A program made the translations under genes and the position numbers. From positions 1-31,720 of IMG/VR virus record IMGVR_UViG_3300006805_000097: a DNA stretch of 31,720 bases. One strand, written 5' to 3'. The notes under the pieces are model-generated. The model was not told the origin of the DNA and ran no database searches. It was given only the letters and a program-made list of their open reading frames with translations. This document shows positions 1-31,720 of the stretch, in pieces. This DNA is from a virus. Every line of letters starts with the position of its first letter. Position 1 is the first letter of the stretch.

Positions 1-1
1 G

Positions 2-121
2 CAGCACGCAGTCTTTTCGGACTTTGCCTGGTACCAGAGCTTCGGCAATGGCAGCCAGTACGGCGCCGTCGCCAGCAACGAGCTCCGGGCCCGTGCCGTC
101 CGCAGATTAATCATTCAGTAA
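2..121 (+). CDS. DUF1566-like C-type-lectin-fold protein, C-terminal part (DGR target 1)
   Basis: The gene is cut by the window edge; 39 codons and the stop are visible. The peptide aligns without gaps to the C-terminus of the complete paralogue at 588-950, ending in the same LRARAVRRL motif. DUF1566-type proteins adopt, or are predicted to adopt, a C-type-lectin-like fold, and small phage members ending this way are often linked to diversity-generating retroelements. The final ~35 codons match the paralogue except for changes at codon positions 1 and 2. It is followed by an unrelated small gene after a 28-bp gap. Its role is inferred to be a diversified ligand-binding protein. The start and N-terminus lie outside the window. 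Confidence 0.75.
   Translation, partial: QHAVFSDFAWYQSFGNGSQYGAVASNELRARAVRRLIIQ
5..109 (+). repeat. DGR variable repeat copy 1 (VR1)
   Basis: This 105-bp stretch matches 837-941 except at 16 positions spread over 12 codons. All differences fall at codon position 1 or 2, and all 35 third positions agree. Examples are agc/gtc (38 vs 870), tac/ctc (59 vs 891), gcc/tac (65 vs 897) and agc/tac (74 vs 906). The 30 bp at 8-37 and the last 27 bp (83-109, GC-rich, ending in tta) are identical. The invariant GC-rich 3' end is where an initiation-of-mutagenic-homing element would lie. The template repeat was not found in the window. Confidence 0.75.
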
Positions 122-149
122 TTCAATAATTTCGATTCCGGAGTCAGCC

Positions 150-380
150 ATGAAACGTCCGCTCAATGCCGTTCTGCGTTCCGTCGCGAAGTTCCAGATG
201 CGTTCTCTCGAGATCAGCCTGCAGGGGAAGCTGGACACCCTGCCCTACGTCACCGACGAAGCAACGCTGGCCTGCATGCGCATCTCGATCCGCCAGCTGC
301 AGATTGATCTCGCCAAGGCCCGTTCGCGTTACCAGTCGTTTCTCCCGGCCGGCGAACGATTCATCTGGGAAGTGGCGTGA
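150..380 (+). CDS. Small hypothetical phage protein
   Basis: This 76-residue protein has an ATG preceded by a GGAG ribosome-binding site about 8 bases upstream (near 139). It is basic at the N-terminus (MKRPLNAVLRSV) and mostly helical in appearance, with no cysteines arranged as a metal site and no membrane segment. I do not recognise a family. It lies between the two DUF1566-like target genes and its stop overlaps the next start as ATGA, so it is translationally coupled to the membrane peptide that follows. Its position inside the DGR cassette may be incidental. Confidence 0.6.
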   Translation: MKRPLNAVLRSVAKFQMRSLEISLQGKLDTLPYVTDEATLACMRISIRQLQIDLAKARSRYQSFLPAGERFIWEVA

Positions 381-517
381 TGAATACCGGCCACCACCTC
401 GCCAGCATGGCAGAGCGCCGCGATCAGTTTGACCGCATGGCCGGCTTGCTTGTCGCCTTCCTGTGCTGCATCGGAACGTTTTCAGCCGGGCTGCTCACGT
501 GGGCGGTCCTGTGCTGA
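380..517 (+). CDS. Small single-span membrane protein
   Basis: This 45-residue ORF starts at the ATG of an ATGA overlap with the preceding gene. The first ~20 residues are hydrophilic (MNTGHHLASMAERRDQFDRM) and are followed by a hydrophobic stretch of about 24 residues that includes LLVAFLCCIGTFSAG, consistent with one transmembrane helix. The family is unknown. Small membrane proteins are common in phage early operons, where some act in superinfection exclusion or host control, but nothing here shows a specific role. The coupled start is the main evidence that it is real. Confidence 0.5.
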   Translation: MNTGHHLASMAERRDQFDRMAGLLVAFLCCIGTFSAGLLTWAVLC

Positions 518-573
518 TCGGCCTAGCCATCGCACTGGCTGTGCTCTGTCTGACCAATCTCTTTCTCGACTAA
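499..573 (+). CDS. Possible 24-residue membrane peptide
   Basis: A GTG at 499 (or 511) opens a very short frame overlapping the end of the preceding gene and ending at 573. The peptide is almost entirely hydrophobic (VLIGLAIALAVLCLTNLF), a plausible transmembrane helix. There is no clear ribosome-binding site. The overlap resembles the coupling seen elsewhere in this operon, but a hydrophobic frame of this length could occur by chance. Confidence 0.25.
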   Translation: MGGPVLIGLAIALAVLCLTNLFLD

Positions 574-587
574 TCCAAGGAATCACG

Positions 588-950
588 ATGCAAACCATCT
601 CCATGCCAGAACTCGCCGCCGGTGAGACCTACATCGCCACCCTCTTCGATGCGGCCTCCCAGACCGGACAGCACATCATCCTGCTCGATGGCGACAACAA
701 CAACGCTACCTGGGAAGAGCAGAAATCCTGGGCAACCAGCATCGGCGGGGAGTTGCCGACCCGCTTCGAGCAGGCCCTGCTCTACGCCAAGCACAAGGAT
801 CTGTTCCAGGTCAATTGGTACTGGTCTGGCGAGCAGGACGCAGTCTTTTCGGACTTTGCCTGGTACCAGGTCTTCGGCGATGGCGGCCAGCTCAGCTACT
901 TCACCTACATCAAGCTCCGGGCCCGTGCCGTCCGCAGATTAGCCATTTAA
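588..950 (+). CDS. DUF1566-like C-type-lectin-fold protein (DGR target 2)
   Basis: This is a complete 120-residue protein with an AAGG ribosome-binding site 8 bases before the ATG. The N-terminus (MQTISMPELAAGETYIA) leads into the conserved pattern ATWEEQKSWA, GGELPTRFEQALLYA and WYWSGEQ, ending in LRARAVRRLAI. This is the layout of short stand-alone phage DUF1566 proteins. Residues between WYQ and LRARAVRRL (~95-109) carry most of the variable codons of the 3' repeat. There is no signal peptide or membrane segment, so any virion display would need another carrier protein. The avd gene starts 26 bases downstream. The DGR assignment combines the substitution pattern seen here with known family biology. 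Its ligand is unknown. Confidence 0.8.
   Translation: MQTISMPELAAGETYIATLFDAASQTGQHIILLDGDNNNATWEEQKSWATSIGGELPTRFEQALLYAKHKDLFQVNWYWSGEQDAVFSDFAWYQVFGDGGQLSYFTYIKLRARAVRRLAI
837..941 (+). repeat. DGR variable repeat copy 2 (VR2)
   Basis: This is the partner of 5-109, offset by 832 bp. The twelve differing codons start at 837, 870, 879, 885, 891, 894, 897, 900, 903, 906, 909 and 912. The third base is unchanged in every one, mostly C, as expected if the template carries AAC-type codons at these sites. The final 27 bp (915-941) are identical to the other copy, and similarity ends immediately after them. Confidence 0.75.
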
Positions 951-976
951 CCATTTAATTATTGCTTTTCATCAGC

Positions 977-1327
977 ATGGCCCAAACCACCCACCTGCCG
1001 ATTTACAAGGTTGCCTACGATCTGCTTGGCCTGGTCACCGACTTGGTCAGGAACATGCCGCGCGACTCGAAGCAAACGATCGGCATCAAGATCAACCAGG
1101 AGTGCGTCGAGATCGTCGTTCTGATCTTCCGCGCCAACTGCGCCCGTGACAAGGCACCGCACCTGGAAGACCTGATCGAGCACCTGCAAGTCATCGAACT
1201 GCTGCTGCGCCTGTCGCGAGACAAGCGCCTGATCTCGACCAAGGGCTATGCCCAGGCCATCGAGCTAACCGGCAGTATCGGCAAGGCAGACCTTACCAAA
1301 ACCTATCGCAGGAGTATTTCAGCATGA
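977..1327 (+). CDS. avd: DGR accessory variability determinant, four-helix-bundle protein
   Basis: This 116-residue protein resembles the Avd / four-helix-bundle (S23-like) family. Hallmarks are LPIYKVAYDLLGLV near the N-terminus, a long helix containing the near-invariant IFRAN, DKAPHLEDLIEHL, and LLLRLSRDKRLIS followed by an SIGK motif near the end. In characterised DGRs, Avd forms a basic pentamer that binds the reverse transcriptase and template RNA and is needed for cDNA synthesis. ATG 977 was preferred over an upstream TTG at 962 because the family starts close to LPIY. The stop overlaps the next gene as ATGA. The C-terminus (KADLTKTYRRSISA) lacks the QxxGW ending I associate with the family. 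The usual partner, an RT gene, is not found downstream. Confidence 0.8.
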   Translation: MAQTTHLPIYKVAYDLLGLVTDLVRNMPRDSKQTIGIKINQECVEIVVLIFRANCARDKAPHLEDLIEHLQVIELLLRLSRDKRLISTKGYAQAIELTGSIGKADLTKTYRRSISA

Positions 1328-1704
1328 ATGTTGCAAGCGAAACCCAAGCCGTGAGTGGGGAAGATAACCTCGGCAGCGGCACATCGGACGACCTCCGTAA
1401 TTTGTACCAACAGGACGAGGGTGCCGCCTTCGTTGAGCAGCCAAAGCCGGATGAATTGCCGGCCGAGGCTTGCTCCGATGTCGCCCGGACTATGAACACC
1501 AGGCCGCTGGAAAATTATGTCGCTCGATGCGACGGAGGCAACTGCCCGAGCAAGAAGAACTGCCGGCGCTATACCGAGCGGCTCAGCGACGATTTGTACA
1601 TGCTCCGTGCCGCTCTCTGGCTGCGCCGGGATGCCGGCGCCAGCGCCTGCGACATGGTGATCTGGATCGACCGTGTAACCACCTTCAAGGACGCCACATT
1701 ATGA
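1324..1704 (+). CDS. Hypothetical protein with Cys-rich segment
   Basis: This 126-residue protein is coupled to avd by an ATGA overlap. The N-terminal third is acidic and low-complexity. A cysteine cluster near residue 67 (CDGGNCPSKKNC) could bind a metal, and the C-terminal part (LSDDLYMLRAALWLRRDAG) looks helical. I do not recognise the family. Where BPP-1-like DGRs have the template repeat and RT after avd, this gene and the rest of the early operon follow instead. Confidence 0.6.
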   Translation: MNVASETQAVSGEDNLGSGTSDDLRNLYQQDEGAAFVEQPKPDELPAEACSDVARTMNTRPLENYVARCDGGNCPSKKNCRRYTERLSDDLYMLRAALWLRRDAGASACDMVIWIDRVTTFKDATL

Positions 1705-2051
1705 GCCATACGAAAGAGCCGTGGCCGGTATTCACCGACATCGCAACGACCATGACGCCCGACCCGGAAGGAACGCCGGTAGCGATTCTTTCTTGGGACG
1801 ACTACATCCGCGCTCGGGCCTGCGTGAATGCTTGCGCCGGGATCAGTACAGACAACCTGGAAGAAAACCTTCCAGTCAAGGAACTGGCTAGACGTTACAA
1901 CGCAGCACTCAGGCAGCGTGACGAACTGCTGGCATCTGAAAAATGGATGTACCGGAAGCTCTGGGAATCCATCAACGGCACCGGATCATGGGATGCAAAC
2001 CCGTGGGTCTGGGTCGTGGAATTCAAGAAACTGGAAGGCGGTGCAGCATGA
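1701..2051 (+). CDS. Hypothetical phage protein
   Basis: This 116-residue protein starts at the ATG of an ATGA overlap; a longer upstream frame reads back into the previous gene and was rejected. The C-terminal half has a helical segment (LARRYNAALRQRDELLASE) followed by a Trp-rich tail (NPWVWVVEFKKLEGGAA). No catalytic motif was found. It lies directly upstream of the exonuclease and overlaps it by 4 bp. Confidence 0.6.
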   Translation: MSHTKEPWPVFTDIATTMTPDPEGTPVAILSWDDYIRARACVNACAGISTDNLEENLPVKELARRYNAALRQRDELLASEKWMYRKLWESINGTGSWDANPWVWVVEFKKLEGGAA

Positions 2052-2584
2052 GCCACGCCCTGATGGTTGATCTGGAAACACTGAGCAAACTCCCGACTGC
2101 GGCGATTTCAAGCATTGGCGCGGTGATCTTTGAGCCGCACAGCGACTGGATCGGCGAAAGCTTCCATCTGCACGTCAGCCTGGAAAACTGCCAGCGCCAT
2201 GGCCTGACGATCGACGCTTCGACGGTTACCTGGTGGCTTGGTCAGGATGATGTCGCGCGCCAGACACTGATCGTCGGCCAACTGGATGCCGCTCCGCTGA
2301 TCACCGCTCTGGAAGCATTCAGCAACTTTTTTCCGTCCGGGGCCGAGATATGGTGCAACGGCAACAGCTTCGACTTGCCAATCCTCGCCAATGCCTACCA
2401 CGCCATCGGCGCCGAAACGCCATGGGCCTTCTACAACGAGCGCGACCTGCGCACGCTAAAGGGCCTTAACAAAGGCGCCCGCATCCAGCGTGAAGGCACC
2501 CATCACAACGCGCTTGACGACGCTATTCATCAGGCGCGCCTGGTCCAGCACATCCTGCAATTCAACCCGGACGTCGACGCATGA
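2048..2584 (+). CDS. 3'-5' exonuclease, DEDDh superfamily
   Basis: This 178-residue protein carries the exonuclease motifs in order: DLET (residues 7-10, Exo I Asp/Glu), GNSFDLPIL (near 110, Exo II Asp) and HNALDDA (near 155, Exo III with the His and Asp spacing of the DEDDh type). Such enzymes use two metal ions to remove nucleotides from 3' ends; phage members resemble the Rv2179c-like and ExoVIII-like exonucleases. It is probably cytoplasmic and acts in DNA or RNA processing. ATG 2048 is the ATGA-coupled start; the longer frame from 1943 is overlap with the previous gene. The substrate cannot be read from the sequence. Confidence 0.8.
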   Translation: MSHALMVDLETLSKLPTAAISSIGAVIFEPHSDWIGESFHLHVSLENCQRHGLTIDASTVTWWLGQDDVARQTLIVGQLDAAPLITALEAFSNFFPSGAEIWCNGNSFDLPILANAYHAIGAETPWAFYNERDLRTLKGLNKGARIQREGTHHNALDDAIHQARLVQHILQFNPDVDA

Positions 2585-2805
2585 AGCCGGCCGTCACCCT
2601 GCCGCTCAGTCCGAGCATGAATCGCTGCCTGGCTGAAGGCCAGAAGGTTGGCGAATCCTGCGAGCGCAAAGACCAGTGCGCCCGGCACGTCACCATCGAG
2701 CACGACGACGAACCGGTGCCGGCCTATTACCGAGCCTGCCACAGCGATCTGATGGTCGCTTTTATCCCGCTGACTGGCTGGCCCGAGGAGGAAGTCGAAT
2801 CATGA
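2581..2805 (+). CDS. Small Cys-containing hypothetical protein
   Basis: This 74-residue acidic protein is joined to the exonuclease by an ATGA overlap. Cysteines in CLAEGQKVGESCERKDQCARH and in YRACH could form a small metal site, and the spacing is suggestive of a zinc knuckle. The C-terminus is rich in Glu. The family was not recognised. Its stop overlaps the HNH gene start, so it is co-translated with nucleic-acid enzymes on both sides. Confidence 0.55.
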   Translation: MKPAVTLPLSPSMNRCLAEGQKVGESCERKDQCARHVTIEHDDEPVPAYYRACHSDLMVAFIPLTGWPEEEVES

Positions 2806-3404
2806 GCGCCAAAGGCCAACCCCGCCACCTCTGGACGCATGAGGAAGATGCGATGCTGATCAGCCTTTACGACACCCAGCCAGCATCGGCAATCGCCAAG
2901 GCTATGGGTATGACCCGTGGCGCGATCAAGAATCGCGTCAATAAGCTGGGTATCACCAAGGGCCACAACTGCGGCTGCTTCGATAAAGGCATGATGCCCT
3001 GGAACAAAGGACAGCACTTCGTGGCTGGCGGCCGTGCCGCAGAGACGCAGTTCAAGCCGGGCCAGAAGCCGCATACCTGGAACCCGATCGGCCATGAGCG
3101 CATCACCAAGGATGGCTACCTACAGCGCAAGCTGACCGATACCGGCATCACCCGCCGCGACTACGTCATGGTGCATCACATTGTGTGGCGTGAAGCTGGC
3201 AATGATATTCCCACTGGCAGCGCCCTGATCTTCATTGACGGCAACCGGAAGAACTTCGCGCTGAGCAATCTGGCGCTGATCACCCGGGCCAACCTGATGC
3301 GCCGTAACAGCGTCCACAACTACGGGCCGGAAATCGCGGCCATCGCCCAGCTGCAGGGCGCCATTCAACGACAAATCAACCGGAGAGCGAGGGCTGAAGC
3401 ATGA
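2802..3404 (+). CDS. HNH homing-type endonuclease with N-terminal HTH
   Basis: This 200-residue protein has an N-terminal SANT/HTH-like region (WTHEEDAMLISLYDTQ, then SAIAKAMGMTRGAIKNRVNKLG, residues ~11-55), a NUMOD-like segment with GMMPWNKGQHF, and a C-terminal HNH core. The core has VMVHHIVWREAGNDIP with the paired histidines and IFIDGNRKNFALSNLALI with the downstream Asp/Asn. HNH enzymes of this kind nick or cut DNA, and many behave as free-standing homing endonucleases. The longer frame from 2676 is shadow; ATG 2802 overlaps the previous stop. It is intact and could be an intronless mobile gene or a recombination enzyme. Confidence 0.8.
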   Translation: MSAKGQPRHLWTHEEDAMLISLYDTQPASAIAKAMGMTRGAIKNRVNKLGITKGHNCGCFDKGMMPWNKGQHFVAGGRAAETQFKPGQKPHTWNPIGHERITKDGYLQRKLTDTGITRRDYVMVHHIVWREAGNDIPTGSALIFIDGNRKNFALSNLALITRANLMRRNSVHNYGPEIAAIAQLQGAIQRQINRRARAEA

Positions 3405-3715
3405 CTACGAAAAACATCACCGACCTGCGCCGCATCATGTTCGACACGCTTCAGGCGTTGCAGGACAAGAAAAACCCACTGGACATCGAGCGCGCACTGG
3501 CCATCAAGGAAGTCGACCAGGTCATCGTCAATAGCGCGAAGGTCGAAATCGATTACCTGAAGATTACCGGCCAGGGCGGTAGCGGGTTTATTCCAGAGGA
3601 ATTGACCAGCGCACCGCGCCTGCGGGGCGAAACCGTAGAGCCAACCGGCCATGGCATGAAGACCATCACGCACCTTCCCGGCGGCACCACGATCACCCGA
3701 CACAAGGCCAGCTGA
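3401..3715 (+). CDS. Hypothetical phage protein
   Basis: This 104-residue protein is coupled to the HNH gene by an ATGA overlap. The N-terminal ~55 residues look helical (LRRIMFDTLQALQDKKNPLDIERALAIKEVDQVIVN). The C-terminal half is Gly/Pro-rich with THLPGGTTITRHK. It resembles small proteins often found beside HNH genes in proteobacterial phages, but I cannot assign a function. No metal site or membrane segment is visible. Confidence 0.6.
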   Translation: MTTKNITDLRRIMFDTLQALQDKKNPLDIERALAIKEVDQVIVNSAKVEIDYLKITGQGGSGFIPEELTSAPRLRGETVEPTGHGMKTITHLPGGTTITRHKAS

Positions 3716-3717
3716 CC

Positions 3718-4098
3718 ATGGGCCATAAAAAAAGCATCACATCAATGCTAGTCCATCGCCAGGTTCCAATCTTTCCAGAAGGCCTGCCGAAATACATCAA
3801 TCGGCCAGATGCAAATCGCCGTCCGCTCATCGTTTCCACCGAGCAGTATCCGCAGGATATTGAGGACAAAACCGCTTTGCAGGCCGCTCGTCAATGTTCT
3901 GGTGCAGCCAGCATTGCCCAGAGCCGCCATGCGGTAATGGATGCGATCAAGGCCGGCGCGAAGACGAAATCAGAGATTCAGGCGAAGTCCGGTCTGTCGA
4001 AATCCAGCGTTTTTAATCATGTCCGGTCGATGGCAAAGGATGGGATTCTGATGTTCGACAAATCGACTTCGCCTTGGACTGTTGAGGTGACGGGATGA
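3718..4098 (+). CDS. Winged-helix DNA-binding protein
   Basis: This is a 126-residue protein. Residues ~75-120 form a winged HTH: AVMDAIKAGAKTKSEIQAKSG, then LSKSSVFNHVRSMAKDGIL as the recognition helix, then a short wing. This architecture is typical of phage regulators that switch gene blocks. The N-terminal ~70 residues are Pro-rich and unstructured-looking. It starts 3 bases after the preceding stop and overlaps the next gene by 4 bp. The target operator is unknown. Confidence 0.65.
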   Translation: MGHKKSITSMLVHRQVPIFPEGLPKYINRPDANRRPLIVSTEQYPQDIEDKTALQAARQCSGAASIAQSRHAVMDAIKAGAKTKSEIQAKSGLSKSSVFNHVRSMAKDGILMFDKSTSPWTVEVTG

Positions 4099-4472
4099 TA
4101 AAGATTCCACTTGATTCAAAGCGCCGAGTCATTGAGAAAAACATTTTCCCTTGGTCTAGCTGCGCACCATTTGTCGAAAACTCTCGCGGCTCCTTGATCC
4201 ATAGACCACGAAGCGGCGCTACCTACAACATCCACAAGCATCAGCATATCAGTGTCAGCTTCTGGTGCGGCATGGCCGTTGCCACACACACCAATAATCT
4301 GACGTTTTTACCATCGCCACCTGACGGGAAAATACTCTGCGAAAAATGCGAGGCAAACGCCGTAAAGAACGGCCTACCTAGCGCCGACGACCTGGCTGGA
4401 AAGCACGTGCACAAAGGAAGAACGGTTGCCGTTGTGACTTGCTGCCCCGCGCACGAAGGGGTGACGAGATGA
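4095..4472 (+). CDS. Hypothetical protein with zinc-ribbon-like C-terminus
   Basis: This 125-residue protein is coupled to the winged-helix gene by ATGA. It contains CEKCEANAVKNGLP (near residue 83) and a later CCPAH, together a plausible four-Cys or Cys/His zinc ribbon. The N-terminal part looks less GC-rich than its neighbours (AAA, ATT and TTT codons are frequent), which may reflect recent acquisition. The family was not recognised. Confidence 0.55.
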   Translation: MIKIPLDSKRRVIEKNIFPWSSCAPFVENSRGSLIHRPRSGATYNIHKHQHISVSFWCGMAVATHTNNLTFLPSPPDGKILCEKCEANAVKNGLPSADDLAGKHVHKGRTVAVVTCCPAHEGVTR

Positions 4473-4936
4473 GCCTATCCCGCCAACAGCGCGCCCATCT
4501 AGCCGCCTGCGACCGCTTCAAATCTGGAAAGCAGAAGCCGCCAACCCGCAAGCAGGCCCAGGCATGGCTAGCACCGATCCGTAAAGCATTCCGCGAGATC
4601 AAGACCGGCGAAGTCGATTCTCACCGAGGCTACGCCATCACCCGCATTCATTGGGCCGATGAAGACTTCGCCCGTGTCGATCACTGCATCAACGGTTTCA
4701 CCGCCATGCTCGATCGCCTGATGCCGGAATTCGACACCGGGGCGATGAAGCGCGTCAGCAAGAAGCTATCGGCAGGCGTGCTGCTCACGCACGACGAGGT
4801 CGAGGCGTGCTTTGTGGTGCTGAACCTGTGCGAGGACCGCCTGATCAAGCATAAGCGCGCTGAGCTGATGGATGCCGCGCTGACCGAGCAAGTGAATATC
4901 GAGCTGGAACGGCTCAATTTGAAGGATGCGGCATAG
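4469..4936 (+). CDS. Hypothetical helical phage protein
   Basis: This 155-residue protein starts at the ATG overlapping the previous stop; an upstream frame to 4439 is shadow. It is largely helical and basic at the N-terminus (SRQQRAHLAACDRFKSGKQKPP), with conserved-looking GYAITRIHWADEDFARVDHCI. No catalytic signature was recognised. It precedes the methyltransferase by two bases. Confidence 0.55.
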   Translation: MSLSRQQRAHLAACDRFKSGKQKPPTRKQAQAWLAPIRKAFREIKTGEVDSHRGYAITRIHWADEDFARVDHCINGFTAMLDRLMPEFDTGAMKRVSKKLSAGVLLTHDEVEACFVVLNLCEDRLIKHKRAELMDAALTEQVNIELERLNLKDAA

Positions 4937-4938
4937 CC

Positions 4939-6630
4939 ATGCAAATGAATCTCGACATCCACGGCGAGCTGATCATCGATAACTTTGCCGGCGGCGGTGG
5001 TGCTTCAACGGGAATCGAGCTAGCGCTCGGTCGTCGCGTCGATATTGCCATCGACCATGATCCGGAGGCGGTCGCCATGCACACTGCGAACCATCCGGAG
5101 ACGAAGCACTACTGCGAGAGCGTCTGGGAAATCGACCCGCGCGAAGTAACCCAGGGTAGGCCTGTCGCGCTGGTCTGGCTTTCTCCCGACTGCAAGCACT
5201 TCAGCAAGGCCAAGGGTGGCAAGCCCGTCGAGAAGAAGATTCGCGGCCTCGCCTGGGTTGCGCTGCGCTGGGCGGCTGTCGCCAAGCCGCGTGTGATCAT
5301 GCTCGAGAACGTCGAAGAGTTTCGCACATGGGGCCCGCTGGTGATCGACGGCGAAGGCAACACCAGGCCATGCCCGAAGAACAAGGGCAGGACGTTCAAT
5401 TCGTTCTGCAATGCCCTGAGAGCCCAGGGGTATCAAATCGAGCATCGCGAGCTTCGTGCCTGCGACTATGGCACGCCGACGATCCGCAAGCGCCTGTTCC
5501 TGATCGCCCGCCGCGATGGACAGCCAATTGTCTGGCCAGCGCCGACGCACGGCGACCCGCGAAACATCGCCACCAAGGCCAATAAGCTGAAGCCGTGGCG
5601 CACCGCTGCTGAGTGCATTGACTTCACCGCGCCATGCCCGTCAATCTTTGAGCGCACCCGTCCGCTGGCCGACGCCACACTTCGCCGGATCGCCAAGGGC
5701 ATCATGCGCTACGTTGTGAATGCGGCAGAGCCGTTCATCGTGAATACGGCGAATAGCAAGACCACCGGCAGAGGGCCCAACGCTTGGGATATTAACGAGC
5801 CGACGCGCACAATAACTTCAGCGCCCGGATTCGCTGTTGTCGCACCAGTCCTGACCGAGCATGCCAACGCATCGACGCCCCGCTGCATGCCAGCCGACGA
5901 ACCGCTGCGCACGATCTTAGCCCAGACTAAGGGCGGGCACCACGCCCTGGTTACCGCCTTCATGGCGAAGCACTACGGCGGCGTTGTCGGCCACAGCCTA
6001 CAAGGCGAACCGCTGCACACCGTCACCAGCTCAGACCATAACAGCCTGGTCACCGCCAACCTGATTCACATGGGCCACGGCGAAGGCAAGGACGGAAGCA
6101 AGCGATTCAGCCACGGCATTCGTGACATTGAACAACCGATCAATACCATCACGGCCAACGGTGCGACCGCTGGCATCGTGACGAGCAACCTGGTCAAGAT
6201 GCGCGGCACCAGCCAGGACGGCCAGCCAATCGACGAGCATCTGCACACAGTAAGCGCCCAGGGGACGCACCACGCCGAGGTCCGCGCCTTCCTTGTGAAA
6301 TATTACGGATCAGACCAAGACCCACGCCTCGAGGAACCGTTGCACACGGTAACCACTAAGGACCGCTACGGCCTGGTAACTGTCGCCGGCGATGAATACC
6401 AGATCGCCGACATCGGCCTGCGCATGCTGGCCCCACGTGAGCTATTCAAGGCCCAAGGATTCCCCGACAGCTACGTCATGGACTGGGGAATCGATCACAA
6501 CGGACAGCGCATTAACCTGACCAAAACAGCCCAGATTCGCATGTGCGGCAACAGCGTTTGTCCGCCACTGGCTGCGGCGCTTGTCCGGTCGAATCTTTCT
6601 GAACTGGCCGTCGCCAGGAGAGCGGCATGA
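4939..6630 (+). CDS. DNA (cytosine-5-)-methyltransferase with internal repeat array
   Basis: This 563-residue C5 methyltransferase has motif I NFAGGGGAST (15-24), a catalytic loop SPDCKHFSKAKGG with Cys85 as nucleophile (the PDC form replaces the usual PC), motif VI ENV (123-125), motif VIII RKRLFLIARR (183-192), and motifs IX/X at the C-terminus (LAPRELFKAQGFP; MCGNSVCPP). It transfers methyl from S-adenosylmethionine to cytosine C5, probably to protect phage DNA from restriction. Residues ~286-482, where the target-recognition domain lies, hold about six degenerate repeats of an (E/D)xPLxTV/IT core followed by a variable spacer and a VT-type strand. One repeat carries the 26-bp sequence found inverted at 7117-7142. 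No restriction partner is adjacent, so an orphan enzyme is likely. Confidence 0.9.
   Translation: MQMNLDIHGELIIDNFAGGGGASTGIELALGRRVDIAIDHDPEAVAMHTANHPETKHYCESVWEIDPREVTQGRPVALVWLSPDCKHFSKAKGGKPVEKKIRGLAWVALRWAAVAKPRVIMLENVEEFRTWGPLVIDGEGNTRPCPKNKGRTFNSFCNALRAQGYQIEHRELRACDYGTPTIRKRLFLIARRDGQPIVWPAPTHGDPRNIATKANKLKPWRTAAECIDFTAPCPSIFERTRPLADATLRRIAKGIMRYVVNAAEPFIVNTANSKTTGRGPNAWDINEPTRTITSAPGFAVVAPVLTEHANASTPRCMPADEPLRTILAQTKGGHHALVTAFMAKHYGGVVGHSLQGEPLHTVTSSDHNSLVTANLIHMGHGEGKDGSKRFSHGIRDIEQPINTITANGATAGIVTSNLVKMRGTSQDGQPIDEHLHTVSAQGTHHAEVRAFLVKYYGSDQDPRLEEPLHTVTTKDRYGLVTVAGDEYQIADIGLRMLAPRELFKAQGFPDSYVMDWGIDHNGQRINLTKTAQIRMCGNSVCPPLAAALVRSNLSELAVARRAA
6256..6281 (+). repeat. 26-bp inverted repeat, copy inside the methyltransferase gene
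   Basis: These 26 bases encode AQGTHHAEV of the fifth repeat unit of the methyltransferase. Their exact reverse complement is at 7117-7142. The bases immediately flanking the two copies differ. The two copies bracket 835 bp that hold the 3' end of the methyltransferase gene, a membrane peptide, the HTH gene and the integrase start. Confidence 0.85.
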
Positions 6631-6746
6631 ACCTGCTGAAAAACATCGCCATGAATATCGTCTTTGTGCCGATGGCCATTGCTGGGTTTGTTCTGCTGAT
6701 GGTTTTTATCGCCTTCGACTGGGCCACAGGCGGGTTTGAGGCATGA
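6627..6746 (+). CDS. Small single-span membrane protein
   Basis: This 39-residue ORF starts with the ATG of an ATGA overlap with the methyltransferase stop. The sequence MNLLKNIAMNIVF leads into a hydrophobic run (VPMAIAGFVLLMVFIAF) long enough for one transmembrane helix. The coupling and composition support it as a real gene. The function is unknown. A 10-codon frame (6743-6775) overlaps its stop and is probably not meaningful. Confidence 0.5.
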   Translation: MNLLKNIAMNIVFVPMAIAGFVLLMVFIAFDWATGGFEA

Positions 6747-6783
6747 CCATCCAGCAATACTTTTTGGCCGCCTGAGATAGCCA

Positions 6784-7092
6784 ATGAACACACTGGACCT
6801 CACGGACGCTGCAGCATTGCTTCACATGAGCGAAGACGCGCTCATGCGGAAAGCGCGCGCCGGGATCATTCCAGGGTGCAAGCCAGGACGGCAGTGGGTA
6901 TTTCTTGAGGTTGATCTTATCGAGTGGATGAGGTCACAATACAGCCAGACACCCAAGACAAGAGCACGGCAATGGTCCTCGAAAAAAGAGGGAATATCTG
7001 GCACATCGACATCCGGCATCAAGGACGTCGAATTAGGCGATCTACTCAAACGAGTAATAAAAAGCAGGCCCAGGAACTGCATGACCGCCTGA
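6784..7092 (+). CDS. Excisionase-like helix-turn-helix protein
   Basis: This is a 102-residue protein. Residues 5-50 match the HTH_17/MerR-like excisionase pattern (LTDAAALLHMSEDALMRKARAG, then GCKPGRQWVFLEVDLIEWM). In many proteobacterial prophages this gene overlaps the start of a tyrosine integrase, as here: the integrase ATG lies at 6972 in another frame. It probably binds near the attachment site to direct recombination. The C-terminal ~40 residues overlap the integrase frame and look low in structure. Confidence 0.7.
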   Translation: MNTLDLTDAAALLHMSEDALMRKARAGIIPGCKPGRQWVFLEVDLIEWMRSQYSQTPKTRARQWSSKKEGISGTSTSGIKDVELGDLLKRVIKSRPRNCMTA

Positions 7093-7100
7093 AGGCTGAG

Positions 7101-7169
7101 CTATGGCGCGAAGATCACCTCGGCGTGGTGCGTCCCCTGGGCCAAGTTGTAAATCTTCGCTTCGGTCAT
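7101..7169 (-). pseudogene. Truncated start of a late-strand gene
   Basis: A 22-codon frame starts at an ATG with a strong GGAGG site and is ATGA-coupled to the preceding gene, so it has the beginning of a genuine gene. It reads MTEAKIYNL and then AQGTHHAEV, the latter encoded by the 26-bp copy shared with the methyltransferase, and stops four codons later. The original product is unknown. The good start with an abrupt end suggests the gene was cut by the same event that cut the integrase. Confidence 0.55.
7117..7142 (-). repeat. 26-bp inverted repeat, copy at the integrase/late-operon junction
   Basis: This is the exact reverse complement of 6256-6281. On the + strand it coincides with the point where the integrase reading frame loses family resemblance. 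On the - strand it falls inside a 22-codon frame that ends soon after it. It is therefore placed exactly between two interrupted genes. Confidence 0.85.
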
Positions 7170-7498
7170 CGCACACCTCCAAAATAAACGTCAGCTATTG
7201 CCTGCTCTTTCGTGGCCCAGCGCCTTATCGACATCAGGCGGTAGTGCCTTACGATATAGTGGCCATTGAACGCAATCACGAAATCATCACGGGTCCAGCG
7301 CCTTCCTTTTGGCGGAACGTACTCAACCGTCCGCATCCAGCGCCACCCGGTGCGCTCTGCATAGCCAAAGTGGGGGATGTACCCGCGAAGGCTATGCGAT
7401 CGGCGGACCCATGCGTATTGCCGGCAGTGACCGACTGCCCAGAACCACATGGCGACCAGCCAGCAGTTGAGCATGACGCGATTGCTCACCTGGGCCAC
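7166..7498 (-). CDS. Hypothetical late protein
   Basis: This 110-residue basic, aromatic-rich protein overlaps the end of Rz. The N-terminus has a short hydrophobic run (MLNCWLVAMWFWAVG), possibly a membrane anchor. The C-terminal part (GWRWMRTVEYVPPKGRRWTRDDFVIAFNG) looks globular. The family is unknown. Its place after the spanins at the end of the lysis block suggests a late accessory function. Confidence 0.5.
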   Translation of the reverse strand: MAQVSNRVMLNCWLVAMWFWAVGHCRQYAWVRRSHSLRGYIPHFGYAERTGWRWMRTVEYVPPKGRRWTRDDFVIAFNGHYIVRHYRLMSIRRWATKEQAIADVYFGGVR

Positions 7499-7944
7499 GC
7501 ATCGATCAGGGTTTGTCGGTCGCTGGCGAGACTGTCAGCCGCTGCTGCCACTTCTCCAAGCTGAGCCGAGCACTCGCCGAATACGGAAAGGGTGGCATCG
7601 GCTGTGACACGGCAGGCATCGGCGGCAGCGCTGGGCAGCTCACGACGGAGGGCGGCGACGGTGTCGCGCAGGCCGAGAGCAGCCCGGTGAGCAGCGTCAT
7701 AGTCAGCGCGGATTTTCTTTTCACGTTCGGTTGCGGCATTTTGGGCCTCGCTCAGCTTGGTCATCAGGGATTGCTCTTTGGTACGGGCGGCCATATCGGC
7801 GACCAGGGCAGCCTGCAGGCGGATCGCCTTGTCGGCATCCCACTTGTCTTGAACCTGTTCGCGGCCGGTGACACAGCCGGCAACGAAGGTTGCGGCGAGG
7901 AAGGCGAGCACTGCGGCGATCCGGATCAGCGCCCCGGTCAGCAT
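7486..7944 (-). CDS. Rz: Rz-like inner-membrane spanin subunit
   Basis: This 152-residue protein has an N-terminal signal-anchor (LIRIAAVLAFLAATFVAGCV) and a long charged helical periplasmic domain (KIRADYDAAHRAALGLRD and similar), the standard i-spanin layout. With an o-spanin it joins inner and outer membranes and fuses them at the last step of lysis of Gram-negative hosts. The Rz1 gene is nested inside it in another frame. ATG 7944 was chosen because the anchor follows directly; the longer frame to 8175 overlaps the endolysin and is shadow. Confidence 0.85.
   Translation of the reverse strand: MLTGALIRIAAVLAFLAATFVAGCVTGREQVQDKWDADKAIRLQAALVADMAARTKEQSLMTKLSEAQNAATEREKKIRADYDAAHRAALGLRDTVAALRRELPSAAADACRVTADATLSVFGECSAQLGEVAAAADSLASDRQTLIDAWPR
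7506..7739 (-). CDS. Rz1: Rz1-like outer-membrane spanin lipoprotein, nested in Rz
   Basis: This 77-residue frame lies entirely inside Rz. It has a basic start, a hydrophobic stretch and a lipobox (LLSAC, acylated Cys24), followed by a short Pro-rich mature region (TPSPP, LPPMP, QPMPPFP). These are the defining features of Rz1 o-spanins, which sit in the outer membrane and bind the C-terminus of Rz. The fully embedded arrangement is known from lambda and relatives. ATG 7739 is the only ATG ahead of the basic N-terminal segment. Confidence 0.85.
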   Translation of the reverse strand: MPQPNVKRKSALTMTLLTGLLSACATPSPPSVVSCPALPPMPAVSQPMPPFPYSASARLSLEKWQQRLTVSPATDKP

Positions 7945-8486
7945 CCCAGCACCTTGCGCGCCCGCTCGAAGTAGGCCAGCCGGTCGGCGTAGCCGTTGAG
8001 GCCGCCGTTGATGATGCGGGTGATGGTTTGAAAGCTGCTCGGGCAATCGGCCGTGACGTTCAGGCCGCGAACCCACCAGAACCAGGCGGCCGAGCGTGCC
8101 GCATTGTTCGGCTCTTCGAGCAGCTCGGGTTCCGCAAGCAGGATGTCGCCATCGCCGAACAGCGCCTGGCTGCACTGCCGGTAATTGTGCTTGCCGGTTA
8201 TCTGGATCAGGCCGCGCCCCTTGAAGCGCTGCCCATCGCCTTCGGCTTCCGGCGTATTGCCGAGGCGGGCAGCCAGCCGGCCGGTGTCGTAGGCAGCACC
8301 GCTGGCCAGCTCGCGCGCATAGCGCAGTTCGGCAGACTCATGCGCCACCTGCGCCAGGAAGGCGGCGATCCGGCGCGGGGTATCGATGCCGAATTCCGTC
8401 ATCGCCTCGTTGAGCGCATCAATCCACAGCAGCGCCCGGCTTTTGGCATAAGGCATGATCTTGATGAGCTGGTCGGCGGTAATCAT
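7938..8486 (-). CDS. Endolysin, glycoside hydrolase family 19-like
   Basis: This 182-residue protein matches the chitinase-class (GH19) phage lysins. Features are FLAQVAHESAELRYARE with the catalytic Glu, the GRGLIQITGKHNYRQCS motif, and a C-terminal RIINGGLNGYADRLAYFERA. These enzymes cut the glycan strand of peptidoglycan. No signal peptide is seen, so release would depend on a holin. It starts at ATG 8486 in an ATGA overlap with the upstream membrane gene, and its stop overlaps Rz. The longer frame (to 8888) crosses the holin genes and is not the real start. Confidence 0.9.
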   Translation of the reverse strand: MITADQLIKIMPYAKSRALLWIDALNEAMTEFGIDTPRRIAAFLAQVAHESAELRYARELASGAAYDTGRLAARLGNTPEAEGDGQRFKGRGLIQITGKHNYRQCSQALFGDGDILLAEPELLEEPNNAARSAAWFWWVRGLNVTADCPSSFQTITRIINGGLNGYADRLAYFERARKVLGC

Positions 8487-8722
8487 GTTTTTCTCCGGTC
8501 GGTAATCGCCAGTACGGCCAGGGCTAGCAGCAGAAGCGGCCCGCCGATCTGTGCGGCATTGAGGGCGACGGCGATGGCGCCGGGCACGGCAACCGCCCAA
8601 AATAGTGCAATGCCAGCGAACTGCCCACGGCAGCCGGTGAAGTCCCGCACATCGAGGCAGGCAATCACGGACAAGGCCTTGTAGAGCACGATGGACATGG
8701 CGACGAGGTAGATCAGGCTCAT
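8483..8722 (-). CDS. Small membrane protein, holin candidate
   Basis: This 79-residue protein has two or three hydrophobic segments (MSLIYLVAMSIVLYKALSVIA; FAGIALFWAVAVPGAIAVAL; PLLLLALAVLAI) and a charged C-terminal tail (DRRKT). Its size and place immediately upstream of the endolysin, with ATGA overlaps on both sides, fit a holin or antiholin. Assignment is by position and topology only. Confidence 0.6.
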   Translation of the reverse strand: MSLIYLVAMSIVLYKALSVIACLDVRDFTGCRGQFAGIALFWAVAVPGAIAVALNAAQIGGPLLLLALAVLAITDRRKT

Positions 8723-9087
8723 TTATTGACACCTCCAACAATGGTCTGCAGACGGGCAATGGCAAGAGGAACGATGGTCGGGCAAGCCGCGCCGATGGCG
8801 ATAGCCATGAGCAGCCGTAGCGGGCTGCCCGTATTCGCCAGCGCGGCTTGGTCGGATGACAACCAGGCGACGGCCACCGGCGATCCATACCCGGCCATCA
8901 GGCTGGAAAGGCCAACGGCAGCGGCCGCCTTGATGCGGTTATCGACTGCCGGCATCCAGATCGAGACAAAGATGGCCGAGCACATGCCGAGCAATAGCGC
9001 GTCGATTTCCGCTCCGAATAGGCTGCCGGTAATGCCGATGCTGCCGCCGATGATGATGCCGGCCGTGGTTGAATGTGGTTCTGGCAT
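8719..9087 (-). CDS. Membrane protein, holin candidate
   Basis: This 122-residue hydrophobic protein has about four candidate membrane segments (AGIIIGGSIGITGSLFG; LLLGMCSAIFVSIWM; AAAVGLSSLMAGY; LRLLMAIAIGAACPTIVPLAI). It is the first gene of the lysis cassette and overlaps the next membrane gene as ATGA. The pair may act as holin and antiholin, or one may be a pinholin. The sequence does not decide which. Confidence 0.6.
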   Translation of the reverse strand: MPEPHSTTAGIIIGGSIGITGSLFGAEIDALLLGMCSAIFVSIWMPAVDNRIKAAAAVGLSSLMAGYGSPVAVAWLSSDQAALANTGSPLRLLMAIAIGAACPTIVPLAIARLQTIVGGVNK

Positions 9088-9099
9088 GTTTTCTCCCTA

Positions 9100-10581
9100 T
9101 CAAATCCAGCAGACTGGCGTTGTATCCCTGACGACCTGCCCGGTTACCGGGTGTTCGGTGCCGTAGATCGGGCCGGCGGAAAAGCTAGCCGCACTGATCG
9201 TCGAGGCGTCGCTACCGATGACACCGACAGCCTTGTGAAACAGGGTCTGGCGAGCCGAGGAATCGCCCCACACCTTGGGCTCCTGGGAGTACATGCCATA
9301 GACCTTGTTGGAATACCGCCAGCCCAGCGAATCCCCGTAGGTATTGTTATTGGCGTTCGGCCCCAGCACGCCGTAATGGGTCAATGAGCCGTAACTGGTG
9401 CCGACGATCATCTGCTCGGCCCCGGTGACAGTTGTTGATCCGCCCCCCAATGAATAAGTCGTACTGGATGTGACGGGGAAAACTGCGCCGTCTGGCGTTG
9501 TAAAGACCCCTGATGCCGTGGCAGAGATCGTCATCGAACGGGTATCGATGGCCGTCCCGTTGGCTTTCAGCTCGCAGGTAATCTGTACCTGCGAACTACT
9601 GCTGACCGTGTACTGATACAGATCCGGCAAGGGGACGGGAACCGCCGAGATGTCACCAGTCCCCGTGTAAAGCTCCCGGCAGTGCATGGTGATGACCTCA
9701 GTGGTGGCGCCTGAGTAGCGAGCACCGATAAGGTATTCGATAGTACTTGAGTCATTTTGTGATTCGCAAAATGAGCGCGTACCGGCCAGCATGCCGTCTG
9801 GCCAAAGGTTTCCGGCCACACTGATGTAGGTGATTGTATGGCTAGGATACGCGCCGGTGGCAGAGGCGATTTTCCAGTGTTGATCGATAACGGAAGTCGG
9901 TGCGGCGAGCGCTGTGCGATCAGTGATCTTGGTCAGGGTGGCTGTCGCCGCCGGCGGCGTCCCGCTTATCGACAGCTCGAATATACCCAACACACCGCGC
10001 TCGTATCCGGCGTCGTAGAGCGCAATCAGCGACTTTGCGCCGTCCGTTGAAACGTCCTCGAAATCGATCTTGGTCCGGTAGATGTCCGGTGTATAGGGCG
10101 TCGGGGTGGCACAGGTAGCGGTGAGCGTGGCCAGCGTCTGGGTGACGGGCGCTGCGGCCTCGTCAAAATCCCCGAAGCTGTGGAAGGTCACGTCGATAGT
10201 CAGTGTTCCGGTAGTGCCGGCAAAAGCATAATTCTTGACTGTGTCGACCTTCCACGGCGTGCCATCCGGGGCGATGTAAATAGGGCCGCCGAGGTCTCGG
10301 CCGTAGAGCCGCATCGTCGATCCGGACATAATTGCGTAATTGAGCCAGGTGCGGCCGGCGGCATTGTCGGCGGCGTCATTGCTGGTGGCAGCAACGCCCG
10401 GCTTTGCCAGCTTGTAGCTGGCGCCGTAGGGCTGATACAGGCTGCCATTCGGCGGCACGCCCGGGCAAGTAAATGCCGGCCCGGCGGGTGGTGTGACCTG
10501 GTTTGTCGCGGCACGCCACAGGCCATGCCAGGGATCGCCGAACTTGACGACCTCGTCGAGGAAAAACGATTCGCCGCTCAT
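9100..10581 (-). CDS. Tail-tip / receptor-binding structural protein, putative
   Basis: This 493-residue protein is rich in Thr, Ser, Gly and Ala with beta-strand-like periodicity, typical of tail fibre or tail-tip proteins. It is the last gene of the tail block before lysis, the usual place for a host-recognition protein. Runs such as SSSSQVQITCELKANGTAIDT and STTYSLGGGSTTV suggest beta-sandwich parts. No enzymatic signature was found. It is ATGA-coupled to the upstream small gene. Confidence 0.55.
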   Translation of the reverse strand: MSGESFFLDEVVKFGDPWHGLWRAATNQVTPPAGPAFTCPGVPPNGSLYQPYGASYKLAKPGVAATSNDAADNAAGRTWLNYAIMSGSTMRLYGRDLGGPIYIAPDGTPWKVDTVKNYAFAGTTGTLTIDVTFHSFGDFDEAAAPVTQTLATLTATCATPTPYTPDIYRTKIDFEDVSTDGAKSLIALYDAGYERGVLGIFELSISGTPPAATATLTKITDRTALAAPTSVIDQHWKIASATGAYPSHTITYISVAGNLWPDGMLAGTRSFCESQNDSSTIEYLIGARYSGATTEVITMHCRELYTGTGDISAVPVPLPDLYQYTVSSSSQVQITCELKANGTAIDTRSMTISATASGVFTTPDGAVFPVTSSTTYSLGGGSTTVTGAEQMIVGTSYGSLTHYGVLGPNANNNTYGDSLGWRYSNKVYGMYSQEPKVWGDSSARQTLFHKAVGVIGSDASTISAASFSAGPIYGTEHPVTGQVVRDTTPVCWI

Positions 10582-10901
10582 GGCGGACTCTTGAACTCGA
10601 TCTGCACGGGATCACCGTTGGCGTCGAGGAAATCCACCGTTTTGACGGGCTTTATTCGGAACGCGAGAATGCCGTCGGTACTGACCAGCACTTTCTCGGT
10701 GTGCCATGTACGGGCGGCATAGCTGGCCTCGACCAGCGGCGAGGCGATGCCACCACCGCTGGCTGGCTTGCCGTTGTTGTTGAGCGCGGCGGATTTCGCG
10801 GCGCCGGCTGTAGCCCGATTTTTCATGGGCTCGACGGGCTTGGCGGCGGCGCTGGCCTCTTCGGTCAGGCGGCGCAGTGCCTCGGTCAGGTCTTTGCTCA
10901 T
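10578..10901 (-). CDS. Small tail-module protein
   Basis: This 107-residue protein has a helical, Ala-rich N-terminus (LTEALRRLTEEASAAAKPVEP), a low-complexity middle (AALNNNGKPASGGG) and a C-terminal beta-like part with IKPVKTVDFLDANGDPVQIEF. The family was not recognised. It overlaps both neighbours by 4 bp within the tail-tip block, so a structural or assembly role is likely. Confidence 0.5.
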   Translation of the reverse strand: MSKDLTEALRRLTEEASAAAKPVEPMKNRATAGAAKSAALNNNGKPASGGGIASPLVEASYAARTWHTEKVLVSTDGILAFRIKPVKTVDFLDANGDPVQIEFKSPP

Positions 10902-11314
10902 GTCTCGATCAGCTCATTGGTGGTCAGGCCGAGGTCGTTGTAGACGCCGACGACATGCAGGCTATCGAGCACGCGCATGTGTATGGGGATAGCGTTGGCG
11001 ACCCCGCTCAACACCGTCGCCGGCAAAGCCAGTGCAGCGCCCGGTGTAGCCGACGACAGCCCCGCCGCCGACAGCGCCAGTCGCAGGGTGCTGGCTGGCA
11101 GTCCGGCAGCCGGAGCAGCATCGGTTGGAGAAACGGTAATGGCGGCAACGCCGGGCGAACTGTTGGCGCGGCATGTCTTGCCCGGCAGTGGGCTGCCGAA
11201 GTAGATAACCTTGTCGGCCGCAGCCGGGGCCAGATGGTCCTGCACGAATGCCAGGCGCGAACCCAGGCGGGTGGTCAGGGCTGGGTCGGCGTAGAAGCCG
11301 AAGCTCAGGGCCAT
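10898..11314 (-). CDS. Tail-module protein, hypothetical
   Basis: This 138-residue Ala-rich protein begins MALSFGFYADPALTT and has a central LPASTLRLALSAAGLSS region. The spacing to the upstream hub-like gene is 7 bases and it overlaps the next gene by 4. There are no motifs of an enzyme and no signal peptide. It may be a tail-tip accessory protein. Confidence 0.5.
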   Translation of the reverse strand: MALSFGFYADPALTTRLGSRLAFVQDHLAPAAADKVIYFGSPLPGKTCRANSSPGVAAITVSPTDAAPAAGLPASTLRLALSAAGLSSATPGAALALPATVLSGVANAIPIHMRVLDSLHVVGVYNDLGLTTNELIET

Positions 11315-11321
11315 GGCGACC

Positions 11322-13166
11322 TCAGAAAGTCACGGCCAGCGCGCCGCCGGCAATGGACCACGTTGCTGAAATGGTGCCGGCCTGCTCCAGGGCGTCGCGG
11401 TGGGTCTGATCGATGGCGGGCATGATCACGCGGAATTGCTCCTGGTAAGTGGGCGCGGTCGGGTCGTAGCTGTTGGCTGTCGGCAGCACGTTGCAAAGGA
11501 ATCCGATCAGCGTGTCAGGGTCGGGTGTGCGGGGCGTATCGGCCCGGCCACCAACGTGGTTTGCCAGGGCGACCGGCGTCGCGATGTGGGCAACAACCCC
11601 GGTCGGGGCCACGGCCGAAGCCGTGACGGCGGTGCTGCTGCCAATGCTCTCCGGCAGGGCCAGCACAAAGGATGTCTCGGCATCGGCACTGTCGAGATCA
11701 AGCATGTGCTCCAGATCCACGACCTGCCCCGTCGCACTGACGCCCTGCGCTGCAATGGCGAGCACGGCGCCGATTTCCCAGCGCGGATCGATCGGGCGGG
11801 CGAAAGACACGCTGCGATTGCGCAGCGCCCGGGCTACCTTGCGCACGACCTTGCCGACCATGTGCGTGGTGGCGGCATCGATGTCGGCATGCACGATGTC
11901 GGCCCAGTAATCGCCGCCACCGTTGGCGCCGGGGTGCGGCGGTAACAGACCCTCATAGCCGGTCGGCGGCACGGCCACAGTTGGTGCATTGCTGGCCCAG
12001 ATGCCAATATCCGCTTCGGCCGTTGGCGTGGTTTCCCACTCGCCGCCGTCAAACTCACTGCTCAGCGCCTCGTTGATGGTCTCGGTGCGCTCGGAGCCAC
12101 CGGGCAAGGTGATCGTGTAGGTGTAAGCGGTCTCGACGTTTTGATACCATCGGCGGTACAGCGTGCAGTTCACCGAGTCGGCCAGGAATGGAGCGTTTTC
12201 GTAGGAGACGATGTAGGTGATGGTGGCCGGTCCGACGATCACGGGATACGTGCCCGGCGTCGGCGAGACGACATTGATTTCGCCCTTTGCCTGCCAGCCT
12301 GAGACGCCGGACAGCGCCTGCTTGACAGCGGCTTTCGTGGCCCAGTTCACGCCGTGCACGACAAAATCGGTATAGGTCAGGCGCGACCAGGTCACGGCGC
12401 GCTCGATCTGGTGCAGGCGTGGGTGGCGGTGCTTGAGCGTGGCCGTGAAGGTACCCGGCAGATCGGCCGGCCAGGTTTGACTGATCGATACCGACTCGTC
12501 AAAGACATCGCCGACGCCGAAGCTGGCGGCAGGGGCGCCAATAGCCCATGGAATCGCGCGCCACAGGCCGGCGCTATCGATGGCAACCGCGCCAGCCATG
12601 CTATCGAGCAAGGTGGCGAAATATCCAATGGGGTCCGGGTCGGTCGCATCCCAGGCGTAGAGCTTGGGCGCCGGGAAAGCCAGGCCACCGAACAGCGCCT
12701 CAACCTCGGCCGCCGACTTGCAGGCAGCAATCCGGGCCTGATATCCGTCGCGGCAGGCGATCTCGACCGTGTGCGATGTCATCTCAACCGGGGCGCGCTC
12801 GACGGTGCCCGCAAAGAGCTGGTAATAAGCCAGGGCGCCCGCCCGCTCCAGAGTGACCCCGATGGTGATCGGCTGGCCGGCCAGCGTGAACAAATCGCTG
12901 GCCGCCACCGGCTGGTAAGACAGCGATGCAACGCGCGCCGAATCCTCGGCGGCGCTGATCTTGATCTGGCCCGACAAGCGCGCCGAGATATCCACCCCGC
13001 CAAGCACGACAACCGGCAGCCAGTGCAGCCCCCCCGGGGCCGTCAGAAAGACATCCGGATTGACGACGGCGACCTGAATGCCGAGCGTGGCATAGCCGAT
13101 TTCCGGTGCAGCAGATGCCGCCCCGGAATCAAACGACGCGTCGAAGGATGCGTCAAAAGCGCCCAT
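11322..13166 (-). CDS. Tail-tip / baseplate hub-like protein
   Basis: This 614-residue protein follows the minor tail genes. The N-terminus carries a short direct repeat (FDASFDASFD). Residues ~55-150 include LPVVVLGGVDISARLSGQIKI and TVEIACRDGYQARIAACKS, which resemble the T4 gp27-like / phage late control D hub fold often found at tail tips. The C-terminal half includes a beta-rich region and an ending resembling structural proteins. The role is inferred from position and weak similarity. It starts at the ATG of a TAATG overlap. Confidence 0.6.
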   Translation of the reverse strand: MGAFDASFDASFDSGAASAAPEIGYATLGIQVAVVNPDVFLTAPGGLHWLPVVVLGGVDISARLSGQIKISAAEDSARVASLSYQPVAASDLFTLAGQPITIGVTLERAGALAYYQLFAGTVERAPVEMTSHTVEIACRDGYQARIAACKSAAEVEALFGGLAFPAPKLYAWDATDPDPIGYFATLLDSMAGAVAIDSAGLWRAIPWAIGAPAASFGVGDVFDESVSISQTWPADLPGTFTATLKHRHPRLHQIERAVTWSRLTYTDFVVHGVNWATKAAVKQALSGVSGWQAKGEINVVSPTPGTYPVIVGPATITYIVSYENAPFLADSVNCTLYRRWYQNVETAYTYTITLPGGSERTETINEALSSEFDGGEWETTPTAEADIGIWASNAPTVAVPPTGYEGLLPPHPGANGGGDYWADIVHADIDAATTHMVGKVVRKVARALRNRSVSFARPIDPRWEIGAVLAIAAQGVSATGQVVDLEHMLDLDSADAETSFVLALPESIGSSTAVTASAVAPTGVVAHIATPVALANHVGGRADTPRTPDPDTLIGFLCNVLPTANSYDPTAPTYQEQFRVIMPAIDQTHRDALEQAGTISATWSIAGGALAVTF

Positions 13167-13606
13167 TATTCGACGTGGCCCATGACCAGGATTCGTACAG
13201 TCATGTTGCTGGTCGGGTTGGCCAGCGTGCCGCTGGTGTTGTAAAAATTAATCGAGACGCTGCCGTAATTGCTGCTGGCGAAGTAGGTCCATCCGGCCGG
13301 CAAGCCGGAAATGCTGACCGAGCCAATTTCTGTCACCACCATGCTGCCAGCACGCACGGCATAGGCACTGGTATCGACTGTGGCCTCCCATTGGCCGGTG
13401 CCCGTCCTTGCAAACTGACTCACCATCGGGCGAATCGTCGTGTGCGAGGTTACCGAGCCGCTGACCTGCCAATCGAATCCGATCACATTGACCGTAAACA
13501 GACTGCCCACCTCCAGCACATGCGGTTCATCCCAGTCCGCGCCGCCGACTTTGCCGGCATCGGTATTCGCTTCGCCGGATACTTTTTCATGCGTCAAAAT
13601 CATCAC
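13166..13606 (-). CDS. Minor tail protein, hypothetical
   Basis: This 146-residue beta-rich protein (TVNVIGFDWQVSGSVTSH; GSVSINFYNTSGT) lies between two tail-tip genes. Its start overlaps the upstream stop by 4 bp; ATG 13606 or the next codon could be used. I do not recognise the family, but composition and context fit a small virion protein of the tail tip. Confidence 0.5.
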   Translation of the reverse strand: MMILTHEKVSGEANTDAGKVGGADWDEPHVLEVGSLFTVNVIGFDWQVSGSVTSHTTIRPMVSQFARTGTGQWEATVDTSAYAVRAGSMVVTEIGSVSISGLPAGWTYFASSNYGSVSINFYNTSGTLANPTSNMTVRILVMGHVE

Positions 13607-14043
13607 GCTACCTCGCAGGTTAATTCCCAGGCCGGGGCATTGCTGCGGCCATGGCGCTGGCTGGGGGGTTCGGCGATCACGGTCATCTTGATGTAGACGT
13701 AACGCGTTGAAACGCCGGCCTGATCGATGACGGTGTGCTCGGCATACGGCGCTGCGCGGGCGACCCAGCCGGGCGGCAAGGATTCGCCAACCTGCAGGGC
13801 AACCGGCATTGGCAGCTCGATCTCGAATGGCTGGTCATAGTTGATGGCGTTGAGCGCAGCCGGAACCCAGCCACCGGCGGAAATCGCAATCCGCCACTTG
13901 CGCCAGTGCGTCAATTTGAAAGCGGCGCCATTACTCATGCGGCGCAGGGTTGAGCCACCGATCGGCTCGATGGTCTGCTCGTAATCGAGCCAGCCGATCG
14001 TGGAAAGCGTGACACCGGCAATGACAAGGGTCGGCAGACTCAT
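13603..14043 (-). CDS. Minor tail protein
   Basis: This 146-residue protein follows the tape measure gene and is coupled to it by ATGA. It starts MSLPTLVIAGVTLSTIGWLDYEQTIEPIGG, a pattern frequent in minor tail proteins occupying the lambda M/L position. The middle has GAAFKLTHWRKWRIAISAGGWVP. It likely helps build the distal tail. A gpM-like or Dit-like role is possible but not established. Confidence 0.55.
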   Translation of the reverse strand: MSLPTLVIAGVTLSTIGWLDYEQTIEPIGGSTLRRMSNGAAFKLTHWRKWRIAISAGGWVPAALNAINYDQPFEIELPMPVALQVGESLPPGWVARAAPYAEHTVIDQAGVSTRYVYIKMTVIAEPPSQRHGRSNAPAWELTCEVA

Positions 14044-16253
14044 GGCCGCCTCCCGAACTGCATCCGGGCACGATCAAAGACCCGCAGGATCTCGTCGGCG
14101 GAATCCCGGCTGGCCTCGGCATTGATGCGACCGAGCTTGCCGAAATCGAGCACCAGCGGTGTTTTACTGTCGGCGCCAGGCGCACTGCCAGAGGCCGAGG
14201 CCAGGCTGGGCAAGGACAGATTGCCGACCAGCCCGCCGGCTGAGTAGCCGGGCAGCACCTTGTTGCCATACTTGCGCAGGGCTTCGAGAAATGGGATAAC
14301 ACCGCGCTGAGCGGTGATCTGTGAGGGTGTGACGTATTCCTGCCGGTGCACGATGCCGGCCGGCTCATACTTTCCGCCCCAGCCAGTCCAGCCGCCGCCG
14401 GCGAAACTGCCGGACGCCCCGGACGACGCCGGAGCCGGGGCGGCTTCGCCCTGCTGCGGAACCATCTTGATCGGCATCACGGCGCCTTCGCCGATCTGCT
14501 TTTTGAGGGTAGCGATCTCGCCTTCCAGCTTTGTGATATCTGACTTGATTTCGAAGGCGGCAGCGGCCGTGTTGAGTTCTTTCAGCTTAGCCTCGACGGT
14601 GGTCAGGTTGGCCATCTGGGTATCAGCGCGCTGTTGCATCTCGGTCGCTTCGGCCTGCTTGGCTTTGGCCTGGGTTTCCAGCGCCTTGGCCTGCTGCTCG
14701 GCGATGCCTTGCATGAGGCCGGCATCGCCGGACTTTTCGGCAAAGGCCTGAGCCCGGTCAAGGTATTCGCTGGCCTGCTGCTGGTACTGCTCCATCTGTG
14801 CCAGGCGGCCGTCGAGCTTGGCGGCGCCGGCAGCGGCGGCATAGTAACGGCCCTGGTCGAACATGCTTTGCGCCTGCTGCCCGACGGCAGCGGCCTTGTC
14901 TTCTGGCGACAGGCCTTCCATGCCCATCTCGGTCGCCTTGTCGGCTGCCGTGGTGCGCACCTTGCGGGCCTGCTCGAAGAGCTTCTTCGATTCGTCGGCA
15001 GCTTTGACGGCGTCGTTTTTCGAGGCCTCATAGGCAGTGCGCAGGGCATCGCGCAGGCGCTCGGCATCCTTGATGCGGGCGTCGTTGAGTTCCTTGTCTG
15101 ATTTCAGGATGTCACCGGAGGCTTTGCCGGCAGCGATGGCACGCAACTGCTCAAGCTCTTTTTGCTTTGCGGCAAGGTTCGTGGCCATGGTGGCGCGCTT
15201 GCTGTCGGAAATTCCCTGCTCGACTTCGAGCCGTTTGGCCTGGTCCTTGTAGTAGCCGACCAGCTTTTCCTGTGCGGCGATTTGCTTTTCGATACCCGAG
15301 GTGTCAATCGATCCGCCATCGGATAGATTCTGCTTTTGCGCGGCGGCCATCTCGGCTTTGAGTTTCGCCAGATCGGCCGAGGCCTTCTTGAGTTTTTCCA
15401 CCGGGTCGGCGCCTGGCGCATCGGTTCCCAGGCCGAGCATTTGCCAAAAAGACAGCTTGTTGCTTGCGGCATCCATGAGTTGCCCCATGAATTTATTCAT
15501 GACCGGAATCAGTCCGTTGCCGATAGTCTTGCCGAGCGACGAGGCCAGCGCCGCCATGCGATCGAGGTTGTCATTGAATTCAGCGCCAGCCTTGGCTTGA
15601 TCTCCCGACATGACCAGCCCGAGGCGCTCGGCTTCATCACCCAGGGCTTTCAAACCATCCTTGCCCTGGTTGAGCAACGGGATCAGTTCGACGCCTATCT
15701 TCTTGCCGAAAAATTCGGTTGCCAGGGCGGTCTTTTCGGCGCCATCGGGCAGCGTCGTGAATACGTCGGCCAGATCGCCGAGGACATCGATGGTCGAGCG
15801 CACCGAGCCGTCGGCATTGCGGACGGCGATACCGTAGCGCTCGAATAGCTTGCTGCTCTCTTCGGCCCCACCGGCAGCGCCGACCATGAGGTTGGACAGG
15901 ACGGCCAGACCCTTGCCCAGTGCCTCATTCGTGGTGTCGCTCATCTTCGCAGCGAACTGCAGCTTAGCGAGATCCTCGACGGCGACGCCGGTGCGCTGGC
16001 TCATGTTGTCGAGCTGGTCGCCATAGTCGGCAGCCGACTTGGTAACCGCCCACAATGCTGCGGCGGCAGCCGTCGCCAATAGGCCAATGCCGGCCATGCC
16101 GGCCATGCCGGAGAATGACAGCCCCTTGGCGCTAGCCGCTTCCAGCGCGCCCATTTGCACCTGCAGCTTGCCCAGGGCGCCTTGCGCGATGCCGGCCGCT
16201 TTGACAACGCCACTGGCGTCGCCATCGATGATTACTTTGGTCGGGTTAGCCAT
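14040..16253 (-). CDS. Tail tape measure protein
   Basis: This 737-residue protein is mainly long helical coiled coil (Ala, Lys, Gln and Glu-rich, e.g. AAQKQNLSDG and QQAKALETQAKAKQAEATEMQ). A hydrophobic segment lies near the N-terminus (MAGMAGIGLLATAAAAALW, residues ~48-66), as in lambda-type tape measures. Its length sets the tail length; 737 residues would suggest a tail of very roughly 110 nm if the usual ~0.15 nm per residue applies. It is immediately downstream of the frameshifted chaperone genes, and the start overlaps the shifted frame by 8 bases. Confidence 0.9.
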   Translation of the reverse strand: MANPTKVIIDGDASGVVKAAGIAQGALGKLQVQMGALEAASAKGLSFSGMAGMAGIGLLATAAAAALWAVTKSAADYGDQLDNMSQRTGVAVEDLAKLQFAAKMSDTTNEALGKGLAVLSNLMVGAAGGAEESSKLFERYGIAVRNADGSVRSTIDVLGDLADVFTTLPDGAEKTALATEFFGKKIGVELIPLLNQGKDGLKALGDEAERLGLVMSGDQAKAGAEFNDNLDRMAALASSLGKTIGNGLIPVMNKFMGQLMDAASNKLSFWQMLGLGTDAPGADPVEKLKKASADLAKLKAEMAAAQKQNLSDGGSIDTSGIEKQIAAQEKLVGYYKDQAKRLEVEQGISDSKRATMATNLAAKQKELEQLRAIAAGKASGDILKSDKELNDARIKDAERLRDALRTAYEASKNDAVKAADESKKLFEQARKVRTTAADKATEMGMEGLSPEDKAAAVGQQAQSMFDQGRYYAAAAGAAKLDGRLAQMEQYQQQASEYLDRAQAFAEKSGDAGLMQGIAEQQAKALETQAKAKQAEATEMQQRADTQMANLTTVEAKLKELNTAAAAFEIKSDITKLEGEIATLKKQIGEGAVMPIKMVPQQGEAAPAPASSGASGSFAGGGWTGWGGKYEPAGIVHRQEYVTPSQITAQRGVIPFLEALRKYGNKVLPGYSAGGLVGNLSLPSLASASGSAPGADSKTPLVLDFGKLGRINAEASRDSADEILRVFDRARMQFGRRP

Positions 16254-16419
16254 CGGTCAATACTTTCAGGGCGGCGAGGTAGAGGCCCATGGGATAGCTC
16301 AGGACGTTGGGGTGGCCTCGCCCGGCGACGGCGGCAAGGGTATGGTCAAATTCAGCGAGTCGATTTCGGCTTGAATGGCCCGGGAGACGCTGACCAGCGC
16401 CTCCCGAGTCCTGAAAAAA
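16246..16419 (-). CDS. gpT-like extension of the tail chaperone, reached by -1 frameshift
   Basis: A frame in the -1 register opens within the gpG-like gene and runs without stops from the slippery site to 16246, giving ~55 extra residues ending YPMGLYLAALKVLTDG. On the - strand the heptamer T TTT TTC (plus-strand gaaaaaa, 16413-16419) lies in the correct zero-frame register (cat ttt ttc), as in the lambda G-GT mechanism. The extension's stop overlaps the tape measure ATG, a sign of real translation. The product would be a gpGT fusion chaperone for the tape measure. Inferred from sequence; frameshifting was not tested. Confidence 0.6.
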   Translation of the reverse strand, partial: FFQDSGGAGQRLPGHSSRNRLAEFDHTLAAVAGRGHPNVLSYPMGLYLAALKVLTDG

Positions 16420-16670
16420 TGGGGGTTGAGTACCATGGCTTTGTCGCGGAGCGGCGTCAGTTCGGCGACTGTGCAGGCTTCCATATCGGCGGCCGGCATG
16501 TCGCAGAGGCGCGCCAGATCATCCAGCGAGCAGTCGTCGAAGACCATGGCCCGAACCGGATCGACCGGGGCGCCGGATTCAGCTTCGGCCACCCAGTTGC
16601 GGACGTCGGTCACGGTCAATTCCTTGACCATGACCAGGCGCTCGCCGACCATGACTTCGACAACGGCCAT
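16299..16670 (-). CDS. Tail assembly chaperone, gpG-like
   Basis: This 123-residue acidic protein lies between the tail tube and tape measure genes, the invariant place of the lambda G gene. It starts MAVVEVMVGERLVMVKELTVTDVRNWV, with helices in the C-terminal half. Such chaperones bind the tape measure protein and help it recruit tail tube subunits. The slippery T6C sequence at 16413-16419 allows a longer product (see the -1 extension). Confidence 0.75.
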   Translation of the reverse strand: MAVVEVMVGERLVMVKELTVTDVRNWVAEAESGAPVDPVRAMVFDDCSLDDLARLCDMPAADMEACTVAELTPLRDKAMVLNPHFFRTREALVSVSRAIQAEIDSLNLTIPLPPSPGEATPTS

Positions 16671-16673
16671 GGA

Positions 16674-17417
16674 TCAGGCCTCGAATTCTTGCTTGAGGAA
16701 CTGGCTGATACCGGCGCCGGTAACCGTGGTGTCCTTCTGCACGGTGAAGCTGATATCGAGCGAGGCGAAATCTTCACCGATCATCGAGATGTTGCTGGCA
16801 ACGCCGAGCTTTGCCTTGTAGATGCGACTCGTACCGTACTTCGAATCGACGGCATTGACGCCCTCGAAGAAGATCGAGACGTCAGGCGCAGCGCTGATTA
16901 GCGCCTGGACATCGGCCGATGCAACCGGGGTGTAATCGATGGTGATGGCGTCGCCATCCAGAACGCCAGCGGTGCTGATCGTGGCGGCGATGGTGATACC
17001 GCCCTTGCTGACGGTATAGTCGCCGGCGGCAACCGTGGTGGCACCCTTCTTGACGACAGGCGCAGTGGCCGTGTTGATCAGGCGGTTGGTCGGGATGAAG
17101 GCGCTGGAATTGATGACGTGCGCCTCGCCGACGATGGCGGTGGTGTTCAGGGTCGAGGTGCTACCCCACAGGGCAAGCGCGAGGTTTTCGGCAGTAATCT
17201 TGCGCAGGCTGATCTTGCCTTCGACGCTGGAAACCTTGGAGACGGAAGCAGCAACGCCGCCGGCCGGGTCCTGGTAGTCCTTGAGTTCCTTTTTTTCTTC
17301 GGTAAAGGAAAATTCCAGGGTGGAAGCGTTGCCGACGTCGCGGAACTTGCGGGCGGCGAACCAGGCGCCGGAGGCATAGGGGGCAATCTTGATCTTTCCG
17401 GTGCCGATGTAACTCAT
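16674..17417 (-). CDS. Major tail (tube) protein, lambda gpV-like
   Basis: This 247-residue protein has the beta-rich layout of tail tube proteins: MSYIGTGKIKIAPYASGAWFAARKF, FSFTEEKKELKDYQDPAGG and a C-terminal SLDISFTVQKDTTVTG. Tail tube proteins stack as hexameric rings to form the siphovirus tail. It lies between the tail terminator and the tail chaperones, as expected. No extra Ig-like domain is obvious. The start has a GAAGGAGC ribosome-binding site just upstream. Confidence 0.8.
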   Translation of the reverse strand: MSYIGTGKIKIAPYASGAWFAARKFRDVGNASTLEFSFTEEKKELKDYQDPAGGVAASVSKVSSVEGKISLRKITAENLALALWGSTSTLNTTAIVGEAHVINSSAFIPTNRLINTATAPVVKKGATTVAAGDYTVSKGGITIAATISTAGVLDGDAITIDYTPVASADVQALISAAPDVSIFFEGVNAVDSKYGTSRIYKAKLGVASNISMIGEDFASLDISFTVQKDTTVTGAGISQFLKQEFEA

Positions 17418-17419
17418 GA

Positions 17420-17887
17420 TTAAAGCTCCTTCTCTGTTTTGCCCGGCTGATCCGAGCGCAGGGTGTATTTGCAGGTGACTGAAATTCGCCAGCCGCCAAG
17501 CGGCTGATCGAGTGAATCGCGGTCGAAATCAAGGGTTTCGCGGCTGATTTCCATGCCGCGTGTCAGCAATCCGCCCAGCGTCATGGCCGACTTGCTGCCG
17601 GTGAGCGCCAGGGCGGCGGCTTCGTGCAGGTTGCCGGCCGTGGTCAGAAAGCTGGCAGCGCCGGCTTTGGCGACGATGAAGACATCGAAGCGCAGCTCGC
17701 GCGCCTCTTCGATGACCAGGCCACGCAGGCGCTCGATGATTTCATCCTCGACGCCTTCGATGATGGCCGCCGGCAGATCGGCGTCTTCGAGCAGATAGAC
17801 CGGCTTGATGTCGGCTGTGACGATGCCCGGCACAGCCGCCAGGGCGGCGACAGTGGCGGCCAGGATGCGGTCGGCAACATGGCTCAT
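17420..17887 (-). CDS. Tail terminator, lambda gpU-like
   Basis: This 155-residue protein has MSHVADRILAATVAALAAVPGIV, then IIEGVEDEIIERLRGLVIEEARELRFDVFIVAKAG, consistent with the gpU-like fold that caps tail tubes. It follows the head-tail connector genes and precedes the tube gene by two bases, which is the standard order. The assignment rests on order plus pattern. Confidence 0.65.
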   Translation of the reverse strand: MSHVADRILAATVAALAAVPGIVTADIKPVYLLEDADLPAAIIEGVEDEIIERLRGLVIEEARELRFDVFIVAKAGAASFLTTAGNLHEAAALALTGSKSAMTLGGLLTRGMEISRETLDFDRDSLDQPLGGWRISVTCKYTLRSDQPGKTEKEL

Positions 17888-18147
17888 GGCTTGTTCAGCT
17901 CCACCAGCCAGACGCCGGATTCATCAACCGGACGGCTTGAGACGTCATAGGTAACGCCACGGGCGACAACAACCGAGCCGCGATTGATCAACACCGCATG
18001 CGGGAAGCGCGCCTGCGGCTTGACGCCGCCGACCCCGTACACATCACCCGGCGTCAGATCGAGCAGGCCGCGCACGACTTCGCCGTCGACGGTGATGTCT
18101 TCGGCGAAGTCCTTGAAAAAATCGGCGGCTGCTGCGGAAAAGTCCAT
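17884..18147 (-). CDS. Head-tail joining protein, gpFII-like
   Basis: This 87-residue protein starts MDFSAAAADFFKDFAEDITVDGEVVRGLLD. The later part (FPHAVLINRGSVVVARGVTYDVSSRPVDESG) resembles the small gpFII head-tail attachment proteins that seat on the connector ring. The longer frame reaching 18510 is shadow; ATG 18147 is in a TAATG overlap with the previous stop. It precedes the gpU-like gene and overlaps it by 4 bp. Confidence 0.65.
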   Translation of the reverse strand: MDFSAAAADFFKDFAEDITVDGEVVRGLLDLTPGDVYGVGGVKPQARFPHAVLINRGSVVVARGVTYDVSSRPVDESGVWLVELNKP

Positions 18148-18338
18148 TACTTCGCCTTCTTGCCCTTGGCCGGCTTTTCTTCCGGCGCGGCTTCGATGAT
18201 GCGAACGCGGCCAATCGACTGCAGATAGACGGCATCCGAACGGCTCAATGTGATGACTGGCGCCGGCTTGCCTTCTTCCGGCTCGATCTGCTTGCCTTCG
18301 AACCACATGGGCTCGATGACTTCGGCTTCGACTTTCAT
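18147..18338 (-). CDS. Small head-completion-region protein
   Basis: This 63-residue protein is acidic in the middle with a Lys-rich tail (EEKPAKGKKAK). It begins MKVEAEVIEPMWFEGKQIEPEEGK, and LSRSDAVYLQSIGRVRII looks like the short capsid-adaptor proteins that lie after the capsid gene in many phages. The function is not shown. It has an AAGGAT ribosome-binding site about 8 bases upstream. Confidence 0.5.
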   Translation of the reverse strand: MKVEAEVIEPMWFEGKQIEPEEGKPAPVITLSRSDAVYLQSIGRVRIIEAAPEEKPAKGKKAK

Positions 18339-18355
18339 GTTTTATCCTTGCGGAC

Positions 18356-18377
18356 GGGCGAGGCCGAAGCCCCGCCC
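18356..18377 (-). terminator. Stem-loop after the capsid gene
   Basis: Between the capsid stop and the next gene a 9-bp GC-rich stem with one G-T pair closes a TTCG tetraloop (GGGCGGGGC TTCG GCCTCGCCC on the - strand). There is no U-tract after it, so it may stabilise the upstream mRNA or attenuate transcription rather than terminate strongly. Confidence 0.45.
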
Positions 18378-18385
18378 TGCCCTTA

Positions 18386-20338
18386 TCAGGTGATCGAAGA
18401 AGCGGCGGAGAAGGCGCCAGCGGTGCGCACGCCCACGTCGCAGGTGTAGAAGGCACGAATGCCGGTGATGCCTGCCTGGAAGTTTGCGAAGGGGTTGGCC
18501 GCGATTTCAACGGCGCCCCACTCGGCGAAGATGACCTGGCTGAAGTCGCCGAAGATCATCGTGGCAGCCGGCATCTGGGTGGTAGAAGCGCCACGGAAGC
18601 CGATCACGTTACCGTCGAGGATGTTGCCGGCCCACAGCGGGGTATCGGTACCCGAGAAGCGCTGACGCTGGGCCAGCAACGCGGCGACCAGCGGCGTGGT
18701 CAGGTAGGCGCAGTCCATCGACAGCGCATTGGCGCCGGCGACGTCGGTCTGGAATTCCAGAACCTTGGCAAGGTCGATCGTCGTGCCGGTGACCGCGCCG
18801 ATGCCGGCGGTGCCGAGAATGCCGACTGGGGCACCAGAGCCGCCGGCGTTGATGGCGGCAGCATCCTTGGCGATGGCGATGACCTTGGTCAGGTCATCCA
18901 TGACAAACATGTCGGCGTCGGGCGTCGATTGCTGCAGCAGAAGGCGGGAAACTTCGGTGTAGGCACCGAGCACCTTCGGGCGGAGCTGGAGCAGGCCGAC
19001 CGTCTGGCCGGATTCGGTGATCGCGGTCGCTTCGCTGGAGAGCCAGTAGGCGGTACCGGCACCGGTCTGCTTGGTGATGTCAGCATTACCGACGAGGCCG
19101 GTCAGCGAACGGGCGCCCAGTTGCGAAATCAGGGTACGGGCGCGCAGCAGTTCGATGAAGTCCTGCGGGCGCAGCTCGGTAGCGACCATGTTGCCGGCAG
19201 CAGTAGCCGAGGCGACGGTCAGGTCACGACGCTGCACTTCAACCGGCAGGAAGAAGCTGGCTTCGCTCTGGCGCTGGATACCAGACTTCTGGGCCTTGTC
19301 GGCAAAGGCGATGGATGCTTCGCGCTCGAAACCGGCCTTCGACCAGTCGCCGGACAGCATGGCATTGATGGCGCGAACGACGGAGAAGCGCTTGGCTTCC
19401 TTCTCGTTCATGCCGATTTCTGGTTCCCACTTGTTGCCCTTGGTAGAGACGTGGCCGAGCAACTTGGCCTGGAATTCACCGGCCGGCATGCCGGCATCGA
19501 TGGCGGCATCGGCCAGTGCGCGGACGCCTTCGAAGTCCTTGCACGACTCCGCCATGGCGCGGATGTCCTTGATGCGCTTGAGCGCGTTGTCGGCAGCGCT
19601 GCGCTCGATGGCGGCGACGTCGACGGGGGTTTCGACTACTTGAGGCATGATCTTGATCTCCTTGACGGATGCGGGGTGTTCCGGCGGCGCCGGCGGGGTT
19701 TCGGTCTCCCGACTGCGGCCATAGCCAACAGTCGTATCGGCTGGCACCGTGACGAGCGAGTTTTCGAGGATTTCCCAGTCCGTGACGCGGTAGGTCGTCG
19801 GCTCGTTGGCGGCTCGTTCAAATGCCCCGGCGGCGGAGTCCAAAGCGCGCCGGAAGGCGACCAGATCGCCCGGCGCATCCCGATGACTACGGGTCAGCAC
19901 GCGGTCGAACATCTGGCCGTCCAGGGTTCGTTCAATTTTTTCGCCGGACTTGCCGACGGATTGCTCGATGATTTGGTGGATTTCGTAGCCGGTCGAGGTA
20001 TGGGTCAGATGACCGCCCTGCACCAGCTTGATGGTCTTGCCTTCGTCGGCCGCCCAGGCAATCGCCACCTGGCCGCGCACCTTGCCTTCAATGCAGCGGA
20101 CGGACCCGGGCAGATGATGTCCGCGCAATTCGTCCCAGTTGTGGTTGTACAGCAGCGACCCGCTGTCATTGATGCGGTCGAGGCGGACGGATTCCGGCGA
20201 ACAATCGAGGATCTCGATGCCCCACCAGCGTTCGTACGGATCGTTGCTGGCGAAAGACAAGTCGACAATCAGGTCGATTCCGTCTTCGGAATCGGACTTG
20301 ATGTCCTGCTTGAAACTCAGATCGCGGGTCAAACTCAT
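18386..20338 (-). CDS. Prohead protease-major capsid protein fusion (HK97 fold)
   Basis: This 650-residue protein joins two modules that are usually separate genes. Residues ~1-210 match HK97-type prohead proteases: SLLYNHNWDELRGHH contains the catalytic His region and WEILENSLVTVPAD the catalytic Ser region. After a linker rich in Pro and charged residues, residues ~310-650 match the HK97-fold capsid (SFFLPVEVQRRD, YWLSSEATAITESGQ, LRPKVLGAYTEVSRLLL, ending in AFYTCDVGVRT). Self-cleavage during prohead maturation is expected. ATG 20338 was chosen because a GGAGG site lies 7 bases upstream; the frame extends two codons further to a TTG. The gene follows a terminator and a 30-bp repeat, so it may have its own promoter. 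Confidence 0.85.
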   Translation of the reverse strand: MSLTRDLSFKQDIKSDSEDGIDLIVDLSFASNDPYERWWGIEILDCSPESVRLDRINDSGSLLYNHNWDELRGHHLPGSVRCIEGKVRGQVAIAWAADEGKTIKLVQGGHLTHTSTGYEIHQIIEQSVGKSGEKIERTLDGQMFDRVLTRSHRDAPGDLVAFRRALDSAAGAFERAANEPTTYRVTDWEILENSLVTVPADTTVGYGRSRETETPPAPPEHPASVKEIKIMPQVVETPVDVAAIERSAADNALKRIKDIRAMAESCKDFEGVRALADAAIDAGMPAGEFQAKLLGHVSTKGNKWEPEIGMNEKEAKRFSVVRAINAMLSGDWSKAGFEREASIAFADKAQKSGIQRQSEASFFLPVEVQRRDLTVASATAAGNMVATELRPQDFIELLRARTLISQLGARSLTGLVGNADITKQTGAGTAYWLSSEATAITESGQTVGLLQLRPKVLGAYTEVSRLLLQQSTPDADMFVMDDLTKVIAIAKDAAAINAGGSGAPVGILGTAGIGAVTGTTIDLAKVLEFQTDVAGANALSMDCAYLTTPLVAALLAQRQRFSGTDTPLWAGNILDGNVIGFRGASTTQMPAATMIFGDFSQVIFAEWGAVEIAANPFANFQAGITGIRAFYTCDVGVRTAGAFSAASSIT

Positions 20339-20374
20339 GGGCAAACCTCCATGAGTTCGAGTTTTTCAATTCGT

Positions 20375-20404
20375 CGTCAAACGATTAAGGCAGAGTGCTT
20401 GACG
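20375..20404 (-). repeat. 30-bp repeated hairpin element, copy upstream of the capsid gene
   Basis: This 30-bp element matches 24164-24193 at 28 positions, in the same orientation. It has outer arms CGTCAA and TTGACG that can form a hairpin around a gattaaggcag core. It lies in the only large non-coding gap of the head block, between the terminator and the capsid ribosome-binding site. TTGACG on the - strand looks like a -35 box, but no convincing -10 box follows. It may be an operator, a promoter part, or the remains of a duplicated border. Confidence 0.6.
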
Positions 20405-20410
20405 GACGGG

Positions 20411-20437
20411 AAAAGAAAAACCGCCCGAAGGCGGTTT
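20411..20437 (-). terminator. Rho-independent terminator after the deacetylase-like gene
   Basis: On the - strand an ACCGCC/GGCGGT stem with a TTCG loop is followed by TTTTTCTTTT. This is a canonical intrinsic terminator 30 bp past the stop of the deacetylase-like gene. It implies that transcription of the capsid gene needs readthrough or a fresh promoter between 20345 and 20410. Confidence 0.85.
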
Positions 20438-20465
20438 GTGGTCATTGTGCGGAGGGGATTAGAAA

Positions 20466-22070
20466 TCAGACTGGCGCAGTGTTGGCACCATCGCGCGCCC
20501 ACAACTGGCTGATCGTCAGGACATCAAGCAGGCCGGCATCGGTCTTTGTCTTGATGTAGTCAAGCAAGTCCGTGAGGATCGTAAGGTCGGTATTGCCACC
20601 GCTGGCACCGGCAGACACAGCGTGCGTGTAAAAGACAAAGTTCGTTCCGCGCAGTATCGCCTTATCAATGAATGCCTTGAGCGCAACGAGCGTTTGACCG
20701 CTGGTCGCCTGACCCGCCATAGTCATTTGCTGATCGCCGAAGCCGTAGCGGGTGTAAAAGTCACCGCCGACCGTCGTGCGCGCAGTGATCATGCCGTCTG
20801 CTTGCAGCGCAGCAAGGCGAGACTCGGACCACGCGCCATTGCTTAGTGCCATGTGATTGACTGCACGGGGCATCCCGTTTGCCGTAAGCCACGACTTGAC
20901 GCCAGCGAGATCTGCAACACAGTCAGCGTCAGTAGCGAATGCTGTAATAAGGCCGTCTGCTTGCGTGTTTGTCCCTATGTCCCATCCGGCAGCGTACATT
21001 TCTTGCAGGTTGGCAACTGTCATGCGACCACCAGTACCTACCGAATTCTTGACTGCATAGATCGTTGCCGCGTATCCGCGAGACTGGAAAGCCGGGAAAA
21101 CGTTGCTGTACTGGGTGTCGCTGCAATCATCGAATGTGAATACGATGGTCGGTCGGCCTGCCGCGTTATAGAGCAATGGCCCAATGACTACATCGGTCGT
21201 ATAACCCGCATTCTGGTTGGCCGAAATCTGATACTGAACCGTTCCATTTGCGCCACTCGCGAACGTACCGAACTCGCTATTGTCAGCAGCAATCCACCGG
21301 CGGCCTTTGCGGTAAGTCGTATCGGTATCGGTAAACGCCAGAGTTCCGGTAGCCGCACCGCGAGTCATTGCAGCAGTCAGGCCAGCTACGCCATTGAGCC
21401 GGTTAATCATGTAGGCGATAACGCCCATGTTTGCAGGGGTTAGGCTTTGGGTCGTTGTCTTACGGGCGAAAAGCGTAACGCTGGTGCCGTTGCCGGTCAG
21501 GCGTACTTTGCCTTCGCCTGCTTGACCTCCGTTGTAATCGGCAACATTGGTATTCGCCGAAAACGTGTATCCAGCAGCCCCGCTGCTCTGGAAGGCGTCG
21601 AGCATAACGGCGCTTGACAGAACAAGCGGCACGACAACACCGTCAGAAATACGAACGACAGCAGCTTGGCAGCGGATTGACTTGCCCATATCGGCTTGCA
21701 CAAGCGTGTATGAAGCAGATGTAGCACCTGAGATTGCTACGTTATTGCGCGTCCATTGATAGCTAGTTGCCGCCCATCCGTCGCTGAGTGTTGCTGTCCG
21801 AACGCCGCCAACTGCGGTTGATCCTGATGTTTGCAGCGATACGCCAAGCTCCATCGGCAGCTTTGTAACCGGGTCCAAAATTTCAAGCCCCCCGGTGAGA
21901 GGATCGTTTTCCCAAAACAACGGCACCGTCGACTTCATCGGAGCAACGGTATAGGTTGCAATTTTCCGGGTAACGAGGTCGGCTTCGAGATCGGCGGCCA
22001 GGGTTTGGGTGGTGCCGGCAGCGAGAACGACGCCGCCAACACGGACGGCTTGAGACAATAGGATGGTCAT
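20466..22070 (-). CDS. Virion protein with Ig-like and polysaccharide-deacetylase-like domains
   Basis: This 534-residue protein lies between portal and capsid genes and is coupled to portal by ATGA. Residues 1-45 (SQAVRVGGVVLAAGTTQTL) look like the short capsid-adaptor domain usually found alone in this position. Residues ~80-155 form an Ig-like domain (SYQWTRNNVAISGATSASYTL, SIRCQAAV). Residues ~305-525 resemble a NodB/CE4 deacetylase with TFDD (312-315) as motif 1. The usual metal-binding HxxxH of motif 2 is replaced in GWDIGTNTQADGL (Asn368, Asp372), so activity is uncertain. A His (483) sits in a terminal motif. It could modify host surface glycans or only bind them. Many codons look less GC-rich than in flanking genes. 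Confidence 0.65.
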   Translation of the reverse strand: MTILLSQAVRVGGVVLAAGTTQTLAADLEADLVTRKIATYTVAPMKSTVPLFWENDPLTGGLEILDPVTKLPMELGVSLQTSGSTAVGGVRTATLSDGWAATSYQWTRNNVAISGATSASYTLVQADMGKSIRCQAAVVRISDGVVVPLVLSSAVMLDAFQSSGAAGYTFSANTNVADYNGGQAGEGKVRLTGNGTSVTLFARKTTTQSLTPANMGVIAYMINRLNGVAGLTAAMTRGAATGTLAFTDTDTTYRKGRRWIAADNSEFGTFASGANGTVQYQISANQNAGYTTDVVIGPLLYNAAGRPTIVFTFDDCSDTQYSNVFPAFQSRGYAATIYAVKNSVGTGGRMTVANLQEMYAAGWDIGTNTQADGLITAFATDADCVADLAGVKSWLTANGMPRAVNHMALSNGAWSESRLAALQADGMITARTTVGGDFYTRYGFGDQQMTMAGQATSGQTLVALKAFIDKAILRGTNFVFYTHAVSAGASGGNTDLTILTDLLDYIKTKTDAGLLDVLTISQLWARDGANTAPV

Positions 22071-23608
22071 GGCATGTTTCCTTCGGGTGGGTTTTCCGGG
22101 GCGCCAGGCGGGGCAATGGTCAGGTCGACCCCATACTTTTTTGCCAGGGCGGCTTCGGTCTGCAGCTCATCAAAGACGTCTTCGAGGTCGCGGCCCTGGT
22201 CGGCGGCGATGCGCTTGCGTGAAATGATCTTGAGGTCGAGCGATTCGCGGGCGGCCTGGATGTCCTTGAGCGGATCGACCCATGCCCAGCCGCGAAACTG
22301 CCAGGCGTGCGCCTTGAATTTGTCGTACTTGGCGAAGGGCAGCGGCGAGCCGTTGGCGAGCAGGATGGCGTTGTTCATAAGCGACATGCGCAGCCATTCG
22401 GTGAAGATGGGGTCGAGCCAGGCGGCGGCGAACCAGCGCTGGCGCTTCTTCCATTCGTCGCGGGCGCTCAGGATGGCGGCGCGGATGCTGGAGAAATTGA
22501 CGGCTTCGTAGTCGTTGCAGAGTTCTGGATAGCTGGCGCCGGGCAGGCCAGAGGCCATGCGCTGGTGCGCGGTCTTGATGAACGGGGTGAAAACCTCGTT
22601 TGGGTATTTTGAATCGACGGTTTTGACGTCGACGCCGGTCGGCAGGGTGTCCCAGGTGCCGGGCGCGCTGGTCGAAATCTTGTTGCCGTTTTCATCTTTG
22701 CCATCGTCGCCGCCGAGGGCGGGCGCAGTGCCATCCGGGGTGACGAAGAAGCCGAGGTGGTCGGCGCCGAACTTGGCGGCCATGAGGGCAGAGAGCGCGA
22801 ATTCCCCGGCGTAGTGCATGGAGAGCATGGAGGCGTGGCCCCAGGGGATGCCGCGCTTTTGCTCGGGGCGCTGCAGAATGAAGCGGTGCAGCACTTCGCT
22901 GGCGGCAACGCGGGTGGCAGTACGGCTGCCGGCCAGGTTGCTGGTGTTGAAGTGGTAGGCAAGCGGGCGGCCGTGGGCGTTGACTTCGATGCCGGCGGCG
23001 ATGGCATTGATGCCTTCGGATGCGCTGCGGTTGAGCCAGGTGGCGATGCGGTCGACGTCGATGACCTTGAGCGCGTAGCCCCACTTGTTGCCGGCGGCAG
23101 CGCCACGCAGCGGCAGGATGGCGTACTCGCCATCGCGGGCGGTTCCCCGGACGATGGACTGGCACAGCGAGGCGAGCGAATACTGGCCGCTGACTTCGCA
23201 GTTGCCGAGTTCGCCCCATTCGTTCCAGCTGCCCATGATGGCATCGCGGGCGCCCTGGTCCGGGCTGCCGGGTGCGTTGTCGGCGAGCGGGACAAGGCGC
23301 GGGGCGTTTTCACCGATGAGGTTGGTTTCGACGATATCCAGGTAGTTGCGGAAATAGTCGTTGTTGTTTTCAAGGGTGCGCGAGCGCGAGCGCAGGGCAT
23401 CCAGGTCGGTGCGGATTTCGTCGTCGATGCGCTCGGCCGTGGCACGCCAGGTGCTGGTCATGCGGTTGAGCTGGGCGGCGGCGAATGACTTTTTGAAGAC
23501 GGCGGCTTCTTCCTTGCGGGCCTTGGCGACGCGGGCCTGGCGCTGCGACTCGGCAAACTCCGAGAGGATGCGCGAGCCTTTGAACGGGACGACGGTTTGA
23601 GTAGCCAT
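22067..23608 (-). CDS. Portal protein, lambda family
   Basis: This 513-residue protein matches lambda gpB-type portals: TSTWRATAERIDDEIRTDLDALRSRSR, NNDYFRNYLDIVETNLIG, GEYAILPLRG, HRFILQRPEQKRGIPWGHASM and the C-terminal KRIAADQGRDLEDVFDEL. The dodecameric portal forms the DNA entry ring of the capsid. ATG 23608 overlaps the upstream stop (TGATG); a TTG one codon earlier could also serve. Its stop overlaps the deacetylase-like gene. Confidence 0.9.
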   Translation of the reverse strand: MATQTVVPFKGSRILSEFAESQRQARVAKARKEEAAVFKKSFAAAQLNRMTSTWRATAERIDDEIRTDLDALRSRSRTLENNNDYFRNYLDIVETNLIGENAPRLVPLADNAPGSPDQGARDAIMGSWNEWGELGNCEVSGQYSLASLCQSIVRGTARDGEYAILPLRGAAAGNKWGYALKVIDVDRIATWLNRSASEGINAIAAGIEVNAHGRPLAYHFNTSNLAGSRTATRVAASEVLHRFILQRPEQKRGIPWGHASMLSMHYAGEFALSALMAAKFGADHLGFFVTPDGTAPALGGDDGKDENGNKISTSAPGTWDTLPTGVDVKTVDSKYPNEVFTPFIKTAHQRMASGLPGASYPELCNDYEAVNFSSIRAAILSARDEWKKRQRWFAAAWLDPIFTEWLRMSLMNNAILLANGSPLPFAKYDKFKAHAWQFRGWAWVDPLKDIQAARESLDLKIISRKRIAADQGRDLEDVFDELQTEAALAKKYGVDLTIAPPGAPENPPEGNMP

Positions 23609-24141
23609 CAAAACCTCATGAGGATGCGGCCGGGCCGCGCCGGCTTGCCGCCTTCGCGCCGGACTTCGATCAGGTACTGACTGCGCAGCTTGATCAGGTC
23701 GGCCAGTGCGATGTATTTCATGCGGCGCCCGGCGATTTCGTACTCGGAAACGCCGGGATCGTGGTTCTCGATCCAGGCTTCGAGCGCGGCGAGTGTCTTT
23801 TGCGCGTGCGTGCGGGTGTCGAGCCCGACTGCAACGGCCAGATCGGGCAGGATTTCAATGCTGCCGACGGCGACGGTATAGGCGTCGGTTCCGTTGCTGA
23901 CGCGGGCCTGCCATTGATAGGTGCCGACCGTCCAGGCGGCAGTCTGGGCCGGGGTGCGCGCGATGCGGTGGAGATCGCCTTCGGCAGTGCTGGTGAAGCT
24001 GATTTTTCCGCCGGCGTTGAGGAGGTCATACTGCACGGACCAGCCGGCGCCGGCCGGGTAGTCCGCCAGGGTCAGCAGCCAGGATGCCGAGTCGCCGGCG
24101 CGAATGGCGGCCGGCGGGGTGGTCAGTGTGGGAGCGCTCAT
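23608..24141 (-). CDS. Head-tail joining protein, gpW-like C-terminus
   Basis: This 177-residue protein has a beta-rich N-terminal domain (DSASWLLTLADYPAGAGWSVQYDLL, TVGTYQWQARVSNGTDAYTV). Its C-terminal ~60 residues resemble gpW (LAALEAWIENHDPG, then AGRRMKYIALADLIKLRSQY). gpW completes the head for tail attachment. The extra N-terminal domain makes it more than twice the length of lambda gpW. The start lies directly beside a 6-bp stem hairpin with no clear Shine-Dalgarno sequence, which may lower translation. Confidence 0.65.
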   Translation of the reverse strand: MSAPTLTTPPAAIRAGDSASWLLTLADYPAGAGWSVQYDLLNAGGKISFTSTAEGDLHRIARTPAQTAAWTVGTYQWQARVSNGTDAYTVAVGSIEILPDLAVAVGLDTRTHAQKTLAALEAWIENHDPGVSEYEIAGRRMKYIALADLIKLRSQYLIEVRREGGKPARPGRILMRF

Positions 24142-24160
24142 GCCGCCATTTATAGGCGGC
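24142..24160 (-). promoter_or_regulatory. Hairpin at the gpW-like gene start
   Basis: On the - strand a perfect 6-bp stem (GCCGCC/GGCGGC) around a TATAAAT loop ends at the base before the ATG. It occupies the place of a ribosome-binding site. It could regulate initiation, but six pairs this close to a start could occur by chance in GC-rich DNA. Confidence 0.35.
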
Positions 24161-24163
24161 GGG

Positions 24164-24193
24164 CGTCAAGCGATTAAGGCAGGGTGCTTGACG
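24164..24193 (-). repeat. 30-bp repeated hairpin element, copy at the end of the HTH gene
   Basis: This copy has perfect 8-bp arms (CGTCAAGC and GCTTGACG) around a 14-base loop. It contains the last codons and stop of the HTH gene (24174-24461). It matches 20375-20404 at 28 of 30 positions. A site of this form at the regulator gene and again ahead of the capsid gene could be an operator bound by that regulator. Confidence 0.6.
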
Positions 24194-24461
24194 TCATGCC
24201 TTGCCGGATATTCCAAACCTGCTGGCGGGTGATGCCGATGCGTTCCGATATGGCGGTGTTGCCAAGGCCTTGCCGGATGAGGCGGCGGACTTCCTGATGC
24301 TTCTGCGTGACGGCCATGGCGTTGGCGCTGGCGATGTAGTGCCGGTCGCCGCCGTGGTCGAAGCGGAACTGCCGCTCGAATAGCTCGCGCTTTTCATCGG
24401 TGAAGATGTCGTCGCCCAGTTCGGACTGAATGAGGTCGAGTGCTTTGTTGAGGATGTCCAT
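24174..24461 (-). CDS. HTH regulator, Mor-like
   Basis: This 95-residue protein resembles the Mor/C activator fold: an acidic helical N-terminus (LIQSELGDDIFTDEKRELFERQ), a FRFDHGGDRHYIAS segment, and a C-terminal HTH (VRRLIRQGLGNTAISERIGI, then TRQQVWNIRQ). Mor-type proteins activate phage late promoters. It lies between terL and the gpW-like gene. The 30-bp repeat overlaps its last codons and recurs upstream of the capsid gene. A regulatory role over head genes is inferred. Confidence 0.6.
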   Translation of the reverse strand: MDILNKALDLIQSELGDDIFTDEKRELFERQFRFDHGGDRHYIASANAMAVTQKHQEVRRLIRQGLGNTAISERIGITRQQVWNIRQGMTSSTLP

Positions 24462-26375
24462 TTACCAGCCCAGGTTGGGTATTCCATGATTTCGCCCTGG
24501 CATTCTTGTTTTGACGGGCGGCTTCTTTGGCGCCTCGATCGGTTTTTGTTCGGCGGCTGTTTCGGCCGGTTCTGCGGTCTGTTCCGGCTCGATCATGGCG
24601 GCGCGCCGCTTCCAGTCGGCCACCTTCCATTTGTGCAGGTAGAGTTCCGGGTGATGGCTGGCAGCGGTGGCGTAGACGTGGGTGTCCAGGACTTCGTTGC
24701 GCTTGCCCTTCTTGATTTCCCAGCGGTTCTTGCGCGGGTTGAATACTTCGGCGACTTGCTGATCGAAGAAAGCATGCTCCAGCTCAGTGCTGAAATGAAC
24801 CCTGCGCTCGCCGGGGTCTTTGTCGGTGTCATCGTTGAGCCGCCCATAGATGTGATGCTTGGCGGTGTCGGTGCCGACGATGTAAAGGGCGACGCCTTTC
24901 TTGACGGTCTGGCCGCGCCAGTTGACGTCCTGGTGGCTGGGCTTTCCGAGGATGACGCGGCCGGTAGTGCTGGCGCCCTTGCAGGCGATGACGCGGCGGG
25001 CCTTGGCGCGGCGAACGTAGGCATAGACGTCGTGCGTGAAGTGACCGCCGGTATCGATGGCCGTGGCCTCGATGCGCAGTGTCTTGCCGTATGAATTGGT
25101 AAATTCGGCCGTCAGGTAGTCATCGAGCGCGGCCCATACTTCATCGCCGGACGGCTTGCCGGGGATGATGTGGTAATCGATGGTCCATTCCTTTTTGTCG
25201 GCGCCCCAGCCGATGACGCGAACTTCGAGGCGGTCGTCCTGGGTATCGACGCCGGCCGTCAGGACCAGCACGCCCTGCGGGATCGTGCGCAGCGCGTAGG
25301 GCTCGGCGCGGGCGATCAGCACGTTGGGCTTGAGGTCGTGCGAGCGGTCGGCCCAGGATTCAGCCAGGCGGGTGTTGATGAAGATGACGAGCTTCTTGGC
25401 GTCGCCCTGCGCCTCGATCCATTCCTGCGCTAGTTGCACCCAGGAGCGGCCGAGGCCGTTGGGCGTATAGATGCCGTTGATGTGATAGCTGCGGTAGAGC
25501 GCGCCGGGGTTTTCGGCGATCCAGCGGCCACCGGCTAGCATGCCGTTCTTCTGGTGTTCGTCGATCTCGCAGCCGCAGTGTTCGCAGACGTACCAGGCGC
25601 GGGTGACTCGCTGGCCGACTACCGTCCATCGGACGTTCGACCACTTGAGCGTCTGCCGTTCTTCGCAGTGCGGGCAGGGCACATGGTAGCGGCGCTGGTC
25701 GCCGGCCTCGAATTGTTCCTCGATCTTGCTGGCGTCCTTGATGGTCGGGCTGGAGACGACGAAGAGCTTGGAGTTGTGGAAGGCGGCGAAGCGGATCTCG
25801 AACAGGCCGAGCGGATCGCCCTGCGGCGTCGTCCAGTCCCATTCATCCACCTCGTCGGCCATGCCCCACTTGAGGCTGGAGGCCTTGAGTTCGGCGGTCG
25901 AGCCGCTGGTCTTGAAGTAGATCAGGCCGCCCTTGAAGCGCTTGCGCTTGGCCGCGTTGTCGCCCGAGCGATTGCTGCGCAGCGCCATGGACTCATTGAC
26001 GACCGGCGTATCCTTGACCATCGGGTCGAACTTCTGCGACGTCCAATCCTGCAGGCTGGCCTCGGTCGGCATGACGACGGCGCCCGGCCCCTTGACGTGG
26101 TCAATGCAGTAGCCGACGAAGTTCGATCCGATCTCGGTACCGCCCCACTGCGACGGCTTCATGAGCACGACCTTTTCGCCGGGCGCATCTTCGGACAGCG
26201 CATCGAGGATTTCTCGCTGCGGCGGGTTGCGCGACGTGCGCCACCGCCCCGGCTCGGCACTGCCATCTTCCGACAGAACGCGATTGGCGTCCGCCCACTC
26301 GGAAACGAGCAGCGGCGCCTTCGGTCGGATGGCGCGACGGGCGATGCGGTAGGCCAGGGCGTGGGCGGCGGTCAT
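24462..26375 (-). CDS. Terminase large subunit, GpA family
   Basis: This 637-residue GpA-type terminase has the N-terminal ATPase (KVVLMKPSQWGGTEIG as the Walker A-like loop, MADEVDEWDW as Walker B), a Cys cluster (CPHCEERQ and CEHCGCE), and the C-terminal nuclease (GVDTQDDRLEVRVIGWG with metal-binding Asp residues). It cuts concatemeric DNA and drives packaging through the portal with the small subunit. The N-terminal 83 bp (26290-26372) are duplicated at 26771-26853. The tail (PVKTRMPGRNHGIPNLGW) may bind portal. The start is ATGA-coupled to cassette Y. Confidence 0.9.
   Translation of the reverse strand: MTAAHALAYRIARRAIRPKAPLLVSEWADANRVLSEDGSAEPGRWRTSRNPPQREILDALSEDAPGEKVVLMKPSQWGGTEIGSNFVGYCIDHVKGPGAVVMPTEASLQDWTSQKFDPMVKDTPVVNESMALRSNRSGDNAAKRKRFKGGLIYFKTSGSTAELKASSLKWGMADEVDEWDWTTPQGDPLGLFEIRFAAFHNSKLFVVSSPTIKDASKIEEQFEAGDQRRYHVPCPHCEERQTLKWSNVRWTVVGQRVTRAWYVCEHCGCEIDEHQKNGMLAGGRWIAENPGALYRSYHINGIYTPNGLGRSWVQLAQEWIEAQGDAKKLVIFINTRLAESWADRSHDLKPNVLIARAEPYALRTIPQGVLVLTAGVDTQDDRLEVRVIGWGADKKEWTIDYHIIPGKPSGDEVWAALDDYLTAEFTNSYGKTLRIEATAIDTGGHFTHDVYAYVRRAKARRVIACKGASTTGRVILGKPSHQDVNWRGQTVKKGVALYIVGTDTAKHHIYGRLNDDTDKDPGERRVHFSTELEHAFFDQQVAEVFNPRKNRWEIKKGKRNEVLDTHVYATAASHHPELYLHKWKVADWKRRAAMIEPEQTAEPAETAAEQKPIEAPKKPPVKTRMPGRNHGIPNLGW
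26290..26372 (-). repeat. 83-bp direct repeat, native copy at the start of terL
   Basis: These 83 bp encode the first residues of the large terminase after the ATG and are identical to 26771-26853. The two copies lie 481 bp apart, so recombination between them would remove cassette Y and the duplicated terS end, restoring a simple terS-X-terL order. Confidence 0.85.
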
Positions 26376-26605
26376 TTGCGTTTAATGATTACCTGTTCAG
26401 GACCATCACCAAGAAACGAGTCATCAAACTGACAAAAACCCGCAGGCGAATAATTTGGCGCATCAATCCAGCCAATGATTGGAATATCGTCGTCCCAATC
26501 TATCCAGTTTTCTGTGCACGGTTCTTCTGGGCGAAAATAATCAAGTTCCATTGGTCCGCCCAATCCAGTCATGCAAAGTCCCGCGTGATCGTTGAAATAA
26601 CTCAT
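26372..26605 (-). CDS. Cassette Y: acidic small protein next to terL
   Basis: This 77-residue protein is strongly acidic (WIDWDDDIPIIGWID, then FDDSFLGDGPE) and shows no family resemblance. It starts with the ATG of an ATGA overlap with the duplicated terS end, exactly where cassette X starts after the intact terS, and its stop overlaps terL. The base composition looks more AT-rich than in the terminase genes. High acidity is compatible with a DNA-mimic inhibitor, but this is only a guess from charge. Confidence 0.6.
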   Translation of the reverse strand: MSYFNDHAGLCMTGLGGPMELDYFRPEEPCTENWIDWDDDIPIIGWIDAPNYSPAGFCQFDDSFLGDGPEQVIIKRK

Positions 26606-26865
26606 TCCTCACTCCCAATAATTTCCAACTGCTTCGAAAACTCCCGTTCCATCTCAGCCAGCGCTCCAAACACTTCCTGTTTGAGCGTGGCTCGGATGGC
26701 GTCGAGATCCTTGCCGACGATTTCCGGCGCGATGCGGTGCGGCAGGTTTTCCAGCCGCTGGCGAAAGGCATCCGCCCACTCGGAAACGAGCAGCGGCGCC
26801 TTCGGTCGGATGGCGCGACGGGCGATGCGGTAGGCCAGGGCGTGGGCGGCGGTGTGTAGCATCAT
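26602..26865 (-). pseudogene. Chimera of terL start and terS end
   Basis: This 87-codon frame starts MMLHTAAHALAYRIARRAIR, copying the large terminase N-terminus, and then switches to FRQRLENLPHRIAPEIVGKD, copying the small terminase C-terminus. The junction lies near 26766-26771 at a GGC shared by both parents. The terL part is nucleotide-identical to the parent for 83 bp. The terS part is clearly diverged, with four amino-acid changes near the end plus silent changes, so the two terS ends are different alleles. It probably has no function of its own, but it may be translated because it is coupled to its neighbours. Confidence 0.8.
26771..26853 (-). repeat. 83-bp direct repeat, copy in the chimera
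   Basis: This stretch is identical to the terL N-terminal region at 26290-26372. Its left edge is the terS/terL junction and its right edge meets the end of cassette X. The lack of substitutions indicates a recent or gene-converted duplication, in contrast to the diverged terS segment beside it. Confidence 0.85.
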
Positions 26866-27080
26866 TAGAACGGATCGCAAAGCCTCAAAGGAAGATGGCG
26901 ATAAACATTCCTCTGGCTTTTTCGCGCCGATCTAACCTTTATAAATTCACGCAGTTTCGGAACACGTGGGCTGCAATCTAGATGCCTATTCAGATACCAA
27001 TTTACCCGATCAGGGTCGTGATATGGATGGCCGACACCAGCCATCTTGTATTCATGACGCCTCATTAAAAACCTATTCAT
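26865..27080 (-). CDS. Cassette X: basic small protein after terS
   Basis: This 71-residue strongly basic protein (MNRFLMRRHEYKM; FIKVRSARKSQRNVYRHLPLR) has no recognised family. It is coupled to the intact terS by ATGA and ends in TAATG, coupling to the chimera. It is the counterpart of cassette Y at the same site. DNA or RNA binding is plausible from charge alone. The AT content of this segment appears higher than in the flanking genes, as expected of a moron-type insertion. Confidence 0.55.
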   Translation of the reverse strand: MNRFLMRRHEYKMAGVGHPYHDPDRVNWYLNRHLDCSPRVPKLREFIKVRSARKSQRNVYRHLPLRLCDPF

Positions 27081-27613
27081 TCCTCACTCCCCATTTGTTC
27101 AATGTGTTTAGAAAATTCCCGCTCCATCTCCGCCAGGGCACCAAACACTTCCTGCTTGAGCGTGGCGCGGATGGCGTCGAGATCCTTACCGACGATTTCC
27201 GGCGCGATGCGGTGCGGCAGGTTTTCCAGCCGCTGGCGAAAGGCGGTCACGACGTCAGCGATGGCGCCTTCGACTTCTGATTTTTCGACGACCTTTCCGA
27301 TGGCGCGCTCGTATTCGAGCTTGGCCTGCATGGCGCTGAATTTTTCCTTGACGGCGCGGGCGGCCTGGTAGCTGCTGCCGATCTTGTCGGACTGCGACGC
27401 CTCAACCGGTGCATCCTGCCGATTTTCGGCATGGCGCTGAGTGACGTCGTCGCGGTTCGGGTCCGATGTGCCGGCGATGCGGGCACGGCTGGCTTCGACG
27501 TCGACTTTGCCGTCTTCAGTCATCACCAGACGGCCGGCGCCTTTAAGCGCGGTGATATAGCTGCGCGCCTTGCCTTCCATGCGGGCAAATTCGGCCTGGG
27601 TGACGGTGGTCAT
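27077..27613 (-). CDS. Terminase small subunit, Nu1-like
   Basis: This 178-residue protein has an N-terminal HTH-like segment (VTQAEFARMEGKARSYITALKGAGRLV), a charged linker (DPNRDDVTQRHAENRQ) and a helical C-terminus (KLEYERAIGKVVEKSEVEG, AIRATLKQEVFGALAEME). Nu1-type proteins recognise the packaging site and recruit the large subunit. The final ~54 residues are duplicated in diverged form in the chimera. It is ATGA-coupled to the ParB-like fragment upstream and to cassette X downstream. Confidence 0.8.
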   Translation of the reverse strand: MTTVTQAEFARMEGKARSYITALKGAGRLVMTEDGKVDVEASRARIAGTSDPNRDDVTQRHAENRQDAPVEASQSDKIGSSYQAARAVKEKFSAMQAKLEYERAIGKVVEKSEVEGAIADVVTAFRQRLENLPHRIAPEIVGKDLDAIRATLKQEVFGALAEMEREFSKHIEQMGSEE

Positions 27614-27801
27614 TCGCCGAACGCCTGGCCGGTTACGGCGTGGACGGCAATGATGCCGCCCTGTTCGTCGATTAAGACGGGGTTGGTAAAACCGAATTCC
27701 TTAATGCTGGCCGCTACCTGGGCGACTTGTTCTTCGCTGTGGGTTCTACTGTTTCTGGCGTAGGGAATCAGCGATTCAATGGCGATGTTTTCAATTTTCA
27801 T
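27610..27801 (-). pseudogene. ParB-like domain, truncated
   Basis: This 63-residue frame matches the N-terminus of ParB/Srx-fold domains found in phage DNA methyltransferases and plasmid ParB proteins (SLIPYARNSRTHSEEQVAQVAASIKEFG, then FTNPVLIDEQGGIIA). In intact members GGIIAGHGR follows and the domain continues. Here the sequence changes to VHAVTGQAFGE and stops. It looks like the remains of a longer gene after an internal deletion that kept the downstream ATGA coupling. A short functional protein cannot be excluded. Confidence 0.6.
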
Positions 27802-28541
27802 TTTGCAGTCCTTAGTGCATCGGCCAGCGACTTGTCGAAGTTGGTCTTGAAGACGCGGTCGACAGTGCGCTTGGCGATTTTTTCGAGGTCGAACTTCTGG
27901 CGGTAGGCGACGGGGCGGATGTACATGATCCAGGGCTCGACGACGCTGCTGCTGCCGGTGCTGATGCGGCGCCAGACGCCGGGCGGCAGGCCGGATTTGT
28001 CGCCGGGCCTGGAGACGAAGTAGCCGATTCCTTTGAGTTGCTTCCCGCGCCCAGAGCGGCGGTATTCCTGCAGGTTGCGTGTCTGGCTGCCGAGGATGCC
28101 GAGCATTTCCTTGAGGTTGCGCTGGCGGATGTTGCCGCGCGCGTCGAGCGGCAGCTTACCGCCCGGGGCGATCATCATGCCTTCGGGCAGCAGGCCGCGC
28201 CCGCGCAGCCAGCCTTCGAGCTTTTTCCAGCGCCGGTTGCCGCCGCTGTAGAGGTGGCCGAGGACGCTGCTGTAGTTGGTGCCGCCGGACGGGGCGTCGG
28301 TGCGCAGATAGACGGCGGCCTGCAGGGTGTCGCGGGTGGCGGCATCGACGTTAAAGGCACGCAGGGTGTATGGCGTGGCGCCGCCGGCGATGTCGCGCTT
28401 GAGTTCATCCTGGTTGTCCTTGCGCACGGCGTACGCGGTCTGGGTGAGCGCGCGGGCGGTGGCGAAGCGGACCTGCTTGCCGAGTCCGCCGAGGAAGGAG
28501 CGGGTTGCGGCCAGGCCGTCGATCTTGACGTTGATCTTCAC
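27798..28541 (-). CDS. Structural protein, minor tail/virion morphogenesis-like
   Basis: This 247-residue protein starts at a GTG with AGGGC upstream, in a GTGA overlap with the preceding stop. It contains KINVKIDGLAATRSFLGGLG, ALTQTAYAVRKDNQDELKRD and VEPWIMYIRPVAYRQKFDLEKIAKRTVDRVF. This resembles the gpZ or HK97 gp10-type morphogenesis proteins, although its place before the terminase genes is unusual. The 337-residue frame to 28811 is an overextended reading of the same gene. Assignment is tentative. Confidence 0.55.
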   Translation of the reverse strand: MKINVKIDGLAATRSFLGGLGKQVRFATARALTQTAYAVRKDNQDELKRDIAGGATPYTLRAFNVDAATRDTLQAAVYLRTDAPSGGTNYSSVLGHLYSGGNRRWKKLEGWLRGRGLLPEGMMIAPGGKLPLDARGNIRQRNLKEMLGILGSQTRNLQEYRRSGRGKQLKGIGYFVSRPGDKSGLPPGVWRRISTGSSSVVEPWIMYIRPVAYRQKFDLEKIAKRTVDRVFKTNFDKSLADALRTAK

Positions 28542-28744
28542 CGCCCTGCCCTTTCGCGCTTTTGTGCGTCCTGCAGGCAATCTGCCCAGGTGTCGCAGGA
28601 TTTTCCGAAGTTGCTGTCGGTGGCGTAGCTGCAGCCGGGGCAGATTTCGCTTTCGTAGTCGCGGGCAGGGCAATTGCGGGCGGCGAGCAAGGCGCGGTCG
28701 CGGGCCATTTCTTCCTGGTGCTGGGCGCGGTCGATGTCGTCCAT
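28538..28744 (-). CDS. TraR/DksA-like small Cys protein
   Basis: This 68-residue protein starts MDDIDRAQHQEEMARDRALLAARN, typical of short phage TraR/DksA-family proteins. A Cys cluster (CPGCSYATDSNFGKSCDTWADC) could bind zinc, though the spacing differs from the usual C4 finger. TraR-type proteins bind RNA polymerase in the secondary channel and alter promoter choice. It is coupled to the next gene by GTGA. Confidence 0.5.
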   Translation of the reverse strand: MDDIDRAQHQEEMARDRALLAARNCPARDYESEICPGCSYATDSNFGKSCDTWADCLQDAQKRERAGR

Positions 28745-29005
28745 TTATTTGCCTTTCCGGTTTGCACTGTGCGCCTGTGGCGCGTTCATCGGACCGACCA
28801 GGGTGTCGCATAGCCGGATAGATCGTTCGGCGTCGTATGGCGGGCGTGTGCCGATCTGGTTGCCGTTCTCGCTGGCCCAGAAGGTTGGCTGTCCATCGAT
28901 GCCGGCCTTGATGCTTGGATTGATGGTTTCCGATCCGAAGGCGTCGCGGAGATCGTCAATGAAGGCGGCCACGGTTGGCATGGCGAGGCGCATCGGCTTG
29001 GTCAT
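28745..29005 (-). CDS. Hypothetical protein downstream of the repeat block
   Basis: This 86-residue protein starts MTKPMRLAMPTVAAFIDDLRDAFGSE, with a helical N-terminus. The later part (ASENGNQIGTRPPYDAERSI) and a Lys-rich end are unclassified. The longer frame to 29347 runs through the repeat block and yields VPGVPG-type repeats, so ATG 29005 is the better start. It is the first gene of the late strand after the putative origin. Confidence 0.55.
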   Translation of the reverse strand: MTKPMRLAMPTVAAFIDDLRDAFGSETINPSIKAGIDGQPTFWASENGNQIGTRPPYDAERSIRLCDTLVGPMNAPQAHSANRKGK

Positions 29006-29277
29006 GAGGCATGTTCCGGGTTGTTGTTTTGTGTTCCGGGTACCCGGAACGCTGGAGAACCGCTTGGCTGCGTCGTTGTTCCTACTGTTCCGGGTGTTCC
29101 TCCTGTGTACACGCGGGGATAACAAAGAATGCGCGCGCGTATGAAAAACACCTGTGTCGCGCACGCACACGGGCGGGATCGACGGAACACCCGGAACACC
29201 CGGAACACTCCTGTATTGGCGCGGTTTTTCAGCGTTCCGGGTACCCGGAACATATGGTGATTGAACCTGGAACAGCA
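29006..29277. other. Gene-free repeat block, putative replication origin
   Basis: About 270 bp without a convincing gene. It carries two identical 18-bp perfect palindromes, GTTCCGGGTACCCGGAAC, at 29033-29050 and 29234-29251. Between them lie GTTCCGGGTGTTCC (29087-29100) and, in the opposite orientation, three tandem GGAACACCC-type units (29184-29208). A further TGTTCCGGG is at 29012-29020. The central part holds alternating GC runs (gcgcgcgcg, near 29131). Symmetric iterons beside a primase-helicase gene suggest an origin or the primase gene's control region. Inferred from layout; no homology was tested. Confidence 0.6.
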
Positions 29278-31650
29278 TCAGGCAGCCCACCTTTCGCCAC
29301 CGCCACTGAGCGATTCCGCGAATCGGCGGGCGCATTCGCCAAGCCACTGGGCCTGGTCAGATCCGCTCGGCATGGCAGTCCCGGCATTTTCAAGCGCCGC
29401 GATTGGCGGAAGTACCATGGGCTTCGGTTCTGTTTTAATCGACGCCTCGGCCGGGTACATACGGATCTTCTTTTTCTCCCAGCCGGGCTGGTGCGCGATG
29501 GCGCCGAAGAATTGATTGGATGGCCGGGGACGGCTCTCTCCGTTCGCTCGGCACCACTTCAGGTAGGCGGCATAGAAGTCGGTGGCCAGGCATGGAACGA
29601 CGGGAAGATCGGCATCACCGAGAATCCATTCCTGAGAGAAGCGCAGCTCGCTGGCAGCCGATAGGCTGATCAGGTTGCGCTTGGCCTGGGTCATCGGCGG
29701 GCGCTTCTTGGGGTGGAAGTTGGATAGATCGCGCCGCAGCAGGAAGTTATAGAAGGCTTCGGTACCGCCGTTGGCCAGCTCGGCATGCAGATCGTCATAG
29801 AACGATTCGGGAAGTGCCGGCGGGGTGTAGATGACGAGGTGCCGGCGGTCGTCGTTTTCCAGCGGCAGCGGCTGGTTTTCGTTCGATAGATAGACGATGT
29901 TCAGGTGGTTCTTCTGGTTGTAAGCAACCAGCCCCTTGGGGTTGATGCGGATGGTGTCGCCAGTGACCAGGTTCTTCAGCTTGTTTTTTACGTGCCACAT
30001 TTCCATGCGGCTGACGATTTCCTCGGCCAGGATGAACAGGCGGTTTTCGCCCCAGTCCGAATTGAACTTGTCCTCGATGGCGTCCTGATCAACGACGAGC
30101 CCATACTGCCCGTAGATGGTGCACATGACCTTGAAAAGCGTTGTCTTTCCGGTGCCCTGCGGGCCGTGCATGATCACGGCGCTACCCATCTTGGCGCCCG
30201 GGTTCTGCAGCGGCCAGGCCAGCCAGTCGAGCATGTAGTCGGCGACCTCGCTGCCGTTGGCCTCGGCATTGCAAAGGAATTCAACCAGCTCGAGCAGCAC
30301 GTCGCACTTGCCGGCCGCCGGCTTGATCGGCCAGCCTTTCCAGGTGTTGAGCAGCACGTCCGGATCTTTGCCGGAAGGATCGAAGCCGACCTGGTCAAGA
30401 TAGTAGGCGCCGCGTGTGATCCACACCGGATGCCGCTTGATGTCATCACCCCGCACGCCGGCCGGCAACAGCGCAATCATCTGCGAGCGCTTGGCTACCT
30501 TGTTGGTCCACGTGTCGAAAACGTAATCGCCCGTCCCATCGTCCAGCGGCACGAAGCGCCCAATGATGTCATCGAGGTCCATGACCGACTGTGCCGCCCT
30601 ACGCTTACCCGTCTCCCCTCCCCCCGGTTGCCCGCTATTCCCGCGCGCCGCAGGGGTCGCCTTCCAGCCGAGTGCCGAGAGGGAGGATTCGATCTGTTTT
30701 GCGACAGCATCGTGGCCTTCGAGCAGATGCAGATCGTTGAAATCGGTGGGGCCCTTGGTGTCGGTCGGGCGCTCGTCCTTGAAAATCGGCAGAGCGACAC
30801 CGCCATCGACGGCCAGCGCGGCATTTTGCGCGGCGGTCAGCCCGGGGTTTCCTTCGGTGCGGTAGTCGTCGTCGGCGCAGATCAGGATCTTCGCGCGCTT
30901 GTACTTGGCCTGCAGCGCCTTGGCCACGGACAGAAGATTTCCTGCGTCGAAAGCCACAGCCACCGGCAGATTCGTCGCCTGGTTGATGGATGCCGCCGTG
31001 GCGAACCCTTCTGCCACCAGTAACAGGCGATCGGGAATACCGCCGATCAGGAAGAAGTGCCCCTTCTTGGCCAGGCCAGCCGGCCAAAATGACTTGTCCC
31101 GGCCGTGCTTTTTCTCGTCGTAAATGATCTGCAGGCCGTAGGTCCGGCGCTCGGTGTCCTGAATCGGAATGCAGAACTTCCCGCCCGGCAGAAAACGCCC
31201 GCCGTGCGTCTCGACACGCTTGCGCTTGAGGTACTCGGACTGGTCTCGGCTGCCTTCCTGACAGTGCGATCGCCAGGCGAAGTCGGCGCGCCGGGCGCAT
31301 TCTTCGGCAACCCGCTTTGCTTCTGCTTCGACCCGCTTGCGGTCGGCCTGAATGCGAGCTCGTAACGCTTCGAGCTGTTCGGCCGTCATCGCCTGCCGAT
31401 CCTTGCGCGGCAGCTCGATCTTCTGCACCAGGTTCTCGGCGCCCCAGAAAGCACCGAAGCTGCCGACGATCAGCAGACCAGAACCATCGGCCCGCGGCAA
31501 TTCGTACAGTTGAAACCAGCCCCGCTTTTCCCGTCCGCCATCCTTGTGACGGCAGCGGCGGCGCGAGCCAATGACAATATCGCCAGGCGCAATGTCGAGG
31601 CCAAAGGCCTGCATCTGCCCGAGCACATCATCAAAATTTGTCCAGCTCAC
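29278..31650 (-). CDS. Primase-helicase with Toprim and DUF5906-like domains
   Basis: This 790-residue protein begins at a GTG (31650) preceded by GGAGA, giving MSWTNFDDVLGQMQAFGL, the common start of the family. Residues ~210-300 contain a Toprim-like site (LLLVAEGFATAASIN, KILICADDDYR). The C-terminal half has an SF3-like helicase core: MHGPQGTGKTTLF (Walker A), LFILAEEI (Walker B) and IVYLSNENQPLPL. Such proteins prime and unwind DNA at phage origins, as P4-type alpha proteins do. Upstream lie GTTCAC repeats, and the repeat block follows the stop. A 21-codon upstream extension is possible but lacks support. Confidence 0.85.
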   Translation of the reverse strand: MSWTNFDDVLGQMQAFGLDIAPGDIVIGSRRRCRHKDGGREKRGWFQLYELPRADGSGLLIVGSFGAFWGAENLVQKIELPRKDRQAMTAEQLEALRARIQADRKRVEAEAKRVAEECARRADFAWRSHCQEGSRDQSEYLKRKRVETHGGRFLPGGKFCIPIQDTERRTYGLQIIYDEKKHGRDKSFWPAGLAKKGHFFLIGGIPDRLLLVAEGFATAASINQATNLPVAVAFDAGNLLSVAKALQAKYKRAKILICADDDYRTEGNPGLTAAQNAALAVDGGVALPIFKDERPTDTKGPTDFNDLHLLEGHDAVAKQIESSLSALGWKATPAARGNSGQPGGGETGKRRAAQSVMDLDDIIGRFVPLDDGTGDYVFDTWTNKVAKRSQMIALLPAGVRGDDIKRHPVWITRGAYYLDQVGFDPSGKDPDVLLNTWKGWPIKPAAGKCDVLLELVEFLCNAEANGSEVADYMLDWLAWPLQNPGAKMGSAVIMHGPQGTGKTTLFKVMCTIYGQYGLVVDQDAIEDKFNSDWGENRLFILAEEIVSRMEMWHVKNKLKNLVTGDTIRINPKGLVAYNQKNHLNIVYLSNENQPLPLENDDRRHLVIYTPPALPESFYDDLHAELANGGTEAFYNFLLRRDLSNFHPKKRPPMTQAKRNLISLSAASELRFSQEWILGDADLPVVPCLATDFYAAYLKWCRANGESRPRPSNQFFGAIAHQPGWEKKKIRMYPAEASIKTEPKPMVLPPIAALENAGTAMPSGSDQAQWLGECARRFAESLSGGGERWAA

Positions 31651-31667
31651 GCCCTGTCTCCATTCTT

Positions 31668-31683
31668 GTTCACTATGTTCACC
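31668..31683. repeat. Short GTTCAC direct repeats upstream of the primase gene
   Basis: Two copies of GTTCAC with a 9-bp period (31668-31673 and 31677-31682) sit just upstream of the primase start. They could belong to a longer iteron or regulator-binding array beyond the window edge. Only two copies are visible, so support is weak. Confidence 0.35.
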
Positions 31684-31720
31684 ACCCACCCACACCAAAA
31701 TAAACGCGGTTCGCAATACC

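Follow-up and report, generated by a model that had tools for sequence, protein, structure and literature searches.

A mirrored twelve-site iteron array behind a Toprim-DUF5906 primase-helicase gene as the probable replication origin of a tailed phage

We have analysed a repeat block in a viral contig of 31,720 bases (hereafter the window, meaning this whole stretch), in which terminase, portal, head-tail and tail genes are annotated by PHROG and Pfam comparison. The block forms a nearly perfect mirrored array directly behind the gene of a Toprim-DUF5906 primase-helicase. We consider it to be the phage's own replication origin, bound by the adjacent primase-helicase via its C-terminal winged helix, with a probability of about 0.83; we infer the origin activity from the position and layout of the block and from the precedents of P4, SaPIs and PICIs. 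In most of the examined relatives, an array keeps the same position behind the primase gene, and its repeat word is coupled to the winged helix of the primase.

Results

Layout of the repeat block

The block lies in a gap of 272 bases between the primase stop codon and the next small gene (start 29005), and the stop codon is 4 bp beyond the end of the last block site. The features are as follows, with the basis of each in brackets.

29013-29273, no strand: whole mirrored block, twelve 9-bp sites, dyad axis 29142 (sequence and repeat score)
29013-29021, plus strand: outer site GTTCCGGGT (sequence)
29033-29050, no strand: 18-bp palindrome, two sites head to head (sequence)
29078-29104, plus strand: inner triplet in 9-bp steps, GTTCCTACT, GTTCCGGGT, GTTCCTCCT (sequence)
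29105-29179, no strand: 75-bp core with alternating purine-pyrimidine tract GCGCGCGCG and GTGTACACGCG element (sequence; cores of relatives)
29180-29206, minus strand: mirrored inner triplet, in plus-strand letters CGACGGAAC, ACCCGGAAC, ACCCGGAAC (sequence)
29234-29251, no strand: 18-bp palindrome, copy two (sequence)
29265-29273, minus strand: outer site with one mismatch, ACCTGGAAC on the plus strand (sequence)
28745-29005, minus strand: next gene, 86 aa, starting MTKPMRLAM (ORF list)
29278-31719, minus strand: primase-helicase gene, truncated at its 5' side where the contig stops, proposed initiator (Pfam, PHROG, AlphaFold2)

The two identical 18-bp palindromes reported in the preliminary description are present at 29033-29050 and 29234-29251, and perfect palindromes of 16 or 18 bp occur nowhere in the 31,720-base window except inside these two copies. 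All six exact copies of TGTTCCGGGT in the window fall within 29012-29252. Scored by coincident 8-mer pairs, the block (29006-29277) reaches 112, made up of 45 direct and 67 inverted pairs. In 1000 dinucleotide shuffles the score averages 1.8 and peaks at 13, and the highest-scoring 272-nt window elsewhere in the contig has 19. By eye, the layout resolves into twelve 9-bp sites of the TGTTCCGGGT type, with base 29142 as the mirror axis and six sites in each arm. Going inwards, each arm has one outer site, then the palindrome as a head-to-head pair, then three sites spaced at 9 bp (the inner triplet). The sites start at 29013, 29033, 29042 (reversed), 29078, 29087 and 29096 in the left arm and at 29180, 29189 and 29198 (all reversed), 29234, 29243 (reversed) and 29265 (reversed) in the right arm; those at 29078, 29096 and 29180 retain mainly the GTTCC half. 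A near mirror image had been described, and the arrangement is more regular than that, as five of the six mirror pairs sum exactly to 58276 (axis 29142), the outermost pair giving 58278, off by two.

The VPG-type repeats noted earlier in read-through frames are found in an ORF on the minus strand (28745-29347). Neither a sigma-70-like promoter nor an intrinsic terminator was found by a consensus scan of 28700-29600, and no Rfam family matched at 28900-29400. When the block DNA was used as a query against a phage collection, nothing meaningful was returned (best E about 3).

Repeat arrays behind the primase gene in relatives

Relatives were collected by scanning bacterial and viral contigs with a primase alignment; the 80 best loci were kept out of 155 in the bacterial contigs and out of at least 573 in the viral ones. 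The starting set held 176 sequences (175 loci and the window), with L001-L003 being copies of the window. After leaving out two loci without primase (L014, L015) and four with less than 350 nt behind the stop codon (L007, L026, L135, L139), 170 loci were reduced to 150 non-redundant ones at >95% similarity over the last 200 primase residues. Repeats were ranked in 350-nt windows per locus, and the primase-stop window was taken as the best of three starts. This window is the most repetitive of its locus in 136 of the 150 non-redundant loci. Among the 146 loci that were found by primase similarity the count is 132; the window, L013, L016 and L017 entered otherwise and all belong to the 136. The primase-stop score is at least 24 in 143/150 loci, a level that 0.6% of 4989 background windows reach. 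The top repeat window lies elsewhere in 14/150 loci, and L082, L046, L095 and L028 score just 7-11 at the stop. As a control, the same score applied to the P4 genome ranks crr first and ori second.

The exact palindrome is found in seven further viral contigs. Three of these have it twice, at a distance of 193-209 bp, and the orientation pattern of the window recurs. The primase is directly beside the block in all five palindrome-bearing contigs that reach it, and L011 and L017 have nearly identical sequence at the primase/block position. In the other primase relatives the word of the window is missing and is mostly replaced in the same gap by another repeat, such as TATCCGGG, TCTCACGCC, TATTACGCC, GCAAATTAC, TCAGACA or TGTGTTGGG. 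The preliminary description had taken the absence of the repeats from close relatives as a refutation. The exact repeat is indeed mostly absent, but most relatives have a differing word in a similar mirrored layout at the same place, and because of this exchange the absence of one word would mislead. A repeat array behind the primase gene is the general arrangement in the relatives that were examined.

Motif calling in the relatives typically gave 6-12 sites, plus on the left and minus on the right; the plus sign of the left arm is set by construction, and the minus sign of the right arm is not. A central gap flanked by a plus site on the left and a minus site on the right was found in 125/150 loci, with a core length of 54-139 bp. 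Frequent site-to-site steps are 9, 12, 11, 32, 21 and 43 bp. The array of L106 is mirrored to the base; over 88 loci, mirror matching is moderately above that of shuffled spacings (3.69 vs 2.99 sites), and 19 of the 88 arrays are fully mirrored. The iterons share the frame TGTNCNGGNT over 138 loci, and in 124 loci the exact word has 776 copies in the block and 31 outside over 1819 kb. A relative of the 86-aa gene lies up to about 7 kb behind the primase in 29/150 loci, the window counted.

Two side observations concern annotation and assembly. It had been suggested that the read-through repeats can mislead gene callers, and such an error is probable in Stenotrophomonas phage S1 (L018, EU849489.1), where gp2 (ACJ24726.1, 2454-2804) is annotated over the array and is probably not a real gene. 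In the L014 and L015 contigs, position 1 falls inside the array, and these starts are probably assembly breaks at the repeats.

Core between the arms

In 53 of the 125 loci, no window of the locus alternates more strongly between purine and pyrimidine than the core, and the median rank of the core is in the top 0.3%. Its AT content by bin is 0.31-0.51 against a locus mean of 0.39, so that it is on average not AT-rich, while single loci such as L008-L010 appear AT-rich there. At the core edges of the 125 loci and of the window (29105-29179), recurrent CTCGCGCGYGTATA and GTGTACACGCG elements are seen by eye in a roughly mirrored arrangement; they may serve in melting or in binding a second protein.

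Primase-helicase and its predicted winged helix

As the preliminary description had claimed, the gene beside the block encodes a Toprim-DUF5906 primase. The domains are as follows.

Residues 233-336: Toprim_3 domain (PF13362, 44.6 bits, cut-off 27.2)
Residues 517-626: DUF5906 helicase core (PF19263, 79.6 bits, cut-off 27.6)
Residues about 712-770: predicted C-terminal winged helix (AlphaFold2 models)

The curated profile cut-offs for DUF5906/Toprim phage primases (PF19263, PF13362) are both reached, and the protein matches phrog_2249 with E 1.3e-129. In its helicase part there is a match to the NrS-1 primase (E 7e-24) and a weak one to a VapE-like protein (E 0.006). The Pox_D5 profile matches 46 of 75 family members at E up to 0.1, and the window primase at E 0.0042, under the profile cut-off.

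The C-terminal 180 residues are predicted by AlphaFold2 with a pLDDT of 91.6. A recognition helix (734-742) and a wing (748-770), as we interpret the predicted secondary structure, are found in the full-length model, which served for secondary structure only; both fall inside residues 714-784. The VIA-align neighbours of the C-terminal model are mostly winged-helix proteins, with modest Z-scores that are tied at the top. The first row is an ESCRT-II subunit (Z 5.7), and the DNA-binding domains of RFX5 (5.6) and RFX1 (5.4) and the winged helices of Cdc6/ORC (4.2-5.3) are also among them. The P4 origin-binding domain (1ka8) has Z 4.9 over 75 residues at 3.9 A and rank 13, tied with other winged helices. 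Foldseek with the C-terminal model gave no match at E <= 0.001. We predict with confidence that the C-terminus is a winged helix, with a modest resemblance to, among other winged helices, the P4 origin-binding domain.

Coupling of the repeat word to the winged helix

Mean array similarity rises from 0.03 to 0.78 with winged-helix identity (143/150 loci). When the winged helix is alike and the helicase core unlike, array similarity is 0.347 (n=50); when the helicase core is alike and the winged helix unlike, it is 0.078 (n=37). Sliding windows along the primase separate similar from dissimilar arrays best at residues 714-784 (AUC 0.785-0.80). Residues 624-694 give a lower AUC, and their partial r (0.143, 0.124) is as high as that of 714-784 (0.131, 0.137). 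Whole-matrix Mantel tests do not single out the winged helix, the partial r over 143/150 loci being higher for the helicase core (0.136) than for the winged helix (0.084); it is the discordant pairs, the AUC windows and the residue-level tests that single it out.

At the residue level, position 751 was first spotted on 23 hand-picked rows and then tested on primase loci, where 18 rows passed with at least three exact TGTTCNRG copies and one base at a share of at least 60%. In this subfamily, that of the window, K751 is present in 13/13 TGTTCC rows (11 distinct) and R751 in 4/4 TGTTCA rows, and the remaining row combines TGTTCT with K751. A clean column with one residue for each side appears among 195 columns in 6 of 1365 label assignments, and a fully separating column with several residues allowed per side in 697 of 1365. 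On the primase tree, counting starred branches, three changes are forced for the pairing of residue 751 with the iteron base. The closest relative found to the window (L180, primase 72% identical, block word TGTTCAGGG) differs in residue 751 and in the iteron base, and the base is changed in both arms. Over 138 loci, 14 of the top 20 residue-base pairs lie in residues 730-770, where 4.3 are expected by residue number and 40 shuffles gave a mean of 6.6 and a maximum of 11.

These results support the winged helix as the likely binding partner of the iterons, as judged from sequence covariation. For the DNA contact, the preliminary description had named the N-terminal domain of the primase; the evidence favours the C-terminal winged helix, residues about 712-770.

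Alternative functions of the block

The primase-helicase could also bind the block as a crr-like accessory that replication requires, with synthesis starting elsewhere, which we consider unlikely. In P4, crr likewise follows alpha directly, and the record of that phage has a separate ori annotation. Barring three outside copies within 300 nt in one locus (L176), the word was not seen to form a further cluster in the 124 loci; as these are partial genomes, a distant cluster may exist.

Since a TerS gene usually follows the block, it also had to be tested whether the small terminase subunit reads the block as a packaging site (cos/pac, cosB-like). Of the 111 loci with sufficient sequence, 109 have a TerS relative within 4 kb and 89 within 1 kb; some of these matches may be false, because the TerS profile grew broader from one iteration to the next. 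Behind the block of L016, a TerS-like protein is encoded by the next long ORF, with TerL after it. In whole-matrix tests (133 loci for TerS, 125 for TerL), the partial r with the array is 0.100 for TerS and 0.100 for TerL, the winged helix giving 0.088 and 0.095 and the helicase core the highest values, 0.167 and 0.171. The discordant pairs, however, point to the winged helix. Arrays stay similar (0.530, n=14) when winged-helix identity is >0.6 and TerS similarity is at or below the median, whereas pairs with TerS in the top 5% and winged helix <0.4 have an array similarity of 0.065 (n=183), against 0.069 for all pairs; the TerL version gives 0.494 (13) vs 0.091 (189). The statistical coupling of the iteron word is stronger with the primase winged helix than with the terminase.

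The spacing is also at odds with a packaging site. From the primase stop to the array centre the distance is tight (median 136, IQR 128-148), whereas the distance to TerS is loose (median 222, IQR 144-837) and exceeds 1 kb in 24/115 loci; in Halomonas phage H4907, antitermination and lysis genes separate the array from TerS. Among TerL relatives, 15 of 16 loci were examined (L192 left out). Eight of them hold the primase, three of these overlapping the earlier primase set, and each of the eight has its top repeat window at the primase end, whereas TerS is as much as 2 kb distant. On account of the discordant pairs and the loose TerS distance, we regard the packaging-site reading as highly improbable.

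Least probable of all is an operator or early-late transcription switch, bound by the primase or a regulator. A nucleoprotein switch between replication and late genes had been the second proposal of the preliminary description, and the position of the block between primase and structural genes, all on one strand in the window, might suggest one. The scans described above gave no promoter, terminator or Rfam match, twelve mirrored sites with a 75-bp core would be unusual for an operator, and the repeat word tracks a helicase-primase. The first proposal, an origin with oppositely bound initiators, remains the best reading and is strengthened by the relatives.

Other features of the window

Two direct duplications, each with its copies about 480 bp apart, surround the TerS/TerL junction. 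One pairs 26280-26372 with 26761-26853 (93 nt, 97% identity) and the other 26602-26769 with 27077-27244 (168 nt, 90% identity); they reflect either recombination or an assembly chimera. An ORF on the minus strand (26602-26880) has a start that is TerL-like by eye and an end that is TerS-like by PHROG comparison. A short minus-strand ORF at 27610-27801, apparently truncated just before TerS, resembles by eye the N-terminal part of a ParB-like protein. A C-5 cytosine DNA methylase (PF00145, E 5e-29, two stretches) is encoded at 4939-6630 on the plus strand, opposite to the structural genes.

Discussion

During initiation at the putative origin, the C-terminal winged helix of the primase-helicase would read the 9-bp iteron. 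With six sites per side in opposite overall orientation, helicase subunits could be loaded from both sides, and two hexamers on twelve sites would be the natural count. The core between the arms would then be opened, two primase-helicases would depart in opposite directions, and the Toprim primase would prime. On the other hand, GC skew along the primase strand changes across the block from a mean of +0.022 to -0.021, being higher upstream than downstream in 57/72 loci. This sign is opposite to the textbook pattern of a bidirectional origin and counts against an origin, and skew was accordingly dropped as support. It may reflect gene content or a later rolling-circle phase. The lack of AT enrichment in the core and the presence of two separate elements in P4 also speak against the origin reading.

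The proposed origin shows similarities with those of SaPIs and Gram-negative PICIs (pri-rep-ori). According to two reports (PMC6092414, PMC7581432), these origins lie immediately 3' of the initiator gene, with two iteron sets around a central region, and the initiator is a helicase or primase-helicase. A further report places satellite DUF5906 proteins beside mapped origins (PMC10111431). The window block is likewise immediately 3' of the primase gene, the presumed initiator, and two iteron sets flank a centre in the window and in 125/150 loci. In contrast to those origins, the window block is carried by a full-size tailed phage that encodes terminase, portal and tail proteins, its core is alternating purine-pyrimidine and not AT-rich, and its twelve sites form an almost exact mirror. 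Because of the core and the carrier, we do not class the block as a PICI origin.

The likeness to P4 is also partial. In P4, crr (4291-4590) and the end of alpha (4636) are adjacent, so that an iteron element lies directly behind an alpha-type gene in both. The crr iterons, TGTTCAC(A/C) on both strands, resemble TGTTC(C/A)GG here, and P4 TGTTCACC is similar to the common frame of the relatives. The winged-helix origin-binding domain of P4 may have its counterpart here in a predicted domain with a modest structural match. However, P4 carries ori as a further element, at a distance of more than 4 kb from crr, and its crr consists of two 120-bp direct repeats and not of one dyad. The window primase scores 28.9 bits against TIGR01613 (P4 family; cut-off 108.7), and because it is far below this cut-off we do not class the block as a P4 system.

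More distant systems offer further parallels. SV40 T antigen and papillomavirus E1 are helicases loaded from oppositely oriented sites. In PMC7581432, SaPI Rep is paralleled with both, as viral helicases that recognise their own origins, and they are said to bind the origin via an N-terminal domain, whereas here the binding domain is C-terminal by prediction. The same report describes SCCmec Cch2, a helicase whose C-terminal domain, in vitro, binds direct repeats that lie downstream of its own operon. That arrangement resembles the one proposed here, where a helicase C-terminal domain would bind repeats near its own gene, but it has three iterons and a separate primase and lacks a mirrored twelve-site block. 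The origin of S. thermophilus phage Sfi21 presumably lies behind a primase gene as well. It is noncoding and within the replication module (PMC6356513). No report of arrays behind the primase of full-size phages was found in the openly licensed PMC literature. Within that literature, the new elements are the generality of the organisation among the examined primase relatives, the almost exact mirror, the alternating core and the protein-DNA coupling at single residues.

Because the protein frame is constant and the words vary, these loci amount to a natural experiment on the joint change of a winged helix and about a dozen sites. Tentatively, and with the odds somewhat against it, we propose that these temperate phages have one origin machine in common, in which the mirrored frame of twelve sites is fixed and the password can be exchanged. 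The winged helix and all iteron copies would change together, with wing and recognition-helix residues 751, 753, 736 and 765 setting the word. Such pairs would be incompatibility types, by which prophages in the same cell could replicate independently of each other, and the core would open via alternating purine-pyrimidine (Z-DNA-prone) tracts and not via an AT-rich element.

If the origin reading is true, mirrored repeats behind a Toprim-DUF5906 primase gene would provide a simple rule for finding the origins of many temperate tailed phages of proteobacteria, and the protein domain that reads the origin would be named. An origin organisation described as specific to satellites would thereby extend to full-size phages.
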